A program made the translations under genes and the position numbers. Shown here one piece after another: positions 1 through 64,000 of a stretch of DNA of 64,000 bases. The first letter of the stretch is position 1; the number at the start of each line of letters is the position of its first letter. Origin of the DNA: Neorhizobium populisoli (GTDB lineage: Bacteria > Pseudomonadota > Alphaproteobacteria > Rhizobiales > Rhizobiaceae); assembly GCF_019430945.1 (NCBI RefSeq), contig NZ_JAHYCB010000005.1, positions 496,001 through 560,000 on the forward strand. Direction: 5' to 3'. The notes under the pieces were generated by a model, which was not told the DNA's origin, did not search any database, and saw only the letters and a program-made list of their open reading frames with translations.

Positions 1-7
1 AAGGCTG

Positions 8-961
8 CTAGACGGGACCTGGAGCCGCCTTAGGCGCGGCGCGGCGATGGCAGAGCGCGTCGGCGGAGTCGCTTTCCCTGCAAAGCGACATGCCCGGCCA
101 CTCCCGCTGGATCAGGATATCGGTGATGAGGCCGAGCTTCAGGGCTTCGGCGGAAGGCACGATCCGCATATCGTCCGGCGGCGTGCTCATCATCACATCG
201 ATTGCATCGGGGCTGATGCCCATTTCCCTGAGATAGGCCGTGAGTTCGGCCTTGTCCTTCTTGTTCAGCGTCGTGGAGGTTCTCCTGCCCTGAACCTTGC
301 GGCCAATCTCCTTGCGGGAAACTTCCTTCCTTCTGCCGTTCACCATCGCATATTCGACTTCATAGGAAACCCTGACGCGTCTGTAGGTCACGGTGATCTG
401 GTGAAGACCGATATAGGTCCAGCGTGATAGGGCACGTACCGTGCCGCCGGCCAGCACCAGCGGACAGGCGGAAAAGCAGCCCGCCCGGAACGGATGGCTG
501 TAACCCGTCGATCTCCCGTCCTTGCCTATACCGGCCTTGCAGCGCTTGTCCTGCGGCGGGCAGTCGTTCAGCCAGGTGTGGCCCACCGTGGTTTCCAGTC
601 CTGCCTTGCGGATCATCCGGCCCATCTTGTAGGCGGCATCGACATCGCCGCCGGGAGAGTTGAGGACAACCGGCATCTTCTGCTTGCCAATGGCCTTCAG
701 CACCTTCTTGAGAAGTGCCGGCGTAGCGGAGGTAATCTGCCCCTCCGCCGATATCCATTCCGGACAGGTATCGGAACAGCGCAGGTCCCGCACGACCACG
801 AAGGTCATCGGCGGATCCTGCTTCTCCTTTTCGGCAGCAGCGATTTCGGTGGAAAAGAGAGAGGCAAAAACAAGGAAAGAAAATAGAAACAGGGCAAGCA
901 AACGGCCCGCCAGATAGGAAATTGCAAACTGCACAGCTGACCGCCCCGGTTGCGCTCCCAC
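8..961 (-). CDS. Membrane-anchored or secreted ClpP/SppA-fold protein (COG3904-like)
   Basis: The 317-residue product has a hydrophobic signal or anchor segment at about residues 12-42. A crotonase/ClpP-like core follows, with the motif NSPGGDVDAA (about 101-110) and a stretch around GCFSACPLVLAGG whose serine (about 164) sits where SppA/ClpP-type enzymes carry the nucleophile. Several extra cysteines in the insert (about 134, 141, 162, 166) suggest an extracytoplasmic, disulfide-bearing protein. I assign it to the COG3904-type periplasmic proteins; the substrate is unknown. The listed start is GTG without a clear ribosome binding site. An in-frame GTG at 934 would give a shorter, more typical signal peptide. 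The gene stands alone. Confidence 0.7.
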   Translation of the reverse strand: MGAQPGRSAVQFAISYLAGRLLALFLFSFLVFASLFSTEIAAAEKEKQDPPMTFVVVRDLRCSDTCPEWISAEGQITSATPALLKKVLKAIGKQKMPVVLNSPGGDVDAAYKMGRMIRKAGLETTVGHTWLNDCPPQDKRCKAGIGKDGRSTGYSHPFRAGCFSACPLVLAGGTVRALSRWTYIGLHQITVTYRRVRVSYEVEYAMVNGRRKEVSRKEIGRKVQGRRTSTTLNKKDKAELTAYLREMGISPDAIDVMMSTPPDDMRIVPSAEALKLGLITDILIQREWPGMSLCRESDSADALCHRRAAPKAAPGPV

Positions 962-1443
962 TACGCTTAGCAGCCGAACCAGAGAGCCGCAACTATCGCG
1001 CGGCCGCCTCGACTTGTCGGACAGCTGACTTCCTATCGCCTCCTTCTGTCAGCGCATCCGGGCGCCTAAAGTATGAAAGACTATACTGACGCTTATGAGG
1101 CCTTCGCTGCCGCGATCAAGCACAGTGCCGACGTGATGGAATGTCATATATCTGGCACACGTACGCGTAACAGAGATGCACGCGCCGAAGCTCCGCCGCG
1201 AAGTGATTCTCCGGTTTTCGAACGGCCAAAAACCTCAAACCTCCCGGTAATGCGGAGGATGACGGGAACAGGATACCTCCCTGTGTGACCTAAAAAACCC
1301 GGCCCGCGATGAGCCGCTTCAAAACACGACTAAATATCGGATTTCTTAGGGATAAGTATTGCACTGCACGAAAATTTGCTGGCTATTCAAACAGGTTCGT
1401 ATATTTATTAACAGTAACATAAATATTTGTCAGTTTTAGCTGT
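962..1443. other. Intergenic region upstream of the LuxR gene, no gene supported
   Basis: This stretch separates two divergently oriented genes. The last 130 bases are clearly more A+T-rich than the flanks, as expected for a promoter region. A 71-codon ORF at 1073-1288 has no ribosome binding site and a composition unlike a real protein, so I leave it out. I find no convincing lux-box palindrome, RNA gene or repeat. Confidence 0.5.
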
Positions 1444-2169
1444 ATGATAACCCTCGAGCGGCAATCCATTTTAAATAGCGAGATCTCCGCAGCGGATTCG
1501 CGGGTGCAGATTTTCGATGCGATGAAACGGCTGGCCCATGAGTTCGGCTTTCGTTATGTGACGCTTTTCGAAGCCGGCTCTCCCGATGAAGTCTTGATGG
1601 CAAGAATGATCGTCGAGACGACTTTGCCGCAGGCTTATATCCAGGAATTCGACCGTAAAAGGCTTTTGAAACTCTGTCCGGTCGCGCCGATCATCTCACG
1701 CTCTGTCCTGCCCTGCTGCTGGTCGCTGAACGATAGCGATAACGTGCGCGGGTTTTCCATACCGGCCGTCATGGAAGAACTACAGCGCCGCTTCGAATTG
1801 CTGACATCCGTGGCGATGGGCCTGAACTCGATCGATGGCGACCGCTTTCTGGTCCGCTTCGATGGCGTGCGCCCCCGCCTCAGCCAGGGCGAACTGAACG
1901 AAATCGGCATGATCGTGCTGCACGCATTCGACGTGTTCGACAAGATACGCCGCAGCGCCAAGGTTGCAGCTTCAGGCCCGCTTTCCACGCGCGAACTGGA
2001 AGTCGTCCGCTGGACGGCACAGGGCAAAACCTCCGCCGAGATCGCCAGGATCCTGTCCCTTTCGGATCACACGATCAATGCCTACATGACCAACGCGATC
2101 AAAAAACTCGATTGCGTCAATCGAACCCAGTTGGTAGCTAAGTCGTTGAGGCTTAGGCTGATCAGCTAG
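1444..2169 (+). CDS. LuxR-family transcriptional regulator, probable non-AHL solo
   Basis: The 241-residue protein has an N-terminal autoinducer-binding-like domain (about 1-165) and a C-terminal LuxR helix-turn-helix (about 179-241, beginning LSTRELEVVRWTAQGKTSAEIA). In the sensor domain the tryptophan near residue 93 is kept. The aspartate that normally precedes Pro-Val and contacts the AHL amide is a cysteine (Cys78), and the usual Trp/Tyr pair is replaced by Tyr65 and Phe69. This argues for another ligand or a protein partner, as in VisN/VisR-type rhizobial regulators. No luxI homologue is nearby. A PAS-only gene follows 33 bp downstream on the same strand. The ATG start has no obvious ribosome binding site. 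Confidence 0.85.
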   Translation: MITLERQSILNSEISAADSRVQIFDAMKRLAHEFGFRYVTLFEAGSPDEVLMARMIVETTLPQAYIQEFDRKRLLKLCPVAPIISRSVLPCCWSLNDSDNVRGFSIPAVMEELQRRFELLTSVAMGLNSIDGDRFLVRFDGVRPRLSQGELNEIGMIVLHAFDVFDKIRRSAKVAASGPLSTRELEVVRWTAQGKTSAEIARILSLSDHTINAYMTNAIKKLDCVNRTQLVAKSLRLRLIS

Positions 2170-2202
2170 CCGGAACCTTTTTCCGGCGTCACGAGGTCGA
2201 TA

Positions 2203-2664
2203 TTGCCCCCATGGGTCCAGCACACCGAAAAACGCTCCAATACGCAGTATCTTGAGGTCGGCCTGACTGCCGACGAGATGATCGAACTCGTCACGGCCTT
2301 CCGCTATTACGGCTTCTGGCGCATCGATCTGGACAGCGGCCATTTCTTCGCGACTGAGGATGTTTTTCACATATTCGGCATGGAGCCGACGGATGGCCCC
2401 GTCAATCTCGTCGAGATGACGGGTCGCATTCATCCGGAAGACATGCCGCAAATCCTGGAAGTCTACGAGCGGGCCAGCAGTGCTCGCCTGACCTATCATA
2501 ATATCTACAGGGTGAAGGCTGACGCCGAGGATTACAAATACGTCCGCACGGTTGGCAAGTTCCGCGACAAGCCCGGCACGAGCGGCGAAGTCGTCGGCAT
2601 GACCTACGAATTCTTCGAGCGCCGACCCGGCGTCACCTTTTTCCTGGACGAGACGGAAAGCTGA
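2203..2664 (+). CDS. Stand-alone PAS-domain protein
   Basis: The 153-residue product is essentially a single PAS (PAS_3-like) domain at about residues 30-125, with the motif RIHPEDMPQILE and no kinase, GGDEF or DNA-binding output. The likely start is TTG at 2203, preceded by a GAGG box. The next in-frame ATG is at 2278, at the edge of the domain. It lies directly behind the LuxR regulator and is probably cotranscribed, so it may act as a sensory partner; that is inference. The stop codon is inside a perfect hairpin shared with the convergent neighbour. Confidence 0.75.
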   Translation: MPPWVQHTEKRSNTQYLEVGLTADEMIELVTAFRYYGFWRIDLDSGHFFATEDVFHIFGMEPTDGPVNLVEMTGRIHPEDMPQILEVYERASSARLTYHNIYRVKADAEDYKYVRTVGKFRDKPGTSGEVVGMTYEFFERRPGVTFFLDETES

Positions 2665-2681
2665 CCGGAAATCCGGTCAGC
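2660..2681. terminator. Perfect hairpin overlapping two convergent stop codons
   Basis: GCTGACCGGA and TCCGGTCAGC form a 10-bp perfect stem with an AA loop. The left arm holds the TGA of the PAS gene and the right arm holds the TGA of the convergent DUF2333 gene. There is no strong T tract, so it is a plausible but not typical bidirectional terminator. Confidence 0.5.
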
Positions 2682-3834
2682 GCTCAAGCACCGAACGCAC
2701 CTCGACGAGGTTCGAACGCACCATCAGCGTATGGAAGCCCATGACCGCAAGATGGCTCGGCATCACGAAACCGTCCTCGGCACCGTTGGAGATGATCAAC
2801 GGCTGGATACGCAAAGCCGCGCGGAAACGGTTCAGCGTGTCGCCCCAGAGTTGGGTCAGGTTGCGCTCGCGGATCACCTGCGAGAAATCCGCACCGGCAC
2901 CGGAAAGCACCGCATAATACCCATAAAGTTGCCCGTAGGCGAACCAGAAGCGGTCGTCAGCGCGCGTATCGAACCAGCCGGCGTTGAAGTTCTCGGAACG
3001 CTCTCGCAGGATTGCCGAGGTACCGCCAAGATCGTTGGCGATCCGGTCTATGAACTGGATGAGATTGTCGACCCGGCTGTCGAAGGTTGCGTTGCACGAG
3101 GTCAGATCCCGGTTGAAGGCGTGCAGCTTTTCGATAGCGGTTCGGTAATAGGAAGGCGTCGGCGTTTTCGGACCGAAAGGATCGAGCCCGAAATACCAGG
3201 AATATTCATCGAACTGCAGCGCGCCGCGCGCATCCTGAAGATTGTTGTTGACGCCGGACGTGCCGCGGACACGACCCAGCGTATCGACAAGCTCGGACGC
3301 AGTACGCCGCACCGCCTGGTTCACACCGCGCTGGAAAGACGCTTTGTTGTCGAGGAAGGGCGTGTGATCCCAATCGAGCCCGAACAAGCCCAGCCGGTAG
3401 AGCAGCATGGACGAAATCCAGGCATTCTGGTTGACGTTCATGTCGGTCAGGTCAGCCGCCGCATCGACGATCGCCGAGGACTGGCACTGTTTGGCGCCGA
3501 CGGCGGCGGCACTTGCAGGAGCATTGGCGCCGGCGGGTGCCGTCGTCTTCGGTAATTCCTGCCCGGCCGGCACGGTGCGTTCGGACCAGCGATAGGCATC
3601 AACGAAATTCGGATTGAACCCTGTCCAGACCTGCGTCTGCCAGAAGAAGTAACCGTAGAGACCGAAAAGCACGACGAGGATCGCAATGATCGGCCCCTTC
3701 ACCATCCAGTGGCGCCGGCCGTACCAGCCATGTGCCGCCATGAACGGCCACACCAGCCACGCGACCAGAAGTCCGATCCCCCTCCCCACGGCCTGGCCGA
3801 TTGTCTGGAAGAAGGCTTTAATCCGGTCGAGCAT
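2677..3834 (-). CDS. DUF2333 family inner-membrane protein
   Basis: The 385-residue protein has an N-terminal amphipathic/hydrophobic region and one clear transmembrane segment at about 47-66. An Ala/Pro-rich linker (about 95-112) and a soluble domain of about 270 residues follow. The length and the N-terminal pattern match the DUF2333 family, which has no assigned function. An AGGAGA box lies 5-6 bp before the ATG. The next gene on the same strand starts upstream at 4896, so the two may be cotranscribed across a 126-bp gap. Confidence 0.75.
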   Translation of the reverse strand: MLDRIKAFFQTIGQAVGRGIGLLVAWLVWPFMAAHGWYGRRHWMVKGPIIAILVVLFGLYGYFFWQTQVWTGFNPNFVDAYRWSERTVPAGQELPKTTAPAGANAPASAAAVGAKQCQSSAIVDAAADLTDMNVNQNAWISSMLLYRLGLFGLDWDHTPFLDNKASFQRGVNQAVRRTASELVDTLGRVRGTSGVNNNLQDARGALQFDEYSWYFGLDPFGPKTPTPSYYRTAIEKLHAFNRDLTSCNATFDSRVDNLIQFIDRIANDLGGTSAILRERSENFNAGWFDTRADDRFWFAYGQLYGYYAVLSGAGADFSQVIRERNLTQLWGDTLNRFRAALRIQPLIISNGAEDGFVMPSHLAVMGFHTLMVRSNLVEVRSVLER

Positions 3835-3960
3835 CGCTGTCTCCTGGTGAAGCGGGGGGCATCCGATTGGTCAGAGCCTCACATATGTGCTCCAGCCGCA
3901 GATCACAACCGGCCGCAGCGTTTCGCCGCAATCCCGCGCCCGCTTTGAGAAGAGCAGCTG

Positions 3961-4896
3961 TCAAGACTGGGCCGGTTTGAGTGCATTTCGAAGCGGATGG
4001 CTGGCTTTCGCCGGCGAAAACTCTTCCCCGGATGTCGCGGCCTTCAATTCCGGGAACCGCTCCTCAAAGGCGAGGTTGGCCTTCTGCCGACGAGCGGCAA
4101 GTCCCTGGATCGTCAGCATGCCCTGCGCGAAACGGTCGATTTCCGCAGAGAGATGCGGGAAACGCTCCCGATCGAAGGAAACGCTGCCATTCCTGCGCAA
4201 GGCGGCGAAAACGACCTGGTAGAGGATCAGCAGATCTTCCATGTCGGTGAGCAGCTTGTGGCGGAGGATATTACAGGCCACGATTTGTGCGTTGAGTTCG
4301 GTCACGAAGCGATTGAAGACGGAAACGGCGCGTTCCACCTTCGCAGAAGCCTCGACGCCGGTCATCGCGCTTGCGTCTTCGCCGCGCAGGTCTTGTATCA
4401 TGTCGCTGCGGTGGTCGATCAACGTGCCAAGATCGACCTCGCCCTCCTTCCGCTCCTTTATCAGCGCGCTGCGCTCGCCTTCGAGCAATCCGGCAAGCGC
4501 GTCGCCGCGCCCCAGCAATTTCTCGATATGCGCCAGCGCGGCGGGGCTTGCGGCCCGCGCTTCGATCCGGCTTCGCATTGCAGCCCTGGAAAGATAACCA
4601 ATCAGCCTTTCGCCACGGGTCGGCTGCTCGCGCTCATCGAACTCCCGTTTTCGGAGAGCAATATCGTCCGCGAGCCGCGAAACCAGTCGAGCCAACGCGA
4701 CCTCCACGGCCCGGCGCTCCAGAACCTCGTCCGCATGGCGCTCATCTTCGGCGGCGAGCCGGTCTTCATCAGGAAGCAGCGATTTATCCGCCGTTTCCGC
4801 AAGCAGCTTCAGCACAGGCTTTGCCGCCTCGCGCATGGCGGCGAATATGCCGTCGATCCGTCCGAACTCTCTGTCGAAACCGTCCGCTGCCGCCAC
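3961..4896 (-). CDS. Helical hypothetical protein
   Basis: I do not recognise this protein. It is 311 residues, mostly alpha-helical, rich in Ala, Glu, Arg and Leu with long charged stretches, and has no signal peptide. The open frame extends to 4959. GTG at 4896 is a much better start because a GGGAGGA box sits just 5 bp upstream, so the first 21 codons of the longer frame are probably not translated. It precedes the DUF2333 gene on the same strand. Function unknown. Confidence 0.65.
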   Translation of the reverse strand: MAAADGFDREFGRIDGIFAAMREAAKPVLKLLAETADKSLLPDEDRLAAEDERHADEVLERRAVEVALARLVSRLADDIALRKREFDEREQPTRGERLIGYLSRAAMRSRIEARAASPAALAHIEKLLGRGDALAGLLEGERSALIKERKEGEVDLGTLIDHRSDMIQDLRGEDASAMTGVEASAKVERAVSVFNRFVTELNAQIVACNILRHKLLTDMEDLLILYQVVFAALRRNGSVSFDRERFPHLSAEIDRFAQGMLTIQGLAARRQKANLAFEERFPELKAATSGEEFSPAKASHPLRNALKPAQS

Positions 4897-4977
4897 GCCT
4901 GTCCTCCCGCAACCTGACGGCAAGATAGCGCCGCCGCAGCAGATTGCCACGACGGTCACGCGCGGGAAACGGGAAAA

Positions 4978-5436
4978 TCAGAGGCCGAGTTTGGTAAGTT
5001 CGGCCGTCAGCCGGTCCTTGGCCATTTTCGGCATCTTGGCATCCTTGACGGCGGCGAGATTGGCAGGTGCGTCACCGACGACAACCAGCGCCACCATGCC
5101 CATGCCGAAATGCGGCGTGCACTTGAAGACATAGGCGCCCGCCTTGTCGGCAGTGAACGAAACTTCCTGGCTGATCTTGCCCTTGATCTCGGCCACCCCT
5201 TCCGGCAGCAGGCCGGTCATCGAAACGACGTCATGTCCCTTGTCCTGCGGCACAAACTTGATCGTATCACCCGGCTGCGCTTTCACGGCAGCGGGTTCGA
5301 AGACCATGGCCTGACCGTCGCTGCCCTTGTTGAGCATCTTGATCTCGATTTCGGCACTGACGGCCGGCCCCGAAAGAATAGCGAAAAAGGAAAGCGAAGC
5401 GGCAAGAGTAAAGGTCTTGGCGGTGTTCATGCGCAT
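4978..5436 (-). CDS. Pseudoazurin, type-I copper protein
   Basis: This is a small periplasmic cupredoxin that carries electrons between respiratory components, classically to nitrite reductase. The 152-residue precursor has a signal peptide ending near residue 28 (PAVSA). The copper ligands are all present: His68 (GHDVV), Cys106, His109 and Met114 in KCTPHFGMGM, with the typical pseudoazurin spacing. The C-terminal two-helix tail is also typical. A CAGGAG box lies 7 bp before this ATG; the frame extends to a TTG at 5457, which is less likely. No denitrification genes are visible nearby. Confidence 0.9.
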   Translation of the reverse strand: MRMNTAKTFTLAASLSFFAILSGPAVSAEIEIKMLNKGSDGQAMVFEPAAVKAQPGDTIKFVPQDKGHDVVSMTGLLPEGVAEIKGKISQEVSFTADKAGAYVFKCTPHFGMGMVALVVVGDAPANLAAVKDAKMPKMAKDRLTAELTKLGL

Positions 5437-5560
5437 GGGAAAACTCCTGAAAGGCAATACATGACGGCTATTGCTTTAGGTATCTGCCTCTTGCGCGGCT
5501 TTGACCAGCGTCAATCGATAGCGCACGGCGCGGCGATCCGTCCCATCTAGGAGTAGCGGC

Positions 5561-6148
5561 TCAGACCTCGTGGCAGCGCATTCGTTCTTCCCAATGACGA
5601 CGGCAGAGCGACACATATTTTTCGTTACCACCGACGTCCACCTGCGCACCTTCGCGCACCAGATTGCCGCTTTGATCGAGCCGGACGACCATGGTCGCCT
5701 TGCGGCCGCAATAGCAGATGGTGCGCACTTCGCGCAGCTCGTCGGCGATCGCCAGAAGCTCCAGCGAACCGGGAAACAGTTTACCTTGGAAATCCGTCCG
5801 CAACCCGTAGGCCATCACCGGGATGCCGACACGATCGGATACCCGCGCCAGCTGCCAGACCTGTTCGGCGGTCAGGAACTGCGCCTCGTCCACGAACACG
5901 CAGGCGATCGGCTCCTCACGGTGCATCCTGTCGATTGCCGCAAAAAGATCATCGCTCAGGCCAAACGGAATGGCATCCGAGGAAAGCCCGATCCGCGAGG
6001 CGACCTTGCCCGCACCGGCGCGATCATCCAACGCGGCGATGAAAATCGCCGTGCGCATGCCGCGTTCCTGATAGTTGTACGACGCCTGCAAGAGCATGGT
6101 CGACTTGCCGGCATTCATCGTCGCGTAATGGAAATAGAGCTTGGCCAT
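5561..6148 (-). CDS. tdk: Thymidine kinase
   Basis: This type-II (tetrameric, zinc-binding) thymidine kinase phosphorylates thymidine in the pyrimidine salvage pathway. The 195-residue product closely resembles enterobacterial Tdk. It has the P-loop ATMNAGKST (about 10-18), YNYQERGM, the Walker B region [21 protein letters not shown], and cysteines in CYCGRKA and CRRH for zinc. The start MAKLYFHY matches the family; an upstream in-frame GTG at 6172 is less likely. It stands alone. Confidence 0.95.
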
Positions 6149-6357
6149 GTCCTGCTTTTGATCAAGAATCACCTGCGAGAAAAGCGGCGAGGATCGAAAA
6201 CCACAGGAAACTAATGTGACGGCGGCTCACCGAAGCCGGGATGAGAATTGTCACAAAATGTCGCAAATCCATATCAAAGCGCGCCGCGAATGCACATGCT
6301 TGCCCCGCCGCAGAAGATATTGATAATGGCGGGAACATATAAAAACGGGAGCTAATC

Positions 6358-7299
6358 ATGCGCATGAAGTCTACCCTAGCCACAGCCGTCTCCTTCCTCG
6401 CCCTTACATCCGCAGCGCTCGCCGCAGAACCGGAAGCCTGCGGCACCGTTCGTTTTTCCGATGTCGGCTGGACGGACATCACCGCCACGACCGCCACCGC
6501 CAGCGTACTTTTGAAGGCGCTCGGCTATCAGACGGACGTCAAGGTCCTCTCAGTGCCGGTTACCTACAGTTCGCTGAAGAACAAGGATATCGACGTCTTC
6601 CTCGGCAACTGGATGCCGACCCAGGAAGCCGACGTTCGCCCTTATCTCACGGACAAGTCGGTCGAATCCTTCGGCCCCAACCTCGTCGGCGCCAAATACA
6701 CGCTGGCCACCAATGCCAAGGGCGCCGAACTTGGCATCAAGGATTTCAAGGATATCGCCACCAAGAAGGATGCTCTCGAAGGCAAGATCTATGGCATCGA
6801 GCCCGGCAATGACGGCAACCGTCTGATTCTCGACATGGTCGAGAAGAACACGTTCGGCCTCAAGAGCTTCGAAGTGGTGGAATCTTCCGAACAGGGCATG
6901 CTGGCGCAGGTCGCCCGTGCCGACAAGGCGGGACAGCCGGTTGTGTTCCTCGGCTGGGAGCCGCACCCGATGAACAGCAATTTCAAGCTCACTTATCTCG
7001 CCGGCGGCGATGACGTTTTCGGCCCGAACTACGGCGGTGCCGAGGTCTATACCAATGTCCGCGCTGGCTACACCCAGGAATGCGCCAATGTCGGCGCCTT
7101 CATCAAGAACCTGAAGTTCTCGCTGACCATGGAAAATCAGGTCATGGGCGGCATCCTCAACGATGGCGACGAGCCGGAAGCAGCCGCCACCAAATGGCTG
7201 AAGAAGAACGGTTCCGCCATCGAGCCCTGGCTTGCCAACGTCACCACCAAGGACGGCAAGCCCGGCGCCGCCGCCGTCAAGGCCAAGCTCGGCCTCTGA
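6358..7299 (+). CDS. choX: Choline ABC transporter, periplasmic binding protein ChoX
   Basis: The 313-residue precursor has a signal peptide ending at about residue 22 and belongs to the glycine-betaine/choline-binding OpuAC-type family. The aromatic residues that cage choline in Sinorhizobium ChoX (Trp43, Trp90, Tyr119, Trp205) all have counterparts here at a constant offset of five: Trp38, Trp85, Tyr114 and Trp200. That supports choline rather than a general betaine ligand. A GGGAG box precedes the ATG. It is first in the choXWV operon. Imported choline would feed betaine synthesis, but no bet genes are in this window. Confidence 0.95.
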   Translation: MRMKSTLATAVSFLALTSAALAAEPEACGTVRFSDVGWTDITATTATASVLLKALGYQTDVKVLSVPVTYSSLKNKDIDVFLGNWMPTQEADVRPYLTDKSVESFGPNLVGAKYTLATNAKGAELGIKDFKDIATKKDALEGKIYGIEPGNDGNRLILDMVEKNTFGLKSFEVVESSEQGMLAQVARADKAGQPVVFLGWEPHPMNSNFKLTYLAGGDDVFGPNYGGAEVYTNVRAGYTQECANVGAFIKNLKFSLTMENQVMGGILNDGDEPEAAATKWLKKNGSAIEPWLANVTTKDGKPGAAAVKAKLGL

Positions 7300-7306
7300 G
7301 TGATCG

Positions 7307-7326
7307 AGGGCCGGGAAACCGGCCCT
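7307..7326 (+). terminator. GAAA-loop hairpin between choX and choW
   Basis: AGGGCCGG, loop GAAA, CCGGCCCT forms an 8-bp stem with a stable tetraloop, followed by TTGT rather than a long T tract. It lies just after the choX stop. Such hairpins often cause partial termination or protect the upstream mRNA, giving more binding protein than permease. Confidence 0.55.
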
Positions 7327-7372
7327 TTGTATTTCCGGCGATAGTTTTTCTCAGAAACAGGCAGGCAAGGGC

Positions 7373-8236
7373 GTGAACGGGTTTCCCGAATGGCTGGTGG
7401 ATTCCAGCGGCAAGATACGCATCGGCAACTGGGCCAAGGACGGCGTCGACTGGCTGACCCATAACGCGGACTGGTTTTTCAACTGGCTGTCGATGGTGCT
7501 GTCGTCCGTTATCAACGCGATGCTCTTCGTGCTGCAATGGCCGAACCCTTTCGTGCTGATCGCGCTTTTCACGGCGTTGGCCTGGTGGCTCAGGCGCTCG
7601 ATCGGCGTCTGTCTGTTCACCGCCTTCGGCCTGCTCCTCATCTATAACCAGGGCTACTGGAAAGAGACGACGGAAACGCTGGCGCTGGTTCTGGCCGCCA
7701 CCGCCGTCAGCATGGCGATCGGCATTCCGGTCGGCATTGCCGCTGCCCGCCGCGCCTGGCTCTATGAGGTGCTGCGGCCGATCCTCGACCTGATGCAAAC
7801 GATCCCGACCTTCGTCTACCTCATTCCGGCGCTAATCCTCTTCGGCCTCGGCATGGTGCCGGGCCTGATCGCAACCGTCATCTTCGCCATCCCCGCCCCG
7901 ATCCGCCTCACCCGCCTCGGCATCATCTCGACGCCGGATGCGCTGACGGAAGCGGCCGTTGCCTTCGGCGCCACACCGTCGCAGGTGCTGCGCAAGGTGG
8001 AACTGCCCTATGCCATGCCGCAGATCATGGCCGGCCTCACCCAGACCATCATGCTGTCGCTCTCCATGGTCGTCATCGCCGCGCTGGTCGGCGCCAACGG
8101 GCTCGGCGTACCGGTGGTGCGCGCATTGAACACCGTCAACATCGCCCGCGGCTTCGAGGCGGGGCTCTGCATCGTCATTCTGGCGATCATCCTCGACCGC
8201 ATGTTCCGCACCGCCGAGCCGGGGAAAAAGTCATGA
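7373..8236 (+). CDS. choW: Choline ABC transporter, permease ChoW
   Basis: This 287-residue inner-membrane subunit has about six or seven hydrophobic segments from residue 45 onward. It has the binding-protein-dependent transport signature around EAAVAFGATPSQVLRKVELPYAMPQ, where it contacts the ATPase. The start is GTG at 7373 with an AAGGG box very close upstream; no nearby ATG fits. Its stop overlaps the choV start by 4 bp (ATGA), which indicates translational coupling. Confidence 0.93.
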   Translation: MNGFPEWLVDSSGKIRIGNWAKDGVDWLTHNADWFFNWLSMVLSSVINAMLFVLQWPNPFVLIALFTALAWWLRRSIGVCLFTAFGLLLIYNQGYWKETTETLALVLAATAVSMAIGIPVGIAAARRAWLYEVLRPILDLMQTIPTFVYLIPALILFGLGMVPGLIATVIFAIPAPIRLTRLGIISTPDALTEAAVAFGATPSQVLRKVELPYAMPQIMAGLTQTIMLSLSMVVIAALVGANGLGVPVVRALNTVNIARGFEAGLCIVILAIILDRMFRTAEPGKKS

Positions 8237-9279
8237 GCGATTGCGTCACCTTCGACCGTGTCGACATCATCTTCGGCGACAAGCCGGAACGCGCGCTTTC
8301 CCTGGTGGACCAGGGCAAGACCCGCGATGAGATCAGCGCCGAGACCGGCATCGTGCTCGGCGTCGCCAATGCGTCATTGACCATTCACGAGGGCGAGATC
8401 CTGGTCCTGATGGGCCTGTCCGGCTCCGGCAAGTCCACCCTGCTGCGCGCCGTGAACGGCCTCGCCCCGGTCGTGAGGGGCAATGTGCAGGTTGCCACGC
8501 CCGATGGTCCCGTTGATCCCTACAAGGCGAGCCCGAAAGTGCTGCGCGATCTGCGCATGCATTCGGTCTCGATGGTCTTCCAGCAGTTTGGCCTGCTCCC
8601 CTGGCGAACCGTCTCCGAAAATGTCGGCTTCGGGCTTGAGCTTGCCGGCATGGCGGAGCCTGAGCGCAAGAAGCGCGTCGATGAGCAGCTGGAACTGGTC
8701 AACCTGGCAAAATGGGCTGGCCGCAAGGTGGGCGAACTTTCCGGCGGCATGCAGCAGCGTGTGGGCCTCGCCCGCGCCTTCGCCACCGGTGCGCCGATCC
8801 TGCTGATGGACGAGCCCTTCTCTGCCCTCGACCCGCTGATCCGCACCCGCCTGCAGGATGAGCTTCTGGAATTCCAGCGACGCCTGAAAAAGACCATCCT
8901 CTTTGTCAGCCACGATCTCGACGAGGCTTTCCGCATCGGCAACCGCATCGCCATCATGGAAGGCGGGCGGATCATCCAGTGCGGCACGCCGCAGGAAATC
9001 GTCCGGGCACCGGCCGACAAATATGTGGCCGATTTCGTCCAACACATGAACCCGATCACCATGCTGACCGCAAGCGACGTGATGCGTCCCGGCACCGGCC
9101 AGGCGGCAGCAGGTGTCTCCGGCACTGCGCTCGCCACGACGCCCCTCGTCGATATCCTCGACGCACTCGCCCGCCAACCAGGCGCGATCGGCGTCGTCGA
9201 CAATGGCACGGTGATCGGCTCGATCTCCGCCGACGACGTGATCGCCGGCCTGACCCGCCATCGCCACCGCGAAGCCTGA
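8233..9279 (+). CDS. choV: Choline ABC transporter, ATP-binding protein ChoV
   Basis: This 348-residue cytoplasmic ATPase has Walker A GLSGSGKST (about 58-66), the Q-loop in VFQQFGLLPW, the signature LSGGMQQRV, Walker B ILLMDEPFSALDP and the switch histidine in VSHD. After the ATPase domain (to about 270) there is a C-terminal extension with a CBS-like segment, as in proline/betaine (ProV/OpuAA) and ChoV proteins, where it senses ionic strength or substrate. It overlaps choW by 4 bp and ends the operon. Confidence 0.95.
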   Translation: MSDCVTFDRVDIIFGDKPERALSLVDQGKTRDEISAETGIVLGVANASLTIHEGEILVLMGLSGSGKSTLLRAVNGLAPVVRGNVQVATPDGPVDPYKASPKVLRDLRMHSVSMVFQQFGLLPWRTVSENVGFGLELAGMAEPERKKRVDEQLELVNLAKWAGRKVGELSGGMQQRVGLARAFATGAPILLMDEPFSALDPLIRTRLQDELLEFQRRLKKTILFVSHDLDEAFRIGNRIAIMEGGRIIQCGTPQEIVRAPADKYVADFVQHMNPITMLTASDVMRPGTGQAAAGVSGTALATTPLVDILDALARQPGAIGVVDNGTVIGSISADDVIAGLTRHRHREA

Positions 9280-9372
9280 AAGGTCGGACGGATAACCTGA
9301 AGCATCGACTCCGCTTTCTCTGCCGGGCCGCCGGTGTTATGTCCAATCAGGCATAGCAGAGAGGGACGAGAG

Positions 9373-10158
9373 ATGCAGGACGAGCCGCAAGAAACTCCGG
9401 CAACCGGAGAGGCCGCCGTAAAACCGGCCGACAAGCCGCAGGTCCTTCGCGATACCGACGACGAGGCCCGCCGCCTCGCTCGCACGCTTGTCCGCGGCGC
9501 CCGGCACATGGCGCTGGCAGTGCTCGATCCCGAGACCGGTTTCCCATCTGCAAGCCGGGCGCTGACCGGCACCGATGTCGACGGCGTACCGGTCATCCTC
9601 GTCTCCGGCCTTTCCGCCCACACGAAGAGCCTGCTGGCAGACCCGCGCTGCTCGCTGCTTGCCGGCGAAACCGGCAAAGGCGATCCGCTCGCCCATCCCC
9701 GCATCACGGTTCAATGTCTGGCGGAAACCGTCACCCGCGACACCCCGGAGCATGAACGGATTCGGACCCGTTTTCTGGACAGGCACCCCAAATCTGCATT
9801 GTATGCAGATTTCCCGGATTTCCGGTTTTTCCGAATCAATCCGCAGACTGCTTCGCTCAATGGGGGATTCGGCCGTGCATATGTCATGCCCGGTGCGGAT
9901 TTGGTGATTCGTGATCCGGGAATCACTCCCGCGTGGCTCGATCTGCAACAAAATTTAAAAAATATGACAGAGGCCGCAACTGCCTTTGCGACGCTAACTG
10001 GCACGGAAAACGGGAAAAACTGGCGATTCGGGGGAGTGGATAGAGGTGGAATCGACCTAATTGCGGGAGATTTTCAACTCAGGCACGAATTTCCCGCACT
10101 AATGGACTTACCGGAGGCCGTACTTGATTATATTTTTGATACAGCTAAAGTATGCTAA
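9373..10158 (+). CDS. HugZ/HutZ-like heme-utilisation protein, PNPOx fold
   Basis: The 261-residue product contains a split-barrel flavin/PNPOx-like domain (about 30-165) and a C-terminal domain of the HugZ kind (about 180-260), as in heme-degrading or heme-storing HugZ and HutZ. The start at MQDEP is preceded by GAGGGA. The last 200 bases are clearly more A+T-rich than the front of the gene, and this continues into the next intergenic region. It follows choV on the same strand but is separated by 93 bp and is probably independent. Confidence 0.75.
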   Translation: MQDEPQETPATGEAAVKPADKPQVLRDTDDEARRLARTLVRGARHMALAVLDPETGFPSASRALTGTDVDGVPVILVSGLSAHTKSLLADPRCSLLAGETGKGDPLAHPRITVQCLAETVTRDTPEHERIRTRFLDRHPKSALYADFPDFRFFRINPQTASLNGGFGRAYVMPGADLVIRDPGITPAWLDLQQNLKNMTEAATAFATLTGTENGKNWRFGGVDRGGIDLIAGDFQLRHEFPALMDLPEAVLDYIFDTAKVC

Positions 10159-10176
10159 GCCGGTTACCCGAAATTT

Positions 10177-10198
10177 AGGGATATACAATCCCTTTTGC
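10177..10198 (+). terminator. Weak terminator-like hairpin after the HugZ-like gene
   Basis: AGGGAT and ATCCCT form a 6-bp stem with a 5-base loop followed by TTTGCT, 18 bases after the stop codon. The stem is short. Confidence 0.35.
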
Positions 10199-10238
10199 TC
10201 CTTGTTAATTTTCACCCCTAGGACGACGGGCGAATTTT

Positions 10239-10256
10239 AAAGCGGGGGGCCGCTTT
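10239..10256 (+). promoter_or_regulatory. Inverted repeat in the leader of the NolR-like gene
   Basis: AAAGCGG, GGGG, CCGCTTT is a 7-bp inverted repeat 24 bases before the ATG at 10281. ArsR-family repressors, including NolR, usually repress themselves through short palindromes near the promoter, so it may be an operator. It could equally be an mRNA hairpin. Confidence 0.35.
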
Positions 10257-10280
10257 GAGATACGAGGGGAATTGTAACTG

Positions 10281-10601
10281 ATGGACACGATGGCACTATC
10301 CGAACACTCCAACGCGGCGGCAGGTTTGCTGTCTGCCATGGCCAATCCGAAGCGATTGATGATCCTGTGCTGCTTGGTAAAAGGAGAGGTCGCCGTCGGC
10401 GCACTCGCTTCCCAGGTCGGGCTCAGCCAGTCTGCGCTTTCGCAGCATCTTTCCAAGCTGCGCGCGCAGAAGCTGGTGAAAACCCGCCGCGACGCCCAGA
10501 CGATCTATTATTCCAGCTCCTCGGAATCTGTTCTGAAGGTTCTCGAAACGCTGGAAGACATCTACTGCACTCCGGAGCAGGCCAAGTCTGCCGCCGCTTG
10601 A
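10281..10601 (+). CDS. nolR: NolR-like ArsR-family transcriptional repressor
   Basis: The 106-residue winged-helix protein reads SAMANPKRLMILCCLVKGEVAV at about 18-39 and then GLSQSALSQHLSKLRAQKLV, RRDAQTIYYSSSS. As far as I recall, this is nearly identical through the DNA-binding core to rhizobial NolR, which represses nod genes and influences motility and growth. It lacks the metal-binding ELCVCDL motif of true ArsR sensors. The divergent ends (first ~12 and last ~15 residues) fit an orthologue. No nod genes are in this window. A strong terminator follows. Confidence 0.8.
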   Translation: MDTMALSEHSNAAAGLLSAMANPKRLMILCCLVKGEVAVGALASQVGLSQSALSQHLSKLRAQKLVKTRRDAQTIYYSSSSESVLKVLETLEDIYCTPEQAKSAAA

Positions 10602-10637
10602 AATTGACAGTGCTGACATGATGTCACCGCTGACTTG

Positions 10638-10680
10638 AGCCCAGCCGAGGCATGCATTGCCGTCGGCTGGGCTCTTTCTT
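10638..10680 (+). terminator. Rho-independent terminator of the NolR-like gene
   Basis: AGCCCAGCCGA (10638-10648) pairs perfectly with TCGGCTGGGCT (10663-10673), followed by CTTTCTTT. The loop itself contains a small GGCA/TGCC pairing. It lies 37 bases after the stop. Confidence 0.85.
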
Positions 10681-10855
10681 TGCCGCGATGGACAATCTGC
10701 GCAGGTCCGCGATCTTGGGCTGTCGGGTCGTCTTGCCCGTATTGTCGTCGGCTGCTGCGCATTCCAGCAAGCGCGTGACGCAAATCCGATATTGCCATGT
10801 TGCTGCCAAGCGCTGCCGCTCGGAAAGCCGGTTGACGGCCGTGTTCCCCCTGATA

Positions 10856-10873
10856 ATTTGACCATGCAGTCAA
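10856..10873 (+). promoter_or_regulatory. Short palindrome upstream of the aminotransferase
   Basis: TTTGAC, six bases, GTCAAA, about 70 bases before the aminotransferase start, in an otherwise featureless 270-base gap after the NolR terminator. It could be an operator for an unlinked regulator; there is no other support. Confidence 0.3.
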
Positions 10874-10943
10874 AAAACCGGCGCAAAGCCGCCGATCGGG
10901 AATGGCCCTCGGAAACAGCCGAAAATGGCCAGTGGAGAACAGC

Positions 10944-12269
10944 ATGTCCAACCGCCTCAACACGCCAAACGACCTCCGCGCTTTCTGGATGCCGTTCACG
11001 GCCAACCGCCAGTTCAAGCAGGAACCCCGCCTTTTCGTCAGCGCCAAGGATATGCACTACCAGACGCATGACGGCCGCCAGGTGCTCGATGCCACCGCCG
11101 GCCTCTGGTGCGTCAATGCCGGCCACTGCCGCCCGAAGATCACCGAGGCGATCCGCGAACAGGCCGGCGAACTGGATTATGCACCCGCCTTCCAGCTCGG
11201 CCATCCGAAGGCCTTTGAGCTCGCCAACCGGCTGGTCGATATCGCCCCGGAAGGCATGAACCACGTCCTCTATACCAATTCCGGCTCCGAATCCGTCGAG
11301 ACTGCGCTCAAGGTGGCGCTCGCCTATCATCGGGTGAAGGGCAACGGCTCGCGTACCCGCCTGATTGGCCGCGAGCGCGGTTATCACGGCGTCAATTTCG
11401 GCGGCATCTCGGTGGGCGGCATCGTCGCCAACCGCAAGATGTTCGGCACGCTTCTGACCGGCGTCGATCACATGCCGCACACTCACCTTCCGGGCAAGAA
11501 CGCGTTTACCCGTGGCGAACCGGAGCATGGCGGCGATCTGGCAACCGAACTGGAACGCATCGTCACCCTGCACGATGCCTCGACCATCGCCGCCGTCATC
11601 GTGGAGCCGGTCGCCGGCTCCACAGGCGTGCTGATCCCGCCGAAGGGCTATCTGCAGAAGCTGCGCGAAATCTGCACCAAGCACGGCATCCTGTTGATCT
11701 TCGACGAAGTCATCACCGGTTTCGGCCGTCTCGGCGCGCCGTTCGCCGCCCAGTATTTCGACGTGACGCCGGATATCATCACCACCGCCAAGGGCCTGAC
11801 CAACGGCGTCATCCCCATGGGGGCCGTCTTCGTTACCTCGGAAATCCACGACGCGTTCATGACCGGCCCCGAGCACATGATCGAGTTCATGCACGGCTAT
11901 ACCTATTCCGGCAACCCGATTGCTTCGGCCGCAGGTCTCGCGACGCTGGAAACCTACAAGGAAGAAGGCCTGTTCGAACGCGCCCGCGACATCGCCCCCT
12001 ATTGGGAAGATGCACTGCACTCGCTGAAGGACGTCAAAAACGTCATCGATGTCAGAAATATCGGCCTGATTGGTGCGATCGAGCTCGACCAGATCGCCGG
12101 CGAACCCACCAAGCGCGCCTTCACCGCCTTCCTGAAGGCCTATGAAGACGGCCTGCTGATCCGCACCACCGGCGACACGATCGCCATGTCGCCGCCGCTG
12201 ATCGTCGAAAAGCATCAGATCGACGAGATCGTCGGCAAGCTGCGCGAGATCCTGACGAACGGCATTTGA
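10944..12269 (+). CDS. Class-III omega-aminotransferase (beta-alanine/omega-amino acid:pyruvate type)
   Basis: This 441-residue PLP enzyme would move the amino group of an omega-amino acid or amine to pyruvate. It shows GSESVETALKVA (phosphate binding), RGYHGVNFGGISVGG, the aspartate in LLIFDEVITGFGR that holds the pyridine ring, and the Schiff-base lysine in TTAKGLTNGVIPMGAV. The start MSNRLNTPNDL is preceded by GGAG; the open frame begins at 10902. The 'WMPFTANRQFKQ' beginning is typical of beta-alanine--pyruvate transaminases. The exact substrate cannot be read from sequence. Confidence 0.88.
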   Translation: MSNRLNTPNDLRAFWMPFTANRQFKQEPRLFVSAKDMHYQTHDGRQVLDATAGLWCVNAGHCRPKITEAIREQAGELDYAPAFQLGHPKAFELANRLVDIAPEGMNHVLYTNSGSESVETALKVALAYHRVKGNGSRTRLIGRERGYHGVNFGGISVGGIVANRKMFGTLLTGVDHMPHTHLPGKNAFTRGEPEHGGDLATELERIVTLHDASTIAAVIVEPVAGSTGVLIPPKGYLQKLREICTKHGILLIFDEVITGFGRLGAPFAAQYFDVTPDIITTAKGLTNGVIPMGAVFVTSEIHDAFMTGPEHMIEFMHGYTYSGNPIASAAGLATLETYKEEGLFERARDIAPYWEDALHSLKDVKNVIDVRNIGLIGAIELDQIAGEPTKRAFTAFLKAYEDGLLIRTTGDTIAMSPPLIVEKHQIDEIVGKLREILTNGI

Positions 12270-12280
12270 TCTTGTATAGC

Positions 12281-12310
12281 CGGCCCGGCTCTGGTTTCAG
12301 AGCCGGGCCG
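12281..12310 (+). terminator. Strong 13-bp hairpin after the aminotransferase
   Basis: CGGCCCGGCTCTG, loop GTTT, CAGAGCCGGGCCG is perfectly paired and starts 11 bases after the stop. There is no T run, so it may terminate partially or stabilise the 3' end. The next gene starts 20 bases later. Confidence 0.6.
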
Positions 12311-12330
12311 TTCAACGACAGGATTTCATC

Positions 12331-12681
12331 ATGACCAAACAATTTCGGATCAAGGCTGACGACATCAAACCGCTGGCGACCGGCCATGGTGGGTGCCTGG
12401 CCACCGACATGATCACCGTCGAAGGTTATCCGGTACGCTTCATGTATCGCGAACCGCCGGACCACGAACTCGACAGCGGCTGGCGCTTCCTGTCTGGATT
12501 CGAGAGTGAAGACTACATGGACAACGCCGAAAACCACGGCGCCTATGACGTCAACACCATCGCCAATTACGATCCCAGCATCATCCCGTTTCTCGAAGAG
12601 CCTGAAGGCAGCGTGTTTGAGAGGCCGGCGGAGACTGAACAGTTCGTCCCTGTCGAGAATTGGGAGCCGCGCGACGATTGA
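12331..12681 (+). CDS. DUF2185 family protein
   Basis: The 116-residue acidic cytoplasmic protein has the DUF2185 pattern: a substrate-like pocket with CLATDMITVEGYPVRFMYRE, GWRFLSGFESEDYMDN and ANYDPSIIPFLEEPEGSVFER. Members are often called Imm33-like because some act as immunity proteins in polymorphic toxin loci. No toxin is visible here, so a general role is more likely. CAGGA precedes the ATG by 8 bp. It follows the aminotransferase hairpin on the same strand. Confidence 0.8.
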   Translation: MTKQFRIKADDIKPLATGHGGCLATDMITVEGYPVRFMYREPPDHELDSGWRFLSGFESEDYMDNAENHGAYDVNTIANYDPSIIPFLEEPEGSVFERPAETEQFVPVENWEPRDD

Positions 12682-12706
12682 CGGCGGAGAGGGCCGCAGA
12701 CGCCGA

Positions 12707-13204
12707 TCAATCAATCCGCCAGAGCTGTCCCGAATAATTGCCGCAGGCCACCAGATGGGCCATGCCGTCCTGCGCCCCGCCATTGACGATGTCGAGGCAC
12801 ATCTTGTCGCCGCGGAATTGCGTCGTCAGGCGATACCAGCCCTTTTCGCCGGTTTCCGAAAGCTTCCAGGACTGGCCGGAAAAGTCGCCGCAGGGGGTCA
12901 GGCTGACGAAATTGTTGAGATCGCCGCCATTGTCGACATCCAGGCACATCTTGTTGCCGCGGAACTGCGTCGTCAGGCGATACCAGCTGCCGTCCTTGGT
13001 GATCTTCCACATCTGGCCGGAGAAATTGCCCTTCTTGGCAAGATGGGCATAGTTGTTGGTATCACCGCCATTAAAGATATCGAGCGGCATGCCGGCGCCT
13101 TTCCATTGAGTGGAAAGGGAATGAAATTCCTGGGCTTGGGCAGCCGGTGCAAGACCGAAAAGCATCGTCACGGCAACGGAAAAGCCGGCCAGCGTCATTT
13201 TCAT
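12707..13204 (-). CDS. Secreted RICIN-type beta-trefoil (lectin-like) protein
   Basis: The 165-residue precursor has a signal peptide (about 1-24, ending AQA) and then three tandem repeats of about 45 residues. Each contains a Q-x-W motif (QMW, QSW, QLW), and the later ones share YRLTTQFRG-KMCLD-NGG. This is the ricin-B beta-trefoil architecture, which normally binds carbohydrate. There is no attached enzyme domain, so it may be a free exported lectin. Paired cysteines in repeats 2 and 3 suggest disulfides. The gene stands alone, convergent with the DUF2185 gene. Confidence 0.8.
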   Translation of the reverse strand: MKMTLAGFSVAVTMLFGLAPAAQAQEFHSLSTQWKGAGMPLDIFNGGDTNNYAHLAKKGNFSGQMWKITKDGSWYRLTTQFRGNKMCLDVDNGGDLNNFVSLTPCGDFSGQSWKLSETGEKGWYRLTTQFRGDKMCLDIVNGGAQDGMAHLVACGNYSGQLWRID

Positions 13205-13439
13205 GAATTTGTCCTTTGGACGGAGAGAGGAAACGTTGGGACATTACGAATTGCTCATTAACAATACGTACGCAATACCTGAAAAAGCCCATTTATACCC
13301 GGCCCGGCTCTTTTCAGTGACGCCAGTTTTTCAGAACGCTTGAAGCAATCCCGGATATCGTCTTGTCTGGCTTTTGCAGGCCACCTGATTCAAGTCTGTC
13401 ATCTGTTTCAAATCGCCGCCGGCCACACGGAAAGACGGA

Positions 13440-14186
13440 ATGGACAATCAGCTCATGCTTTTTTCGGCGATCGCCGCCACCTTCGTGTTTGCCGGCTTCG
13501 TCAAGGGCATAACGGGCATGGGATTGCCGACCGTGGCCATGGGTGTGCTCGGCGCAATGATCTCGCCGCTCGCCGCGGCAAGTCTGCTGATCGTGCCGTC
13601 CCTGGTCACCAATATCTGGCAGCTCTTCTCAGGCCCGCATTTCGGCACGGTGCTGAAGCGGCTGTGGCCGATGATGCTCACCATCCTGATCGGCACGATC
13701 GCCGGATCGTCGCTCCTGACCGGCGGCAATACCAGCGTCACCACGACCGCACTCGGCGCCGCGCTGGTGATCTATGCCGTCTATACGCTGTTTGCCCGCC
13801 AGCTGCGGGTCCCGCCCCATATGGAGCCGTGGCTGTCACCCGTCATCGGCCTGGTGACCGGCGTCGTCACAGGCGGCACCGGCGTCTTCGTCATTCCGGC
13901 CGTCCCTTATCTGCAGGCGCTGGGGTTGGAAAAGGACGACCTCATCCAGTCGCTCGGACTATCCTTCACAATCTCAACGATCGCGCTGGCGGCAGGCCTG
14001 GCGCTACGCGGCGCATATGATCCGGGAAATCTCGGCATGTCGGCGCTGGCGCTCGTCCCTGCCCTCATGGGCATGTGGATCGGCCAGATCGCTCGCGACA
14101 GGATTAGCCCACCGACCTTCCGCCGCTGGTTTCTGATGGCACTGCTGGTGCTCGGCACGGAAATGCTGCTCCGCCCGCTGTTCTGA
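13440..14186 (+). CDS. TauE/SafE (TSUP) family membrane exporter
   Basis: The 248-residue protein has about eight hydrophobic segments and the two-fold repeat of the TSUP family: FAGFVKGITGMGLPTVAMG near the N terminus and VTGVVTGGTGVFVIPAVPYLQALG in the second half. Relatives export sulfite, sulfoacetate or other organosulfur anions. It has no sulfur-metabolism neighbours, so the substrate is open. A GGA lies directly before the ATG. It converges on the hydrolase gene with a shared terminator. Confidence 0.85.
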   Translation: MDNQLMLFSAIAATFVFAGFVKGITGMGLPTVAMGVLGAMISPLAAASLLIVPSLVTNIWQLFSGPHFGTVLKRLWPMMLTILIGTIAGSSLLTGGNTSVTTTALGAALVIYAVYTLFARQLRVPPHMEPWLSPVIGLVTGVVTGGTGVFVIPAVPYLQALGLEKDDLIQSLGLSFTISTIALAAGLALRGAYDPGNLGMSALALVPALMGMWIGQIARDRISPPTFRRWFLMALLVLGTEMLLRPLF

Positions 14187-14198
14187 ATACCTGAATTG

Positions 14199-14234
14199 AA
14201 AAAAGGCCCGCCGTGATACGGCGAGCCCTCTTTT
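14199..14234. terminator. Bidirectional rho-independent terminator
   Basis: GGCCCGCCGT (14205-14214) pairs with ACGGCGAGCC (14218-14227) with one mismatch. An A run lies to the left (T run for the minus strand) and CTCTTTTC to the right. It serves the TauE-like gene and the convergent hydrolase. Confidence 0.8.
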
Positions 14235-14249
14235 CGATCTGTGCAAATC

Positions 14250-15089
14250 TTAGGCCTTGAAGAAGGCCAGCAGCTCGGCATTGACGGTGTCGGCATGGGT
14301 GGTTGCCATGCCGTGCGGCAGGCCTTCCAGAACCTTCAGCGTGCCCTGCTTCAGCAGCTTGATGGCGAGCATCGCGGAGTCGGCGATCGGCACGATCTGG
14401 TCGTCGCTGCCGTGCAGGACGAGAACCGGAACTTCGATCGTCTTCAGGTCTTCGGTGAAATCGGTTTCCGAGAAGGCCTTGATGCAATCGTAATGGGCCT
14501 TGGCGCCGCCCATCATGCCCTGACGCCACCAATTCTGGATGACGCCTTCGGAAACCTGGGCACCTTCGCGGTTGAAGCCGTAGAACGGGCCGGCCGGAAC
14601 ATCACGGAAGAACTGGGCGCGGTTGGCGGCAAGAGCGGTGCGGAAACCGTCAAACACTTCGAGCGGCAGACCGCCCGGATTATTTTCCGTCTTCAGCATG
14701 ATCGGCGGTACGGCGCCCATCAACACTGCCTTGCCGACGCGGCCATTGCCGCCATGCTTTGCGACGTAGCGGGCAACTTCGCCGCCGCCGGTCGAGTGGC
14801 CGACATGGAAGGCATTCTTCAGGTCGAGATGCGCGACGACGGCTGCGACGTCGGCCGCATACGTATCCATCTCGTTGCCGATATCGGTCTGGCTGGAGCG
14901 GCCATGGCCACGGCGGTCATGGGCGACGACGCGATAACCCTGGCCGAGGAAGTAGATCATCTGGGCGTCCCAGTCGTCGGCGGAAAGCGGCCAGCCGTGA
15001 TGGAAAACGATCGGCTGGGCGTCCTTCGAACCCCAATCCTTGTAGAAGATCTGCGTGCCGTCCTGGGTGGTGATGAAGTTACTGCTCAT
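14250..15089 (-). CDS. cpo: Alpha/beta hydrolase, non-heme chloroperoxidase-like
   Basis: The 279-residue protein is a typical cofactor-free haloperoxidase/perhydrolase of the alpha/beta fold. It has the oxyanion region [15 protein letters not shown], the nucleophile elbow GHSTGG (Ser99), an acid in HGSDDQIVP (about 229) and the catalytic histidine in LPHGM (His259). A GAGAGGA box lies 8 bp before the ATG. It is divergent from an OhrR-type regulator, with three operator-like sites between them. That suggests induction by organic peroxide and a role in peroxide or peracid metabolism. Confidence 0.85.
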
Positions 15090-15238
15090 GGTCTTTTTCC
15101 TCTCAAAGTGATCTCTGAACGATGTCGACGTGATGGACTGGTTCTGCTGCGCGATCGCGACAGGCCCGCCATTTGGCTGTGATAGCCGCCTTCGATGTCG
15201 CCTCTTTGAACGACGCCTCTGGATAATCCGAATTTCTT

Positions 15239-15264
15239 TATCTCGATATTTGTTATCGCGATAA
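15239..15264. promoter_or_regulatory. OhrR operator pair, hydrolase side
   Basis: TTATCGCGATAA (15253-15264) is a perfect 12-bp palindrome. TTATCTCGATAT (15239-15250) just beside it is a degenerate copy. Both lie in the divergent region between the chloroperoxidase-like gene and the OhrR-type gene. Confidence 0.75.
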
Positions 15265-15306
15265 TCAAAAGCTAGCGCAGCTTTTAACCCTTGTCTACAA
15301 AAATCT

Positions 15307-15318
15307 TTATCGCGATAA
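15307..15318. promoter_or_regulatory. OhrR operator, regulator side
   Basis: This is a second exact copy of TTATCGCGATAA, 54 bp centre-to-centre from the first and 49 bp before the chosen ATG of the MarR/OhrR gene. The pairing with the first copy points to autoregulation and control of the divergent gene. Confidence 0.75.
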
Positions 15319-15367
15319 TATTTTTATGTTAGAAGCATTCCAGAAAACGGACCGCACGAGACAGACC

Positions 15368-15808
15368 ATGCCGGACAATAAGCCCTATCCACTCGATGAA
15401 CAGCTGTGTTTTTCGCTCTATGCAGCCAACATCGCCATCAACCGCACCTACAAACCGATGCTTGATGCAATGGGCATAACCTACCCGCAATACCTCGTCC
15501 TGAGCACGCTGTCGGAAAATGATGGCAGCACGGTCGGCACGATCGCAGACCGACTGTCGCTGGAATCGAGCACCATCACCCCTCCGGTCAAACGGCTCGA
15601 ACAAGCGGGCTTCGTTGAACGCAGCCGCAGCAAAGAAGACGAGCGTCAGGTGCATGTCTGGCTCACAGAAGCCGGCCACGCGCTGGTCGACCAAAGCCAG
15701 TGTCTCGGACAGGCGCTGCTGGAGCGGTCGGGCATGAGCCTGAAGGAATTCTCCACCTTCAACCGCCAGGTCCAGGCTCTGATCGGAGCACTTGAGGGCA
15801 GTTCATAA
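15368..15808 (+). CDS. ohrR: OhrR-type MarR-family organic hydroperoxide sensor
   Basis: The 146-residue winged-helix repressor carries the OhrR hallmark LCFSLYAANIAINRTYKPMLD. The peroxide-sensing cysteine is Cys14 and a second cysteine is at 112, so a two-cysteine mechanism is possible. YPQYLVLSTL and the recognition helix STITPPVKRLEQAGFVER follow. The frame opens at an ATG at 15326, only 8 bp from an operator and without a ribosome binding site; ATG 15368 fits homologues better. Usually ohr is the partner; here it is a chloroperoxidase-like hydrolase. Confidence 0.85.
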   Translation: MPDNKPYPLDEQLCFSLYAANIAINRTYKPMLDAMGITYPQYLVLSTLSENDGSTVGTIADRLSLESSTITPPVKRLEQAGFVERSRSKEDERQVHVWLTEAGHALVDQSQCLGQALLERSGMSLKEFSTFNRQVQALIGALEGSS

Positions 15809-16111
15809 GAATTGCCTGAAACGCGTGATTTTTAGAGTTCTCGTCCGATCCAGCGCGACAACCCACGGCATTTTCACAAAAACGATAAAAATCGATGCCG
15901 GATTGATATCTTCTTGCGGAATCCCGGCCGAATTTTTACACAGTTTGCTGCCGCCCACCGAAAGCCAAATATGGCTCGGCACGGCATCGTCCGCATCGCT
16001 TGCTTCGTTTTTGGCGCGAACCCAGGGAGGAACTCTTGGGGCTCGGAAGACGGCAGGTTCGAGATGCGACGTTGACCGCGGGCTTTTCCGGCCCCACCCA
16101 AGGAGACCAAA
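15809..16111. other. Intergenic region before the LivJ-like gene
   Basis: This 303-bp leader region separates the ohrR-type gene from the binding-protein gene. It contains A+T-rich patches around 15875-15905 that could hold a promoter, and ends with a strong AAGGAG ribosome binding site. I see no ORF, RNA gene or clear palindrome. Confidence 0.45.
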
Positions 16112-17218
16112 ATGAACCTCAAGACATTTCTGGGCGCCACTGCCCTCGCCTCGCTTTCCTTCGCTTCGCTGGCGCATGCCGATATCGTCATCGGCCTCAT
16201 CGCGCCGCTGACCGGCCCGGTTGCCGCTTATGGCGACCAGGTGAAGAACGGCGCCGAGACGGCGATCGCCGAAATCAACAAGAAGGGCGGCATTCTCGGC
16301 GAGAAGGTCGTGCTGAAGACCGCCGATGACGCCGCCGAGCCCAAGCAGGGCGTTTCCGCCGCCAACCAGATCGTCGGCGAAGGCATCCGCTTCGTGGTCG
16401 GCCCGGTCACCTCGGGCGTCGCCATGCCGGCTTCCGACGTGCTGGCTGAAAACGGCGTGCTGATGGTCACCCCGACCGCGACGACCCCCGCCCTCACCAC
16501 CCGCGGCCTGACCAACGTGCTGCGCACCTGCGGCCGTGACGACCAGCAGGCCGTGGTTGCCGCCAACTATGTCGTGAAGAACCTCAAGGGCAAGAAGGTC
16601 GCCATCATCAACGACAAGGGCGCCTATGGCAAAGGCCTCGCAGACGCTTTCAAGGCCGCAATCAATGCCGGCGGCGTAAAGGAAGTCGTCGACGATGCCG
16701 TCACCGCTGGCGATAAGGATTTCAGCGCTCTGACGACCCGCCTGAAGTCCGCGGGTGTCGAAGTCATTTATTTCGGCGGTTACCATCCGGAAGGCGGCCT
16801 GCTCGCCCGCCAGCTCTCCGATCTCGGCGTCAAGGCGACGATCATCGGCGGCGACGGCCTGTCGAACAGCGAATATTGGAATATCGGCACCAAGGCCGCC
16901 GCCGGCACGATCTTCACCAATGCATCCGACGCGACCAAGAACCCGGATTCCAAGGCTGCAGCCGAAGCGCTCGCCGCCCGCAACATCCCGGCCGAAGCTT
17001 TCACGCTGAACGCCTATGCCGCCGTCGAAGTCATCAAGGCCGGCATCGAGAAGGCCAAGAGTGCCAAGGATGCCGACGCCGTCGCCAAGGCGCTGAAGGG
17101 CGGCGAAGCCATCCCAACCGCCATCGGCAAACTCACCTACGGCGCAACCGGCGACCTTACCTCGCAGAGCTTCTCACTCTTCAAGTGGGAAGACGGCAAG
17201 ATCGTCGCCGCCGAGTAA
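16112..17218 (+). CDS. Branched-chain amino acid ABC transporter, periplasmic binding protein (LivJ/BraC type)
   Basis: The 368-residue precursor has a signal peptide ending at about residue 23 (AHA) and the bilobed type-I binding-protein fold. Landmarks are [40 protein letters not shown], the ligand-pocket region [25 protein letters not shown] and [15 protein letters not shown]. It matches LivJ/BraC proteins for Leu/Ile/Val and sometimes Ala or GABA. The permease and ATPase genes are not nearby, which is common for livJ in rhizobia. A UUCG-loop terminator follows directly. Confidence 0.92.
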
Positions 17219-17241
17219 GATCGTTCAGATCGCAAAAAGAG

Positions 17242-17270
17242 CGGGCGCCTTCGGGCGCCCGTTTTATTTC
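17242..17270 (+). terminator. Rho-independent terminator with TTCG tetraloop
   Basis: CGGGCGCC, loop TTCG, GGCGCCCG followed by TTTTATTT, 23 bases after the stop of the binding-protein gene. Confidence 0.92.
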
Positions 17271-17412
17271 CGGTGACGCCTGTAGCATCCTCCTCCGTCA
17301 TGCTCTGTCTTGTACCGGGCATCTGTCCACATCAAACGTGGTTAGATCCTCACCAGAGGGGCGAGAATGACGTCGAACAAACCCGCCCAAGCCCGCTCCG
17401 CTCTGGCGCCCC

Positions 17413-17943
17413 CTATGCCGGAACGTATGTCAGCCGGATCACGTCCGCGCCAAACCGGTCGCTCGCCACAAGCCGTAGCGGCGGTCGCGGACCGGCGAAG
17501 AACGGCTTGCCGTGACCGACGACATAGGGGTGAATATAAAGACGGTATTCATCGACAAGGCCAAGCTCAGTCATGCCTTGCGCCAGTTCGGGTCCGGCAA
17601 CTTCGATCTCGCCATCCAGCCGATCTTTCAAACCGCGCACCGCTGTCTCAAGATCGTCAGAGATCAAGGTGGCGTTCGGCCCGACCGATGTCAGGGTGCG
17701 CGACACGACCCATTTCGGCTGCTTCCGCCACGCTATCGCATACTCACGCCGTTCCTCGTCCCATTCGGGATGTTCTTCGTCCCAATAGCGCATCACCTCA
17801 TACATGCGGCGGCCATAAAGGCAGCCGGCCAAACTGCTTATGTCTTCGATGAAATGGCGAAAGAGCAAGGGATCCGGTGCGAATGCCGTATGATCAACAT
17901 AACCATCCAGCGACTGATTCAAAGCGAATACGAGCTTTGCCAT
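17413..17943 (-). CDS. Dihydrofolate reductase-like (RibD C-terminal domain) protein
   Basis: The 176-residue protein has the RibD-C/DHFR-like fold: an initial strand KLVFALNQSLDGYVD, GRRMYEVMRYW, SRTLTSVGPNATLI, EVAGPELAQGMTELGLVDEYRLYIHPYVVGHGKPFF. Family members are NADPH-dependent reductases of mostly unknown substrate. They differ from true folate DHFR and from the bifunctional RibD. A GGGAGGAG box lies 9-10 bp before the ATG. The gene stands alone on the minus strand. Confidence 0.85.
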   Translation of the reverse strand: MAKLVFALNQSLDGYVDHTAFAPDPLLFRHFIEDISSLAGCLYGRRMYEVMRYWDEEHPEWDEERREYAIAWRKQPKWVVSRTLTSVGPNATLISDDLETAVRGLKDRLDGEIEVAGPELAQGMTELGLVDEYRLYIHPYVVGHGKPFFAGPRPPLRLVASDRFGADVIRLTYVPA

Positions 17944-18080
17944 GTTGCAGGTTCTCCTCCCAAAGACCTTGCCGAAGCTACGCAGAAACGAAGCCGGTTA
18001 CAATCTTGCAGGCTTCATCACCGACTAAACTGCTGAAGCCTCCCGCTTGGCCAACCTCCCGATCGCGGTCGACACTCTCG

Positions 18081-18542
18081 TCACTCGACATACACCGCCA
18101 ATGTCCGCTTCAGCGTCTTCAACACGACGCTCGTCGTGAACTTCCGGATATTCGGGTTCATCTCCATCATCCGGTCCGCCAGCGCATCGAAATGTTCGAC
18201 CGACTGAACGAGGATAACCAGCGTAAAATCGCCCCGTCCGGATGTACCCCAGGCCTCTTGCACTTCCGGCGTATCGGATACCCAGCGCAGGAAGGGCGGC
18301 ATCAGTTCCGGCCGGTCGCGCTCCAGCTCCACCTCGACCAGCATGGATACCGCCGCGCCGACCTTTTTCGGATCGACGATCGAGACATCCCGCAGGATCA
18401 CCTTGTCTTCCCGAAGTTTCTGGAGCCGTCGCTGCGCGGAGGATGGCGACAGGCCGACACGCTCGGCAAGTTCGTTCAGCGTGATCGTCGCATCCTGCTG
18501 CATTAGCTTGAGGATTTCGCGATCGGCCTTGGTTAGCGCCAT
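18081..18542 (-). CDS. Lrp/AsnC-family transcriptional regulator
   Basis: The 153-residue protein has an N-terminal helix-turn-helix (ADREILKLMQQDATITLNELAERVGLSPSSAQRRLQKLREDKVI) and a C-terminal RAM ligand-binding domain. The chosen start MALTKAD has AGGAAC about 9 bp upstream; the frame begins at 18572. It is divergent from a threonine/serine dehydratase gene 100 bp away. By analogy with other Lrp pairs it probably senses an amino acid and controls that gene. Confidence 0.88.
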   Translation of the reverse strand: MALTKADREILKLMQQDATITLNELAERVGLSPSSAQRRLQKLREDKVILRDVSIVDPKKVGAAVSMLVEVELERDRPELMPPFLRWVSDTPEVQEAWGTSGRGDFTLVILVQSVEHFDALADRMMEMNPNIRKFTTSVVLKTLKRTLAVYVE

Positions 18543-18641
18543 GAGAAAAGTTCCTGGTTTTGAAATACTCATCGGGAAATATTCCTGATCAAAGGCACAA
18601 CTTCGGGAATCTCACCGGATTTTCGCTGGCATCTTAACGCC

Positions 18642-19601
18642 ATGACACAGAACCAGCCACACCCTACCGCTGACGGTATCCTCGCTGCCTCCAGAAGCAT
18701 CAATCCCGTCTTTTTGAACAGCCCGCTGATCGAACAGCAGACGGCCAATACCGCGCTCGGCGTCCGTCTCTTTGCCAAAGTGGAAACGCTGAACCCGATC
18801 CGATCCTTCAAGGGACGTGGCACGGACTGGTGGATGCAGAACGAGCCACTGGGAGATCATCCGGTAGTCTCCGCCTCCGCCGGCAATTTCGGCCAGGGCC
18901 TCGCCTACGCCGGACGGGCACGCGGCCGCAAGGTGGTGATCTTTTCCGCCACCACCGCCAACCCCGGCAAGGTGGAAGCGATGCGTCGGCTCGGTGCCGA
19001 AGTGCGACTGGAAGGCAGCGACTTCGATGCCGCCAAGGCAGCCGCCCGCGCCTATGCCGAAACACACGGCTGCCCCTTCGTGGAAGACGGCGCGCTGCGC
19101 CCTATAGCCGAAGGTGCAGGCACGATCGCGCTGGAAATCACCGAACGCCTCGACCGCCAGGCCATCAACCTCGACGCCATCCTCGTGCCGCTCGGAAACG
19201 GTGCCCTGCTGACCGGCATCGGCACCTGGATCCGCGCCAAGGCGCCGAACTGCAAGGTGATCGGCGTCGTCGCCTCCAATGCACCGGCTATGAAACAGTC
19301 CTGGGAAACCGGCCGGCTGATCTCCACCGAAACCGCCGCCACCGCCGCCGACGGCATCGCCGTGCGCGAATGCGTGCCTTATGCGCTGGACTGCATGAAA
19401 ACCACGGTCGATGATGTCTGGGAAGCGAGCGAGGCGGCAATCCGTGAAGCGCGCGATTTCTGCCGCATCCACTATGGCCTCGTCGTCGAGGAAGCCGGTG
19501 TCGCCGGCATTGCCGGGCTTCTGGAAAACGGTGCTCCCCTCAAAGGCAAAACGGTCGCCACCATCCTTTGCGGCGGCAATGTCCGCGCCGGTATCGCCTG
19601 A
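18642..19601 (+). CDS. PLP-dependent threonine/serine dehydratase-like protein
   Basis: The 319-residue fold-type-II PLP enzyme has the Schiff-base lysine in PIRSFKGRG (about residue 55), the substrate loop SASAGNFGQGLAYAG and the phosphate-binding GNGALLTGIG. A conserved C-terminal CGGN motif completes the pattern. It lacks the regulatory ACT domain of biosynthetic IlvA, so it fits catabolic threonine/serine dehydratases or racemases. No obvious ribosome binding site precedes the ATG. It is divergent from an Lrp-type regulator, its likely controller. Confidence 0.85.
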   Translation: MTQNQPHPTADGILAASRSINPVFLNSPLIEQQTANTALGVRLFAKVETLNPIRSFKGRGTDWWMQNEPLGDHPVVSASAGNFGQGLAYAGRARGRKVVIFSATTANPGKVEAMRRLGAEVRLEGSDFDAAKAAARAYAETHGCPFVEDGALRPIAEGAGTIALEITERLDRQAINLDAILVPLGNGALLTGIGTWIRAKAPNCKVIGVVASNAPAMKQSWETGRLISTETAATAADGIAVRECVPYALDCMKTTVDDVWEASEAAIREARDFCRIHYGLVVEEAGVAGIAGLLENGAPLKGKTVATILCGGNVRAGIA

Positions 19602-19683
19602 TCTCCCGCACCTATCAATCGCCTCTCCCAGTTTTTACACTGAACAGCTAGGTTAGGCGATTGATTCAGCGCGAGGAGCCGCC

Positions 19684-21378
19684 ATGACCAACCGCCTCGA
19701 AACCCTTATCGACCAGGGCACCGGCCGCGAACCGGCCGATATCGTGCTGAAATACGGCCGGTTCTTCGATCTGGTGACCGGAGAAATGATCACCTCCGAC
19801 ATCGCCATCTGCGGCGACCGGATCGTCGGCACCTGCGGTACCTACAAGGGCAAGACCGAAATCGACATCTCGGGAAAGATCGTCGTGCCGGGTTTCATCG
19901 ACACGCATCTGCACATCGAATCCTCGCTCGTCACCCCGCATGAATTCGACCGCTGCGTATTACCCTATGGCGTGACGACCGCGATCTGCGATCCGCACGA
20001 GATCGCCAATGTCATCGGCGCCGAGGGCATAAAATTCTTCCTGGAGTCCTCGCTCGAAACCATCATGGATATCCGCGTTCAGCTCTCCTCCTGCGTACCC
20101 GCCACGCATCTGGAAACCGCTGGCGCCGACCTGCCGATCGAAAAGCTGCTGCCCTTCCGTAACCACCCAAAGGTCATCGGCCTTGCCGAGTTCATGAATT
20201 TCCCGGGCGTCATCCACAAGGATCCGGTCTGCCTCGCCAAGCTGGACGCCTTTTACGGCGACCATATCGACGGCCACGCCCCGCTGCTTCGCGGCAACGA
20301 CCTGAACGGTTATCTCGCCGCCGGCATCCGCACCGAGCACGAATGCACCACCGCCGAAGAAGCGCTCGAAAAGATCCGCAAGGGCATGCATATCCTGGTG
20401 CGCGAAGGATCCGTCTCGAAAGACCTGCACGCCCTGATGCCTATTATCACCGAGCGCCTGTCGCCCTATCTGGCGCTCTGCACCGACGACCGCAACCCGC
20501 TCGACATCGCCGAGCAGGGTCATCTCGACTATATGATCCGCACCGCGATCAAGAACGGCATCGAGCCGTTGGCGATCTATCGCGCCGCTTCGATCTCGGC
20601 GGCAAAAGCCTTCGGCCTGCGCGACCGCGGCCTCGTCGCCCCCGGTTGGCGGGCCGATCTTGTTGTCATCGATACGCTCGCCAACTGCAAGGCGGAGATG
20701 GTCTTTTCCGCCGGCCGCAAGGTGACACCGGAACTGTTCGACACCCGCAAGCCCGTCGCGCCCGTCGGCCTCGACAGCGTCAAGGCTCGACCGGTTCAGG
20801 CTATGCATTTCGGCGTGCCGACGACCGAAGGCGAGACGCCGGTCATCGGCGTCATGCCCGGCAAGATTATCACCGAACACCGCCGCTACCGGCTTCCCTC
20901 GAAGGGCAACCAGACCGACCTCGATCTTTCCCGCGACATCATCAAGGTCGCCGTCATCGAGCGGCATGGCAAGAACGGCAACCATGCCAATGGTTTCGTT
21001 CAGGGTTTCGGGCTGAAGAAAGGCGCTATCGCCTCCACCGTCGGGCATGACAGCCACAATATCTGCGTCGTCGGCGTCAACGAGGACGATATGGCGCTGG
21101 CGGCCAATCGGCTTGGCGAAATCCACGGCGGTTTTGTGGTGGTGGAAGACGGCAAGGTCACCGGCGAAATCGCCCTGCCCATCGCCGGCCTGATGAGCCT
21201 CGAGCCCTACGAAGTGGTCCGCGACACGCTGCACCACTTGAGAAAGGCGGCTTATGCCCTTGGAACACAACTCGAAGAACCGTTCCTGCAAGTCGCCTTC
21301 CTGCCGCTGCCGGTCATCCCGCACCTGAAGATTTCCGACAAGGGCATGGTGGATGTCGACCGGTTCATGCTGATTTGA
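19684..21378 (+). CDS. ade: Adenine deaminase
   Basis: The 564-residue amidohydrolase converts adenine to hypoxanthine in purine salvage. It has the metal-binding HLHIESS, the catalytic region around [60 protein letters not shown], and the ADE-specific C-terminal part with [23 protein letters not shown]. The full length and both domains are present. GAGGAG precedes the ATG. A possible functional link is xanthine dehydrogenase at the far end of the window, which would continue the purine route. Confidence 0.95.
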
Positions 21379-21435
21379 GACTGCTTTGCGATTGGCGACT
21401 GACCGATTATATTCGTCGCGAACGAGGTCAGACCC

Positions 21436-21636
21436 ATGACCAAGCTTGAGCAGATCGAAAAATCAGTCTCAGAACTCGCCCCGAAGGAATTTGAGGCCTT
21501 TTCTGCATGGTTCGAAGAATTTCAGGCAGCCCGCTGGGATGAGCGGATCGCAGCCGACTCGGGCGCAGGCAAACTCGACGCATTGGCGGATAAGGCCCTT
21601 GCCGATTTCCGCGCAGGAAAGACGCGGTCGTTGTGA
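21436..21636 (+). CDS. Antitoxin-like small protein of a type-II TA pair
   Basis: The 66-residue acidic protein begins MTKLEQIEKSVSELAPKEFEAFSAWFEEF and ends ALADFRAGKTRSL. This pattern occurs in small antitoxins paired with RelE/ParE-like toxins. A GAGGT box precedes the ATG. Its TGA overlaps the GTG start of the next gene (GTGA), the usual arrangement of TA operons. The partner toxin frame is interrupted, so the antitoxin may now be an orphan. Confidence 0.75.
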   Translation: MTKLEQIEKSVSELAPKEFEAFSAWFEEFQAARWDERIAADSGAGKLDALADKALADFRAGKTRSL

Positions 21637-21886
21637 AACACCACGCAACGGTCGCGTTCTGGGACGAATACGACCGGCTGCCGCAGCACATTCAAAAACT
21701 CGCCGATGACAATTTCGAGCTTCTGAAAAGCGATCCGAGACCCCCATCCCTGCATTTCAAACGAATCGGCCGTTTCTGGTCGGCCAGAGTTGGAAAGTCC
21801 TGGAGGCTTTGGCCATCCAGAACGGAGAGGATTTCATCTGGTTCTGGATCGGCTCTCACGCCGATTACGACAGGCTGATCGGCTGA
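21633..21886 (+). pseudogene. RelE/ParE-like toxin, frameshifted
   Basis: The frame starts with GTG overlapping the antitoxin stop. It reads HHATVAFWDEYDRLPQHIQKLADDNFELL and later HFKRIGRFWSARVGKSWR, a RelE/ParE-like fold pattern. After about residue 58 the original frame turns into an unlikely tail. Shifting frame near 21804-21806 restores ALAIQNGEDFIWFWIGSH then ADYDRLIG and a stop at 21884-21886, the usual end of this family. One G missing from a GGG run explains it. The full reading would be about 84 residues. Either the toxin is dead or the assembly has an error. Confidence 0.75.
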
Positions 21887-22393
21887 CTACCTCCGCCGAA
21901 ATACCATGCCTCCGTGATACAGCACGCCGTCGCGGAAATCGCCGTCGGCGGTGAAGCCGGTATCGTCCTTGTAGTCGATATGGTCACCCTTGACCCAGTA
22001 TTGACCCTCATAGGCCCGCTCGCGAGTGCCGCGTGCCTCGACATATCGTCCGTTCGGCAGGAGCTCGTGACGGACATGATTGTCATCCGTCACCCACATG
22101 CCGGCATAGGGATGGTCGCTCATGATCTTTTCCTCGTCTTTTATGTCGTGCGCGAAGGCCGTCAACGTCGCGATGAATGTGATGGAAGCCGCAAGCGCTG
22201 CGAATGTCAGCAGGCTGCGCGCGCCACGGCTCGCCGGAAGCGCGCGCCTAACCATTGAGATAGGTCCGGCGAAGCGTCCGTCGCGGCGGGAATGCTTCAT
22301 CTTGGCCGGGCCGTTGAGATAGGTGAGAACCTTGTGATCCCAATGGGCAAGCCACCGGAAGGGGCTTTCAAGCAGGTGCTGGAAGTTCGCCAT
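21887..22393 (-). CDS. Atu4866-family protein with N-terminal membrane segment
   Basis: The C-terminal 80 residues, from MSDHPYAGMWVTDD to VLYHGGMVFRRR, match the small Atu4866 beta-barrel family. Here the domain follows a 90-residue N-terminal part with a hydrophobic helix (LLTFAALAASITFIATLTAFA), so the domain is probably exported or membrane-tethered. The ATG at 22393 (MANFQHLL) has AAGGAG 6-7 bp upstream; the frame begins at 22531. An internal start at MSDHPYAG would give the short cytoplasmic form. It is divergent from an AraC regulator. Function unknown. Confidence 0.7.
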   Translation of the reverse strand: MANFQHLLESPFRWLAHWDHKVLTYLNGPAKMKHSRRDGRFAGPISMVRRALPASRGARSLLTFAALAASITFIATLTAFAHDIKDEEKIMSDHPYAGMWVTDDNHVRHELLPNGRYVEARGTRERAYEGQYWVKGDHIDYKDDTGFTADGDFRDGVLYHGGMVFRRR

Positions 22394-22473
22394 GACCATC
22401 TCCTTTTCCGTCCGTCTTTCTCGATTGGACGCGAGGGAATATGGGGGAAGGCTTCGATCATGCGGTAGATCAG

Positions 22474-22501
22474 TCCTCCGGCATGACTGCACAATCCTCC
22501 G
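22474..22501. promoter_or_regulatory. Direct repeats in the AraC/Atu4866 divergent region
   Basis: TCCTCCG occurs twice, at 22474-22480 and 22495-22501, exactly 21 bp apart (two helical turns). This is a layout used by AraC-type activators. It lies between the divergent genes. Confidence 0.4.
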
Positions 22502-22602
22502 AAGCCGATTTGAAATGCTGGCGCGAGCCACTTATCTGATCCATACCACAGCACAGAAATCGCTGCTTTCCAGAGGCATTGCGGAACCGTCAGGAGTTTC
22601 AG

Positions 22603-23505
22603 ATGGACAGGCTCGCTCAGCTCGCCAGCTTGATTGCACAAAACACCGATGAGGACGGCGTCTTCGAAACCGCAATACCGCGCCTGTCGGTGATCCGCAT
22701 GTCGACGCCGACCGAGCCCCTGCATGTCCTTCACCAGCCAGCCGTCTGTATCATTGCGCAGGGTGCCAAACAGGTCATGCTGGCCGACGAGATCTTTCGC
22801 TATACGCCGGGCCAGTATCTCGTCGTATCGGTCGATATGCCGGTCACCGGCCAGGTTCTGGAGGCGACGGAGGATGAGCCCTATCTCTGCCTCCGCCTCG
22901 ATCTCGACTTGAAGCTTTTAAGCGACATGCTGGTCGAGATGCCGGACGCCTTCAACGCCCCGGCCAGCCGCTGCAAATGCATCGGCCTCAGCCACACGAC
23001 GACGGAATTCCTCGACGCCGCGATCCGCCTGGCCCAGCTTATGGAGCGGCCGGACGAGATCGCCTTTCTTGCCCCGCTCATCGAACGCGAGCTGATGTTC
23101 CGGCTGCTGCGCGGCGGTCAGGCGCAGATGATCCGCCAGATCCTTTCGCCGGAAAGCCGGCTGCAGCAGGTCAATCGAGCGATCGCCTGGATTCGGCAGA
23201 ATTACGCCGGCTCGTTCTCCATCGAGCAGGTGGCGAGCGAAGCGCGCATGAGCACTTCTTCCCTGCATGAGCATTTCCGTCAAGTGACCGCCATGAGCCC
23301 GCTGCAATATCAAAAGCAGCTTCGCCTGCAGGAAGCCCGCCGGCTGATCCTCGGCGGCGCCCTGGATGCCGCCACCGCCGCCCACCAGGTCGGTTACGAC
23401 AGTCCTTCCCAATTCAGCCGCGAATATCGTCGCCTGTTCGGCGCTCCCCCGATCCAGGACATCACCCGCCTGCGCAACGAACCGGCACGCTACGCCCAGG
23501 CCTAA
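22603..23505 (+). CDS. AraC-family transcriptional regulator (AraC_N type)
   Basis: The 300-residue protein has an N-terminal cupin-like AraC_N domain (about 15-165, with PAVCIIAQGAKQVMLADEIFRYTPGQYLVVS) and a C-terminal pair of helix-turn-helices (about 195-290, with SIEQVASEARMSTSSLHEHFRQ). The ATG at 22603 is preceded by AGGAG at good spacing; the frame opens at 22579. It is divergent from the Atu4866-family gene, its likely target. Confidence 0.88.
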   Translation: MDRLAQLASLIAQNTDEDGVFETAIPRLSVIRMSTPTEPLHVLHQPAVCIIAQGAKQVMLADEIFRYTPGQYLVVSVDMPVTGQVLEATEDEPYLCLRLDLDLKLLSDMLVEMPDAFNAPASRCKCIGLSHTTTEFLDAAIRLAQLMERPDEIAFLAPLIERELMFRLLRGGQAQMIRQILSPESRLQQVNRAIAWIRQNYAGSFSIEQVASEARMSTSSLHEHFRQVTAMSPLQYQKQLRLQEARRLILGGALDAATAAHQVGYDSPSQFSREYRRLFGAPPIQDITRLRNEPARYAQA

Positions 23506-23538
23506 AATCACCAGCTCATCGCTTTCCACGAAAAACAT

Positions 23539-23596
23539 TCAACCAATCGGTTGACAATCGAAATCCATATCTGCATATTCAACCACATGGTTGAAT
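23539..23596 (+). promoter_or_regulatory. Promoter of the ArsR-SRPBCC operon with two operators
   Basis: TCAACC-N4-GGTTGA occurs at 23539-23554 and again at 23579-23594, 40 bp apart. The second lies inside the longer palindrome ATTCAACCACATGGTTGAAT (23577-23596). A TTGACA -35 box (23551-23556), a 17-bp spacer and CATATT as -10 (23574-23579) fit between them. The predicted transcription start coincides with the ATG at 23587, so the mRNA appears leaderless. Confidence 0.75.
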
Positions 23597-24003
23597 TACG
23601 CACACAACAGATCGACACAGTCTTCCACGCGCTCAGCGATGCTACCCGTCGTCGCATGCTGCGTGAGCTTGCGGATGGCGAACGCACCGTGAGCCAGCTG
23701 GCTGAGCCGCATGAAATGTCGCTCGCCGCCGCTTCGAAACATATCAAGGTGTTGGAAGGCGCCGGCCTGATCCGCAGGGAGATCCACGGCCGCACCCATC
23801 TCTGCCGTCTCGAGGCAGCCCCACTCGCCACGGCGCACCAATGGCTCGCCTTCTACGAACGTTTCTGGACCAACCGGCTCGACATCCTCGAACGCCTGCT
23901 TCGCGAGGATGCTCGCAAGGACGCCGAGGCGAAGGCCAGCAAATCCACCGCCCCCCAGACCTCTGAAACCGAACCCAAACCAAAAACAGGAGAAGACCAA
24001 TGA
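23587..24003 (+). CDS. ArsR-family repressor (SdpR-like) of an SRPBCC operon
   Basis: The 138-residue protein has an N-terminal winged helix (VFHALSDATRRRMLRELADGERTVSQLAEPHEMSLAAASKHIKVLEGAGLI) and a polar, charged C-terminal tail. It lacks the metal-binding cysteines. The ATG at 23587 lies inside an operator palindrome and has no ribosome binding site, which fits a leaderless transcript. It overlaps the SRPBCC gene by 4 bp (ATGA). This repressor-AHSA1 pairing is common, and autoregulation is very likely from the two operators. Confidence 0.88.
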   Translation: MVELRTQQIDTVFHALSDATRRRMLRELADGERTVSQLAEPHEMSLAAASKHIKVLEGAGLIRREIHGRTHLCRLEAAPLATAHQWLAFYERFWTNRLDILERLLREDARKDAEAKASKSTAPQTSETEPKPKTGEDQ

Positions 24004-24536
24004 ACGACATGACGTTGTCCAATGGCTTTGGTGTCGTCACCGAGCCCCTTACCCTTCAAATCCAGCGCCGGTTGCCCGGCACGATCGAGCACGTCTGGTC
24101 CTATTTCGCCGACAGTGAGCTGCGCCGCCGCTGGCTGGCCTCCGGCATCATTCCGGAAGCTCCGGGCGGTTCCTTCGAACTGACCTGGCGCAATGACGAA
24201 CTGACCGGCACGGCCGAAGGCAAGCCGGAAGGTTTTCCCGACGAGCACAAGATGACCGCCGAGCTCCTGGAACTCGATCCGCCGCACCGCCTCGTCTTCA
24301 CCTGGCCGCCACGTGGCGAGGTCTCATTCGAGCTTAAACCGGTCGGCTCCGAAGTCCTGCTGACCGTTACCCACAAGCGCATTTCCGATCGCAAGAACAT
24401 GATCATGGTCGGCGCCGGCTGGCACATGCATCTCGACATCCTCGTCGCCCGCGTGAGCGGCAAGACGCCGGAAGCGTTTTGGACGGGGTGGTCGCGTCTG
24501 AAGGAAGATTATGACCGGCTCATTCCCGCGGAGTGA
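24000..24536 (+). CDS. SRPBCC (AHSA1-like) domain protein
   Basis: The 178-residue protein is a START-like helix-grip domain: TLQIQRRLPGTIEHVWSYFADSELRRRWLASG at the N terminus, GSFELTWRNDE, HRLVFTWPPRGEVSFELKPVG and a C-terminal long helix with AFWTGWSRLKEDYDRL. Such proteins bind hydrophobic ligands; the substrate is unknown. It is translationally coupled to the upstream ArsR-type repressor and is followed by a RIME-like palindromic repeat. Confidence 0.88.
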   Translation: MNDMTLSNGFGVVTEPLTLQIQRRLPGTIEHVWSYFADSELRRRWLASGIIPEAPGGSFELTWRNDELTGTAEGKPEGFPDEHKMTAELLELDPPHRLVFTWPPRGEVSFELKPVGSEVLLTVTHKRISDRKNMIMVGAGWHMHLDILVARVSGKTPEAFWTGWSRLKEDYDRLIPAE

Positions 24537-24550
24537 TCCTCGTTGCCGCG

Positions 24551-24696
24551 ATCTCCCTTCTTCCCCCTTGCGGGGAAGATGTCAGCGGAGCTGACAGATG
24601 GGGGTGGTGCCACATACTCGACGTTAGAAAGCGCTGAACCACCCCCCTCTGTCGCCTCTGGCGACATCTCCCCCCGCAAGGGGGGAGAAAGGAGAT
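24551..24696. repeat. RIME-like palindromic intergenic mosaic element, copy 1
   Basis: A 146-bp element bounded by ATCTCC and GGAGAT. Each end is a hairpin-forming half: CTTCCCC-TTGC-GGGGAAG on the left and CTCCCCCC-TTGC-GGGGGGAG on the right, read inward. Each is followed by a smaller palindrome (GTCAGCGGAGCTGAC; GTCGCCAGAGGCGAC) and a GGGGGTGG tract. Two related copies occur at 46642 and 63514. This is the pattern of Rhizobium intergenic mosaic elements. Confidence 0.85.
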
Positions 24697-24720
24697 CAAT
24701 AAAACCCTCGGAGAAACTTC

Positions 24721-25137
24721 ATGACCAGACCCTTCACAGGCGGCTGCGCCTGCGGCGCTGTGCGCTACCAAGTCTCAGGCGAACCCATCGCCATGCTGGA
24801 TTGCCAATGCCGCCAGTGCCAGCGGGAGAGCGGCACCGGCCACGCCTCCCACCTCACCTTCGCCAATGCAGAGGTGAAACTCGAAGGCCAACCGACCTGC
24901 TGGGAAGCGACCGGCGACGGCGGCACGGTCAAGCGCCGCGCCTTCTGCCCTACCTGCGGCTCGCCGGTCTACATGTCCTTTCCCGCCGCGCCCGACTATT
25001 TCGTCATCCGCGCCGCGAGCCTGGACGAACCCGAGCGCTACCAGCCGAACATGGTCGTCTGGACCGATGCGGCCTGGGCCTGGGACCATGTCGATCCGAC
25101 GTCAACGAAGTTTGCTCGCATGCCACCGGCGGGCTGA
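24721..25137 (+). CDS. GFA-family (glutathione-dependent formaldehyde-activating enzyme-like) protein
   Basis: The 138-residue zinc protein has the conserved cysteine pattern of the GFA/CENP-V fold: GGCACGAVRY (about 9-16), DCQCRQCQRESG (about 28-38) and FCPTCGSPVY (about 78-87). Members bind zinc and some bind glutathione or S-hydroxymethylglutathione. GGAGA lies 7 bp before the ATG, just after the RIME element, so transcription from the upstream operon must cross that repeat. Confidence 0.88.
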   Translation: MTRPFTGGCACGAVRYQVSGEPIAMLDCQCRQCQRESGTGHASHLTFANAEVKLEGQPTCWEATGDGGTVKRRAFCPTCGSPVYMSFPAAPDYFVIRAASLDEPERYQPNMVVWTDAAWAWDHVDPTSTKFARMPPAG

Positions 25138-25161
25138 GCGCCCGCCTCACATCAAGATGCA

Positions 25162-26823
25162 TCAAACCCGGGCGCAGAACACGTCCAGCGCATCGAGTTT
25201 CACGGCTCCCTTTTCCATCTTCGACACGAAGCCCGGCAGGTTGACCGGCAGAATTTCGCCGAGCCGTTTCGGCAGGGTAAAATCCTGTGCTTGGCGGGTC
25301 AGGTTGAAGACGAATAGCAGCTTTTCGCCGCCCTTCTCGCGCACGAAGGCGAGCAGGTCCTGATTGGTATCGAGGAAGGTCATGTCGCCGTCGATCAGCG
25401 GCGGGTGCGCCTTGCGGAAGGCGAGCGCCGCCCGATAGTGCTCCAGCACGGAGCCGGACACGCCCTCCTGCGCATCGACGGCGCGGTTGGCGTGATTGCT
25501 CGGCACCGGCAGCCATGTCTTGGAACCGGTCGTAAAGCCCGCATGCGGCTCGTTTGCGTCCCACACCATCGGCGTGCGGCATCCGTCGCGCCCCTTGAAG
25601 GCCGGCCAGAAGCGAATACCGTAAGGATCGCGCAGATCCTCGAACGAAAGCTCCGCTTCCGTCAAGCCAAGCTCCTCGCCCTGGTAAAGGCAGATCGAGC
25701 CGCGCAGCACGGAAAGCAGCGTGATCGACAGCTTCGCAACGTGATCCTGCTCGTCCGGCGTCTCGATGAACCGGGTCACATGGCGGATGACGTCGTGGTT
25801 GGAAAACGCCCAGCAGACCCAGCCGTTCGAAACCGTGTCGGCCACCGTCGTCATCACCTTGCGGATATAGCCCGCATCGAAGGCCGGTCCGAGGAAGTCG
25901 AACGTGTAGCACATATGCAGCTTGTCATTGCCGGTCGTATAGAGCGCCAGCGTCGACAAGGATCGCGGACCGTCGCCCACTTCACCGACCGTCGCCCTGC
26001 CCTCATAGGTATCGAGCAGCGCGCGCAGCCGCTTCAGAAAGCCGATATTTTCCGGCTGGGTCTTGTCGTAGAGATGGTTCTGCATGGAATAGGGATTGGT
26101 GTCCGTCTCCATGCCCGCGCCTTCGGTGTCGTAGACCATCGGCGGATTGCTGCGTAGCTGCTTGTCGTGGAAATAGTAATTCACGGTATCGAGCCGGAAA
26201 CCGTCGACGCCGCGGTCCATCCAGAATTTCACGGCATCCAGCACCGCGTCCTGCACTTCCGGATTGTGGAAGTTGAGATCCGGCTGCGAGATCAGGAAGT
26301 TGTGCATGTAATATTGCTTACGCACGCCATCCCATTCCCAGCCCGGACCGCCAAAGATCGACAGCCAGTTGGTCGGCGCCGTGCCGTCCGGCTTCGGATC
26401 GGCCCAGACATACCAGTCGGCCTTGGGATTGGTGCGGCTCGCCCGGCTTTCCACGAACCACGGGTGCCGGTCGGATGTGTGCGAGATGACCTGGTCAATG
26501 ATCACCTTGAGGCCGAGGCGGTGCGCCTCCTGCATCATCTCGTCGAAATCCTCGAGCGTGCCGAACATCGGATCGACGTTGCAATAATCCGAAACGTCAT
26601 AGCCCATGTCGGCCATCGGCGAGGTGAAGAAGGGCGACAGCCAGATGGCGTCGACACCGAGCGAAGCGACATGCGGCAGGCGCTGGGTAATGCCCTTGAT
26701 ATCGCCGAGCCCGTCGCCGGTCGTATCCTGGAAGGACCGCGGATAGATCTGATAGATCACCGCGCCGCGCCACCAGTTCGCATCAACGTCAGCCTTGGCC
26801 GCCTTTGCCGCTTGCGTCGCCAT
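25162..26823 (-). CDS. aglA: Alpha-glucosidase, glycoside hydrolase family 13 (AglA-like)
   Basis: The 553-residue cytoplasmic GH13 enzyme would hydrolyse sucrose, maltose or trehalose-type alpha-glucosides. It has WWRGAVIYQIYPRSFQDTTGDGLGDIKGI, the nucleophile in GVDGFRLDTVNYY, the general acid in TVGEVGD and the transition-state stabiliser in FSNHDVIRH. It resembles rhizobial AglA, but the aglEFGK transporter genes are not next to it. The ATG at 26823 has AAGGAGA upstream. It is divergent from a KDG-type kinase gene. Confidence 0.88.
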   Translation of the reverse strand: MATQAAKAAKADVDANWWRGAVIYQIYPRSFQDTTGDGLGDIKGITQRLPHVASLGVDAIWLSPFFTSPMADMGYDVSDYCNVDPMFGTLEDFDEMMQEAHRLGLKVIIDQVISHTSDRHPWFVESRASRTNPKADWYVWADPKPDGTAPTNWLSIFGGPGWEWDGVRKQYYMHNFLISQPDLNFHNPEVQDAVLDAVKFWMDRGVDGFRLDTVNYYFHDKQLRSNPPMVYDTEGAGMETDTNPYSMQNHLYDKTQPENIGFLKRLRALLDTYEGRATVGEVGDGPRSLSTLALYTTGNDKLHMCYTFDFLGPAFDAGYIRKVMTTVADTVSNGWVCWAFSNHDVIRHVTRFIETPDEQDHVAKLSITLLSVLRGSICLYQGEELGLTEAELSFEDLRDPYGIRFWPAFKGRDGCRTPMVWDANEPHAGFTTGSKTWLPVPSNHANRAVDAQEGVSGSVLEHYRAALAFRKAHPPLIDGDMTFLDTNQDLLAFVREKGGEKLLFVFNLTRQAQDFTLPKRLGEILPVNLPGFVSKMEKGAVKLDALDVFCARV

Positions 26824-26960
26824 GTTCGACTCTCCTTGCCTCTTTTGTTCCAAGCCCAACCTAGAGCCGGAACATTAAAAGACAACGCAAAAACAAGGCA
26901 TGACACGCCCTTGTCACGGGCTTCGCTTCGGCCTATGCGATTTTGGCAAGCACTGGAGGA

Positions 26961-27881
26961 ATGTCATTGGGCGGAAAGCTTCTTTCGATCGGCGAATGCA
27001 TGGTGGAACTGTCGCAGGCCGGCGAAGGCCTGCTGCGCAAGGGCTTTGCCGGCGATACGCTCAACACCGCCTGGTATGCCCGCGCCTGCCTGCCCGATGA
27101 TTGGTCGGTCGATTATTTCACCGCCGTCGGTGATGATCCGCTGTCTTCCGAAATGCTGGAGATGATGCAGGGTGCAGGCATCGGCACTGGCCATATCCGC
27201 CGCATCGCAGGCAAGACGCCTGGCCTTTACCTGATCACCCTGAAAAACGGCGAACGCACATTCAGCTACTGGCGCGATACCGCCGCCGCCAAGAAGCTCG
27301 CCGACGACGCCGATCATCTGCGCACCGCGGTGGAGACCGCCGACATCGTTTATTTCTCCGGCATCACGCTTGGCATCCTGGCACCGGAAGCGGTCGAGAC
27401 GCTGCTCTCGGAACTGCGCCGCGCCAAGGCCGCCGGCAAGACGGTTGCCTTCGACCCGAACATCCGCCCGCGGCTGTGGCCCAACAAGGATTACATGCTG
27501 AAGACGATCGAAGACGGCGCTCGTGCCGCCACGCTCGTCCTGCCGAGCTTCGACGACGAAACCACCCATTTCGGCGACAAGACGGTTGCCGAGACCATCG
27601 CTCGTTATCATGCGCTCGGCGTCGAGAACGTCGTCGTCAAGAATGGCGCGGAAGGCGCGACCCTGAGCTTCGGCGGCACGGCGGCTACCCACGCTCCGGC
27701 AGTCAAAACGGCCCAGGTGGTGGATACCACCAGCGCCGGCGACAGCTTCAATGGGGGTTTTCTCTCTCGCCTCGTGCGCGGCGCCCCCCCCGCCGAAGCC
27801 GCGGCCTACGGCGCTTCGGTCGCATCGGTGGTGATCGGCCACCATGGTGCGCTGATCAACCCGGAGCTTTTGCCGCAGTAA
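26961..27881 (+). CDS. kdgK: PfkB-family sugar kinase, probable 2-keto-3-deoxygluconate kinase
   Basis: The 306-residue ribokinase-fold protein starts LLSIGECMVELSQAG. It has the KDG-kinase-like regions AGDTLNTAWYARAC, SYWRDTAAAKKL and FDPNIRPRLW, and the PfkB C-terminal signature with the catalytic aspartate in DTTSAGDSFNGGF. Product: 2-keto-3-deoxy-6-phosphogluconate for the Entner-Doudoroff route. The ribosome binding site GGAGGA directly abuts the ATG at 26961. TTG at 26967, six bases further, has better spacing and may be the true start. It is divergent from the alpha-glucosidase gene. Confidence 0.82.
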   Translation: MSLGGKLLSIGECMVELSQAGEGLLRKGFAGDTLNTAWYARACLPDDWSVDYFTAVGDDPLSSEMLEMMQGAGIGTGHIRRIAGKTPGLYLITLKNGERTFSYWRDTAAAKKLADDADHLRTAVETADIVYFSGITLGILAPEAVETLLSELRRAKAAGKTVAFDPNIRPRLWPNKDYMLKTIEDGARAATLVLPSFDDETTHFGDKTVAETIARYHALGVENVVVKNGAEGATLSFGGTAATHAPAVKTAQVVDTTSAGDSFNGGFLSRLVRGAPPAEAAAYGASVASVVIGHHGALINPELLPQ

Positions 27882-27905
27882 ACAACTGCCACAAGCGCCC
27901 CCGAA

Positions 27906-28334
27906 CTACGCCATATCGGTGTGTATGAAATCCTCGCCCTTGTACGCGATCTTCTGCCCAACGCTTGCAGCACAGGCATAGGTGAAGCAATCACCGAGAT
28001 TGAGCTTTGCCTTGTGCCCAACAAGCTTGCCATAGCGCATGGCGACGTGGCGCGCTGCCAGACCGATTTCGGGTGATATCGAAACCTCTTCGGCTGCCAG
28101 CGCTTCGATAAACTGATCGACTGCCGCTCCCGCCTGAAGCAAAATATCGGCAGTCGGTCGGCTGTCTTTGCGAGTTGCTTCGGCCTTCGCGCGTGCCAGC
28201 GAAAGGCTGGCCTCCATCCTTACCATCGGCGAGACATAGAATTGCCCGCGGACGTCATCGAGGCGGGCCATCCACTGATCGGCATCCTCTTCCGGCTTCA
28301 GGATTGCGACGATCACCGAGGCATCGAGAAACAT
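27906..28334 (-). CDS. vapC: VapC-type PIN-domain toxin
   Basis: The 142-residue protein is a PIN ribonuclease with the acidic active-site residues in MFLDASVIVAILKPEED, the glutamate in VRMEASLSLARAK and the aspartate in KLNLGDCFTYACA. The ATG at 28332-28334 overlaps the antitoxin stop by one base (TGATG); an in-frame TTG at 28337 is less likely. It forms a type-II toxin-antitoxin operon with the upstream gene, and the toxin frame is intact. Confidence 0.9.
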   Translation of the reverse strand: MFLDASVIVAILKPEEDADQWMARLDDVRGQFYVSPMVRMEASLSLARAKAEATRKDSRPTADILLQAGAAVDQFIEALAAEEVSISPEIGLAARHVAMRYGKLVGHKAKLNLGDCFTYACAASVGQKIAYKGEDFIHTDMA

Positions 28335-28579
28335 CAAAGATCATCCCAGAGTTCGTCGGAAAAAGCCTTCTGATCGAAATTCGGACTGGACGGACCAATC
28401 GCGTCAGCCATCGCTCGCGCCTTCGCCAGACGCTCGCGAACTGGCACAGCGCTCCTCGCGCGCTCCAGTTCATGCCGAAGCGCCACGCGTAAAGCCTCAG
28501 TCTTGGTCGGCGCTCGTAACAGCTGCTGGAGCTCTATCGTCATTTCGGCGATTTCTTCGTCGCGTACGAAAAGAGGCAT
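28334..28579 (-). CDS. vapB: VapB-type antitoxin (Rv0623-like)
   Basis: The 81-residue antitoxin starts MPLFVRDEEIAEMTIELQQLL. It has a ribbon-helix-helix-like N-terminal part with TKTEALRVALRHELER and a C-terminal tail ending FSDELWDDL that would wrap the toxin. AGGAGA lies 6 bp before the ATG and falls inside the left arm of an inverted repeat. The frame opens at 28633, but the promoter-operator occupies that stretch, so 28579 is the start. Confidence 0.88.
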   Translation of the reverse strand: MPLFVRDEEIAEMTIELQQLLRAPTKTEALRVALRHELERARSAVPVRERLAKARAMADAIGPSSPNFDQKAFSDELWDDL

Positions 28580-28611
28580 GTGATATCTCCTGTGGCGAGT
28601 TGAGATATCAC
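28580..28611 (-). promoter_or_regulatory. VapB operator: 10-bp perfect inverted repeat
   Basis: GTGATATCTC (28580-28589), a 12-base spacer, GAGATATCAC (28602-28611). The repeat begins right at the vapB start codon and covers its ribosome binding site. TA complexes usually repress their own promoter through such repeats. Confidence 0.75.
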
Positions 28612-28667
28612 GAGCCCGGCCAGTCAACAACATCGCTGGATGAGCTGCGCCCTACTTCATCATCTTC

Positions 28668-28685
28668 CTGTTACAAACTTTTCTC
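28668..28685 (+). promoter_or_regulatory. Weak Pho-box-like sequence before the glycosyltransferase
   Basis: CTGTTAC-AAAC-TTTTCTC resembles two 7-bp Pho half-sites 4 bp apart (CTGTCAT-N4-CTGTCAC). The second half matches poorly. Kept only because related glycolipid glycosyltransferases are induced by phosphate limitation. Confidence 0.25.
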
Positions 28686-28753
28686 ATAGAAGGCTGAAAA
28701 CGCTTCTGAAGGCGCGAGTCGCCAGCGGGCGGTAACGAGGCTCGGTTCGTCGC

Positions 28754-29818
28754 ATGACCAGAATCACCATCGTCACGGATGCCTGGTATCCTCAAGTGAA
28801 CGGTGTCGTCCGCTCGATCGAGAACACCAATCGCGAACTGGCCACCATGGGCGTCGACGTGGTCATGGTGACGCCGCAGGAGTTTCACAGCGTCCCCTGC
28901 CCCACCTATCCAGAAATCCGCCTTTCGGTCACCACCTACGGCCACGTGGCCGCCGCGATCGAGGCTTCGCAGCCGACGGCGGTGCATATCGCCACCGAAG
29001 GCCCGCTCGGGCTTCTCGCCCGCCGCTGGTGCGTCAAGAACAACATCGCCTTTTCGACCAGCTACCATACCCGCTTCCCGGAATATGTCGCGGCCCGCCT
29101 GCCGGTGCCGATCCGCTGGCTGCAGGCCTTCGTCCGCTGGTTCCACAATGCCGGCAACGGCTGCATGGTGGCGACCGGCAGCCTGGAGCGTGAACTGTCC
29201 AAACTCGGCATCAAGAACCTGCTCCGCTGGAGCCGCGGTATCGACCAGACGGTCTTTCATCCGATGGAACTCGACGAGCGCCCGTTTGACCTGCCGCGTC
29301 CGATCTTCATGACAGTCGGCCGCGTCGCAGTGGAAAAGAACCTGCCGGCCTTCCTCGACCTCGATCTGCCCGGCTCCAAGGTCGTCGTCGGCGACGGCCC
29401 CGCCCGTGCCGACCTGCAGAAGCGTTATCCGAATGTACTCTTCACCGGCATGAAGACCGGCGAGGATCTTGCACGCGCCTACGCCCAGGCGGATGTTTTC
29501 GTCTTCCCGTCGAAGACCGACACGTTCGGCAATACGATCCTCGAAGCGCTGGCGAGCGGCGTGCCGGTTGCAGCCTATCCGGTCACCGGACCGGTCGATA
29601 TCATCGAAGAGGGATCGGGCGCCGGTGCGCTCAACGACGACCTGCGCGAAGCCTGCCTTACGGCGCTCGATTGCTCTCGCGACAACGCGCGCAAGCTGGC
29701 CCGCAACTTCACCTGGGAAGCAGCGTCGAAACAGTTCCTGAACAATGTGATGATCGCGCAGGGCCGCAGAACGGCACTGCCGAACCCGGCAAAACGCATC
29801 CGGCCTTCGACGGTCTAA
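28754..29818 (+). CDS. GT4-family glycosyltransferase, possibly glycolipid-forming
   Basis: The 354-residue protein has the GT-B fold. Its N-terminal domain starts RITIVTDAWYPQVNGVVRSIENTNREL. The C-terminal donor domain has TVGRVAVEKNLPAFL, VVVGDGPARADL and the E-x7-E region PSKTDTFGNTILEALASGVPVAAYPVTGPVDII. It resembles mannosyl/glucosyl transferases acting on diacylglycerol, including the Agrobacterium Agt-type enzyme that makes glucosyl and glucuronosyl diacylglycerol under phosphate starvation. The acceptor is inferred, not shown. The ribosome binding site is weak. The gene stands alone. Confidence 0.8.
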   Translation: MTRITIVTDAWYPQVNGVVRSIENTNRELATMGVDVVMVTPQEFHSVPCPTYPEIRLSVTTYGHVAAAIEASQPTAVHIATEGPLGLLARRWCVKNNIAFSTSYHTRFPEYVAARLPVPIRWLQAFVRWFHNAGNGCMVATGSLERELSKLGIKNLLRWSRGIDQTVFHPMELDERPFDLPRPIFMTVGRVAVEKNLPAFLDLDLPGSKVVVGDGPARADLQKRYPNVLFTGMKTGEDLARAYAQADVFVFPSKTDTFGNTILEALASGVPVAAYPVTGPVDIIEEGSGAGALNDDLREACLTALDCSRDNARKLARNFTWEAASKQFLNNVMIAQGRRTALPNPAKRIRPSTV

Positions 29819-29853
29819 GATCTCGGCAACGATGGAAAAATGGTTATTCCGGC

Positions 29854-29940
29854 CTATCCGAGCTTGCTGTCACGCCAGACGAAGAACGCGACGCAGCTGG
29901 CGCCAAGACAGATGGATGCCACGAGACCGGCAATGATCAT
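29854..29940 (-). CDS. 28-residue single-span membrane peptide
   Basis: This frame reads MIIAGLVASICLGASC, then VAFFVWRDSKLG and TAG. It is one hydrophobic helix of about 20 residues with a short charged C terminus, the layout of regulatory membrane microproteins such as CydX-type subunits. A GGGAGGA ribosome binding site lies 7 bp before the ATG, far better than chance in an intergenic region. It sits alone between the glycosyltransferase and the FlxA-like gene. I do not know its partner; conservation would decide whether it is real. Confidence 0.55.
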   Translation of the reverse strand: MIIAGLVASICLGASCVAFFVWRDSKLG

Positions 29941-30147
29941 GAAATTTTCCTCCCGACGCGGCTCCCGACCGCGCTTTAATGCCGCACTCGAACACGTCGA
30001 GTGAACAAAATCAATGCCGCATGCGCGTTTGCACCACGGTTACCGGGAAACGATGAGAGAAATAGCAGGATGGAAGGCACGCGCTATCCTGCAGCGAAAC
30101 TCAGCCGCACGCTTTTGCAAATACGCTCGCGATAAAAAGCCGTCAGT

Positions 30148-30480
30148 TCAGACGTAGAGGTAGCGATCGCCAAATTCGACTTGGTCGGAAAGATTGCCCG
30201 AACCGATCCGGTCGCTTTCGCCGGAAAGCTGGGCAGTGCCGCCGGCAGGTGCTGCCTGGCCACCGGATTTGGCGGCATCCAGCTTCTCCAGCTGCGCTTC
30301 GAGCGCATCGATCTCGCTCTGAAGCGATTGCTTCGCTGCCTCGTCCTTCGATTGAGCGAGCTCGGCCTTCTTGGCAGCGATCTGCGCCTCGACATCCGAT
30401 GCACTCGACGACGAGGATGATGTCGAGGAAACCGATCCGAGAAGCGTGGATGCGGCAGAGGAGGAAACGGCGCTGACCAT
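30148..30480 (-). CDS. FlxA-like coiled-coil protein
   Basis: The 110-residue protein has a Ser/Ala-rich N terminus and then a coiled coil of about 45 residues (DVEAQIAAKKAELAQSKDEAAKQ, LQSEIDALEAQLEKLDAAK). A Gly/Ala-rich stretch and the tail SDQVEFGDRYLYV follow. This is the FlxA-like pattern seen in small proteins of unknown role, sometimes linked to flagellar regulons. GAGAG precedes the ATG. No flagellar genes are nearby. Confidence 0.65.
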   Translation of the reverse strand: MVSAVSSSAASTLLGSVSSTSSSSSSASDVEAQIAAKKAELAQSKDEAAKQSLQSEIDALEAQLEKLDAAKSGGQAAPAGGTAQLSGESDRIGSGNLSDQVEFGDRYLYV

Positions 30481-30550
30481 GATGGACTCTCGTGTTTGAG
30501 CCCGCCGACAAGACCACCAAATGGTTAATGGCGTCTTATCAGATTAGAAT

Positions 30551-30576
30551 TCCGGCAGATAATGACATCTGCCGGA
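30551..30576 (-). terminator. Perfect 10-bp hairpin after der
   Basis: TCCGGCAGAT, six bases, ATCTGCCGGA, seven bases past the der stop on the minus strand. The following ATTCTAATC is only moderately T-rich. Confidence 0.55.
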
Positions 30577-30582
30577 TGAAAC

Positions 30583-32010
30583 TCAGCGCTTTTTCTTGCG
30601 TCCTTCGAACGGGTTCTCACCCGCCTTGAAATGGATGCGGATCGGCACGCCCGGGATCTCGAAATCGGCGCGCAATCCGTTGGTCAAATAGCGCACATAA
30701 CTTTCCGGCAGGGCATCCGGCCGCGTACAGGAGACCATGAAGGCCGGCGGACGCGCCTTGACCTGGGTCATGTATTTGAGCTTCAGCCGGCGGCCGGAAA
30801 CAGCCGGTGGCGGATGCTGGGTCTGGACGCTGTCGAGCCAACGGTTGAGCCGCGCGGTCGAGATACGCTTGTTCCACACCTTGTCGGTGTCGATAATGTT
30901 CTGCATCAGCCGGTCGAGCCCGTAGCCCGTCTGGCCGGAAATCGGCACAGCGCGAATGCCGCGCGCCTGCGGCAGCAACCGTTCGGTCTTTTCGCGCAGA
31001 TCGGCCAGCACCGCCTGCGGATCTTCGACCAAATCCCACTTGTTGAAGGCAAGCACGGCGGCGCGGCCTTCGCGCAGCACCAGGTCGACGAGCTGCAGAT
31101 CCTGCTTCTCGAACGGGATCGTCGCATCGAAAACGATTACCACCGTTTCCGCAAAGCGGATCGAGCGCAGCGAGTCGGCGACGGACAGCTTTTCGAGCTT
31201 TTCCTGGACGCGCGCCTTGCGGCGCATGCCGGCCGTGTCGAACATCTTGATCGTGCGGCCGCGCCAGTCCCATTCGACCGAAATCGAATCGCGCGTGATC
31301 CCGGCTTCCGGACCAGTCAGCAGCCGGTCCTCGCCAAGAAAGCGATTGATCAGCGTCGACTTGCCGGCATTCGGGCGTCCAATAATGGCGACGCGAAGCG
31401 GTTTGGTTTCGTCATATTCCGGCTCGATTTCGTCGGCCTCGTCGCCGATCACCGAGTCGCGAACGTCGATATTCGTTTCGGCCTCGTCCTCGCCGTCTTC
31501 GGGAAAGGCGCGATCCTTGCCGATCGCCTCGACGATCGCGTCACGCAGGTCGATCATGCCTTGACCGTGTTCGGCCGAGATCGGCACCGGTTCGCCAAGA
31601 CCGAGCGTGTAAGCGTCATAGAAACCGCCGTCCGAACCGCGCGCTTCGGACTTGTTAGCGACCAGCACGACCGGCTTGCCGCTGCGGCGCAGAAGCTCGC
31701 CGAATGTCTTGTCGAGCGGCGTCAGGCCCGACTTGGCATCGACCACGAAAAGCGTCAGTTCCGCTTCGTCGATCGCCGCTTCCGTCTGGGCGCGCATACG
31801 GCCTTCGAGCGTGTCCGCCCCGGCCTCTTCCAGGCCTGCCGTGTCGATGATGGTGAAACGCAGATCGACGAGCTTGGCGTCGCCCGGGCGACGGTCGCGG
31901 GTAACCCCCGGTGTGTCGTCGACAAGCGCCAGCTTCTTTCCAACCAGACGGTTGAACAGCGTGGACTTTCCGACATTGGGGCGCCCGACGATGGCGACGG
32001 TGAAGCTCAT
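30583..32010 (-). CDS. der: Ribosome-associated double GTPase Der (EngA)
   Basis: The 475-residue essential GTPase matures the 50S subunit. Two tandem G domains are visible: GRPNVGKST (about 8-16) with DTPGVTRD and later NKSE, and GRPNAGKST (about 210) with [19 protein letters not shown] and NKWD. An acidic linker and a C-terminal KH-like domain ending in a Lys/Arg-rich tail (GRKKKR) complete it. AAGGAAAC precedes the ATG. It follows the YfgM-like gene by 31 bp on the same strand, as often in alphaproteobacteria, and the two are probably cotranscribed. Confidence 0.97.
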
Positions 32011-32041
32011 CCTGTTTCCTTAAATCCCGTTCGGCCAGGCG

Positions 32042-32713
32042 TCAGGACGCCTTGCCGGTGGCGGCAATGTTATCGAGCATGATCTGCGCGCGGTTGGCGA
32101 CGTTGCGCGGCGCGCCGGCATCGTTGGCGATCTGCTGGAACCAGTCCTTCGCCTTCTTCATGTCGCCGGACTTGTAGGCCGAGAGACCGAGCGCCTCACG
32201 CGCTGAGTTGGCAAGCGGATTGGCCGGCACGGCCATGACTTCCACCTCGGCGGAAACCTGCTCGTAGGTTGCGGTATCGATCATCAGCCAGGCGGCGCGC
32301 ATCTTGGCGAGGTCACGCATCGCCTGCGGCGCGCCGTTATCCTTGCCGATGGCGGAGAAGGCGGCGATCGCGCCGGCCGCATCGCCCTTGGCCTGCTGGA
32401 TGGAAGCGGCACGCATCTTGGCCAGCACTGGATAGGCGCCCGTGCCGTCCTTTTCCAGCGCAGCGAAAGCGGCAAGCGCCTCGTCGTTCTTGTTCTGCTC
32501 GGCAAGCTGCAGAGCAGCCAGGAACTTGTCGCCCGAAGCGGACGAATTGTTCTTGGCCCACCAATTGTAGGTTTCACGGCCAATCGCCCCGCCGACAATC
32601 AGCACCACGAGCCCGATCACCAGCGGCCGGAAGCGCTTCCAGGCGTATTTCACCTGGTCGGAACGCAGTTCCTCGTTTACCTCGCGGATAAAGCTGTCGT
32701 CACTATTCGCCAT
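32042..32713 (-). CDS. YfgM-like membrane-anchored TPR protein
   Basis: The 223-residue protein has a cytoplasmic N terminus (MANSDDSFIREVNEELRSDQ), one transmembrane helix at about 33-50 (RPLVIGLVVLIVGGAIG) and a periplasmic tetratricopeptide-like region of Ala-rich helices. This is the TPR_21/YfgM architecture, which in E. coli associates with the SecYEG translocon and periplasmic chaperones. The ATG at 32713 is preferred over an in-frame TTG three bases upstream. It is immediately upstream of der. Confidence 0.85.
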   Translation of the reverse strand: MANSDDSFIREVNEELRSDQVKYAWKRFRPLVIGLVVLIVGGAIGRETYNWWAKNNSSASGDKFLAALQLAEQNKNDEALAAFAALEKDGTGAYPVLAKMRAASIQQAKGDAAGAIAAFSAIGKDNGAPQAMRDLAKMRAAWLMIDTATYEQVSAEVEVMAVPANPLANSAREALGLSAYKSGDMKKAKDWFQQIANDAGAPRNVANRAQIMLDNIAATGKAS

Positions 32714-32933
32714 CAAAGTCTCCGGCCCGAGCGGCCAATCTATATAAGAATGCGCCTAATAGCCTATTTTCCCTGAGATGTAAGGCCCCTCACGCGAATC
32801 TGCGGCGGACAATCCCGATAAGTTCGTTAACACACGGCCGCTAACATTCACGCTTTCGTGCGGCTTACCCAAGCTTCGCCTTATTCGCCGCTGACAACAC
32901 CGGCTTGTTCTCCATGTGATTCAGGTTCCTCAT

Positions 32934-33929
32934 ATGCATCCGCTTGCCCGCCCGCTATCGCTGTCCCTCGCCCTCTGTCTCGCGTCAGGCTCGACAGTGC
33001 AGGCAGCCGACAAGCCGAAACAGCTGGTGATGATTTCCTTCGACGGTGCCGGCCCAAACCAGCTCTGGCAGCGCAGCCGCGACCTCGCAAAGCGGGTAAA
33101 CGCGCATTTTACCTACTTCCTATCCTGCACGCTGGTCATCCAGCGCACCAATGCGAAATCCTATCAGGGGCCGGGGCAGAAGCCCGGCAAGTCGAATATC
33201 GGCTTTGCCCAGAGTGCTGCCGAGGTTCAGGGACGGCTGGGGCATATCTGGCAGGCGCATCTGGAGGGGCACGACATTTCCAGCCACACCTGCGGCCATT
33301 TCGACGGCAAGGACTGGACGGCGGCCGACTGGAGCGCCGAATTCAAGACCTTTCACAGCGTGCTGACCGATGCATGGAAGGCCAATGGCGTCGGCGAACA
33401 GGAGCCCGCCGGCTGGAAGGATTTCGTCGCAAACGGCATCAACGGTTTTCGCGCACCATATTTCTCGACCAGCCCCGGCCTGGTAGAGGCGGAAAAGCAG
33501 GCCGGCGTTCGTTATGACGCGAGCCTCGTCACCAAAGGCCCGATGATGCCGGAGAAAAAGGACGGGCTGATCCGCTTCGGCCTGCCCCTGATCCCCGAAG
33601 GCCCCTCCAACCGGCCGATCATCGCCATGGACTACAACCTTTTCATCCGCCATTCCGCCGGCCTAGACAACCCGAGCCAGTCGGCCGAATTCGAATCCCG
33701 CGCCTACACCGCCTTCCGCGCCGCGTTCGACAAGCAATACGCCGGCGACCGCATCCCCCTGCAGATCGGCCTGCATTTCGTCGAAATGAACACTGGCGCC
33801 TATTGGCGCGCGATGGAGCGGCTGGTGACGGAAGTCTGCGGCATGCAGGATGTCGCCTGCGTCAGTTACAATGAGGCGATCAGCATGCTGAAGGAGCGGG
33901 AGAAACGACAGGAAGCGTCAGGGCTGTAA
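32934..33929 (+). CDS. Secreted polysaccharide deacetylase-like protein
   Basis: The 331-residue precursor has a signal peptide (about 1-24). A divergent NodB-type fold follows, with VMISFDGAGPNQLWQRS (catalytic Asp region), the SSHTCGHFDGKDW motif in place of the usual H-x3-H metal motif, and GFRAPYFSTSPG. It probably deacetylates an N-acetylated cell-surface or exported glycan. Start ATG 32934 (MHPLARPL); the frame opens with a GTG 18 bases earlier. It stands alone, divergent from the YfgM/der operon. Confidence 0.8.
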   Translation: MHPLARPLSLSLALCLASGSTVQAADKPKQLVMISFDGAGPNQLWQRSRDLAKRVNAHFTYFLSCTLVIQRTNAKSYQGPGQKPGKSNIGFAQSAAEVQGRLGHIWQAHLEGHDISSHTCGHFDGKDWTAADWSAEFKTFHSVLTDAWKANGVGEQEPAGWKDFVANGINGFRAPYFSTSPGLVEAEKQAGVRYDASLVTKGPMMPEKKDGLIRFGLPLIPEGPSNRPIIAMDYNLFIRHSAGLDNPSQSAEFESRAYTAFRAAFDKQYAGDRIPLQIGLHFVEMNTGAYWRAMERLVTEVCGMQDVACVSYNEAISMLKEREKRQEASGL

Positions 33930-34238
33930 GGCTCTCGCCTTCCTAATGGGGACGTTCAAGGTACCGGTCGAAGATTTTCGTTCGATACTTCAATACCTTG
34001 TCTCCCACGCGACGCCCTGTTTATCCCCGCCCCCACAGAACAGAGAATAATCCTCCCGTCATCGAATGGGAAACCGGGTTCGCGAACCGGCATCCTCCCG
34101 GATTGTCGAACTTCGGTTTTCGATGATGGCCGTGAATGTGGTGAGCGAGAACTGACAACTCTCGGAAGACCGCAGGAACCGGTCGAGGCAGGCGGACAGC
34201 CTGAACACCCAACACCCGAAATACCCCGCCTGCCTCAC
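33930..34238. other. Intergenic region between the deacetylase and bacA, no gene supported
   Basis: The open frames here on the minus strand (around 34021-34268) are Arg/Cys-rich and have no ribosome binding sites, so I read them as chance frames. The only structured element lies at the right edge, the bacA terminator. Confidence 0.45.
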
Positions 34239-34278
34239 TCCCAAAACAAAACCGCGCCGGACTGACATCCCGGCGCGG
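34239..34278 (-). terminator. Rho-independent terminator of bacA
   Basis: Read on the minus strand, CCGCGCCGG and CCGGCGCGG form a 9-bp stem followed by TTTTGTTTTGG. It lies 24 bases after the bacA stop. Confidence 0.88.
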
Positions 34279-34301
34279 CCAGACGTGTTTGTCGAAAGAG
34301 A

Positions 34302-35639
34302 TTAAGGCTTGTTGGCAGACATCTCTCCGTCGGTTTCCTCACGCTCGAGGTAACGCTGATCAATCGACGGCAGGGGCTGGTCGTTGAGCGTCGCCTCGAA
34401 TGCCTGGAGGCGCTTGTAGATGGACATCAATTCAACGATCGTAGGCCACGCATTGATCAGGTACTGAAAGGATCCACGAACCTGGTCGAAAACATTTCCG
34501 ACCTGCTGATAAAGGCCCAAGGTAACCTTGCCCGCAGCAAGCGAGGGGATCAGCACGATCAGGCTGTAGAGGTTATCGGCCTGTAGGTAAAAGATCCGGG
34601 CAATATTGAAATAGAGGTAGTGGAAATAAAGCCGGAAGTAACTTTTCCTCACGTTGTCAAAAAGCTCCGCCACCGTCGCTGGCTCGGCCCGATCAGCATG
34701 ATCTTCGCCATAGACAAGCTCTTTGCGAAGAGCAGCCTCAACACGCTGATTGCGAAATTCGAGACCCGGCAGTTTGATTCCGACCAGCGCCAGGAAAGCG
34801 GTGCCGAATAAAGCCCAGAGCACAGCCGCCCAAACCAGCGCATGCGGAACTTCGCCGATGATGGGCAGCGTGTTGATTTTATCGGAAAAGGTAAACAGCA
34901 CCGGCATGAAGGCAATCAGCGTCATGAGGGCTCGCACGAAACCAACCCCGAGGCTTTCCATGGTCGAGGAAAATCGCATCGTGTCTTCCTGCACGCGCTG
35001 CGAAGCGCCTTCGATATGGCGGAGCTTCGACCAATTCGCCATGTAGAAGTTGTTCATCGCCGTGCGCCAGCGGAAAATGTAGTGGCTGACAAAGAACAGG
35101 TTGAGCACACCGACCGTGACGGCCAGAAAAAGAATCCCAGTCACACCGAGAAGGCCCAGGTAAAGTTGTTCGGCCGTCACCGGATCCGCGGGGGGGGTGG
35201 CCTGCGGCATGGCCTGCTGCATGGCTTTCTGCACGAGGTCGAAATAAGGCCCGTACCAGGCGTTCAGAGCGACATTCACCTGAACCGAAAAATAGGTCGC
35301 AAAGATAATGAGGGCAGTACCCAGGATCGACCAGTTTTGCCAGGGATGCGGTGAAAACTTGAACCAGAAGCCCGCAAAAAGACCAACTGCAACCGCGTAG
35401 TAAATGTAGAACCAGATGAACGGTGCGGACCAGAACAGCGAAACGCCAATCGGCGCCTCCTCACCAGGCGGCAGGGGCGATAGACCGATCACAGTCCCTA
35501 GAGCGTTGCCACCCGCATACCACGAGGCGACGACCAGAATGCTCCAAACGAATGCTGAGATGAAGAACAGTTTCGGTCGAGGGAAGAAGGAATGGAACAC
35601 GGAGCTTGAGCTTTCCTGAGTTCGAGTGTGCTTGCGCAT
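34302..35639 (-). CDS. bacA: BacA/SbmA-family peptide transporter
   Basis: The 445-residue inner-membrane protein is a homologue of BacA/SbmA, a proton-driven importer of proline-rich and NCR-type peptides. In Sinorhizobium it is needed for bacteroid survival and for very-long-chain fatty acid modification of lipid A. Landmarks are [74 protein letters not shown] and [37 protein letters not shown]. Compared with the S. meliloti protein I recall, the N terminus before the FFP motif is about 15 residues longer and Ser-rich. The gene stands alone with its own terminator. Confidence 0.93.
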
Positions 35640-35698
35640 GCGATTGGGAGTCGCGCACGACTATTGAACCGGAAACTAAGGCAGTTCCAAGGGAGCAG

Positions 35699-35715
35699 CA
35701 ATGGCCGCACGCCAT
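35699..35715. promoter_or_regulatory. Small inverted repeat upstream of bacA
   Basis: AATGGC-CGCAC-GCCATT lies 60 bp upstream of the bacA start, between bacA and the MFS gene. It is a 6-bp repeat only and could be an operator or chance. Confidence 0.25.
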
Positions 35716-35795
35716 TGTTACGCATTTGTAAGCACGGGATTTTGCGATCGCGGGCCAGTTTCATGGCGCGGTTTGACGAAGCGCAAACTTCGGGA

Positions 35796-36971
35796 TCACT
35801 TGGCGTGTCGCAAAACCGGCAGTGCCAGAACCACGCAAACCAGAAGCGCCGCCGCGGCGATCACGGTCGGCAGAGCGAAACTGCCGCTGCCCTGGGCGAG
35901 CCAGCCGGCGCCCAGCGGGCCGATGATCTGGCCGGTGCCGAAAGCGGCCGTCATCACGGCAAGCGCCCGGCGCGGGCTTTCGGGTGAGAGTTTCCGGCCG
36001 ATCTGCAGGCCGTAGGCGGTGACGACCATGAAGGTCGCGCCTAGCAGCAGCCCGCCGAAAAGCGCCCCCGGCGTCGGCGGCAGCTCCACGGAACCAAGCA
36101 CCCCGACCGCCTGCAGGCCGAGCGCTGCCACATAGGCTTGGCCGAGCCCGAAACGGCGAACCACGGGCCGCCAGAGCAGCAGCGACACCGCCGCTGCGGT
36201 ACCCGTCAGAAACCATGCGAGGAATTCGACGACAGGCCCGGCATCGCCCATCCGCGCGATGGTGACGAGAAAGGTCGCGGTGATCACATAACCGAAGCCG
36301 AACAGGCCGTAGGACAGGATCAGCAGCGTCAGCGGCATCTTCCACTTCAACGGCGGCTCGACGACCGCTCCCGTGCCGAGCGTCTGCCGAGGCAGAAGCC
36401 AGGCGACGATCCCGGCAACGACAAGCACGATCGCCGCCCCCGCCAGCCAGTTGAAACGCCAGCCGTGCGCCGCATCGCCGGCCACGTCGTTGACCAGCAG
36501 GACCAGTGCCGAAGAAAGCGCGATCCCAAGCCCGACGCCGCCAAAATGCAGGACGTTAACGTTATCGCGGCCGACCGCATAAGGCAGCACGATCGACGAC
36601 GTGAAGATCATTGCCAGCGCGCTCGCGACGCCCGCCAGGAAACGGATGATGGTAAAGGCAACGACCGATGTCGTGGCCGCCATGGCCGCAAGCAGGATAG
36701 CGGTCGCAAGCAGTCCCGCAAGCGCCACATTCCGCTCCCGCCCCGCCGCCCAGCCATAGGCGGAAAGAATGGCGCCGGCCAGATAGCCTGCGAAATTGCC
36801 GGCTGCGATATAACCGGCATCGGCCGCTGAAAGCGGAATACCGGCGATCATGCCGGGCAGGATCGGCGTGTAGAAAAAGCGCCCGAAACCCATCGCGGCG
36901 GCCATGGAAATGGCGCCGGCAAAACCGATCAGCAGGGGGCGGCTGGAAAAGCCGGTGTTCATCTGAAGCAT
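35796..36971 (-). CDS. MFS transporter, YbfB/YjiJ family
   Basis: The 391-residue protein has about twelve hydrophobic segments with short loops. It shows the YbfB/YjiJ-type features: AAAMGFGRFFYTPILPGM near the N terminus, AGYIAAGNFAGYLAGA, GVASALAMIFTS and a second-half LQIGRKLSPESPRRALAVMTAAFGTGQIIGPLGAGWLA. The substrate is unknown. There are two candidate starts 9 bases apart; AAAGG lies just before the first. No neighbouring operon gene. Confidence 0.85.
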   Translation of the reverse strand: MLQMNTGFSSRPLLIGFAGAISMAAAMGFGRFFYTPILPGMIAGIPLSAADAGYIAAGNFAGYLAGAILSAYGWAAGRERNVALAGLLATAILLAAMAATTSVVAFTIIRFLAGVASALAMIFTSSIVLPYAVGRDNVNVLHFGGVGLGIALSSALVLLVNDVAGDAAHGWRFNWLAGAAIVLVVAGIVAWLLPRQTLGTGAVVEPPLKWKMPLTLLILSYGLFGFGYVITATFLVTIARMGDAGPVVEFLAWFLTGTAAAVSLLLWRPVVRRFGLGQAYVAALGLQAVGVLGSVELPPTPGALFGGLLLGATFMVVTAYGLQIGRKLSPESPRRALAVMTAAFGTGQIIGPLGAGWLAQGSGSFALPTVIAAAALLVCVVLALPVLRHAK

Positions 36972-37251
36972 GGCCTTTTATCGCAGCCGCATTGCGCCGC
37001 GACAAATGAGGAATTGTCATTGCTGCGATGAACGGGGCTGATGTCTCTGTCCCGAAACGGGATTTTCGACGGCCGGCAAGTCTCTGAAACTGATAGAGAA
37101 TCAAATTAAGGCCCAGCGCGCCGCAATCACGCCCCGATCACGCAACTGCCGCAACGAATTGATGCAATGCAGTACGACTTTCGTCTTGTTGCTGACACGA
37201 ATGAAGAGCACTTTTCCTGCGTCGTCAATCAAGGACGGCGGAGGACAAACC

Positions 37252-37470
37252 ATGGACCAGGACCTGACCATTTCGGAAGTGCTCGTCGATCCGTTGATCG
37301 CACAGCTTCGACGGGCTGATGCCGTGGGTTATGCGGCCTTCGCCCAGCTGATGGAAAGCGCCTCGCGGGTCCATAGCCGCCAGCTCCTCGCGCATCTGCA
37401 CGAAGAGCGCGTCGAAGCCTTCTATCGCAGCGCCGATGCGGCAACGCAGAAGGCAAAGACGCTCAGCTGA
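37252..37470 (+). CDS. Small hypothetical protein, 72 residues
   Basis: I do not recognise this protein. It starts MDQDLTISEVLVDPLIAQLRRADAVG, is amphipathic and helical, has no signal peptide and ends with a Lys/Ala-rich tail. A GGAGG ribosome binding site 7-8 bp before the ATG supports it; the open frame itself begins 93 bases earlier. Its end overlaps the reconstructed 3' end of the convergent acetyltransferase gene by 8 bp. Confidence 0.6.
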   Translation: MDQDLTISEVLVDPLIAQLRRADAVGYAAFAQLMESASRVHSRQLLAHLHEERVEAFYRSADAATQKAKTLS

Positions 37471-37956
37471 TCCGAGCAGCATCCGGACCTTTGTCGCCGG
37501 TCAGCCAGTATGCCTTGCAGACTGTCCCCGGCGCCAGCCGGTAGGTCCGGAAACCCATCTTTTCGTATAGGCCTGAGCTTCGAGGTTGCTTTCACCGATA
37601 AAGGCTTCGATCGCTTCAAGTCCAGCATCGGCCGCAGCCACGCTCGTGACCTCGAACAGACGCGATCCGACGCCACGCCGGGCCGCCAGCGGCGATACAT
37701 GCGTGCCGATAATGCCCCAGCCGACCGGCGTGCCATAGGGATTGTCTTCCGTTGCCATGACCAGAGACTGGAAACCGAGCAGGCTGCCGTCGTCGTCGAC
37801 GGCCAGCGAGCAGCGTATGCTGCCGGGGCGCTCCACATAATGGCTCAGTACATAGGCTTCGTCTGCCGGCGATTTGCGCTTTCCGGCGGCCACGAGCAGC
37901 TGCAGCATTTCGCTGATGGCAGCAGCGTCGCCGCGTTCAGCCGTTCGAATTTTCAT
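37463..37956 (-). pseudogene. GNAT N-acetyltransferase, frameshifted near the C terminus
   Basis: The frame starts MKIRTAERGDAAAISEMLQLL and contains the acetyl-CoA loop VSPLAARRGVGSRLF, a clear GNAT fold. After residue 130 the frame turns to KRWVSGPTGWRRGQSARHTG and stops at 37501. A shift at about 37565-37568 gives YEKMGFRTYRLAPGTVCKAY then WLTGDKGPDAARIS with a stop at 37463-37465, the standard GNAT ending. One base is missing from an expected TATTAC. The restored product would be 164 residues. Either inactivated or an assembly error. Confidence 0.8.
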
Positions 37957-37978
37957 CCGCCTGCCTTTCGCAGATCCG

Positions 37979-38734
37979 TCAATCCACCAGCGTCAGGATG
38001 ACCGGTCCATTCCGGGTCGCGACGATCGTGTGTTCGTATTGCACGGTCGGCGCCCGCGGATCGCTGTAAAGCGTCCAAACGTCGCCATTGCCGCCGTCCT
38101 CGGCCCATTCGGCGCCGAGAGACAGGAAGGGCTCGATGGTAAAGACCAGCCCCTCTTGCATCGTCCGCCGCTCGCTCTTGTCCGGCCAGGTTGGAATTTC
38201 CGTCGGCTCGTCATGCAGGGTCAGGCCGATGCCGTGGCTTGAGAGATTGGTGATCAGCGTATAGCGGTTCTTCTTGGCGAAAGTGCCGATCGCGTTGCCG
38301 ATGCCGGCGAGCGGCTTGCCGGGCCTGACCTGCTGCAGGCCGGTCCACAGCGCGCGGCGGCCGTCGCGGCACAGCTTCTCGATCTCGCGCTTGACCGGCG
38401 GCACCGCGTAGGATGCGCCGGTATCGCCGAAAAAGCCGTCCTTCATCGCCGAAACGTCGATATTGACGAGGTCGCCCGCCTTGATCACCCGATCGCCCGG
38501 AATGCCGTGCGCCACTTCCTCGTTGACGCTGATGCAGGTCGCCGCCGGAAACTGGTAGCAAAGCTCCGGCGCCGACTGCGCTCCGTTGTCCTCCAGAACC
38601 TTGCGGCCGATATCGTCCAGCTCGCGGGTGGTGATCCCCGGTTCGAGCGCTTTCGCCATGTTGTCCATCGCCTGCGCGCAAAGCTTGCCGATATCCTTCA
38701 GCTTCGCCAGTTCGTATTCGGTGGAAATAACCAT
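37979..38734 (-). CDS. map: Methionine aminopeptidase, type I
   Basis: The 251-residue metalloenzyme removes N-terminal methionine from new proteins. The pita-bread fold residues are visible: the substrate-binding His in VAHGIPGDRVIKAGDLVNIDVSA, metal-binding Asp residues in NIDVSAMKDGFFGDTGASY, the His in SSHGIGLTLHDEPTEIP, Glu in FTIEPFLSLG and Glu in YEHTIVAT. It lacks the N-terminal zinc-finger extension of type Ic. The ATG has no strong ribosome binding site. It is probably one of several map paralogues in this kind of genome. Confidence 0.93.
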   Translation of the reverse strand: MVISTEYELAKLKDIGKLCAQAMDNMAKALEPGITTRELDDIGRKVLEDNGAQSAPELCYQFPAATCISVNEEVAHGIPGDRVIKAGDLVNIDVSAMKDGFFGDTGASYAVPPVKREIEKLCRDGRRALWTGLQQVRPGKPLAGIGNAIGTFAKKNRYTLITNLSSHGIGLTLHDEPTEIPTWPDKSERRTMQEGLVFTIEPFLSLGAEWAEDGGNGDVWTLYSDPRAPTVQYEHTIVATRNGPVILTLVD

Positions 38735-38818
38735 GAAATCTGCCGTTCTGTCTTCGGTTCTTGAAGCAATTCCGGACGCAAACCACGGCGCATCTTCGCC
38801 GGAATTGCTGTCACATAT

Positions 38819-39898
38819 TCAGGCAGCCGGTTTCGCGCCATCCACCGGGTCCGTCAATTCCTTTTTGGCGAGACCGAGCTCTTTTCTGACGATCGGTGCC
38901 ACCCTGGTGCCGTAAAGTTCGATGCCGCGCATGACCTGATCATGCGGCATCGGCCCGATCGCCATCTGCAAGAGGAACCGGTCCATGCCGAACACCTTGT
39001 GGGCCGCGACGATCTTTTCGGCCACCAGTTCGGGATCGCCGAGGAAAAGATTGCCGAGCGGGCTGCGGGACTGGTCGAAATGCGCCCGGTTGGTCGGTCC
39101 CCAGCCGCGCTCGCGGCCGATGCGGTTCATCACCTCGGCCTGCGGACCATAAAATTGGTCGGCAGCGGCCTCCGTCGTATCGGCGATGAAGCCATGCACG
39201 TTGATGCTGGTCTTCAATGTCGCCGGATCATGTCCCGCGCGACGGGCCGCCTCGCGATAGAGATTGAAGAAGGGCGCAAACCGCGGATATTCCCCACCGA
39301 TGATGGCGACCGCCAGCGGCAGGCCCATGGCGCCGGCGCGAGCGACCGATTGCGGCGTACCGCCAACCGCGATCCACACCGGCAGCGGATCCTGCACCGG
39401 ACGCGGATAAACGCCACGGCCGTGGATCGGCGCACGCGTCTGCCCCTCCCAGGTCACGACTTCCTGATCGCGGATGGCGAGCAACAGGTCCAGCTTCTCG
39501 GTGAAGAGCTGGTCGTAGTCGCCCAGATCGTAGCCGAACAGCGGATAGGACTCGATGAACGAGCCACGCCCCGCCATGATTTCCGCCCTACCGTTCGAAA
39601 TGAGGTCGACGGTCGAGAATTCCTGGAAGACCCGAACGGGGTCATCGGAAGAAAGCACCGTCACGGCGCTGGTCAGGCGGATATTCTTGGTCCGTGCGGC
39701 AGCGGCGGCCAGCACCGTTGCGGGTGAAGAGATTACATAGTCCGGCCGATGATGTTCGCCGAGACCAAAGACATCCAAACCGACCTGATCGGCAAGCTCG
39801 ATTTCTTCCAGAAGGTTCTTGATGCGGCATGCGCCCTCCGCGCCCTTATTCAGAGCGGAAGCATCGACGTCGCCAAAAGTATGCAGCCCGAGTTCCAT
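38819..39898 (-). CDS. LLM-class flavin-dependent oxidoreductase
   Basis: The 359-residue protein is a luciferase-like TIM-barrel monooxygenase of the group that starts [12 protein letters not shown]. It shows [63 protein letters not shown] and [13 protein letters not shown]. It would use reduced flavin; the substrate is unknown. The frame opens at 40138, but the first 80 codons look non-coding; ATG 39898 matches relatives, and MGVSN at 39913 is the alternative. Confidence 0.85.
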
Positions 39899-40046
39899 GT
39901 TCGAAACACCCATTCGTTGATGCCCATCGCATCCTGCGCTGCAAATAGTTATTGGGCGCAGCACGCACAAAGGCGAATCTTTCGAAGGAATTGTTCGATA
40001 TTTTGGATAGCCGGCGACGCTGGAGGTTCCCCCGCCGGCTCCCCGG

Positions 40047-40526
40047 TCAAAGACCGAGGTCGGAAAGGCTCGGATGATCGTCCGGACGACGGCCGAGCGG
40101 CCAACGGAATTTGCGATCCGTCTCCTTGATCGGAGCATCGTTGATGCTGGCGATCCGGCGGCGCATCAGGCCGTGCTCATCGAATTCCCAGTTCTCGTTG
40201 CCATAGGAACGGAACCACTGACCGCTGTCGTCGCGCCATTCATAGGCGAACCGCACCGCGATCCGGTTTTCGTGAAATGCCCACAGCTCCTTGATCAGCC
40301 GGTAATCCAGCTCCCGGTTCCATTTGCGGGTCAAGAACGCCTCGATATCGGCCCTGCCCTTGACGAATTCGGCGCGGTTGCGCCATTCGCTTTCGACGGT
40401 ATAGGCGAGCGCTACGCGGGCGGGATCGCGGCTGTTCCACGCGTCTTCGGCAAGTCTTGCTTTTTGAGCCGCGGTTTCTGCTGTAAATGGCGGCAAGGGT
40501 GGGCGATCGGTCGTCTGCACTGTCAT
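40047..40526 (-). CDS. DUF1348 (NTF2-like) protein
   Basis: The 159-residue NTF2-fold protein has the DUF1348 pattern: [82 protein letters not shown] and [25 protein letters not shown]. No enzymatic role is established. It overlaps the upstream PNPOx-family gene by 4 bp (ATGA), so the two are translated together and are likely controlled by the divergent LysR regulator. Confidence 0.88.
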
Positions 40527-41140
40527 TGTCCTTCCTGGTTGATCTTTGCCTTGAGAGCGGCGTTTTCGGCCTCCAGGCTGGCGATCTTCTGCTGTAGCGC
40601 CGAAACGCCCTCTTCGATATCGGCCATGGTGAAGCGCGGGGTGATGTGCTGCGGGCAGTTCCAGTCGAAGGCGTCCAGACGGAAAACCAGCGCCCGTTCC
40701 ACCTTGGCCCGGTATCCCGGCACCGAGACTTTGGCGATGATCTCCGGATCGGTGGAAATCTCCGCATGGGCGAAGATCTTCAACCGGGCGCGGTTCGGAT
40801 AGTCCATCAGGATCAGCGACACGCGATCGCTGGTGCCGAGATTGCCGACGGAAATATACTGGCGATTGCCGCGGAAATCCGCAACGGCAAAGGTCTGGCT
40901 GTCCAGCACCTGCACGAAGCCCTTCGGCCCGCCGCGATGCTGCACGTAAGGCCAGCCGGTCTCTGACACGGTCGCCATATAGAAACTGTCGCGAGCCGCG
41001 ATGAAGGCCGCTTCCGACGGCGTGAACCGGTCGAAAGTCCGCTCCTTGCCGGCAACCTCGAAATAATCCCGGCTGCCATTTGCTTCCTGCGCGGCCTTGA
41101 CGCCCGGCGTCGAGGCAATGTCGAGAAATGTATAGGTCAT
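40523..41140 (-). CDS. Pyridoxamine 5'-phosphate oxidase-family flavoprotein
   Basis: The 205-residue protein has a split-barrel PNPOx-like domain (about 35-175, with [35 protein letters not shown] and [23 protein letters not shown]). A short coiled coil at the C terminus ([25 protein letters not shown]) probably helps oligomerisation. The substrate is unknown. GAGGGA precedes the ATG at 41140. First gene of a two-gene operon, divergent from a LysR regulator 118 bp away. Confidence 0.87.
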
Positions 41141-41258
41141 GGGAGTTCCCTCGGGAGACAAATCCCGTTCAGATGTCTGGGACAGAATATAGTCTCTTTC
41201 GGATTTCCATATAATAATATAGAATTGAAAGATATTCTCTCAAATTTCGAGACAATCC

Positions 41259-42188
41259 ATGGACCGGTTCGAAGCGATGTCGATCCTCGTCGCGGCAGCG
41301 GAAACCGGCAGCCTCACGGCCGCAAGCCGCAAGCTCAATGTGCCGCTCCCCACGATCAGCCGCCGGATCGCGGAGCTCGAAGCCCATCTCGGCACGCGGC
41401 TTCTGGCACGCACGACCCGCAGACTGGCGCTCACCGATGCAGGCGCAGCCTATTTCGAAGCCTGCAAGCGCATCCTCGACGAAGTGGGCGAAGCCGAACG
41501 CACGGCGGCCGGCGAGCAAAGCGCCCCGAAAGGCGATCTCGTCATCACCGCGCCGCTCGTTTTCGGGCGGCTGCACATCCTGCCGGTCATCACGGATTTC
41601 CTCGCCCTTTACCCGGACATCAATATTCGCCTGACACTCTCGGACCGCAACGTGGATCTGATGCAGGACGAGATCGACCTCGCGCTCCGGATCGGCAAGC
41701 TTCCCGACAGCGCAATGGTGGCGACGAAGGTCGGCGAATTGCGGCGCGTGGTCTGCGGCAGCCCAGCCTTTTTCGAGCAACACGGCATTCCAACCACGCC
41801 GCAGGACCTCGCCGGCAGGCCGGCCGTCAATCTCGACGTGTTGCGGCCAATGCCCTGGACGTTTGCGATGGTCCCGAACGGCCGGCCGCGGGACGTCGCC
41901 GTCCTTTCCCGTCTGGCCGTAAACACGGCGGAGGCGGCGCTCGATGCGGCCATTGCCGGCGTCGGCATCACGCGCGTGCTTTCATATCAGGCTGCCGATG
42001 CGGTCGGACACGGCCTGCTGCAGATCGTGCTCGACGAGTTCGAACCACCGCCGTTGCCGGTCTATCTCCTGCATTCGGTACAGGGCATACCACCCGTCAA
42101 ACTGCGGACCTTCCTGGATTTCGCGGCCCCTCGCCTTCGTCGCCGGATCGGTGCAATTCTGGCGCCGGCTCGGGATGATTCGCACTGA
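41259..42188 (+). CDS. LysR-family transcriptional regulator
   Basis: The 309-residue protein has an N-terminal winged helix-turn-helix (MDRFEAMSILVAAAETGSLTAASRKLNVPLPTISRRIAELEAHLGTRLLARTTRRLALT) and a periplasmic-binding-like effector domain. It is of the subgroup with NVDLMQDEIDLALRIGKLPDSAMVATKVGELRRVVCGSPAFFE. It is divergent from the PNPOx-DUF1348 operon and presumably activates or represses it. The intergenic stretch is A+T-rich on the operon side. Confidence 0.92.
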   Translation: MDRFEAMSILVAAAETGSLTAASRKLNVPLPTISRRIAELEAHLGTRLLARTTRRLALTDAGAAYFEACKRILDEVGEAERTAAGEQSAPKGDLVITAPLVFGRLHILPVITDFLALYPDINIRLTLSDRNVDLMQDEIDLALRIGKLPDSAMVATKVGELRRVVCGSPAFFEQHGIPTTPQDLAGRPAVNLDVLRPMPWTFAMVPNGRPRDVAVLSRLAVNTAEAALDAAIAGVGITRVLSYQAADAVGHGLLQIVLDEFEPPPLPVYLLHSVQGIPPVKLRTFLDFAAPRLRRRIGAILAPARDDSH

Positions 42189-42273
42189 AATGCGACACCG
42201 GCTGCAGGCGCCGCGAAAGCAAATATTAGGACAGACGGCTTAAGCTTCGCGCGCGGATAAAAGGGGATGGTGG

Positions 42274-43446
42274 ATGACGGACGTGACGGAGCACGGCCTA
42301 CGGAACGCGGATGTGCTCGCCCTGCAGATGGATGCACTCTACAAGGGCGCGCCTGCGGCCGTGCTCAGCATCTTCGGAGCGGCGTTCGGTTCCATCGCCT
42401 ACTGGTCGCCGGAAAACCGGACCATGCTCATCGTCTGGCTTGCCTGCATCAGCACTGTCGCGCTCTTCCATCTGGCAACCGCCCTGCTGCGCCATTGGGG
42501 CCTTCCGAAAAGCTGGTCGCCGGTCGCCTGGTCGCATCTCGTCAAAGGCATCTATATCGCCGCCGGCCTCTCCTGGGGCATCGGCGGCGCGATACTGCTT
42601 CAGCATGGCGACGAACATCAGGCGCTGGTGATCTGCTGCCTCGCCATGGGCGCCGTCAGCGTCACCTTCCCCGTCATCGTCTATACGCCGGCCTACTGCC
42701 TTTTTCAGACACCGATCTTCCTTTCCTTCACCTACGGGCTGGCGATCAGCAATCTCGAATACGGCATGTTGCTCTCCGTCGCCGCCGCGCTGCTGAGCAT
42801 GGTGTTGCTGATCATTGCCTATTCGATGGGCGGGCAGATGGTGCTGGCGCTGAGGCTTTCCCAGGAAAACCGGCTTCTCGTGGAACAGCTCGCCGAGCGC
42901 GGCATGGCGCTCGAAGCCGTCAATCGCGACCTGACCGTCCAGACATTGACCGATCCGCTGACCGGCCTTGCCAACCGCCGCCAGCTGATGGGCTTCATGC
43001 GCCGCGCGACGGGACGATGCGCCTTGCTGATCGTCGATGTCGATCACTTCAAGTCCTATAACGATACTTTCGGCCATGGCGATGGCGATATCTGCCTCGT
43101 CCTCGTGGCAGAGGCTCTGCAGCGCAGCGTCCAGGAGGCGAACGACCTCGTGGCACGGCAGGGCGGCGAGGAATTCGCGATCGTGTTGACCGATCTCGGC
43201 GAAGACCGCGCCTTCGACGTGGCGGAATTGATCCGCTCCAATGTGCAGGCGCTTTATCCGACCAATCCCCGCAAGGTCCACCGCCAGATCACGGTCAGCA
43301 TCGGTTTCGCCTATCGCGACGCCGAACTGCACAAAACGACCGCAGACCTGATGGCCGAGGCCGATGCGGCACTCTACGAAGCCAAGAATTCCGGCCGCAA
43401 CCGCGTCTCCATGCTCACCGACCGCCGCAATCTCGCGACCGGTTGA
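42274..43446 (+). CDS. Membrane diguanylate cyclase (GGDEF)
   Basis: The 390-residue protein has about six hydrophobic helices (about 20-210), a short coiled linker and a GGDEF domain starting at TLTDPLTGLANRRQLMGFM. The active-site signature is GGEEF in VARQGGEEFAIVL, and the metal/guanine residues DVDHFKSYNDTFGHGDGD are intact, so it should make cyclic di-GMP. No EAL domain and no obvious RxxD inhibitory site immediately upstream of GGEEF. The ribosome binding site AGGGGATGG precedes the ATG. Confidence 0.92.
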   Translation: MTDVTEHGLRNADVLALQMDALYKGAPAAVLSIFGAAFGSIAYWSPENRTMLIVWLACISTVALFHLATALLRHWGLPKSWSPVAWSHLVKGIYIAAGLSWGIGGAILLQHGDEHQALVICCLAMGAVSVTFPVIVYTPAYCLFQTPIFLSFTYGLAISNLEYGMLLSVAAALLSMVLLIIAYSMGGQMVLALRLSQENRLLVEQLAERGMALEAVNRDLTVQTLTDPLTGLANRRQLMGFMRRATGRCALLIVDVDHFKSYNDTFGHGDGDICLVLVAEALQRSVQEANDLVARQGGEEFAIVLTDLGEDRAFDVAELIRSNVQALYPTNPRKVHRQITVSIGFAYRDAELHKTTADLMAEADAALYEAKNSGRNRVSMLTDRRNLATG

Positions 43447-43553
43447 GGCATATTCCCGCCACCAAATAAGACTCTGGTTTCAACGGGCTGGCGATATTTT
43501 CGGATTCATCGTTCGAGCCGCCTCATGCGCCGCCTCAGCCGAAAGAGGCGCCT

Positions 43554-43916
43554 TCAATTGGCTAGGCGCCCCTTTACCAGCGCGTCGATCGCCGCCTTCA
43601 AATCATCGATCATGAACGGCTTGGTGAGTACCGGACGGCTGGAATAGGCGGCATCCAGGCCCGCACCTCCGTAGCCGGTGGCAAACACATAAGGTATGCC
43701 GCGACCGGAGAGAATGTCGGCCACGGGAAAGGACTTTCGGCCGTCGAGATTGACGTCGAGTACCGCCAGATCAAAATCCGCCTTGCTCGCCGCATCCTCT
43801 GCCTGCGGCAGGCGCATGGCGAGATCGATCACTTCGTGGCCGAGTTCAATCAGCATGTCCTCGATCATCAGCGCAATCGTCATCTCGTCCTCGACGACCA
43901 GGATTCGCAGCGCCAT
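43554..43916 (-). CDS. Single-domain response regulator
   Basis: The 120-residue receiver domain starts ALRILVVEDEMTIALMIEDML. It has the phosphorylation aspartate in FDLAVLDVNLDG, the Thr in VFATGYGG and the Lys in VLTKPF. There is no output domain. It lies 4 bp after the stop of the HWE kinase gene on the same strand, so the two form a kinase-receiver pair. As the kinase is frameshifted, its input may be lost. Confidence 0.92.
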   Translation of the reverse strand: MALRILVVEDEMTIALMIEDMLIELGHEVIDLAMRLPQAEDAASKADFDLAVLDVNLDGRKSFPVADILSGRGIPYVFATGYGGAGLDAAYSSRPVLTKPFMIDDLKAAIDALVKGRLAN

Positions 43917-43920
43917 GGAT

Positions 43921-45365
43921 CTAGCGCCCGCCATACAGATCACTGGGCGCATCGATCGTGCAGACGAGCCCGGTCGGCTGGAAATCGAGCTTGACCTTGC
44001 CGCCCATCTCCCGCGCCAGACCGCGTTCGATCAGCACCGAACCGAAACCACGCCGTGAGGGTGGCGACACCGGGGGACCGTCGCTTTCGCGCCATTCGAT
44101 CTGCAGACGGGCTTCACCACCCTCGCCGTGCCCTCTCGCCCAGGTGACGCGAATCCTGCCATCGGAATTCGACCACGCGCCGTATTTCAGCGCGTTGGTT
44201 GCCATCTCGTGCATGGCAAGGGTCAAAGCCAGCGCCGTCTTGGGCGATAGCTGCACATCCTCCTCGCCTTCGATCAGGCAACGGCTCTCATCCGGACAAT
44301 GCGACCGGATGGCCTGCTCGATCGCGCCCCTTAGCGAAGCGCCGACCCAGCGCTCCCCGGTTAGCAGGTCGTTGGCCTGGCCGATTGCCACCATTCGGGC
44401 GGAGAACCGTCTTTGTGATTCCTTGATATCGTCCACGTTGCGAAAGGTCTGGCCTGCAATCGCCTGTGTCATCGCAAGATTGTTCTTCACACGATGATTG
44501 AGTTCGTGGACGACGAGCCGCAGATGTTCTTCGTTGCGCCGCCTTTCGGTCACATCCGATGCCGCCCCGAACCATTCGATGATCTCGCCATGATCGTCGA
44601 AGATCGGCACTGCGCGTGACAGCGTCCAACCGGCGACACCATCGGCCTGCCGGACGCGGTGCTCGTGCTGGAAGACGCTTTTGGTGCGGATCGCTTCATC
44701 GATGACGGCCTGAATGCCGGCTACGTCCTCCGGAAAAAGATACAGGCCCTGCCAGGCAATGCTTGGATTGTCCATGTCCGGAAGGAACCCGCGTCCGTCG
44801 AGCGCACGCATTTCCTTCCAGTCCGGGCTCATATGATAGACGACGTCCGATGTCGCGTTGGTGAGCGCCCGGAACCGTTCTTCGCTCTCCCGCAGGCGCC
44901 TCTCTGCCAGCACCTGCTGCGTCGTCTCCACGACGATGGCGATCACGCCGGCCGGCCGGCCGCTTTCGTCGAGAACCGGCGAATAGTCGAGGTTATCCAG
45001 ACCGGCTCCGGCTTGCCGTGCCGGATCAGCGTCAGCTCCTGGTTCTTGTAGGCCAGCGTGCGGCCGGAAAGGCCCACCTTCATGACATTGTCGTTGAAGT
45101 CGGCGATCTCGTCCCAGCCTTCGCGCACCTTAGAACCGAGAAGTTCGGGGTGGCGCAATCCGGCAAAACCGGAATAGGCATCGTTATAAATCATGATGCC
45201 GTCTTCGCCCCAGAGCAGAACGATCGGCACGGGCGACAGCAAAAGCATGCTCGTCACAGTCTTGAGGCTTTGCGGCCAGCCGGAAATAGGCCCAAGCGGC
45301 GTCTTCGACCAATCGAAGGATCGGATCAGATCGCCGGTTTCGCCTCCTCCCACGGGAAATTGCAT
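43921..45365 (-). pseudogene. HWE-family PAS sensor histidine kinase, frameshifted
   Basis: Two adjacent frames together make one kinase. The N-terminal frame starts MQFPVGGGETGDLIRSFDWSKTPLG (PAS-like) and runs to KPEPVW at about residue 123. A shift near 44993-44996 then continues as NLDYSPVLDESGRPAGVIAIV and on through a second PAS, the phospho-acceptor in VVHELNHRVKNNLA (about residue 291) and the HWE ATPase with MHEMATNALKYGAWS and WRES. One G is missing from an expected TGGATGAACC. The restored length is about 481 residues. A cognate receiver gene follows. It may be a real lesion or a consensus error. Confidence 0.82.
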
Positions 45366-45469
45366 GATGTCATCTTGTCGGGCCGGATGCGCAATCAATC
45401 ATCGCTCCAGATATGTTTATATCATCAGAGTCGGATGTAGAACCTGCATCGAGTTTGTCTATGGGGAGG

Positions 45470-45675
45470 ATGAGTGATTTGGAGACTTCGTCAAATTCTC
45501 CTGCTCCGCAAGCCGTTGATGCGGCATGCAGGAAAAGACTTCGGCCGACATGGATTGTTATGCCCGCGAGGCCGGTGACGACGTGCTGAAGACTATTGCC
45601 GGCGTCCTTTCAGCGTCGAGAGGCTGGATAGCCTCTCGACGGCATTGGCATGAAGTCAACGCTGACCGGACATGA
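45470..45675 (+). other. Possible broken small ORF upstream of the SRPBCC gene
   Basis: A good ribosome binding site (GGGGAGG) precedes ATG 45470, which reads MSDLETSSNSPAPQAVDAA and then degenerates to a stop at 45589. A one-base shift near 45523-45526 continues as MQEKTSADMDCYAREAGDDV and LKTIAGVLSASRG to a stop at 45675. Joined, this would be a peptide of about 68 residues. I recognise no family, and a hairpin lies inside the second part, so this is only a suspicion. Confidence 0.25.
45615..45640. terminator. Perfect 11-bp hairpin downstream of the SRPBCC gene
   Basis: GTCGAGAGGCT, loop GGAT, AGCCTCTCGAC. It lies 52 bases past the stop of the minus-strand SRPBCC gene. There is no T tract on either side. 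Confidence 0.4.
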
Positions 45676-45691
45676 CCCGGCAGCGGGATAG

Positions 45692-46165
45692 TCAGAACGT
45701 CTTGGCAATCGCCTCGAGCTGATCGGCAACGATGCCCCAGCCCGCTTCGAAACCCATTTCCTGATGGGCCTTCATGTCCTCTTCCTTCCAATGCAGCGCG
45801 GTGGCGATGTATTTGGTGCGGCCGTTGCCGAGGTCTTCGAATTCGATGATGCCCGTGAAGAACGGCTTCTCCGCCGGCACCCAGCCAGCCGCCTTGTAGG
45901 CATCGGTAAAGACGATCTTCCGGTTCGGCACGATTTCCAGATAGACGCCATGGTTCGGCATCTTCTCGCCGTTCGGACCTTCCATCAGGATATAACTTTC
46001 GCCGCCCGGGCGCAGGTCGGAGCGCGCCTCGGTCACCGTCCAGGGCTTCGGGCAGAACCATTCCCCGAACCGTTCCGGCGTTGTCCAGGCCTTGAACAGC
46101 TTGTCGGCCGGCGCATCCATCTCCCGAACCAGCTGCAATGCATAAGCGGCGGTATTGGCGGTCAT
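45692..46165 (-). CDS. SRPBCC (AHSA1-like) domain protein
   Basis: The 157-residue helix-grip protein reads LQLVREMDAPADKLFKAWTTPERFGEWFCPKPWTVTEAR, GGESYILMEGPNGEKMPNHGVYLEIVPNRKIVFTDAY and ends with a long helix KAHQEMGFEAGWGIVADQLEAIAKTF. This is a common AHSA1/YndB-type ligand-binding fold. GGGAGA precedes the ATG. Genes of this type often accompany DGPF/ECF42 clusters. This one lies 2.3 kb from that cluster and does not have the shared promoter motif found there. Confidence 0.88.
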   Translation of the reverse strand: MTANTAAYALQLVREMDAPADKLFKAWTTPERFGEWFCPKPWTVTEARSDLRPGGESYILMEGPNGEKMPNHGVYLEIVPNRKIVFTDAYKAAGWVPAEKPFFTGIIEFEDLGNGRTKYIATALHWKEEDMKAHQEMGFEAGWGIVADQLEAIAKTF

Positions 46166-46331
46166 TTTCGTCTCCCTTTGGTTTTGACAAACATCTCACC
46201 CGATGTTGAACCTAGGACGCAAGAGGGAAACCGGAACCGACACGGCGCACGGAATTTTTTCGAAATTCAGTCGAAAATTCTGAAACCGTGGCTGGATACG
46301 TCAGCCTGAGTAAAGCGAACAAGGAGAGCCG

Positions 46332-46631
46332 ATGCAGACTTTCAGCTTCGAGGCGGACGTCATCCACTGGCGCGGCCCCTCACCTTATTTCTTCGCGCCA
46401 TTGCCGCGGGAAATAGCGGAAGAGATCCGGCGACTGTCGAAGCTTCTGAGTTATGGCTGGGGGATGATCCCGGTCGATGTAATGATCGGCGGAATGGAGT
46501 TCTATACGGCGCTCTATGCGAAGGATGAGACGTATTACTTGCCGCTGAAGGATGCCGTGCGGAAGAAGACGGGGATTACGGCGGGTGACAGGATATCGGT
46601 GGAGATGACGATGCGGGAGCCGAAGCGGTAG
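46332..46631 (+). CDS. DUF1905 family protein
   Basis: The 99-residue protein starts QTFSFEADVIHWRGPSPYFFAPLP and contains GWGMIPVDVMIGGMEFYTALYAKDETYYLPLKDAVRKKTGI, ending GDRISVEM. This is the compact beta-barrel DUF1905 pattern, of unknown function. AAGGAGAG precedes the ATG. A RIME-like repeat follows ten bases after the stop. Confidence 0.88.
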   Translation: MQTFSFEADVIHWRGPSPYFFAPLPREIAEEIRRLSKLLSYGWGMIPVDVMIGGMEFYTALYAKDETYYLPLKDAVRKKTGITAGDRISVEMTMREPKR

Positions 46632-46641
46632 CGCCGAATCC

Positions 46642-46774
46642 ATCTCTCCCCCTTGCGGGGAGAGATGCCCGACGGGGCATAGTGGGGGTGGTTCAGCAAA
46701 TGCTACCGTCGGGTATGTGGCACCACCCCATCTGTCAGCTCCGCTGGCATCTTCCCCGCAAGGGGGAAGAAAGG
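46642..46774. repeat. RIME-like palindromic mosaic element, copy 2
   Basis: Left half: ATCTCTCCCCCTTGCGGGG, then GCCCGACGGGGC and GTGGGGGTGG. Right half, read on the other strand: CTTCCCCCTTGCGGGGAAG, GCCAGCGGAGCTGAC, GATGGGGTGGTGCCACATA. The right half is nearly the same as the left half of copy 1, showing that the halves are interchangeable modules. It lies between the convergent DUF1905 and ECF sigma genes. Confidence 0.85.
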
Positions 46775-46799
46775 TGGTTGCCGCACCGTCGTCCGAGCC

Positions 46800-48053
46800 T
46801 CAACCCACCGGCACTCCCACCTCACCCAGCTTATCAATCTGCTGCCGGATATGCGCACATTCCGCGGGCGAATTGGCCAGCGCGATTGCCCGGTCGAACG
46901 CCTCGCGCGCCTCGGCTTTCCGCCCGGACTGCATCAGCAGCCCGCCCTTCACGCCATGGAAATAGAAATAACTCCCGAGCGCATCGGCGAGCGGCACCAG
47001 CATATCCAGCGCTGCGTCCGGCCCGCGCAGTTTTGAGACCGCCACCGCCTTGTTGAGGCTGACGACCGGCGACGGATGTAAACGCTCCAGCAGACTATAG
47101 AGCAGCGTGATTTCCGCCCAATCGGTATCTTCCGGCTTTGCGGCGCGAGCGTGCAAGGCCGAGATCGCCGCCTGCACCTGATAGGAGCCCGGCTTGCGAT
47201 GGCGGATCGCCTTGTCGAGCAACGCCAGAGCCTCATTGATCTGCCGGCGGTCCCAGAGCAAGCGGTTCTGGTCTTCCAGAAGCACGATCTGCCCCTGCCC
47301 GTCGAAGCGCGCATGCGCCCGGGAATGCTGCAACAGCATCAGCGCCAAGAGGCCCATGATCTCCGGTTCGCCTGGAAAAATGCGCAGGAGAAGCCGTGCC
47401 AGCCGGATCGCTTCGTCGCAGAAGGCGGCGCTGTCCTTGTTGGTAATGCCGGCCGAATAACCCTCGTTGAAAACGAGATAGATCATCGACGAGACGATGC
47501 CGAGCCGTTCGGCTCGTTCCTCCGCGCCCGGCGTCTCGAACGGCACCCCGGCTTTGGCGACGCGCGCCTTGGCGCGGGTAATGCGCTGCTCCATGGCGCT
47601 TTCGCCGACCAGAAACGCCCGCGCGATCTGCGGCACTGTCAGCCCGGAAACGATCCTGAGCGCCAGCGCGATCTGCTGGGTGTTCGGCAGGTCCGGATGG
47701 CAGCAGATAAACATCAGCCGCAGGATGTCGTCGCGGTAATTGGAATTGTCGAGCCGGTCGGCGATATCGTCTTCAGCATCGGATAGATCGGAAAAGGCCT
47801 CCTCTTCCGGCAGCGGATCGTTCTTCGAGCGCTTGCGGACCTGGTCGATGCCGCTATTGCGGCCGACGAAGATCAGCCAGGCGGTCGGATCACGCGGCGG
47901 TCCCTTGTCGGGCCAGGTGCGGATCGCCCGCAGGCATGCTTCCTGGAAAGCCTCTTCTGCGATGTCGAGATCGCGGAAGTAACGCAGCAACGCGCCAAGC
48001 GCCTGCGGCCGGGCCGCCGTCAGCGCAAGTTCGATCCAGGCGATATCTGTCAT
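46800..48053 (-). CDS. ECF42-type RNA polymerase sigma factor with C-terminal TPR-like extension
   Basis: The 417-residue protein has sigma region 2 (about 15-80, with RYFRDLDIAEEAFQEACLRAIRTWPDKGPPRDPTAWL), region 4 (about 120-175, with LALRIVSGLTVPQIARAFLVGESAMEQRITRAKARV) and a 240-residue C-terminal extension with tetratricopeptide-like helices and the DUF6596 pattern. There is no anti-sigma gene. This architecture and a coupled DGPF-domain gene (4-bp ATGA overlap) define the ECF42 group, in which the extension takes over regulation. A motif upstream of the operon recurs before the VOC gene and may be its own promoter. Confidence 0.92.
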   Translation of the reverse strand: MTDIAWIELALTAARPQALGALLRYFRDLDIAEEAFQEACLRAIRTWPDKGPPRDPTAWLIFVGRNSGIDQVRKRSKNDPLPEEEAFSDLSDAEDDIADRLDNSNYRDDILRLMFICCHPDLPNTQQIALALRIVSGLTVPQIARAFLVGESAMEQRITRAKARVAKAGVPFETPGAEERAERLGIVSSMIYLVFNEGYSAGITNKDSAAFCDEAIRLARLLLRIFPGEPEIMGLLALMLLQHSRAHARFDGQGQIVLLEDQNRLLWDRRQINEALALLDKAIRHRKPGSYQVQAAISALHARAAKPEDTDWAEITLLYSLLERLHPSPVVSLNKAVAVSKLRGPDAALDMLVPLADALGSYFYFHGVKGGLLMQSGRKAEAREAFDRAIALANSPAECAHIRQQIDKLGEVGVPVG

Positions 48054-48439
48054 GTCTTGCTCTCGCTATTCTTCATGTCACCGGGATGGAAAACGTAGAA
48101 GGGGCGGATTTCATAGGAACTCGAACCGGGATTGACGGCCGAAAGCTCCTTGGAAAAGGTCACGGCCTCGTCCAGCGTGTCGAATTCGGCCGTATAGAAA
48201 CCGAGCAGCACTTCCTTCGTTTCCGCAAACGGCCCGTCGATGACGAGCGCTTCGTCCTTGCCCTTGCGCACGGTAGTGGCCGCCGTCGTCGGCATCAGCC
48301 GCCCGACGGGGCCGAGCTTGCCGGCTTTCGCATAAGGCGCCTGAACCTCGAGCAGCTTCGCCATGACGGCGTCTTCCTCGTCCTTGGACCAGGCGAAGAC
48401 GGTCTCCTCGTGGGCGTAGCAAAGGATGGCATACAGCAT
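48050..48439 (-). CDS. DGPF-domain (YciI-like) protein, partner of the ECF sigma factor
   Basis: The 129-residue protein starts MLYAILCYAHEETVFAWSKDEEDAVM and carries the DGPF motif as IDGPFAETKEVLLGFYTAEFDTLDEAV. It has the ferredoxin-like fold of YCII-related proteins. ATG 48439 has GGGAGAG upstream; the open frame extends far upstream in a shadow frame. It overlaps the sigma gene by 4 bp. In ECF42 systems DGPF genes are usual companions and targets. The operon promoter motif is 24 to 52 bases upstream of its start. Confidence 0.92.
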   Translation of the reverse strand: MLYAILCYAHEETVFAWSKDEEDAVMAKLLEVQAPYAKAGKLGPVGRLMPTTAATTVRKGKDEALVIDGPFAETKEVLLGFYTAEFDTLDEAVTFSKELSAVNPGSSSYEIRPFYVFHPGDMKNSESKT

Positions 48440-48462
48440 GTTTCTCTCCCTCTCACATGAAT

Positions 48463-48491
48463 GACGAAGGAGTAGCCGCTCAGCCGACAGG
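48463..48491 (-). promoter_or_regulatory. Candidate ECF42 promoter of the yciI-sigma operon
   Basis: On the minus strand: CCTGTCGGCT, 9 bases, CTCCTTCGTC. Exactly the same 10+9+10 arrangement, with all 20 specified bases identical, lies at 51719-51747 upstream of the VOC gene. The TGTCGG-like -35 and CGTC-like -10 fit ECF-type promoters. Spacing to the ATG leaves a leader of about 15-20 bases. Confidence 0.8.
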
Positions 48492-48516
48492 TCGCAGCAA
48501 CTTTTTTCGGGATTGC

Positions 48517-49398
48517 TTATCGACGCCCGGAGGGGCTGGTGCCGAAAGTCTCGCGGAAGCGGCGCGAAAAATGCGACCGCGAGGCATAACCGGCGGCTTC
48601 CGCCGCAGCGATGGCCGATGCGCCGGATGCGATGGCGTTCTGCCCGGCTTTCAGCCGCTCGCGGCGGAGCACCGCCCGGAACGATGTCCCCTCGGACGAC
48701 AGCCGCCGTCTCAGAGTCGAAGCCCCGATGCCAAGCTCTGCCGCCACCTCGGCAACGCTCCAGGCCTCCGAGGGCGCCGTAGCGATCAGCCAGGCGATCT
48801 CTTCCGAGAGGCTTTGGCGGAAAAGCGGCCGGGCTTCCGGCAGGGGCCGGAGCAGCGCCAGCACTTCCGTCATCCGTAACCGCTTGATGGTTTCGGAAAC
48901 GGCGCCATCGGCAATCGTCGCAGCCGCATGGCAGAGCGCCTCGACCAGATCCTCTCCGAGCGGCAGGCCGAAACAGCCGGTCGCCCCGCCTTCCAGCCGC
49001 TCGGCGGTCGAGAGCGGTGCAATCCCTTCCGGCAGGCCGGCCACGTCGAGGCGCAGCGCCACGTAATATCCTGTCGCTTCGTCGGGCGCGTTCACCGCAT
49101 CCAGCGCCACCCCCGCAGGCAGCACGAAGACGGATCCCGGCCCGAAGGCCTGCATGCGGTCGCCAAGCCAGACTTCCTTCTGGCCATAGACCACGATGCC
49201 GACCATCGGATGTTCGAGCTCGAGCGCCTTCACCTTCTCCCGATCGAAGCAGCAATAGATGAAGATCTGCTCGGCATATTCGTTCATGCCGGGCTTCAGC
49301 TTGCCGGCCACCATCGGCCGCAGCCGGTCGAGCAGGCGGCGGGAAAGATCGGGAAGGCGTTCTCTGAGGACAAGGTTCATGGGGACACTATAGCGCAT
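48517..49398 (-). CDS. AraC-family transcriptional regulator
   Basis: The 293-residue protein has a cupin-like N-terminal domain (about 40-150, with EHPMVGIVVYGQKEVWLGDRMQAFGPGSVFVLPAG) and a C-terminal AraC helix-turn-helix pair (about 195-290, with SVAEVAAELGIGASTLRRRLSSEGTSFRAVLR and AAGYASRSHFSRRFRETFGTSP). It lies upstream of the yciI-sigma operon on the same strand, but 77 bp separate them and the operon has its own promoter motif. It is divergent from the MBL gene. The start lacks a clear ribosome binding site. Confidence 0.88.
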   Translation of the reverse strand: MRYSVPMNLVLRERLPDLSRRLLDRLRPMVAGKLKPGMNEYAEQIFIYCCFDREKVKALELEHPMVGIVVYGQKEVWLGDRMQAFGPGSVFVLPAGVALDAVNAPDEATGYYVALRLDVAGLPEGIAPLSTAERLEGGATGCFGLPLGEDLVEALCHAAATIADGAVSETIKRLRMTEVLALLRPLPEARPLFRQSLSEEIAWLIATAPSEAWSVAEVAAELGIGASTLRRRLSSEGTSFRAVLRRERLKAGQNAIASGASAIAAAEAAGYASRSHFSRRFRETFGTSPSGRR

Positions 49399-49515
49399 GA
49401 TGATGAGCGAAAAATATCCCCGCTGAGCGTTTCGGGCTCAAGTCGGCAGAAATCCGGCACGGAGAGGCATATGATACAGGGCAGAAAGCGACGGCTTCAA
49501 CAAAGGACCCCTTCC

Positions 49516-50355
49516 ATGAAGACTTTCGCTTCGCTCATCACCACCGCCGCGGCATTGCTGGCACTCTCCGCTCCTGCCAAGGCGGCTCCAGATCTCGAAC
49601 TCTGGCGGCTCGATTGCGGCACCGTGCAGGTCAAGGACATGTCGATCTTCTCCGACACCTTCGCCTATGCCGGTGAGCACGGCACGCTCACCGACAGCTG
49701 CTACGTCATCCGTCACGACAGCGATTACCTGCTGTGGGATACCGGCCTGCCGGCCGCCCTCGTCGGCCAGAAACCCGACCTCAGCCAACCGCTCGCCGTG
49801 GCGCTGGACGCCGACATCCCGAGCCAGCTTGCCAAGATCGGCATCAAGCCGGAGCAGATTGCCACGATCGGCATCAGCCACAACCATTTCGACCATCTGG
49901 GCCAGGCCGCGACCTTCCCGAGAGCAAAGCTGATGATCGGTGCCGCCGACTGGGAGACGTTCAAGAAGAAGCCGCTGCCCTTCGGCGTCGATGCGACGCT
50001 CGTCAAGCACTGGCTGGACGGCAAGGGCAAGGTCGATCCCGTTTCCGGCGACCGGGACGTCTTCGGCGACGGTTCCGTCATGATGCTCGCCATGCCGGGT
50101 CACACGGAAGGCGAGACGGCCCTCCTCGTCAAGCTGCTGCAGAAAGGCCCGATCCTGCTCTCCGGTGACGTCGTGCATTTCGAAAAGCAGATCGACAATC
50201 GCGGTGTGCCCGGCTTCAACGCCGACCGCGCCGAAACGCTTGCCTCGATGGAACGCCTGACAAAGATCGCCGACGGCCTGAAAGCGACGCTGGTCATCCA
50301 GCACGACCCGAGCCACGTTTCTCGCCTGCCGGCATTTCCGGCCAGCGCGAAGTAG
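49516..50355 (+). CDS. Secreted MBL-fold hydrolase, AHL-lactonase-like
   Basis: The 279-residue precursor has a signal peptide (about 1-24, ending AKA). A metallo-beta-lactamase fold follows, with the zinc motif SHNHFDHLG, the second-ligand regions GHTEGE and LSGDVVHFEKQ, and the final His in VIQHDPSHV. Pattern and length resemble the N-acyl-homoserine-lactone lactonase family, with export to the periplasm. Actual quorum quenching is inference; a general lactonase is equally possible. AAGGA lies 8 bp before the ATG. A long frame continuing upstream from 48928 is a shadow of the AraC gene. Confidence 0.82.
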   Translation: MKTFASLITTAAALLALSAPAKAAPDLELWRLDCGTVQVKDMSIFSDTFAYAGEHGTLTDSCYVIRHDSDYLLWDTGLPAALVGQKPDLSQPLAVALDADIPSQLAKIGIKPEQIATIGISHNHFDHLGQAATFPRAKLMIGAADWETFKKKPLPFGVDATLVKHWLDGKGKVDPVSGDRDVFGDGSVMMLAMPGHTEGETALLVKLLQKGPILLSGDVVHFEKQIDNRGVPGFNADRAETLASMERLTKIADGLKATLVIQHDPSHVSRLPAFPASAK

Positions 50356-50394
50356 GCGATAGCGCGCGGTCTGAAACACAGCGTCCATGAAACG

Positions 50395-50472
50395 CCACTG
50401 GCGCATCTCGCGCCGGTGGATATATTCCGCGGGAAGCCGTCCCACTGGCTCACTCCCGCACCCGAGGAATAT
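50395..50472 (+). promoter_or_regulatory. Structured leader of the GST gene, ribosome binding site in a hairpin
   Basis: Hairpin 1: CCACTGGCGC / GCGCCGGTGG (50395-50419, one G-T pair). Hairpin 2: ATATTCC-GCGGGA at 50422-50434 pairs with TCCCGC (50454-50459) and GGAATAT (50466-50472), with AGCC/GGCT inside. The GAGGAA ribosome binding site (50464-50469) is partly inside hairpin 2. Hairpin 1 may instead end the MBL transcript. Confidence 0.45.
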
Positions 50473-50476
50473 CCGC

Positions 50477-51184
50477 ATGGCCGACCTTTCCGCCTTCCCC
50501 ATCACCTCCAAATGGCCCGCCAAGGACCCGAGCGTACTGCAGCTTTATTCGACGCCGACGCCGAACGGCGTGAAAGTTTCGATCATGCTGGAGGAGATCG
50601 GCCTGCCCTACGAGCCGCACTTCATCAATATCGGCGAGAACGAAACCTGGGGGCCGGAATATCTGGCGCTGAACCCGAACGGCAAGATTCCGGCGATCAT
50701 CGATCCGAATGGCCCGGACGGTAAGCCGCTCGGCCTGTTCGAGTCGGGCGCCATCCTGATCTACCTCGCCGAAAAGACCGGCAAGCTGCTGCCTTCGGAT
50801 GCCGCCAAGCGCTACGAGACGATCCAGTGGGTCTTCTTCCAGATGGCGGGTCTCGGCCCGATGTTCGGCCAGCTCGGTTTCTTCCACAAGTTCGCCGGCA
50901 AGGATATCGAGGACAAGCGTCCGCGTGACCGTTACGCCAAGGAATCCCATCGCATCATCCGCGTGCTTGAAACCCGGCTTGAAGGCCGCGACTGGATCAT
51001 GGGCGACGATTATACGATCGCCGACATTTCCATGCTCGGCTGGGTGCGCAACCTTGTCGGCTTCTACGGCGCCGGTGAATTCGTCGAATACGACCAGCTG
51101 AAGAACGTGCCGTTATGGCTGGAACGCGGCCTCGCCCGCCCGGCCGTTGCCCGCGGCCTGGACATCCCCAAACGTCCGGCCTGA
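50477..51184 (+). CDS. Glutathione S-transferase, Nu-class (YfcG/YghU-like)
   Basis: The 235-residue protein has a thioredoxin-like N-terminal domain (LQLYSTPTPNGVKVSIMLEEIGLPYE, NPNGKIPAIIDPNGPDGKPLGLFESGAILIYLAEKTG) and a helical C-terminal domain (MGDDYTIADISMLGWVRNL). The T-P-N-G motif in place of a catalytic Ser/Cys is typical of the YfcG/YghU group, which has disulfide-bond reductase activity with glutathione. ATG 50477 follows a GAGGAA box; the open frame begins 90 bases earlier. The leader is strongly structured. Confidence 0.92.
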   Translation: MADLSAFPITSKWPAKDPSVLQLYSTPTPNGVKVSIMLEEIGLPYEPHFINIGENETWGPEYLALNPNGKIPAIIDPNGPDGKPLGLFESGAILIYLAEKTGKLLPSDAAKRYETIQWVFFQMAGLGPMFGQLGFFHKFAGKDIEDKRPRDRYAKESHRIIRVLETRLEGRDWIMGDDYTIADISMLGWVRNLVGFYGAGEFVEYDQLKNVPLWLERGLARPAVARGLDIPKRPA

Positions 51185-51205
51185 AACTCTAAAAACGCCT
51201 GACAA

Positions 51206-51234
51206 TATCACGGCGTCACGCTATCTCCTTGTGC
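51206..51234 (+). promoter_or_regulatory. Degenerate ECF42-type promoter candidate before the GFA gene
   Basis: At the same 10+9+10 spacing as the two perfect motifs, TATCACGGCG and CTCCTTGTGC match 12 of 20 specified bases (5/10 at -35 including the CGGC core, 7/10 at -10). Plausible only because it lies in the same gene cluster. Confidence 0.35.
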
Positions 51235-51250
51235 GTCACAAGGAGATAGC
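51220..51250 (+). promoter_or_regulatory. Perfect 14-bp palindrome covering the GFA ribosome binding site
   Basis: GCTATCTCCTTGTG, loop CGT, CACAAGGAGATAGC. The right arm contains the AAGGAG ribosome binding site and ends one base before the ATG. In a read-through mRNA the site would be fully sequestered. It could also be a DNA operator. Confidence 0.7.
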
Positions 51251-51251
51251 C

Positions 51252-51704
51252 ATGCCGAAACCTTCCCTCCCGCTCGAAGGAACCTGCCGTTGCGGTCAGG
51301 TTCGCCTGAAGATCAGCGCCCAGCCGCTTTTCACCGCCGCCTGCCATTGCCGCGGCTGTCAGAAGATGAGCGGCAGCGCCTTTTCCTGCACGGCTGCCGT
51401 CCCGGCCGCCGGTTTCGAGGTTATCCAGGGTGAACCGGTGATCGGTGGCGTGCACGGTGCCGAAATCCAGCACTACCATTGCCCGAATTGCAAAAGCTGG
51501 ATGTTCACGCGGCCGGTCGGTATGGATTTCGTCAATGTGCGCCCGACCATGCTCGAAGACTATTCCTGGTTCGCCCCGTTCGTCGAAACCTACACGTCCA
51601 CTAAATTTCCCTGGGCCGAAACGGGTGCCGCTCACAGCTTCCCGGAATTTCCGCCGATGGAGAGTTTCGGACCGCTGCTGCAGGAATTTGCCGAGCGCGG
51701 CTGA
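51252..51704 (+). CDS. GFA-family zinc protein
   Basis: The 150-residue protein has the GFA/CENP-V zinc pattern: EGTCRCGQVRLKI (about 9-21), AACHCRGCQKMSGSAF (about 30-45) and YHCPNCKSWMFTRP (about 75-88). A C-terminal extension with FAPFVETYTSTKFPWAETGAAHSFPEFP distinguishes it from the other GFA protein in this window (24721). AAGGAG lies 6 bp before the ATG, inside a 14-bp palindrome. It lies between the GST and VOC genes, in the cluster with the ECF42-type motifs. Confidence 0.87.
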   Translation: MPKPSLPLEGTCRCGQVRLKISAQPLFTAACHCRGCQKMSGSAFSCTAAVPAAGFEVIQGEPVIGGVHGAEIQHYHCPNCKSWMFTRPVGMDFVNVRPTMLEDYSWFAPFVETYTSTKFPWAETGAAHSFPEFPPMESFGPLLQEFAERG

Positions 51705-51718
51705 TTTTTTAGATAACG

Positions 51719-51747
51719 CCTGTCGGCTCCGCCAGTTCTCCTTCGTC
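51719..51747 (+). promoter_or_regulatory. Candidate ECF42 promoter of the VOC gene
   Basis: CCTGTCGGCT, 9 bases, CTCCTTCGTC, identical at all 20 specified bases and in spacing to the motif before the yciI-sigma operon (48463-48491, minus strand). The -10 part ends 47 bases before the VOC ATG. The leader downstream contains a small stem CGGTTC/GAACCG. Confidence 0.8.
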
Positions 51748-51794
51748 CTCGGTTCGGCTCCAACGGAACCGACAACCACGAAGGAGGAATTTTC

Positions 51795-52223
51795 ATGGAT
51801 ACGACTGCTCAGGCGAGCGAAACCAAGGCACCGTCCCCGGTTCTCGGCGGGATCGTGCCATACCTGCAGGTCGATGGCGCGATAAAGGCTGCCGAACTCT
51901 ACCAGAAGGCCCTAGGCGCCAGCCTGGAAGACTTTCACCCCGTCGATGAAAAGGGGCGCACGATGCATGTGCACCTCTACATCAACGGCGGCTCGGTCAT
52001 GCTGAACGATCCCTATCCGGATTATGGTCACCCTTACGAGGCGCCGGCCGGTTTCACCGTGCTTCTGCCGGTAGTCGATATCGACATGTGGTGGAAACGC
52101 GCCATCAATGCCGGCATGACCGTGGTCATGGATCTGCAGGTGATGTTCTGGGGCGACCGTTATGGCCAGCTGCGCGATCCGTTCGGGGTCATGTGGTCGA
52201 TGAACGAGCCGGTAAAAAGCTAA
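51795..52223 (+). CDS. VOC-superfamily (glyoxalase/PhnB-like) protein
   Basis: The 142-residue protein has paired beta-alpha-beta-beta-beta modules of the vicinal-oxygen-chelate fold: IVPYLQVDGAIKAAELYQKALGASLEDFHPVDEKGRTMHVHLYINGGSVMLNDPYPDYG and FTVLLPVVDIDMWWKRAINAGMTVVMDLQVMFWGDRYGQLRDPFGVMWSM. PhnB-like members are not true glyoxalases and their substrate is unknown. GAAGGAGG precedes the ATG. The upstream promoter motif is the same as that of the ECF sigma operon, so it is probably in that regulon. Confidence 0.92.
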   Translation: MDTTAQASETKAPSPVLGGIVPYLQVDGAIKAAELYQKALGASLEDFHPVDEKGRTMHVHLYINGGSVMLNDPYPDYGHPYEAPAGFTVLLPVVDIDMWWKRAINAGMTVVMDLQVMFWGDRYGQLRDPFGVMWSMNEPVKS

Positions 52224-52349
52224 GGCCTATAACCCCATCGTGACTATCCGTGTCCAGGTTGCCGGCCGGCATTAACCGGTCGGTTACCCTGCGTAAGGCC
52301 AATGAAGACCGTCCGGCCATGACCGCCCGACGAAAACTGCGGCTGATCG

Positions 52350-52901
52350 ATGAAGACCATTACCATTCTTGCCACCGCGCTTCTGGCGCTTTCCCTGCCC
52401 TTATCGTCGGCCGTGGCGCAGGGAGATGGAGAGAAACCCACTTTCAGCGCCGGCTGGAAGAAGGGGCGCGAAACCGGTTTTCCCATACCCCGATTCGTTT
52501 CGCTGCGATCCGAAAAGGCCAACATGCGCGTCGGCCCCTCGACCGACTACCCGACGAAATGGGTCTACTCCGTCCGGGGCCTGCCGCTGGAAATCACCGA
52601 GGAATATGGAAACTGGCGGCGCGTGCGGGATCAGGAGGGCGTTACCGGCTGGATGCTGGCGCCGCTTCTCTCCAGTCGCCGGACGGCGGTTGTCGGACCC
52701 TGGCTGACATCGCCTGTGGCACTCCATGCATCCGCCTCGGCAAAAGCCAGAACCGTCGCAACACTTTCTGCCCGCGTGCGGCTGGAGATCGCTCATTGCG
52801 ACGGTAAATGGTGCAGGGTGACCCTTACCGAGCGCCGCATCAGCGGCTTTGTCGAACAAAGCGCGCTCTGGGGTGTCTATCCCGGCGAGACCGTCGAGTA
52901 A
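52350..52901 (+). CDS. Exported SH3-domain protein
   Basis: The 183-residue precursor has a signal peptide (about 1-23, ending AVA). Two bacterial SH3-like modules follow, one at about 50-110 (FVSLRSEKANMRVGPSTDYPTKWVY, WRRVRDQEGVTGWMLAPLL) and one at about 115-175 (LHASASAKARTVATLSARVRLEIAHCDGKWCRVTL). This COG3807-type protein probably binds peptidoglycan or a periplasmic partner. There is no clear ribosome binding site. It converges on the DD-carboxypeptidase gene with a gap of seven bases. Confidence 0.82.
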   Translation: MKTITILATALLALSLPLSSAVAQGDGEKPTFSAGWKKGRETGFPIPRFVSLRSEKANMRVGPSTDYPTKWVYSVRGLPLEITEEYGNWRRVRDQEGVTGWMLAPLLSSRRTAVVGPWLTSPVALHASASAKARTVATLSARVRLEIAHCDGKWCRVTLTERRISGFVEQSALWGVYPGETVE

Positions 52902-52908
52902 CGAAAGC

Positions 52909-54159
52909 TCAACGCACCACGAAGCAGTTCATCGATTTCGCCTGCAGTGCCGCACACGCGCGGCCTGCTGCGCCGGCATCGGCAAATCCGAGAAGCCGTG
53001 CGCGAAAATACTGCTTGCCGCCTTCCGCGTAATTTTCAACGCTCGGCGCCAGTCGGCCGTAATTTCCCGAAAGCACCGGCAGTGCCTGCTCAAGCAGAGC
53101 AGTGGCGGCTTCGCGTGTGCCGGCAGCGGCGATCTGGACGCCGACGATCGGGCCGACAGGCTGCTGTACGATGGGCTGCTGCGGCTGAGCTGTGGCATAA
53201 AGATTGGTCATCGAGGCGCGGGCGGGCGCCGCTGCCGTGCCGAGAGTGATTTCCTTGCGCGGCGTCGGTGTCGGCGTGGCCATGGCGAGTGCCGCTGCGG
53301 CGCCCTCACCCGGACGCTTCTGCTCTTCGTAGGCGACGAGCGCGCCATCCGCCGGAGCGCCGTTGCCCGGCACATACTGGTCGAGAAGCGCAGCCATCCG
53401 GTCGTCACGGATGCGTGCCGTTTTGCCGCCCATCACCACGCCGATATAACGGCGGCCGTTGATATTGACCGCGCTGGCAATGTTGAAACCAGAGGCCTTG
53501 ATGTAACCCGTCTTGACGCCGTCCATGCCCGGATAACGGTACATGAGGTTGTTGTGGCCACGCAGGCGCTTGCCGCGGAATTCCATGTTCTTGGCCGAAA
53601 ACATTGCATATTCGCGCGGGAAATCGCGGATCAGCGCCAGCGCCAGCACCGCCATGTCGCGGGCCGTGGTCACCTGCGCATCGTCCGGCAGGCCGGATGC
53701 ATTCTTGAAGACGGTGCGGCTCATGCCGAGCGCCCGTGCCCGCTTGGTCATCATCTCGCCGAAACGCTCTTCCGTGCCGGCAAAATAATCGCCCATGGCA
53801 GCCGCCGCGTCATTGGCGGAGCGCACGATCATGCCGTTGACCGCCTCGCGCACCGTGATCGTCTTGCCTTCCGGCACGCCGAGCTTGGACGGAATCTTGG
53901 ACGCCGCATTCGGAGTGATGAGGATGTCCTGGTCCCAGCTGATCCGCCGATCGCGCAGCGCCTCGAAGGTCATGTAGAGCGTCATCATCTTGGTGAGCGA
54001 GGCCGGATGATTGAGCTCGTCCGCGCCGTCCTGCGTCAGAACCTTGCCGCTTTTCACATCATAGATGAAATGCGCGTAATCGGCTTGTGCCGTCCTGCCG
54101 AATGCCAGGCTCGCCCCCAAAAGGACAATCCACGCCACAACCCGCGAAATCCGAAACAT
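52909..54159 (-). CDS. D-alanyl-D-alanine carboxypeptidase (S11 family) with SPOR domain
   Basis: The 416-residue periplasmic enzyme trims the terminal D-Ala of peptidoglycan pentapeptides. It has a signal peptide (about 1-25) and the catalytic triad of motifs: S-x-x-K in PASLTKMM, S-x-N in VRSANDAAAA and K-T-G in VKTGYIKASGFN. A Pro/Ala/Gln-rich linker and a C-terminal SPOR-like septum-binding domain (from about 335, with VGVQIAAAGTREAATALL) follow. ATG 54159 is preceded by AGAGGG; the frame opens at 54252. Confidence 0.92.
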   Translation of the reverse strand: MFRISRVVAWIVLLGASLAFGRTAQADYAHFIYDVKSGKVLTQDGADELNHPASLTKMMTLYMTFEALRDRRISWDQDILITPNAASKIPSKLGVPEGKTITVREAVNGMIVRSANDAAAAMGDYFAGTEERFGEMMTKRARALGMSRTVFKNASGLPDDAQVTTARDMAVLALALIRDFPREYAMFSAKNMEFRGKRLRGHNNLMYRYPGMDGVKTGYIKASGFNIASAVNINGRRYIGVVMGGKTARIRDDRMAALLDQYVPGNGAPADGALVAYEEQKRPGEGAAAALAMATPTPTPRKEITLGTAAAPARASMTNLYATAQPQQPIVQQPVGPIVGVQIAAAGTREAATALLEQALPVLSGNYGRLAPSVENYAEGGKQYFRARLLGFADAGAAGRACAALQAKSMNCFVVR

Positions 54160-54268
54160 CAGGTACCCTCTAGAAGATCGGCGGACAATATGACACCAAA
54201 GATGGTGCGAAAATGACGTACGTGAGTTTTTGCTCAAGTTTTTATCGCGCACCTGTCAAAACAAGAAC

Positions 54269-55762
54269 TTAGGACGTCGTCAGCGTGCGCCGCACGGCAT
54301 CCTTCCAGCCCCGGATCTTGGTGGCGCGGGTCTTTTCGTCCATCTCCGGCTCGAAGCGACGCTGCCGCGCCCAGCTTTTCGCGAACGCCTTCCTGTCGGG
54401 CCAGACGCCCGCACTGGAGCCCGCAAGCCAGGCAGCGCCCAGCGCCGTCGTCTCCAGAATGGTCGGCCGGTCGACCGGCGCGTCGAGCAGATCGGAGAGC
54501 CGCTGCATCGTCCAGTCGGACGCGACCATGCCGCCGTCGACACGCAGAACCGTATCGCCGTTCGAGTTCTTCCAGTCCTTCTGCATGGCGTCGAGCAGAT
54601 CGCGGGTCTGGTAGCAGACCGCCTCCAGCGCCGCGCGGGCAAATTCCGCCGGGCCAGTTGCGCGGGTCAGTCCGAAGATCGCGCCGCGCGCTTCTGCATC
54701 CCAATGCGGCGCACCAAGCCCCGTGAAGGCCGGCACGAGATAGATATCCTGATGCGGATCGGCATCGGCCGCCAGATCGCCGGATTGCGACGCCTTCTCG
54801 ATGACGCCGAGCCCGTCGCGCAGCCATTGCACGGCGGCACCGGCGATGAAGATCGAACCTTCCAGCGCATAGGTCGTCTCGCCATCCAGGCGATAGGCGA
54901 TCGTCGTCAGCAGCCGTTTCTTCGAGCGCACCATGTCGGCGCCGGTATTCAGCACCGCAAAGCAGCCGGTGCCGTAGGTGGATTTCAGCATGCCGGGCTC
55001 GAAACAGGCCTGGCCGATCGTCGCCGCCTGCTGGTCGCCGGCGACACCGAGGATCGGGATAGCCGCACCGAAAAGGCTTTCTTCGGTAGTGCCGAAATCG
55101 GCGGCGCAATCCTTCACCTCCGGCAGCATCGCCGCAGGCACGCGCAGGATCTCCAGAAGGTCCTCATCCCATCGATTCTCGCCGATATTGTAGAGGAGTG
55201 TGCGCGACGCATTGGTCGCGTCGGTGACGAAACTCTTGCCGCCGGTCAGGCGCCAGATCAGGAAGGTGTCGATCGTCCCGAAGCAGAGTTCGCCCTTGGC
55301 CGCCCTCGCCCGCGCGCCCTTCACGTTGGCAAGCATCCAGGAAAGTTTCGTGCCGGAAAAATACGGATCGAGCAGCAGGCCGGTGCGGCGGGTGAAGAGC
55401 TTTTCGAGGTCCTGCTTCTTGAGCTTTTCGCAATAGCTCGCCGTGCGGCGGTCCTGCCAGACGATGGCGTTATGGATCGGCTTGCCGCTTTCGCGCTCCC
55501 AGACCACGACCGTCTCGCGCTGGTTGGTGATGCCGATCGCCGCGATATCCTTCGCCTCGACACGGGCTTCCTTGAAAGCCTGTTTGACGGACCACAGAAC
55601 ACTTTCCCAGATTTCCTCCGGATCATGCTCGACCCAGCCGGATTTCGGGAAGATCTGGGTGAATTCCTTCTGGCCGATGCCGGCGATCTTCATGTCGCCA
55701 TCGAAAACGATCGCCCGGCTGGACGTCGTCCCCTGATCGATCGCCAGAACATAACCCGCCAT
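54269..55762 (-). CDS. glpK: Glycerol kinase
   Basis: The 497-residue FGGY-family kinase makes glycerol 3-phosphate. It shows [18 protein letters not shown] at the N terminus, [22 protein letters not shown], the [30 protein letters not shown] signature and the second-domain [26 protein letters not shown] lies 6 bp before the ATG; the long frame beginning at 55879 is upstream shadow. No glpF or glpD is adjacent. It is divergent from the GGDEF gene across 221 bp. Confidence 0.96.
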
Positions 55763-55983
55763 GCCATTCCTCCTCTTCGCACGTCGGCTGTTTTGAGCAG
55801 AAGCAGCGGGAGGGGTCAAACAAAATTGGCCGGCAAAATGATCAAGGCCGGGCGGAAGAGGCCTAACCCGGTTATCCACCGCGCTCTCCCAGAAAGATAA
55901 AATTTTAACGATTCGATTTACGCCCTCTTCGGGAACCGTGCCTAGCTTCCGGCTCGCTCGAACTGTTCAGAAGGGAGGTCGGA

Positions 55984-56892
55984 ATGAATCCGATATCGTC
56001 AACTGTCCTCGGCGTCTTCAGCACGTCGCTGACGGTCAAGGTCTTCACCATCTGCTTCGTCTCCGTGCATGTGCCGCTTATCGTCTTTATCGCCTACCTG
56101 GCCAGCGGTTTCGAGGCCCGCCCAGGCCCGGTCCTCGGCCTGTTGATCGGCGCCACCGTCGTCGGCACCGGCATGTGCCTGTCATCCCTCTGGTGGCTGA
56201 TCCGCCCGCTACGCAATCTCGTCGCCGCCGTAAAAACCTATCACGTCGACAAAACCCCGATCCGCATGGACCTGCGCCAGCGTGACGAGATCGGCCTCCT
56301 GGCAACCGCCGTCACCACCATGGTGGCGGAAATGGAAACGATGGTGCATCGCCTTCGCCATCAGGCAATGACCGACCCGCTGACCGGGCTCGGCAATCGC
56401 CGCTGGCTCGGCGAACGCACGGCAGAGGAGCTCGCCCGTGCCGATCGCCAGTCCGAACCGGTATCCATCGTTGTTTTTGACCTCGACCGCTTCAAGGCAA
56501 TCAACGACAATCACGGCCACGACGTCGGCGACAAGGTTCTTGTCACGGCGGCAGAGGTGATCCGAGGCTGCATCCGCTCCGGCGATCTTGCAGCCCGCAT
56601 CGGCGGCGAGGAATTCTGCATCCTCATGCCCCGCGCCGGCCGCGCGGAAGCGACCGCGATCGCCGAGCGGCTGCGTGAAGCACTGGCGAGAACCGAAGTG
56701 AAACCGCTGCCGCCCGGCCGCATGACCGCAAGCTTCGGCGTCTATCAAGCCCTTCCCGGTGATGGACTGCAGCAGATGCTCCGGATGTCCGACAAGGCGC
56801 TCTACGAAGCAAAAGCCTCCGGCCGCAACTGCGTGCGGCAAGCCTATCAAGAGACGGAAAATCAGCCCGACTTTTGGACGAAGAAGGCTTGA
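55984..56892 (+). CDS. HAMP-GGDEF diguanylate cyclase
   Basis: The 302-residue protein has two transmembrane helices (about 18-42 and 48-72) with a very short periplasmic loop, a HAMP-like linker (about 73-125) and a GGDEF domain starting at AMTDPLTGLGNRRWLGE. DLDRFKAINDNHGHDVGD and the GGEEF signature are intact, so it should synthesise cyclic di-GMP. It is of the same subfamily level as the other cyclase in this window but has a different sensor part. AGGGAGGT precedes the ATG. Confidence 0.92.
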   Translation: MNPISSTVLGVFSTSLTVKVFTICFVSVHVPLIVFIAYLASGFEARPGPVLGLLIGATVVGTGMCLSSLWWLIRPLRNLVAAVKTYHVDKTPIRMDLRQRDEIGLLATAVTTMVAEMETMVHRLRHQAMTDPLTGLGNRRWLGERTAEELARADRQSEPVSIVVFDLDRFKAINDNHGHDVGDKVLVTAAEVIRGCIRSGDLAARIGGEEFCILMPRAGRAEATAIAERLREALARTEVKPLPPGRMTASFGVYQALPGDGLQQMLRMSDKALYEAKASGRNCVRQAYQETENQPDFWTKKA

Positions 56893-57137
56893 CCCCGAAG
56901 CCGCGGCACAAGGCAAATCCGGAGAGGTTCATCCTCATCCGGATGTACCTCACACCATGCTAATTCATTCAGAATACAGATTTTTCAGCCGCATCCCACC
57001 TTTCTGCAAGATATGCGGAACTCCTACTCAAAATTGTATGTCGCCAGCTCTCACGTGATCTGGCGGCCCACCATATTTGTTGCTACGTATGGCTGAACAC
57101 CACCTGCATTCGCATAGTTCATGATAAAAGGTTCAGC

Positions 57138-59720
57138 ATGTCGTCTAGCGTGAAAATGAAAGCCGGAACCAGAGGTAACGACAAGATCACCGCTCTCCCT
57201 GGCGACATCGTCGATGGCGGCGCCGGTAACGACATCATCACAGGCGCCATTGGCGCAACGATGCGCGGCGGCGCAGATACCGACAAGCTTATTTTCAGTG
57301 CAGAGGGGCAGAAACAGGCGATCAAGCTCACGCTGACGGAGCAATTGAAGGGCGACGTCACGCTACTGCCGAAAACGGTCATTTCCGGATTTGAGCGCTT
57401 CGATTTCACGTTCGGCAGCGGTGCCGACACGCTTGATGCAAGAAGCGCTGGATTTGTTGTCAGTAAAGGCATTGAGCACGACAGATTTTCTGGAGGCGCG
57501 GGCAATGATACATTGCTCCTGAATGGAGATAATTACGGGAATTTACAAATCTTCGAATTTGAAAATATCAATATAGACTTATCAAAAATAAAAACTGCAG
57601 CTTCATTCAACGGAGCGACACTTAAGTACGGTAATTTTAACGGAATTATCTGGGATGCGTACAATCTCACCCTTCGGGGCGGATTGGGGAACGACAAGAT
57701 AACGAATATCGGGTTCGACGGACTAGCCAAGATTTATGGTGGCGCGGGGAATGACGAGATCGGTTGGTCGAGCAATGGCGATGACAACTCATTTGTCGGC
57801 GACATTTTTGATGGCGAATCCGGCAACGACGTCATATACGGCCATAAGGGAGCCACAATGCGTGGCGGCAGCGGCTTGGATGATCTCAGGATCGGATTGG
57901 GCGACGCCAAGGATAATATCTATTTTCGCCCGGCCGACCAACTTACCTCGGAGCTGACGCTCGCTGAAAACACCAGGATAAGCGGTTTTGAACATTTCAA
58001 CGTGAATCTTGGGCAGGGAAATGACACCCTCGATGTGAGGGGAATGCATTTTGGTACAAGGTTTTACACCGGTTCCACGGCCGATGACTTTTTCAGCAAT
58101 TTCTCGGGAGGCTCAGGAACCAATACGATCCTATTGGACGCTTCGTTTTCGGGGTACATCTCCGTCTATTCTTTCGAAAAGATGAAAGTCGACTTTTCCG
58201 GCAGCGATATCCCTGTGGTCGTCTCGAGCGGCAATGTTGAATTTAACGGCTCCTCGGTCAACGGATTTAGGGGATCGCTCGACTTTATGGGAGGACGAGG
58301 AAACGACAATGTCGATGCAGGCTACGACAACGACCGATTGAATGGCGGGGGAGGTGCGGATATCCTGCATGGCTTCGGTGGAAACGACACCTACATCATC
58401 GACGCCGATGACGAGGTATACGAATACGGCGACCACGGCATCGACACCGTCCAGATTTCCACCAGCTATCGCCTCCTCCAAAATTTCGAGAACCTCACGT
58501 TGACTGGTAAAGCCTCGATAAACGGCACCGGCAATCGCGAAGACAATGTCATCAAGGGCAATAGCGGAGACAACATTCTCGACGGCTTGGAAGGGTTAGA
58601 CACGCTCATCGGCGGCGCGGGAAACGACACCTATAAAGTCGACGCCCTTGGGGATGTGATTATCGACAGTTCGGGTGTCGATAAAATCTCCGCGTCCGTG
58701 AGCTACTCGCTTGAGAAATATCTGGACATCGAAAACCTGACGCTTGCCGGAAGCGCCAATATCAACGGGACGGGCAATGCCTTATCCAATACGATATTGG
58801 GAAACAGCGGGAACAACACGCTGAACGGCGGACTTGGCGCCGACATCCTGAACGGCGGCACCGGCAACGACAGATATATTCTGGGTGCGGAGAACGATAC
58901 CGTCATTGACGCCGCAGGCACAGATACGATCATCTCGACGATCAGCCGTTCTCTGGCTTCATACGCGACGATCGAAAACCTGAAGCTTGAAGGGACGCAA
59001 AACCTGAAGGCGACCGGCAACAATCTCAAAAACACCATCTGGGGCAATAGCGGCGACAACATTCTCGATGGCGGACTAGGCAACGACAACCTGATCGGTG
59101 GCAACGGTAACGATACCTATGTTCTGGGAGCCGAACACGACATCGTCACGGAAGACGGCGGCATCGACACGATTACCTCCACGATCACCCGCAGCCTCAA
59201 TGATTATCGGCAGGTGGAAAATCTGAAGCTTCTCGGCTCGGCCCATATCAATGGGTCGGGTAACCATCTGGATAATGCGATCTGGGGCAATACCGGGAAT
59301 AACCGATTGTCGGGAGGTGACGGCCGCGACCATTTGTTTGGAGGCGTAGGTAATGACACTCTCGCGGGCGGTAACGGCAACGACATGCTGGTAGGTGGTG
59401 CCGGGGCCGACAGTTTCGAGTTCAATACCAAACTAGGCCTGGCGAACATCGATGAGATCGGTGATTTCGATACTTCGGAAGATTTAATCCAACTCAAACG
59501 CAGTTGTTTCGCAGAAGTCGGGGCAATCGGAAAACTCTCCAGCTCCGCGTTCTGGACAGGAACAAAAGCCCATGACGCGAATGACCGCATCATCTACGAC
59601 AAAAGCACTGGCAAGCTTTTCTACGATGCAGATGGCACAGGAGCCAAGACTGCGGTGCAATTTGCAATCCTCGACAAGAACCTGCCTCTCAGCTTCGCCG
59701 ATTTCGACATCATCGCATAA
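57138..59720 (+). CDS. Large RTX-type calcium-binding protein (hemolysin-type repeats)
   Basis: The 860-residue acidic protein has no N-terminal signal, many GGxGxDx-type nonapeptide motifs and a C-terminal region (about 760-860, DSFEFNTKLG, DFDTSEDLIQL, ending FADFDIIA) typical of type-I secretion substrates. The first 350 residues hold two related units of about 200 residues (each with GATMRGG, a strand-rich part and GNDTLD/GADTLD). Residues 430-740 hold about five repeats of roughly 90 residues with NLTLTG-INGTGN-NVIKGNSGDN. No secretion genes are adjacent. A+T-rich patches around 57530-57650 and upstream suggest transfer. AAAGG precedes the ATG. Confidence 0.9.
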   Translation: MSSSVKMKAGTRGNDKITALPGDIVDGGAGNDIITGAIGATMRGGADTDKLIFSAEGQKQAIKLTLTEQLKGDVTLLPKTVISGFERFDFTFGSGADTLDARSAGFVVSKGIEHDRFSGGAGNDTLLLNGDNYGNLQIFEFENINIDLSKIKTAASFNGATLKYGNFNGIIWDAYNLTLRGGLGNDKITNIGFDGLAKIYGGAGNDEIGWSSNGDDNSFVGDIFDGESGNDVIYGHKGATMRGGSGLDDLRIGLGDAKDNIYFRPADQLTSELTLAENTRISGFEHFNVNLGQGNDTLDVRGMHFGTRFYTGSTADDFFSNFSGGSGTNTILLDASFSGYISVYSFEKMKVDFSGSDIPVVVSSGNVEFNGSSVNGFRGSLDFMGGRGNDNVDAGYDNDRLNGGGGADILHGFGGNDTYIIDADDEVYEYGDHGIDTVQISTSYRLLQNFENLTLTGKASINGTGNREDNVIKGNSGDNILDGLEGLDTLIGGAGNDTYKVDALGDVIIDSSGVDKISASVSYSLEKYLDIENLTLAGSANINGTGNALSNTILGNSGNNTLNGGLGADILNGGTGNDRYILGAENDTVIDAAGTDTIISTISRSLASYATIENLKLEGTQNLKATGNNLKNTIWGNSGDNILDGGLGNDNLIGGNGNDTYVLGAEHDIVTEDGGIDTITSTITRSLNDYRQVENLKLLGSAHINGSGNHLDNAIWGNTGNNRLSGGDGRDHLFGGVGNDTLAGGNGNDMLVGGAGADSFEFNTKLGLANIDEIGDFDTSEDLIQLKRSCFAEVGAIGKLSSSAFWTGTKAHDANDRIIYDKSTGKLFYDADGTGAKTAVQFAILDKNLPLSFADFDIIA

Positions 59721-59746
59721 CGGATAAGGCGCATTCCATATGGATG

Positions 59747-59793
59747 CCGACTAGGCTAAGCGCAGACCTGTTGTCTGCCGTTGGCCTAGTCGG
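59747..59793 (+). terminator. Two-tier hairpin after the RTX gene
   Basis: Outer stem CCGACTAGGC / GCCTAGTCGG (10 bp), inner stem GCAGAC / GTCTGC. It starts 26 bases after the RTX stop. There is no T tract, so it may act with Rho or as an mRNA stabiliser. Confidence 0.5.
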
Positions 59794-59830
59794 ACATCTC
59801 AAACAGGTCAGGACCGTTTGCCGATGATGG

Positions 59831-59863
59831 CAAAAGAGCGCCCGAGACCGTTGCCGCGGGCGC
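59831..59863 (-). terminator. Terminator of the small secreted protein gene
   Basis: GCGCCCG and CGGGCGC form a 7-bp stem; on the minus strand it is followed by TCTTTTG. It lies about 33 bases after the stop at 59896. Confidence 0.65.
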
Positions 59864-59895
59864 CCCTCTCCTCAGATCGCGCTGAATCTGTTTAA

Positions 59896-60366
59896 TCAAC
59901 CGGCCTTGAGCGCCGTGTTGCACAGGCTCCAGTAGCCGCCGCCCTTCTGGATCCACTTCAGGTCTTCCAGCGTGCCGGCTTCCTTGTTGGCGCGGTAGTT
60001 GTCGACGCAGGTGTGGAGACGCTGGCGGGCCGGGGTTTCGGTGGCGTATTTCTTGTCGACCACCTTCGGGAACTTGACGCCCTTCGGAGCCTTGACGGTG
60101 GCAGCAGCCTTTTCCGGCTCCTTCTCGTCCGTCTTGGCGATGTCGGCTTCGTCTTCCTTGTCGGCGGCCGCCGCATCGGCGCCGCAGTTCTTGGCGCGGA
60201 AGTCGTTCCACTTCACGTCCTTGGCCGAACCATCGGCCTTGGCAGCCTGATACTTGACGCTGCATTCCTTCATCGTCAGCGCGCTGGCGGGAGAAGACAT
60301 GGCGAGTGCCGCAAGGAGCGTGCCGGCGGCGACAATGGTCAGTTTTCCATACATCTTCGTGTACAT
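59896..60366 (-). CDS. Small secreted Cys-containing protein with two repeats
   Basis: The 156-residue precursor has a signal peptide (about 1-29, LTIVAAGTLLAALAMSSPASA). Two related segments, MKECSVKYQAAKADGSAKDVKWNDFRAKNC and LHTCVDNYRANKEAGTLEDLKWIQKGGGYWSLC, each have paired cysteines. They are joined by an acidic, Lys/Ala/Glu-rich linker. The pattern recalls PsiF-like repeat proteins, but I do not assign a function. ATG 60366 (MYTKMYGK) is chosen; a second in-frame ATG is 12 bases later. It has its own terminator. Confidence 0.7.
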   Translation of the reverse strand: MYTKMYGKLTIVAAGTLLAALAMSSPASALTMKECSVKYQAAKADGSAKDVKWNDFRAKNCGADAAAADKEDEADIAKTDEKEPEKAAATVKAPKGVKFPKVVDKKYATETPARQRLHTCVDNYRANKEAGTLEDLKWIQKGGGYWSLCNTALKAG

Positions 60367-60454
60367 GGGGATTTGCCTGAAGCTAGGTTGCCAAAAGGGT
60401 TTACGCCTCAGAATCATGCGCCTGAGGCATTCAGAAAGTGCCTGGATGCCCCCG

Positions 60455-60802
60455 TCAGGACGGGAGAACCCCGTTCGGGCTTGCCTTGTCCACTGCGTGC
60501 GGCAGATGCTGGGCAAGAAGCTGCGGCAGGCTGTCGAGATCGACGCCGAAGGCGTTCGCGAGGCCGCGCAGTTGTTCGTTGGACAGAGCGGATTTGATCT
60601 GCTCCGGAGAAACCGGCAGGTTGCCGCCCGTACCGATCCAGGATTTCACCTGATCGCCGAGCCCGGCCTGCTGAAGCTGGTTGAGAATTCCGTTCACGCC
60701 GCCGGCGTTCTGGAAGAGATCTTCCGCCACGGCGAGAATATTGATCGGCCGGCCGTTCAGCGCGTCGGTCACAAGACTGCCAAGACCATCGAACAGACCC
60801 AT
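60455..60802 (-). CDS. YidB-family protein
   Basis: The 115-residue protein starts MGLFDGLGSLVTDALNGRP and contains GILNQLQQAGLGDQVKSWIGTGGNLPVSPEQIKSAL and LRGLANAFGVDLDSLPQLLAQHLPHAVD. This is the YidB (DUF937-related) pattern of helical repeats, of unknown function, widespread in Proteobacteria. GGGAGGA precedes the ATG. It is divergent from the hydroxybutyrate dehydrogenase gene. Confidence 0.88.
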   Translation of the reverse strand: MGLFDGLGSLVTDALNGRPINILAVAEDLFQNAGGVNGILNQLQQAGLGDQVKSWIGTGGNLPVSPEQIKSALSNEQLRGLANAFGVDLDSLPQLLAQHLPHAVDKASPNGVLPS

Positions 60803-61003
60803 TTCATCCTCCCGGAAACCTGTCCGCACTTAATAAATCCTTCATATCACTTCGCGTTTTGCCTGTCATCACGGATCGATGACGTGATCGTTGGTCGGAA
60901 AGCCCGCATTCCAAGTCCCCGATTGCCAGCCCGACCGATTTTCGCATAACCTGCACGAGAGTTTGCGGCGCACAAGAACGCCATACTGCAGGGAGATTTG
61001 CGC

Positions 61004-61804
61004 ATGACCGGAACCGTTCCCAAGGTCGCCCCCAGAACCGTCGTCGTTACAGGCTCGACCAGCGGCATCGGGCTCGGCATCGCCAGGGCTTTCGCAGCCG
61101 AAGGCGCCCATGTCATTACCAATGGCTTCGGGCCGTCCGATGCGATCGAGGCGACACGCCGGGAACTGGATACCCTCGGCTCCGGCACCGTCCTTTACCA
61201 CGGCGCGGACATGACCAAGCCGGCCGAAATCGACGACCTGATCGGCACGGCGGTCAGGTCTTTCGGAACGGTAGATGTGCTGGTCAACAATGCCGGCATC
61301 CAGCATGTGGCGAAGATCGAGGAATTCCCGCCGGAAAAATGGGATCAGCTGATCGCCATCCTTCTTTCTTCCGCCTTCCACACTATGCGCCATACGATCC
61401 CGCTGATGAAAAAGAGTGGCAAGGGCCGCATCATCAACGTCGCTTCCGCGCACGGCCTCGTGGCTTCGCCCTTCAAATCCGCCTATGTCGCGGCCAAGCA
61501 CGGCATTATGGGCCTCACCAAGACCGCCGCCCTCGAGCTTGCCGAATTCGGCATTACCGTCAACGCCATCTGCCCCGGCTATGTGATGACCCCGCTGGTG
61601 GAAAAGCAGATCCCCGATCAGGCGCGCGAAAAGGGCATTAGCGAAGCTGAAGTAAAAGACCAGATCATGCTGCGGCTGCAGGCGACCAAGGAATTCGTCG
61701 CAATCGAGGAAGTGGCCGCGACCGCGATCTACCTTGCAAGCGATGCGGCAAGGAGCGTCACCGGCACACATATCTCCATAGACGGAGGCTGGACCGCGCA
61801 ATAA
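61004..61804 (+). CDS. bdhA: D-3-hydroxybutyrate dehydrogenase
   Basis: The 266-residue short-chain dehydrogenase interconverts 3-hydroxybutyrate and acetoacetate with NAD in poly-hydroxybutyrate turnover. It has the cofactor motif TGSTSGIGLGIA, NNAGIQHV, the catalytic Ser/Tyr/Lys as NVASAHGLVASPFKSAYVAAKHG and the family-typical QIPDQAREKGISEAEVKDQIML region and SIDGGWTAQ end. ATG 61004 has GGGAG 8 bp upstream; an in-frame TTG lies 6 bases before. In rhizobia bdhA often lies next to xdhA, as here. Confidence 0.95.
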   Translation: MTGTVPKVAPRTVVVTGSTSGIGLGIARAFAAEGAHVITNGFGPSDAIEATRRELDTLGSGTVLYHGADMTKPAEIDDLIGTAVRSFGTVDVLVNNAGIQHVAKIEEFPPEKWDQLIAILLSSAFHTMRHTIPLMKKSGKGRIINVASAHGLVASPFKSAYVAAKHGIMGLTKTAALELAEFGITVNAICPGYVMTPLVEKQIPDQAREKGISEAEVKDQIMLRLQATKEFVAIEEVAATAIYLASDAARSVTGTHISIDGGWTAQ

Positions 61805-61823
61805 GATGCGCGGTTAAAGACTT

Positions 61824-61915
61824 TAAAGCATGTCGCGCAAAGCGTGCCGCGGTTTCGCAGCAACGATATGCGAGCGGCAAAAGAGCTAAGGCGCATGCAG
61901 CGGATCTGAAGGATC
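61824..61915. repeat. Probable rhizobial intergenic repeat between bdhA and xdhA
   Basis: The stretch with AAAGCATGTCGCGCAAAGCG, then GTGCCGCGGTTTCGCAGCAA, CGATATGC and later AGAGCTAAGGCGCATG closely resembles a sequence I remember as recurring in many Rhizobiales intergenic regions. The ends GCATGTCG/CGATATGC form an imperfect inverted repeat. There is only one copy in this window, so the assignment rests on memory. Confidence 0.4.
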
Positions 61916-61957
61916 GCGACGCGCTTTCAGGCCGGAAACGGCAGACGAAGGAGAGAA

Positions 61958-63442
61958 ATGAGCGAAGCCATCCGCTTCATATTGAACGGAGAAGAGGTCA
62001 CATTCAAAGACTTCGGTCCTACCGAGACCCTTCTCGACTATCTGCGCCTGAAGCGGCGGCTGACGGGAACCAAGGAAGGCTGTGCCGAGGGCGATTGCGG
62101 CGCCTGCACGGTGCTGGTCGGCCGCCTGACGGACCAGGGTCTTCGCTACGAAAGCGTCAATGCCTGCATCCGCTTCATGGGCTCGCTGCACGGCACCCAT
62201 GTCGTCACCGTCGAGCATCTGGCCGGCAAGGATGGCGCACTGCATCCCGTACAGCAGGCGATGGTCGACTGTCACGGCTCGCAATGCGGCTTCTGCACGC
62301 CCGGCTTCGTCATGTCGCTCTACGGCCTTTGGCTCACCACCGAACGCCCGACCCGGGCCGAGATCGAAAGCGCATTGCAGGGCAATCTCTGTCGCTGCAC
62401 AGGCTATGAGCCGATCGTCAAGGCGGCCGAACAGGTCGCCGCCAACCGCCCGAGTTCGCTGTTCGATCCGCTGGAGCGCGACCGCATCCAGATTATGGCG
62501 AAACTCTGGGCGATCCAGGCGGAGAACGACACCATCGTGGTCGAGAAAACCGAGACGAACGGGACGGCGCGTTCCATCGTACCCGGCTCGGTCGCGGCAT
62601 TCGCCGATATCCTGGCCGAAGAGCCGGATGCGACCATCGTCGCCGGTGCCACCGATGTCGGGCTGTGGGTCACCAAGCAGATGCGGGTGTTGAACCCGGT
62701 CATCTTCATCAACCACCTGGGCGAACTGCAAACCGTAGAAACCTCGGAAACCGGCGTCACCATCGGCGCCGGCGTCAGCTATACCCAGGCGCTGCGCACG
62801 CTTTCGACCGAAATCCCCGCCTTCGGCCGGCTGATCGACCGTATCGGCGGCCAGCAGGTGCGCAATATGGGCACGATCGGCGGCAATATCGCCAACGGCT
62901 CGCCGATCGGCGACACACCTCCGGCGCTGATTGCGCTGGGCAGCGAGCTGACGCTGCGCACCCATGCCGGCCGGCGCACTATTCCGCTGGAAGACTATTT
63001 CATCGCCTATGGCAAGCAGGACCGGCTGGCCGGCGAATTCGTCGAAAGGGTATTCGTGCCGCGCCCGGCCGAAGACAACCACTTCGCCGTCTACAAGATT
63101 TCCAAGCGCCGCGACGAGGATATTTCGGCGCTGTGCGGCGCCTTCTATCTGGCGCTCGACGGCGACGGCAAGGTGGCGATGATCCGCATCGCCTTCGGCG
63201 GCATGGCGGCAACGCCCAAGCGGGCGAAACACGTCGAGGAAGCACTTCTTGGCCAGGTCTGGAACTGGGACCTGGTTTCGGCGACGCGGGACGCATTCGA
63301 CGAGGACTACCAACCGCTGTCGGACTGGCGCGCGACGGCCGAATACCGCAGCCTGACAGCCAAGAACCTCCTCACCCGTTTTTTCCTGGAAACCGCCGGC
63401 CAGAGCCACGAGCTGCGGCGGTTTGAAGTGGAGGAAGCGTGA
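61958..63442 (+). CDS. xdhA: Xanthine dehydrogenase, small subunit (Fe-S and FAD)
   Basis: The 494-residue subunit of the molybdenum enzyme oxidises hypoxanthine and xanthine to urate. It has a plant-type 2Fe-2S domain with CAEGDCGACTVLVG, an alpha-helical 2Fe-2S domain with CGFCTPGFVMSLYGL and CRCTGYEPIV, and an FAD-binding domain (about 195-370, with VAGATDVGLWVTKQM and RNMGTIGGNIANGSPIGDTPPALIALG). AAGGAGAG precedes the ATG. xdhB follows after 265 bp holding a RIME element. Confidence 0.96.
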   Translation: MSEAIRFILNGEEVTFKDFGPTETLLDYLRLKRRLTGTKEGCAEGDCGACTVLVGRLTDQGLRYESVNACIRFMGSLHGTHVVTVEHLAGKDGALHPVQQAMVDCHGSQCGFCTPGFVMSLYGLWLTTERPTRAEIESALQGNLCRCTGYEPIVKAAEQVAANRPSSLFDPLERDRIQIMAKLWAIQAENDTIVVEKTETNGTARSIVPGSVAAFADILAEEPDATIVAGATDVGLWVTKQMRVLNPVIFINHLGELQTVETSETGVTIGAGVSYTQALRTLSTEIPAFGRLIDRIGGQQVRNMGTIGGNIANGSPIGDTPPALIALGSELTLRTHAGRRTIPLEDYFIAYGKQDRLAGEFVERVFVPRPAEDNHFAVYKISKRRDEDISALCGAFYLALDGDGKVAMIRIAFGGMAATPKRAKHVEEALLGQVWNWDLVSATRDAFDEDYQPLSDWRATAEYRSLTAKNLLTRFFLETAGQSHELRRFEVEEA

Positions 63443-63513
63443 TGTTGGGGGCGTCATTTCAGAATAATGCAACGGTGAATTGGCACGGGAAGCGGCAAGG
63501 CACCCTCCAAATA

Positions 63514-63651
63514 ATCTCCCCCCTTGAGGGGGAGATGTCACTGAAGGTGACAGAGGGGGATGGCAACGTTCCCGCTAAGTACAAGTTTGCGGATGTGCCC
63601 CGCCATCCCCCCCTCTGCCCTGCCGGGCATCTCCCCCTCAAGGGGGGAGAT
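63514..63651. repeat. RIME-like palindromic mosaic element, copy 3, inside the xdhA-xdhB gap
   Basis: Bounded by ATCTCCCCCC-TTGA-GGGGGAGAT on the left and CATCTCCCCC-TCAA-GGGGGGAGAT on the right. Inner palindromes are GTCACTGAAGGTGAC and GCCCTGCCGGGC, with GAGGGGGATGG / CCATCCCCCCCTC tracts. Same layout as the other two copies but with TTGA/TCAA loops instead of TTGC/GCAA. Confidence 0.85.
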
Positions 63652-63707
63652 CGGCTTGCGGAGCTCTCCATCCGCCTCAATCACCCTCGCACCGGAGGGA
63701 CCCTCTG

Positions 63708-64000
63708 ATGGACAAATCCACCTTCGAAACCAAACCGATCATCAACGGCCGCATGCATGTCTCGCTGAAACATGATTCAGCACACAAGCATGTCACCGGA
63801 AGTGCCGAATATATCGACGATATCCAGGAACCGATCGGCACGCTGCACGGCGGTCTTGGCCTCTCCGACCGGGCGCATGCCGAAATCGTCTCGATCGACC
63901 TTTCCGCCGTCAAGGCCGCCCCCGGCGTCGTCCATGTCCTGACCGCTGCCGATATCCCCGGCTTTAACGACGTCGCCTCCACCGGCCAGCATGACGAGCC
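63708..64000 (+). CDS. xdhB: Xanthine dehydrogenase, large molybdenum subunit, 5' part
   Basis: Only the first 97 codons are inside the window. They read MDKSTFETKPIINGRMHVSLKHDSAHKHVTGSAEYIDDIQEP, GTLHGGLGLSDRAHAEIVSIDLSAVKAAPGVVHVLTAADIPGFNDV, the typical N-terminal aldehyde oxidase/xanthine dehydrogenase a/b-hammerhead domain. GGAGG lies 9 bp before the ATG. The frame stays open to the window edge. It should form the enzyme with XdhA. Confidence 0.93.
   Translation, partial: MDKSTFETKPIINGRMHVSLKHDSAHKHVTGSAEYIDDIQEPIGTLHGGLGLSDRAHAEIVSIDLSAVKAAPGVVHVLTAADIPGFNDVASTGQHDE

Follow-up and report, generated by a model that had tools for sequence, protein, structure and literature searches.

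A bipartite motif in Neorhizobium populisoli as a probable promoter of the neighbouring ECF42-type sigma factor and its predicted regulon

The bipartite motif found twice in the window (the whole 64-kb stretch of DNA that was analysed) is, with a probability of around 90%, a promoter read by the ECF42-type sigma factor whose gene lies at 46800-48053. The sites, their fixed spacing, their conservation before orthologous genes and their co-occurrence with the sigma factor were all established by computation. The features concerned are the following.

45692..46165, minus strand: AHSA1 (SRPBCC-type) gene, starting 50 bases after CGTC
46211..46242, minus strand: third promoter-like site, before AHSA1, with TGTCGG at 46237-46242, CGTC at 46216-46219 and discriminator CTAGG at 46211-46215
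46800..48053, minus strand: gene of the ECF42-type sigma factor (417 aa; Sigma70_r2, Sigma70_r4_2, DUF6596, TPR)
48050..48439, minus strand: yciI (YCII/DGPF-type) gene, sharing 4 bases with the beginning of the sigma gene
48463..48491, minus strand: promoter-like site before yciI-sigma, with TGTCGG at 48484-48489, CGTC at 48463-48466 and a TA step at spacer positions 10-11
48517..49398: AraC-type regulator gene, adjoining yciI, its end 25 bases upstream of the yciI site
51719..51752, plus strand: promoter-like site before VOC, with TGTCGG at 51721-51726, CGTC at 51744-51747 and discriminator CTCGG at 51748-51752
51795..52223, plus strand: VOC gene (Glyoxalase, PF00903), starting 47 bases after CGTC

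The pattern CCTGTCGGCT-N9-CTCCTTCGTC occurs with 0 mismatches at 48463-48491 (minus strand) and at 51719-51747 (plus strand), and the two N9 spacers differ (GAGCGGCTA versus CCGCCAGTT), exactly as an earlier note on this DNA had described. That note called the coincidence far beyond chance, and the numbers bear this out: 0.01 matches to the 20-base motif are expected in the window, two matches were reached in 0 of 100 shuffles, and a third copy with up to three mismatches was found nowhere else in the 64 kb. Throughout the 6.84-Mb genome, the exact 20-base motif is confined to the two window copies. The genome-wide scan at up to three mismatches that the note had proposed returned, as the next best, five matches with 3 mismatches each, and a reversed control pattern gave two matches at the same tolerance.

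The identity of the 20 specified bases holds in the window, but it overstates the functional motif, because the orthologues share a smaller core, TGTCGG-N17-CGTC, in all promoter classes. The block CTCCTT (at most one mismatch) is present in 50 of 79 yciI promoters, compared with 4/20 VOC and 1/57 AHSA1 promoters. When the upstream regions of orthologous loci were compared, another check that the note had put forward, the core at no more than one mismatch was retained before yciI in 79/80 loci, before VOC in 20/21 and before AHSA1 in 57/58. The 80 orthologue loci (1.33 Mb) contain 153 instances of TGTCGG-N17-CGTC; at spacings of 15, 16, 18 and 19 the counts are 21, 11, 11 and 19, respectively, and the reversed pattern occurs five times. 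In the organism's own genome the bare core gives 30 matches versus 15 for the reversed control, and therefore about half of them may be due to chance.

The assignment of the sigma factor to the ECF42 type, made previously on the basis of its DGPF partner, its TPR-like extension and the lack of an anti-sigma factor, agrees with the domain analysis. Sigma70_r2 (residues 15-77) and Sigma70_r4_2 (114-164) both score above the Pfam cut-off, and about 250 residues follow sigma4, comprising DUF6596 (183-282) and, within 336-398, matches to TPR models, of which TPR_14 lies above its cut-off and TPR_2 and TPR_16 lie below theirs. Among the NCBIfam models only the general sigma70-ECF model exceeds its cut-off. 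A YciI relative is present in 80/80 orthologue loci, and no match to an anti-sigma family was detected among the nine neighbouring proteins scanned. Together with the TGTCG/CGTC promoters, these are the traits of ECF42 sigma factors.

Many target promoters continue the core as CGTCCTNGG, that is, with CTNGG directly after CGTC. This extended form, chosen after inspection of the flanks in the organism's own genome, has eight exact copies there and none for the reversed control; relaxing the -35 element to TGTCNN returned the same eight sites, all with GG, and again no control match. Two of the eight lie beside the sigma operon, before VOC and AHSA1, and six lie elsewhere in the genome, before two Glyoxalase genes, one VOC-like 3-dmu-9_3-mt gene, two DoxX-type genes and one DUF1428 gene. 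The AHSA1 site (46216-46242) and the six distant sites were absent from the earlier note. Its interpretation of an ECF42-type promoter tied to the local sigma factor, with VOC in the regulon, is supported: the core is conserved before VOC orthologues, extended sites co-occur with a close sigma orthologue across genomes, and the S. meliloti RpoE10 data described below point the same way. The inclusion of the GFA gene (51252-51704) is not upheld. The 'degenerate' site proposed for it at 51206-51234 lacks TGTCGG at that spacing, and its membership fails for the gene in the window because the core, with fewer than three mismatches, was found upstream of 0/26 GFA orthologues. As a separate observation, one GFA-family gene in another genome (L194) does follow an extended site.

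The extended sites accompany the sigma factor across genomes. Among 297 genomes of the order, an exact extended site is present in 58/66 with a close sigma orthologue versus 5/178 without a sigma match, and within one family in 62/70 versus 4/95, although the cut-off for 'close' was set after the match list had been seen and the counts are not independent because the genomes are related. Eight close-sigma genomes in each comparison (8/66 in the order, 8/70 in the family) have no exact extended site. Together the two comparisons cover 129 distinct genomes that have a close sigma orthologue.

Sinorhizobium meliloti RpoE10 is, like the protein described here, an ECF42 sigma factor with a TPR extension that adjoins a YCII gene, and its targets are SMc01149-SMc01148 and SMb20475-SMb20474, among them glyoxalase-like genes and one predicted hydrophobic-ligand binder (PMC6180224). 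The mapped SMc01149 promoter differs from the motif in one of its 20 specified bases, keeps its spacing and has CTTGG after CGTC, and the gene rises with RpoE10 (PMC6180224); the core result therefore belongs to a known kind and repeats what RpoE10 had already shown. Binding and activation by the sigma factor of the window would follow by analogy with RpoE10. There are two differences: six genes rose in S. meliloti, compared with the eight extended sites predicted here, and the S. meliloti YCII gene, whose site and mapped start overlap, was unresponsive to RpoE10 (PMC6180224). The ECF42 proteins of Streptomyces venezuelae and, as ECF-10, of Pseudomonas putida share the C-terminal TPR extension of about 200 residues and the YCII-type neighbour, a likeness at the protein level only, and the review consulted describes no anti-sigma factor for them (PMC8999054).

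By this analogy, TGTCGG would serve as the -35 element and CGTC as the -10 element, separated by a 17-base spacer, with CTNGG in the discriminator of many targets, and RNA polymerase bearing the sigma factor would initiate transcription some nine bases downstream of CGTC. The sigma factor would thereby switch on dispersed genes for small enzymes, predicted to form at least eight transcription units in its own genome. Less surely, a signal may act through the TPR extension, perhaps together with YciI. ECF42 sigma factors are widespread and have no known anti-sigma factor, and their signal and regulon are poorly known in the accessible literature; no description of a dispersed ECF42 regulon in Rhizobiaceae was found in titles and the beginnings of abstracts, a search that took in few subscription papers. 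The regulon is predictable from sequence, which provides named candidate targets.

A different ECF sigma factor could in principle read these sites, since the genome has 20 Sigma70_r2 matches and ECF41-type promoters have the same spacing and -10 element. By our own count, the promoter of the ECF41 sigma factor RpoE9 of S. meliloti is TGTCAC-N17-CGTC, thus TGTC and CGTC with 17 bases between them as here (PMC6180224, PMC9023288). However, its -35 element ends in AC rather than GG, its extension is SnoaL-like rather than TPR, and it has one target operon (PMC6180224, PMC9023288). All eight extended sites retained GG when the -35 element was relaxed, the sites track the close ECF42 orthologue across genomes, and the motif precedes the ECF42 operon itself, so that recognition by another ECF sigma factor is very unlikely. 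A role as operator for the AraC-type regulator, suggested by the nearness of its gene end to the yciI site, is still less probable: an AraC relative whose upstream sequence is long enough occurs in only 10/80 loci, compared with 79/80 for the yciI site, the AraC genes themselves lack the site (0/10), and the bipartite spacing and position match an ECF promoter. Twenty identical bases might also reflect a dispersed repeat or a recent duplication with no regulatory meaning, but the spacers and flanks are unlike, the genome has no exact copy beyond these two, and orthologues retain just the promoter core at its fixed spacing; this explanation can practically be dismissed in favour of an ECF42 promoter.

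Whether the copy before yciI makes the yciI-sigma operon self-regulating, as had been proposed, is a closer matter, and we lean only slightly towards self-regulation. The TA step at spacer positions 10-11 is found in 54/72 yciI representatives versus 1/123 target-promoter representatives. A less probable alternative is that the target sites are ECF42 promoters and the yciI site is not a productive self-promoter, the operon being driven from a second start inside the motif, to which the TA step would point. Besides the TA counts, this is favoured by the S. meliloti yciI-type gene, which has the exact core, a mapped start overlapping the motif and no rise on RpoE10 overexpression (PMC6180224). 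On the other hand, the start-site evidence comes from one species, no convincing sigma-70 -35 element was found at the usual distance from the TA step, and the core reaches its highest conservation before yciI, an argument for its use by the sigma factor. A conventional sigma-70 promoter spanning the yciI motif was considered and rejected, since some 20 bases separate the TTG-like block from the TA step. Tentatively, close ECF42 orthologues in the order may run a dispersed regulon of small VOC/SRPBCC/DoxX/RibD_C/DUF899 genes through two promoter classes, the targets tending to CGTCCTNGG and the sigma factor's own promoter having the fixed TA step as the sign of an embedded, sigma-independent second start, so that binding there would not be simply self-amplifying. 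This difference between the sigma factor's own promoter and those of its targets opens autoregulation to a direct test.

Pairing of the yciI spacer (ACTCCTTC) with the yciI ribosome site (GAAGGAG), as an anti-Shine-Dalgarno element, was also considered and rejected as too weak and not specific. Duplex energies relative to shuffled spacers gave a mean z of -1.0 for yciI (109 distinct leaders, 21% at p<=0.05), -0.42 for AHSA1 (58) and -0.84 for VOC (19). Strong spacer pairing is restricted to some lineages, with 0/300 shuffles for each of six leaders (L041, L043, L066, L068, L214 and L215).

Both copies of CCTGTCGGCT-N9-CTCCTTCGTC, from which the earlier note had proposed a regulon of the ECF42-type sigma factor, were found without a single mismatch, and the window holds nothing further within three mismatches. 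The features concerned are as follows.

46216-46242, minus: third local core site, 50 bases upstream of the AHSA1 gene
46800-48053, minus: ECF42-type sigma gene (sigma2, sigma4, DUF6596 and TPR matches)
48050-48439: yciI, overlapping the sigma gene by four bases
48463-48491, minus: motif copy before the yciI-sigma operon
51220-51250, plus: inverted repeat before the GFA gene
51252-51704: GFA gene
51719-51747, plus: motif copy before the VOC gene

In the 6.84-Mb genome, where the window is 496001-560000 of contig C45, exact matches to the 20-base form are confined to these two copies, with five more at three mismatches and two for the reversed control; the AHSA1 site is invisible to this form because its outer bases differ. 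The bare core TGTCGG-N17-CGTC (−35 and −10 elements) gives 30 genome matches versus 15 for its reversed control, and roughly half of them may therefore be due to chance. The sigma gene lies among AraC, metallo-beta-lactamase-fold, GST, GFA, VOC, AHSA1 and DUF1905 genes; the genome, with 20 Sigma70_r2 matches, contains one full-length match to it and one weak partial match (28% identity), and its best named relatives, from Rhizobium terrae and Neorhizobium, share 86-89% identity.

Conservation was assessed in 80 loci around sigma orthologues with 69-89% identity (the top-ranking 80 of 438 confirmed locations; 1.33 Mb), in which the core occurs 153 times, compared with 21, 11, 11 and 19 occurrences at spacings of 15, 16, 18 and 19, respectively, and five of the reversed pattern. 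Taking the best match per locus and requiring at least 200 bases of upstream sequence, the core is exact upstream of yciI in 74 of 80 loci (one mismatch in five, two in one), of VOC in 20 of 21 and of AHSA1 in 51 of 58 (one mismatch in six). At one mismatch or fewer it is found before DUF1905 in 1/13 loci, GST in 0/30, AraC in 0/10, the metallo-beta-lactamase-fold gene in 0/10 and the sigma gene's own start in 0/80; the earlier suggestion that GFA might belong to the regulon was not borne out, with 0/26 upstream regions at this threshold. The wrong-spacing control (15 or 19, up to one mismatch) gave 1/80 for yciI, 0/21 for VOC, 2/58 for AHSA1 and 7/80 for the sigma gene. When 40 further loci and the window were included, the core was present before 119 of 121 yciI genes, the exceptions being loci L047 (two mismatches) and L224 (four); the 119 leaders comprise 111 distinct sequences, some added genomes duplicating earlier ones.

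The longer form CGTCCTNGG, in which CTNGG directly follows CGTC (the extended site), was picked post hoc from the flanks of bare-core matches in this genome and held up in subsequent control scans, with eight exact matches versus none in the control and 19 versus two when one mismatch was allowed. Relaxing the −35 element to TGTCNN recovered the identical eight sites, all with GG, and no control match. A gene starts 32-76 bases downstream of CGTC at all eight; these genes encode DoxX, Glyoxalase, DoxX_2, DUF1428, AHSA1 and VOC (both in the window), the VOC-like 3-dmu-9_3-mt and a further Glyoxalase protein. With 35 PF00903 matches genome-wide, the chance of at least three among eight genes is about 8e-6, assuming 6500 genes. 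Downstream frames were inspected for 16 of the 30 bare-core sites, and seven scanned targets of core sites without the full extension (GST, 3-dmu, SnoaL_3, Glyoxalase, AraC, MarR and MFS genes) are weaker regulon candidates. A near-extended site, CGTCCTATG (G000:C23:74506-74537 of this genome; L100, L131), lies in a gap free of long frames, 37 bases upstream of an AraC-family gene, a possible link from the sigma factor to a second regulator.

The extended site was then counted in 297 genomes of the order, with sigma searched at E 1e-60 or less and a close orthologue defined as 56% identity or more, a cut-off fixed once the list had been seen. It occurs in 58 of 66 genomes with a close orthologue (185 sites), 5 of 53 with only a distant relative (five sites) and 5 of 178 without a match (five sites), with four control matches in total. 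Among 199 genomes of the family, eight of them shared with the order sample, the figures are 62/70 (163 sites), 2/34 (three) and 4/95 (four), with ten control matches. Fisher tests gave 4e-41 (order) and 3e-31 (family), values that cannot be read literally since the genomes are related; the within-family contrast is clear even so.

Targets were surveyed from 78 extended sites: eight from this genome, 30 from order-search loci and 40 from six family genomes, one of which (G229) contributed five of its eight. A downstream frame was obtained for 76 (none at L139 and L203); L195, which extended past the end of its locus, was excluded. Among the matches listed for the 75 scanned targets (25 of 33 families; one protein may score in several), the commonest are Glyoxalase (12), AHSA1 (11), RibD_C (8), YCII (7), Glyoxalase_6 (7) and 3-dmu (6), followed by DUF899 (5), DoxX (5), DoxX_2 (3), GST_N (2), DUF1428 (1) and SnoaL_3 (1); one GFA-family gene was found (L194). 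At some sites, such as L141, L168, L181 and L197, the wrong frame was probably picked. DUF899 (5/75) and RibD_C (8/75) recur behind relatives' sites, for example L185, L191 and L196, and follow none of the eight sites of this genome. The extended sites at L184, L188 and L205, also in relatives, precede a conserved 60-residue protein starting MSVLSSIGR, which matched no Pfam family.

The promoters fall into two classes. CT directly follows CGTC in 53/57 AHSA1, 20/20 VOC and 7/79 yciI promoters; the full CTNGG, present in 24/57, 12/20 and 2/79, respectively, is thus frequent but not universal in target promoters. TA at spacer positions 10-11 is present in 54/72 yciI representatives (85% clusters) versus 1/123 target representatives, the trans sites having been preselected for CGTCCTNGG and 15 loci with a nearby YciI-like gene removed. 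Split by record title, TA occurs in 35/37 yciI promoters from named Rhizobiaceae or the same family, 10/10 titled only 'Rhizobiales bacterium' and 16/32 from other families and unplaced metagenome records. In a set of yciI promoters drawn mainly from Rhizobiaceae, the sequence upstream of the core includes a shared TTTTTTG-TGCG block; its place is taken by an A/T-rich tract in AHSA1 and VOC promoters. Four yciI leaders from genomes of the same family (L213-L215 and L219) combine GGTCCT in the spacer with AGGACC or GGGACC at the ribosome site, an inverted repeat that differs from the one in Rhizobium leaders (ACTCC/GGAGT). Across yciI leaders in general, such pairing showed no clear gain over shuffles, although single lineages look striking.

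For the relative Sinorhizobium meliloti, the motif, the sigma factor and some of the targets have already been documented (PMC6180224). The SMc01149 promoter in its Table 1, CCTGTCGGCA-GGCGGCATC-CTCCTTCGTC-CTTGG, where transcription begins at the ninth base past CGTC, shares with the window motif 19 of 20 bases and the spacing, and has the CTNGG form. RpoE10 raises SMc01149, SMc01148, SMb20475 and SMb20474; of the SMb20475 promoter, the core is present and CTNGG absent. At the YCII gene SMc01151, the motif overlaps the mapped start and expression is not raised by RpoE10; by our count, TA in the printed promoter lies two bases further upstream than in the window. A second start embedded in the motif, which the TA step might mark, would fit both this overlap and the lack of response, with S. 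meliloti as the one species behind the idea. The present analysis contributes a site before AHSA1, a target set dispersed around this genome, a preference in the discriminator, a sigma-site link spanning several hundred genomes and the mark carried by the sigma factor's own promoter.

A review (PMC8999054, section 3.5.2) describes the TPR extension as essential for activity and proposes that the YCII protein has a part in regulation. A signal, perhaps via YciI, might alter the sigma factor, whose holoenzyme would then open the VOC, AHSA1 and distant promoters, and the products, mostly small glyoxalase-, SRPBCC- and DoxX-type proteins, might handle reactive or hydrophobic compounds. The sigma-promoter link is the one part of this mechanism that is well supported here.

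The GFA leader contains a perfect 14-bp inverted repeat, GCTATCTCCTTGTG-CGT-CACAAGGAGATAGC, in which the ribosome-binding site is buried; CTATCTCC-N4-22-GGAGATAG occurs nowhere else in the genome, and an Rfam search with an E cut-off of 1 found nothing. A similar hairpin is present in 10 of 26 GFA orthologue leaders. In an alignment of the window with nine of these ten, selected for having the hairpin, 88.6% of cells pair, compared with 42-52% in slid controls; 2 of 500 shuffles scored at least as high as the observed covariation of 0.205. The hairpin could serve as a translational switch, or else as an operator.
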